A stretch of 6,885 bases of DNA from Myxococcales bacterium (lineage in GTDB: Bacteria > Myxococcota > Bradymonadia > REDH01), in NCBI GenBank assembly GCA_018970625.1, contig JAGWVZ010000197.1, positions 1 to 6,885 of the forward strand, given 5' to 3'. The translations under genes and the position numbers were made by a program. Below, piece after piece: positions 1 to 6,885 of the stretch. Each line of letters opens with the position of its first letter. The stretch's first letter is position 1. A model generated the notes under the pieces. It ran no database searches. It saw only the letters and a program-made list of their open reading frames with translations, and was not told the origin of the DNA.

Positions 1-668
1 TCCAGCGCATCGCGGCTGCCAATATCGCCCTTTATGCCGGCTGCTTTTTTGGCCGACGCAGCAACATTTCCACTGCCACACAGCCAGGAAATCAATGAGC
101 CCGCCTCTAACACCTCGCCGCGCTGCTTGAGGTCGAAGATGGTCTGAATAACCCGAATAAAATCCTGTGAAGCGCGACCGCCGGTCATCGACGCCAGGTC
201 GGTTTCGATACGCTGTCGAACCTGATCGTCAAAATCGGGCGCGTTTTCGTCGGCGCCGCCAGCGATCAATCCGGCTTCCACATGACCAATCCAGCGGTCC
301 AGAATGTCGCCCAGTGCTCCCCGGGGGCACGAGGAGGTGCCCAATTCGGTGGTGACTTTGCGATACACATCATCGAAACGGTGGAATTGCAGGTCGTTGT
401 CAGAAACAACAACGAAACTCGTCGCAAATCCGCGTGCCTGCGCGTCCAGCAGGGCGAGTCGGGCCATGAAAGTCTTGCCGCAACCGTAGCCACCGCGCAG
501 AAATTTTATGGTGCCTTCGCGGTTCTCGGCCAGGTCGAGTTGTCGCTGCAATTCGCCGCGTTGCTTTTCTACACCGACCGCAAAAGCATCCATGCCGCGC
601 TCGGGTACGAGACCTTTGCGGAGTTGTTCAAAGATGTGTTCCACGTCGCGCTGGGTCAGGGTGCTCAT
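1..668 (-). CDS. brxD: BrxD, BREX P-loop ATPase (DUF2791 type), 5' part only
   Basis: The gene runs off the left edge, leaving 222 N-terminal residues (MSTLTQRDVEHIFEQLRKGL...) of a family usually about 430 long. A Walker A motif, GGYGCGKTFMA, is visible at residues 59-69 after the strand IKFLR. A strand (TSFVVVSDND, about 83-92) and the segment FHRFDDVYRKV follow, and ISWLCGSGNV lies near residues 193-202. This arrangement is typical of the BREX ATP-binding protein BrxD (DUF2791). BrxD is a cytoplasmic ATPase found with PglZ in BREX types 2 and 6; its exact role in phage exclusion is not settled. The ATG at 668 is supported by an AGAAGGA ribosome site 5 bases upstream and by the 4-base ATGA overlap with the pglZ stop, so the two are probably co-translated. 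The Walker B region and C-terminal half are outside the window. The BrxD call rests on motif pattern and on position directly after pglZ; another BREX-associated AAA-type ATPase is the less likely alternative. Confidence 0.85.
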   Translation of the reverse strand, partial: MSTLTQRDVEHIFEQLRKGLVPERGMDAFAVGVEKQRGELQRQLDLAENREGTIKFLRGGYGCGKTFMARLALLDAQARGFATSFVVVSDNDLQFHRFDDVYRKVTTELGTSSCPRGALGDILDRWIGHVEAGLIAGGADENAPDFDDQVRQRIETDLASMTGGRASQDFIRVIQTIFDLKQRGEVLEAGSLISWLCGSGNVAASAKKAAGIKGDIGSRDAL

Positions 669-3592
669 TTGGTTCCTTCTCGTACGTAACGCTTTTCGCC
701 ACCGGTGGATTCGATGCGAATACCGAACGGCGCCTTGCTGGCGTGGTCGTCGAATTTAATTGCGAATTGACGCATGGCGCGTGGACCACCCAGCATCCCG
801 GTTGCCTCGCGTTCTGTAATCACGCCGTGCACAGCAATGTGCTCAAACACCTGTCGAACGCCGGGGTCGTCATATTCATTTAGCCAGTCGCGTGACGCGG
901 GGGCGCTTGTCTTGCCCGCCGTTGAAGCGACCGGTTTGCCCTGCGCGTCCTGCTTCGCGGCGACGTCAAAGCGAGTGTCGAGTGTCAAGGGTACCACATC
1001 GACCACTGCATCCGGGTGGTGCAATTGCACCAGCACACGCGCGTCCGTCGTACCCGACAGGCGGAAGAAAAGCTCGAACTCCGTACCCACCTTTGCGGTC
1101 ACGGCGCCCTGCGAAAGTGTTGCTCCGCCGAGCACCTGACACAGCTCTACCTGAACCCCTTCCGCGTCGGCGACACGCAACGCGAGCACGACGTCGACAG
1201 CATTATCAAAGCCGAGCGAGCTTTGTGCGTCCACCTCGACGGTGGCACGCAGGCAGTGCATGCCACTGACGGTCTCTCGGGCGCCGGCTTGAATGCGAAA
1301 CTGCTTTCGAGTGCCGCCAGCGGGCCGATGGTGCACGACGGTAATGACCGGAATCACGCGTTCCTGAAGACTATTTCCGCCGTGTACAAAGCCCATGGTG
1401 CGCCGCCCTGTGTCAAAGACGGCAGTGGACTCCGGGAAAATCAGGTAGGCGTCGGTGCCTTCGTATCCCAGCGCAGACAGTGAAACGCGAACTTCGCCCG
1501 TGGACGAGGCGTCGGTTCTTGTGAGTACATAGCGGCGCCCGGGGTCTACACGGCGACCATGCGCTTGCGCCGAAAGCACCGTGTCGTCGAGCAACAGAAA
1601 CCCGTGGTCACTGGTGAACACAAACCGACGCACACCCGCGTCGCGAAGCAGGCGCCATGCAGAAGCCAGCTGCCGCAATACCTGGTCAAACACGGCGAGT
1701 CCGGCGCCGCTTTCGCCTGCTTCATCGATTTCGCGGCTATGCACCACCACCAGGCGCGCCTGCGCGATCGATCGCTTCAGGGCGGCAGCGCCACGATTAT
1801 TGACCTCTTCCAGCGTAAGCCAGGGGCAGGTATTGCCACGCGTACGGTCGTTCATGGCGTTCTTGCGCGACTCGGGATTAAATACCCGAAACTCGTTCTG
1901 CCTGTCTCCGAAACGAAACCCCTGTATGTCGCTCTGGTCGGCCGCCATTACCGGAAAAACCTTCCCGTTTTTTTCGACCGGAGCCAAAAGGTTCATGCCC
2001 ACTTCGGTGACCGTTGGCAGCTCGGCCAGACGGGCACGAAGGTGTGCGGTGGTCCCACTCTCTTCGGCAAATGTACGGAATAATTCTTCACCCATTTCGA
2101 AGCGCAACGCATCGACCACAAAATAGGCGGTCATATCATTTTCTTGCGTGAACGGCCGCACAACCTGCTCGAAGATCGTGCGCTGCTGCATGGCCGAATC
2201 AGGCAGGAATCCCTGCGTGCGACAAATCGCATTAAATTCGCGCGCCCACGAATCGGCCCAGTGGCGCCATGCAAGACGCAACGCATCCAGCTGCGTGCGA
2301 AGACTCTCGAATTCTGGCACCCGGGGATACAACAGGTTTCTGCGTTGTTGATCCAGGTGTCGGTGCGCCTGATCGACCGCGGCGCCGCGCTCCACATAGG
2401 CATTCACAACCGCATGCAGACCGCCGTTCTCGTTGGGGTTGATGCCGGGTCGTTCGCCGGCGCGCGCCAGCGCTACACCCAGGTTTGCGGCTTCGGCGAC
2501 CAGCAGCCACGCACTATTTCGATCCGGGTCTTCCTGCAGCCAGAACGAACGCGCGGCGGTAGCCGAGCCGAGTCGTAGGGCGGCCCAATCGGCAGCGCGT
2601 GGATAGTCCTTGTTTGCCAGCGCCGAGATGGCCCCTTTCAGTACTTTGTCGTCCTCGAACCGAAAGGTATCGACTTTGCCAAGGTCTCGGGCGTCGGCGG
2701 CCTCGACCTCATCGGCCAGAATGATCTCGGTTTCGTCGGCCGTGCGCTTATAGAAAGCGGCGTGCTGCCTGCGAAGATGGATCGCCAGTTTATTACAGTT
2801 GCCGACGAGCTCTCCGGGAAGCGCCCGCACCCCGCTCAGGTAGCTGCTCACCGGCTTTCGCGAAAGGTCATGCACATATTCCACGCACAACGCCCAGCTC
2901 GCTACGGCAAAGGCGACGTCACTCCCGAGTAGCCGGTTCATGCTGCCGGTGAGCATGGCATTGCGCCATGCGTCGGGCAATCCCAGCGACGCGTTCAGCT
3001 GCACCCACAGGGTGGCGGCATATGCGGGGTCGGCGAGCCCGGCTGCAATCGGGCCTCCCTCAAGCAGATCGTCGAGCAACGCGCTGGGCTTCATGGCACG
3101 CAGCTGACCGCTCAGGCCCTGCGCGCTGGCGCTGTCGAGGGCGTTCAGCCAGACATCGGCTGCGGCCAGTGTCAGCTGCGGTTGCCGCTTGAATGCGGCG
3201 ATCTCGTCGGGGCCAACGCGCCCGGCGGCCGTTTCGGTGACCAGTGTATCCAGCGCCTTCCAAAACCGTATGCCAGCTTCATGCAGCTCCAGCAAAGGGG
3301 TCAGGCCAACGGTGTCCTCATTGAAACCGGGCATATGGACCACCAGCGGCACAGGCTCGGTGCCTGCGGCCACCCCGTCGAGCGCAAGCAATAAGGCCAG
3401 ATGACTACCCCGCCATGCGAACACGGAATAATTCAGGGCGCCATTGCGCCGAGCTTCCATCAGCTCATCGACCAAGGCGGTATAATGGGCGTCCTTGTCG
3501 AGCCACACGACCACGCCATGCTTATGTATGGCCGCGCGCAGCTCGGCTTCGAGGGCGGCAGAGACAGGGCGGTGGGGAAATAGGGTGGTCAT
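665..3592 (-). CDS. pglZ: PglZ, BREX alkaline-phosphatase-superfamily protein (type 6-like)
   Basis: This is a complete 975-residue protein, in the usual size range for BREX PglZ. The N-terminal half (about 1-480) is mostly helical and lacks obvious catalytic motifs. The phosphatase core shows YFVVDALRFEMGEELF at about 490-505 (metal-binding Asp in VVDALR), LPTVTEVGM at 525-533 (nucleophile-type Thr region), FTSDHGFLLLDD at 659-670 (DHG metal ligands) and FVHGGNSLQERVIPVI at 735-750 (His ligand region). After this comes a beta-rich stretch and a C-terminal segment (about 900-975) resembling a small winged-helix module. PglZ is an essential cytoplasmic BREX component; related PglZ domains show metal-dependent nuclease or phosphodiesterase activity, but the in vivo substrate is not established. 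The ATG at 3592 is used because a TAG lies in frame six bases upstream. No strong Shine-Dalgarno is visible, so coupling to a short upstream frame is possible. The stop overlaps the brxD start by 4 bases. Confidence 0.93.
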   Translation of the reverse strand: MTTLFPHRPVSAALEAELRAAIHKHGVVVWLDKDAHYTALVDELMEARRNGALNYSVFAWRGSHLALLLALDGVAAGTEPVPLVVHMPGFNEDTVGLTPLLELHEAGIRFWKALDTLVTETAAGRVGPDEIAAFKRQPQLTLAAADVWLNALDSASAQGLSGQLRAMKPSALLDDLLEGGPIAAGLADPAYAATLWVQLNASLGLPDAWRNAMLTGSMNRLLGSDVAFAVASWALCVEYVHDLSRKPVSSYLSGVRALPGELVGNCNKLAIHLRRQHAAFYKRTADETEIILADEVEAADARDLGKVDTFRFEDDKVLKGAISALANKDYPRAADWAALRLGSATAARSFWLQEDPDRNSAWLLVAEAANLGVALARAGERPGINPNENGGLHAVVNAYVERGAAVDQAHRHLDQQRRNLLYPRVPEFESLRTQLDALRLAWRHWADSWAREFNAICRTQGFLPDSAMQQRTIFEQVVRPFTQENDMTAYFVVDALRFEMGEELFRTFAEESGTTAHLRARLAELPTVTEVGMNLLAPVEKNGKVFPVMAADQSDIQGFRFGDRQNEFRVFNPESRKNAMNDRTRGNTCPWLTLEEVNNRGAAALKRSIAQARLVVVHSREIDEAGESGAGLAVFDQVLRQLASAWRLLRDAGVRRFVFTSDHGFLLLDDTVLSAQAHGRRVDPGRRYVLTRTDASSTGEVRVSLSALGYEGTDAYLIFPESTAVFDTGRRTMGFVHGGNSLQERVIPVITVVHHRPAGGTRKQFRIQAGARETVSGMHCLRATVEVDAQSSLGFDNAVDVVLALRVADAEGVQVELCQVLGGATLSQGAVTAKVGTEFELFFRLSGTTDARVLVQLHHPDAVVDVVPLTLDTRFDVAAKQDAQGKPVASTAGKTSAPASRDWLNEYDDPGVRQVFEHIAVHGVITEREATGMLGGPRAMRQFAIKFDDHASKAPFGIRIESTGGEKRYVREGTK
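674..680 (-). promoter_or_regulatory. Ribosome binding site of brxD
   Basis: The minus strand reads AGAAGGA five bases before the brxD ATG at 668. The site lies inside the last codons of pglZ, which fits re-initiation or coupled translation from pglZ into brxD. Confidence 0.7.
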
Positions 3593-3669
3593 AAACTACG
3601 CGCAAAGCGATACAGCCAGGTGCCCAGTCGTTGATGCCCGGTAATCGTGCGATGAAAATCACTCAACAT
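3589..3669 (-). other. 26-codon reading frame bridging two genes, possible translational coupler
   Basis: An ATG inside the end of the DUF6575-like gene opens a 26-residue basic frame (MLSDFHRTITGHQ...WLYRFARSL) whose TGA overlaps the pglZ ATG in the string TTATGACC. It spans the whole 66-base gap between the genes. No ribosome site precedes it. It may carry ribosomes across the gap to pglZ, which itself lacks a clear Shine-Dalgarno. It could equally be chance, or the tail of a longer ancestral C-terminus of the upstream protein moved out of frame. Confidence 0.25.
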
Positions 3670-4879
3670 CGTGGCCTGGCTGCACTGGCTCGGTGGTAGT
3701 GAATTCAATTTCCGTAGCAATCCAGCTTCGTTTGTCCTGACTGCGCGCAGCAACGCTGACAAACAACTCCTGATAGTGCGCTTCACGAGCCACTTCTAGC
3801 AATTGGTTATTCTCCAGCTCCAGAAACATGTCAGGTTGTCCGTCTTCCTGATTGCGCAACACGATGGTGAGCTTGTCGAGATCGAGATCGCGAATTCGAC
3901 CTTTGAACACCTTGAGCTGCACCTCATGTCTTTTTTTCAAACGGGTGAGTTCGGATCGAACACGCTTTCCAGCCGCACGATTCAAGGTCACGGGACGAAG
4001 CGAGCCGCTCACTATTGGGCCTGACAGGTGAACTTCTGATAAGACTCCGTCCTGCCCGGGCGCCAGACGCTTCAGGGTTTCCAGAACGGCCATCGACTTT
4101 GCATCATCATCACCGAGCGGCCTGTCCTCAGCGGTCTGCGTTGCCCAGTCGAGTCCCTCCCGAAATGCATGGGTCGCCTTTGCCTTGATCTCTTTCTGGA
4201 TTGCTCCGATTTCAGGTTGCAGCGCCAGCTCAACCTGATTGGCAGGTTGTACCGGCTGGCTACTGAACGCGACTTCCAGACTGCCAAACGCCACATATTG
4301 CGTGGGTTTCGAATAAAGCGCCTGAAGCCACTCCGGTGGACGACCGGCGACATCTGCCCGAACGTCGCGCGCCGCCCACTCGATGATAGGTTTCAAGCCA
4401 GTCGCACCCCACTCTGCAGCATGCAGGAGCGCCGACGCTGGCACGCGGCCTTCCACAATGCTGTCTCCTACCAGGCGTACCGTCAGTGCAGGCTGAAGGT
4501 GCGCCCACAGCATGATGCCCGGTGCTGGCAGCACATCGTCAGGAATATCATCGAGTTCAATGAAAAAGGCGCGCTGTGGTGCGTACGACTGGTCAGTGTC
4601 TACCAGCCATAACGAACCACGGAGCAACGCCTCGCGCACTGTAAGCGCGCCCTGTTTCAAAGCGTGGACCGTGCGTTCGGAGGTAGTCGCCACAATGTAG
4701 CGAAGGGCGCGCTCGTCTTCGAGCTCCTCTGCCAGGTAGGCAATCACCTTTGCGCCTGAGGGCAGACGCGACACGAAAATGCAGGGACCATCAAATTCGT
4801 ACAGCACATCTTCGGGGCACAATAGGCCAATCGCGTCCAGTGTGGTCTCGCGCAGTATACTCAGTTCAGGCCATGGCAT
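3659..4879 (-). CDS. Protein with DUF6575-like N-terminus, BREX-embedded accessory gene
   Basis: The 406-residue product begins MPWPELSILRE. The first ~125 residues resemble DUF6575: VLYEFDGPCIFVSR, then an acidic AYLAEELEDE strand-loop, YIVATTSERTVHALKQG, a REALLRGSLWLVD segment and IELDDIPDDVLP. A charged helical middle follows (about 205-300: EIGAIQKEIKAKATHAFREG, LETLKRL). The C-terminus (about 310-395) is beta-rich and looks like a small barrel: VQLKVFKGRIRDLDLDKL, then MFLELENN, then LFVSVAARS. No signal peptide, membrane helix or catalytic motif is visible, so it is probably cytoplasmic. Its function is unknown. The frame is open further upstream, but the ATG at 4879 has an AGGAGG 10 bases before it and overlaps the previous gene's TGA by one base (TGATG), which marks the real start. 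It sits between pglX and pglZ, which are normally adjacent in type 6 BREX, and is probably an accessory gene paired with its upstream neighbour. The DUF6575 assignment is from pattern memory. Confidence 0.78.
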   Translation of the reverse strand: MPWPELSILRETTLDAIGLLCPEDVLYEFDGPCIFVSRLPSGAKVIAYLAEELEDERALRYIVATTSERTVHALKQGALTVREALLRGSLWLVDTDQSYAPQRAFFIELDDIPDDVLPAPGIMLWAHLQPALTVRLVGDSIVEGRVPASALLHAAEWGATGLKPIIEWAARDVRADVAGRPPEWLQALYSKPTQYVAFGSLEVAFSSQPVQPANQVELALQPEIGAIQKEIKAKATHAFREGLDWATQTAEDRPLGDDDAKSMAVLETLKRLAPGQDGVLSEVHLSGPIVSGSLRPVTLNRAAGKRVRSELTRLKKRHEVQLKVFKGRIRDLDLDKLTIVLRNQEDGQPDMFLELENNQLLEVAREAHYQELFVSVAARSQDKRSWIATEIEFTTTEPVQPGHDVE

Positions 4880-5307
4880 CAGAGTTGAACCTCCTCGCCT
4901 TCTGTAAACAGCGAACAGCGGTCTGCCAGGGTGAGGCGTTCTGACGGCCACCAGCTGGTGTGCGTTGGCTGACTACCACGCGTCGTGAGAGTACGTCCAT
5001 GTTGAGCCATAAGGGTCGCGTGAACAACGTACCTGCGCTGCCACCCCCGGAACAGCAGCACTTGATGCTGTGCATCCTCATACGAACGGAACACAGACAG
5101 CGCTCGCCTCAAACATGGCTCGGCGTGATGCAGACGGTCTTGCTCTTCGGCCGTCTCCATGTCTTGCGGCGCCGGTGGGCAGGCCTTTGCACAACGATAC
5201 ACCTCGCCTGCCGCTGACTCCGCCAGCATCGGAGGACAGTTCGGTATCGCTGCTTGCACGACCACCATGCTTTTAACTCTTTCGAAAAGGGCCACGACTC
5301 GTTTCAT
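4879..5307 (-). CDS. Small hypothetical protein, partner of the DUF6575-like gene
   Basis: The longest ATG-started version has 142 residues (MKRVVALFERVKSM...). The part that looks like a conserved domain is residues ~63-135: CLRRALSVFRSYEDAQHQ (65-82), a HATLMAQHGRTLTT strand (96-109), QPTHTSWWPSE (113-123) and RCSLF (130-134). The order EDA-HQ, then QHG, then THT-WW resembles small uncharacterised bacterial proteins, but I cannot name a family. The N-terminal ~60 residues are Cys/Pro-rich and less protein-like, so a later start (Met14 at 5268, Met27 at 5229 or Met50 at 5160) is quite possible; no start has a convincing ribosome site. There is no signal peptide or membrane segment. Its TGA overlaps the ATG of the DUF6575-like gene, so the two are probably translated together and may act together. 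Function is unknown; His and Trp residues in the THTSWW motif are candidates for binding or catalysis (inference). Confidence 0.7.
   Translation of the reverse strand: MKRVVALFERVKSMVVVQAAIPNCPPMLAESAAGEVYRCAKACPPAPQDMETAEEQDRLHHAEPCLRRALSVFRSYEDAQHQVLLFRGWQRRYVVHATLMAQHGRTLTTRGSQPTHTSWWPSERLTLADRCSLFTEGEEVQL
4890..4895 (-). promoter_or_regulatory. Ribosome binding site of the DUF6575-like gene
   Basis: The minus strand carries a perfect AGGAGG ten bases before the ATG at 4879, inside the final codons of the preceding small gene. It decides the start against a longer in-frame start at 4951, which would overlap that gene by more than 70 bases. Confidence 0.75.
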
Positions 5308-5521
5308 TCACAGAACAAATGTCAGCGTCACCAGCCAGTGTCAATCTCTCAAGGGTCTTCCTGGCCGCTGTTCGGGTTGGGCCAGACCAGTACAACTTCG
5401 CAAGTCGGCGGCCTGAGCCTTTCCGACCCAATTGGGGCACAGGCTGTGCCCCAATTGTCCGATCAGGTGACTCAGCAATCCGAGCCTTCACCTCTGTCAG
5501 CAACGCGAGATAGTCAGGCAA
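5273..5521 (-). other. Gap after pglX: open frame of doubtful coding value, with palindrome
   Basis: The 220 bases between the pglX stop and the next gene (5308-5527) hold an 82-codon frame with a TTG start (PDYLALLTEVKARIAES...), ending 35 bases inside the next gene. Residues ~17-33 are encoded by a perfect palindrome, which argues against an intact protein. The first ~16 residues and a later AKLYW resemble the start of DUF1016/YhcG-type PDDEXK nucleases (a helix ending ARI, then a LYW motif), which are common in defence loci. If so, this is a decayed remnant split by the hairpin. The GGGAG before the TTG is too close to be a normal ribosome site. Most likely it is non-coding spacer or a degraded gene start. 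Confidence 0.25.
5429..5457. repeat. Perfect palindrome between pglX and the cassette
   Basis: Fourteen-base arms (CAATTGGGGCACAG and its exact complement) flank a single central G. As RNA this would form a very stable hairpin about 70 bases after the pglX stop. No run of T follows on the minus strand (the sequence continues GGTCGGAAAGG), so it is not a classic rho-independent terminator. It could stall or attenuate transcription, protect the upstream mRNA 3' end, or be a REP/RAYT-type dispersed element; the TTGGGG...CCCCAA ends recall such elements. Confidence 0.8.
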
Positions 5522-5527
5522 CTCCCT

Positions 5528-6885
<1,358 letters not shown>

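Follow-up and report, generated by a model that had tools for sequence, protein, structure and literature searches.

The closest described system to the gene pair analyzed here is PD-T4-10, a toxin-antitoxin system directed against T-even phages in which the DUF6575 protein B is the toxin and A the antitoxin (Vassallo et al. 2022, PMC9519451). As described in that report, the two ORFs overlap, the toxicity of B is neutralized by A, and B is required for protection against T4, which proceeds by abortive infection; its account of the system gives no predicted function for either protein (PMC9519451). Within the literature searched, DUF6575 and PD-T4-10 were both found only in this same paper. 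A second comparison is offered by PARIS (ariAB) and BrxU, separate defence modules carried within type I BREX operons (PMC11341690, PMC12205998). The interval between pglX and pglZ is a recognised cargo site in BREX loci: the survey describing it reports co-located pglZ and pglX in about 9,000 genomes and intervening genes in about 7,000, and in about 5,000 of the latter genomes no recognised defence system was present there (PMC11341690). Auxiliary effectors are also described in a 2026 BREX survey (PMC12839542).

The window, the whole 6,885-nucleotide stretch of DNA that was analyzed, holds two genes, A and B, within a BREX type 6 operon in the order pglX, A, B, pglZ and brxD, all on the minus strand (Table 1). 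PglZ scores 1191 bits against NF033443 (NCBIfam cut-off 400) and is a BREX-6 PglZ, and the two genes cut by the window edges give 526 bits against NF033455 for the PglX C-terminus (cut-off 900) and 253 bits against NF033438 for BrxD (cut-off 350). Any brxA, brxB, brxC and helicase genes of the operon would lie outside the window. The initial annotation had placed a TGATG-coupled pair between pglX and pglZ, and its coordinates, strand and overlap were confirmed: the stop codon of A (TGA, 4881-4879) and the start codon of B (ATG, 4879-4877) merge, and GGAGGT sits 9 nt ahead of the ATG of B. Judged by sequence comparison, the A-B pair is likely to be a toxin-antitoxin module of a divergent, PD-T4-10-like type that occupies the pglX-pglZ interval as cargo, and with it the operon probably has a second defence, of the suicide type, in removable form.

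Table 1. Features of the window (coordinates in nucleotides; aa, amino acids)
Feature	Coordinates	Strand	Details
pglX, C-terminal part, BREX-6 type	5528..6883	minus	451 aa, cut at window edge
Spacer between pglX and A	5269..5527	minus	29-bp perfect palindrome and 82-aa frame
Gene A, PD-T4-10_A-like, putative antitoxin	4879..5268	minus	129 aa, ATG 5268
TGATG stop-start overlap of A and B	4877..4881	minus	
Gene B, putative toxin/effector	3659..4879	minus	406 aa, ATG 4879
Gene B domains			DUF6575-like N-terminus, helical middle, tentative C-terminal OB-like domain (about 318-400)
pglZ, BREX-6 type	665..3592	minus	975 aa, ATG 3592; NF033443
brxD, N-terminal part	3..668	minus	222 aa, cut at window edge

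The experimentally tested PD-T4-10 pair was represented in this analysis by its PADLOC models (PDLC04023/PDLC04024) and the proteins that match them. At E values up to 1, PD-T4-10_B was the only PADLOC match of B, scanned as a 430-aa frame (E 2.7e-4, spanning 50-144 of that frame), and PD-T4-10_A was the only match of A (E 0.023, weak on its own), with the two matches in the right order; two relatives of A (P0064 and P0074) had no PADLOC match at 0.1. A tblastn search of plasmids with A alone returned two weak matches, in Rhodococcus (E 0.1) and Rahnella (E 0.6), each immediately upstream of a DUF6575-type gene, and relatives with the same arrangement are present in E. coli prophages (L015, L016 and L018) and on a Pantoea plasmid (L017). 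When the pairs of these relatives, leaving out L018, were scanned with PADLOC, each scanned B matched PD-T4-10_B and each A matched PD-T4-10_A, with the exception of the Pantoea A, which had no match. The pairs of L013 and L015-L017, in which three of the four A proteins are PADLOC PD-T4-10_A matches, were then used as partners for profile comparison. The A family aligned with the four enterobacterial A proteins over 99 columns (profile-profile probability of 96.1 and an E value, for one comparison, of 3.4e-9). For B the hhalign alignment covered residues 15-87 only (probability 22.8, E 9e-4 for one comparison), and no alignment with the enterobacterial B proteins was found for its C-terminal half.

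These profile-profile results indicate that A is homologous to its enterobacterial counterparts, that the N-terminal domain of B is held in common and that the C-terminal half of B is different. By sequence, A can be assigned to the PD-T4-10_A family; the similarity of B to the DUF6575 and PD-T4-10_B models is confined to its N-terminal third. The pair shares with PD-T4-10 the order of A before B and the overlapping frames, and differs in the divergence of A (18-24% identity between the window A and the aligned enterobacterial and Rhodococcus A), in the C-terminal half of B (OB-like here, with weak DUF7226 matches in the four enterobacterial B) and in a location inside BREX-6 and not in a prophage. 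Because homology over the whole length of B was not found, the pair is named PD-T4-10-like and is not filed as a member; plain membership is ruled out by the C-terminal half of B. The pair, which had been put forward as possibly undescribed, is instead a distant relative of a described system, and the suggestion of an accessory, DUF6575-like two-gene module of defence type between pglX and pglZ, with partners that co-occur, is supported.

Gene A can be read as 129 aa from ATG 5268 or as 142 aa from ATG 5307 (4879-5307), and the shorter form is the most likely since homologues start near there. When the region was simulated with a first-order Markov model, 1506 of 2000 sequences had an A-sized open frame, so that the status of A as a gene rests on its homologues, which rule out a spurious frame. 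The protein search returned 23 clusters, one being the window's own and the other 22 at 50-62% identity, and with 11 aligned A proteins as the query the number rose to 47 clusters, including the window's own, whose sources span metagenomic sequences, Enterobacterales and Rhodococcus. The residues H-T-S-W-W are invariant in the A family. Across an alignment of 19 A sequences (the window, 15 database proteins and three loci), two prolines, two glycines and one serine are invariant, and an Arg, a His and a Trp are among the nearly invariant positions. Arg25, Glu42, Ser58 and His103 are conserved residues of A. The predicted fold of A tentatively resembles that of ADP-ribosyltransferases. Sequence searches against solved structures gave no matches for one query (A3) and two at E 0.7 for another (A9), nothing useful, and a literature search joining antitoxin and fold terms found no paper. 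One alternative, which we regard as unlikely, is an unrelated two-gene defence that is not a toxin-antitoxin system, with A an active ADP-ribosyltransferase effector and B its sensor or regulator.

For B, an open frame of at least 400 codons arose in only three of 2000 simulated sequences (Markov simulation, six frames), so a frame of this length is rare by chance; a longer, GTG-started frame (430 aa, to 4951) runs back into A. Its protein search returned 40 clusters, one being the window's own and the other 39 at 41-54% identity, and the family alignments of both A and B relatives contain many invariant columns. The DUF6575 (PF20215) match of B is weak (E 0.021; 14.6 bits, where the cut-off is 26.6), and relatives of B straddle that cut-off (27.0 bits for P0018 and 26.4 bits for P0003). 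The predicted structure of the B C-terminus tentatively resembles an OB fold, the fold matches falling mainly in residues 319-399. Searches with B returned no matches among plasmids, phages or viral contigs, searches with the Rahnella B returned none among phages, and a scan of genome contigs returned two broken copies only.

Co-occurrence of A and B, a check proposed in the initial annotation, is supported. Among 13 B-type genes with a DUF6575-type N-terminus (the window, L001, L002 twice, L013-L018, L082, L083 and L087), 12 have A directly upstream and overlapping, some of them as remnants only. The exception is L001, where B is broken and no A is recognisable; in L002 both B copies and their A partners are remnants. 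The overlap of A stop and B start is 1 to about 10 nt in all 12 pairs, with starts read by eye. L016 and L018 carry the same B and so are not independent, L013 and L014 were found via A, and L015-L018 were found via the DNA or protein of a relative. The fairest subset is therefore the five genomes to which the B profile on its own led (L001, L002, L082, L083 and L087), and four of them have A. The count excludes L072, L084 and L085, which match only the middle and C-terminal region of B, and L003-L005, L008, L010, L022, L023, L086 and L088 repeat other loci. As indirect evidence that A and B occur on the same contigs, six of 53 A clusters have a longest contig whose length exactly equals that of one of the 39 B clusters, where jittered lengths gave an expectation of 0.15.

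The pairs occupy a range of genomic settings. Those of E. coli and Rahnella have antiterminator, lysis or terminase genes nearby, in regions of prophage type, the Rahnella region being carried on a plasmid, and the Pantoea pair is on a plasmid near an integrase. Two tandem broken pairs in L002 (3526-5495) lie near what appear by eye to be fragments of type I restriction-modification genes. The pairs of L082, L083 and L087 lie in chromosomal stretches where no BREX gene was recognised by eye. The phylum sampled was that of G002, the Lujinxingiaceae genome of L002; NCBI taxonomy places this family in the Bradymonadales under Deltaproteobacteria, and GTDB assigns it to the Myxococcota. The B profile matched in at least six of 377 genomes of this phylum, a lower bound as at most four candidates were scored per genome, and in three of 57 genomes of one of its classes, and some of these matches take in the middle and C-terminal region of B and nothing else. 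It was the class search (57 genomes), and not the 377-genome search, that brought up the pair of G092. A stretch matching the middle and C-terminal region of B also occurs without the DUF6575 N-terminus, in another setting (L072:5482-6867, L084:8986-10011 and L085:964-1485); by eye it adjoins a nucleotidyltransferase-like gene in L072 and L084, and in L072 it has a pglX on one side and on the other a pglZ scoring below the BREX-6 cut-off.

A further alternative holds that A and B are a component or regulator of the BREX-6 subtype, with, for example, the OB-like domain of B aiding PglX or PglZ on DNA. The arrangement in the window lends itself to such a reading: the pair lies on the same strand between pglX and pglZ, B ends 66 bp ahead of pglZ, B has an OB-like domain and the region contains no promoter-like and no terminator-like sites (0.4 and 1.6 in shuffles), consistent with a single transcript for the operon genes and the pair. 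However, the wider sampling of BREX-6 points the other way. BREX-6 PglZ exceeded the curated cut-off in at least 29 of the 377 genomes, a lower bound as at most two candidates were scored per genome; 28 of the 29 loci were examined, and in 19 of them pglX was visible upstream. In none of these 19 loci, all from one phylum and with both pglX and pglZ visible, was a homologue of A or B found, nor is the pair present in three plasmid BREX-6 loci, and pairs exist in prophages, on plasmids and in places with no BREX in view. No BREX-6 PglZ over the cut-off was found in the five genomes of the phylum of G001, and an A-B pair inside BREX-6 was seen in this window only. A core BREX-6 role was rejected since the pair is absent from the other BREX-6 loci sampled, and a subtype component, a reading that had been raised in the initial annotation, is quite improbable.

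The initial annotation also took pglZ directly after pglX to be the normal order in type 6 BREX, and this did not hold among the 19 loci (from the set L025 and L054-L081): the gap is 350 bp or less in five and exceeds 500 bp in 14, as measured between the ends of tblastn matches, which may include an unmatched pglX tail. Within the 14 larger gaps, those of L068 and L081 yielded opposite-strand frames only among the frames picked, and the large genes of L062 are on the opposite strand. PADLOC analysis of 16 chosen proteins from ten of the 14 intervals produced defence matches in six, comprising HEC-01 in three, SIR2-HerA, TIR with GmrSD/HNH, and an RmrA-like protein, with no defence match in the intervals of L025, L066, L075 and L079. 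Pfam identified further cargo as DUF6119, DUF5615, RES and a DUF1016 N-terminal fragment. On plasmids, pglX overlaps pglZ in the Aulosira BREX-6 (L020), two small genes separate them in Pseudanabaena, and a metallo-beta-lactamase-like gene does so in Azospirillum. With gaps mostly above 500 bp and cargo that varies, the BREX-6 pglX-pglZ interval is a cargo slot, and the A-B pair looks like swappable cargo and not like a BREX-6 component, given that it occurs in none of the 19 loci. It shares this interval with the HEC-01, SIR2-HerA and TIR/GmrSD-type cargo of BREX-6, though the protein families are different. PARIS and BrxU likewise use the pglX-pglZ interval as a cargo site, with other proteins and in type I as opposed to type 6 BREX.

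The spacer separates pglX from the likely ATG of A by 259 bp. Its 82-aa frame (5273-5521) is without codon bias and has no relatives (best E 2 in the protein search, with hmmscan likewise finding none), and is probably not a gene. Within this frame lies a perfect palindrome (5429-5457) with 14-nt arms and a 1-nt centre, which could be the remnant of an older insertion. The first ~15 residues of the frame (5470-5521) seem to us reminiscent of the start of the DUF1016 N-terminal domain; hmmscan of the frame did not report DUF1016, and a DUF1016_N fragment is present in the pglX-pglZ slot of another BREX-6 locus (L067). Third-position GC is far higher in pglX (0.83) than in A (0.62), B (0.60), brxD (0.64) and pglZ (0.69), which suggests a mosaic operon, and the values for A and B are close to those of their downstream neighbours, pglZ and brxD. 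That the pair is decaying or chance cargo without present function, as the broken homologues of L001 and L002 and the debris-like spacer ahead of A might imply, is very improbable when both frames in the window are intact with the invariant residues of the family and the A-B overlap is preserved.

As a divergent PD-T4-10-like toxin-antitoxin module, the pair would operate through B as a growth-arresting effector, with A translated just ahead of and in step with B so as to bind and silence it. Infection by a phage would upset the balance of A and B, either because A is lost or because a product of the phage or one directed against BREX is sensed, and the freed B would halt the infected cell ahead of phage release. 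B may act via its DUF6575 domain, with the OB-like C-terminus serving to dock the protein on a target that is perhaps nucleic acid, and in the enterobacterial forms the docking would be done by a different C-terminus. Within BREX the pair would constitute a second layer that fires once methylation-based exclusion fails, although a link between the pair and BREX function is something we infer. Such a role has been suggested in print for BREX-embedded PARIS (PMC12839542, PMC11341690). A counter-example is the BREX island of Salmonella, where the embedded PARIS had no activity on any of the phages tested, and where defence against phage TB34 rose about tenfold once PARIS was deleted (PMC11341690). 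In a more specific and improbable version, A would be an antitoxin of ADP-ribosyltransferase fold that restrains B either by modifying it or by binding it as a pseudo-enzyme, and B would be freed when a phage attacks BREX.

The analysis of this locus provides a likely identity for one unrecognised pglX-pglZ cargo and shows that the PD-T4-10-like family reaches far outside the prophages of enterobacteria, as seen in the 47 clusters recovered for A. The tentative fold predictions offer first structural leads for a toxin-antitoxin pair whose two proteins had no predicted function in the original report. Should the version in which A is an enzyme-fold antitoxin tied to BREX prove true, a restriction system would be guarded by an antitoxin with a transferase fold.
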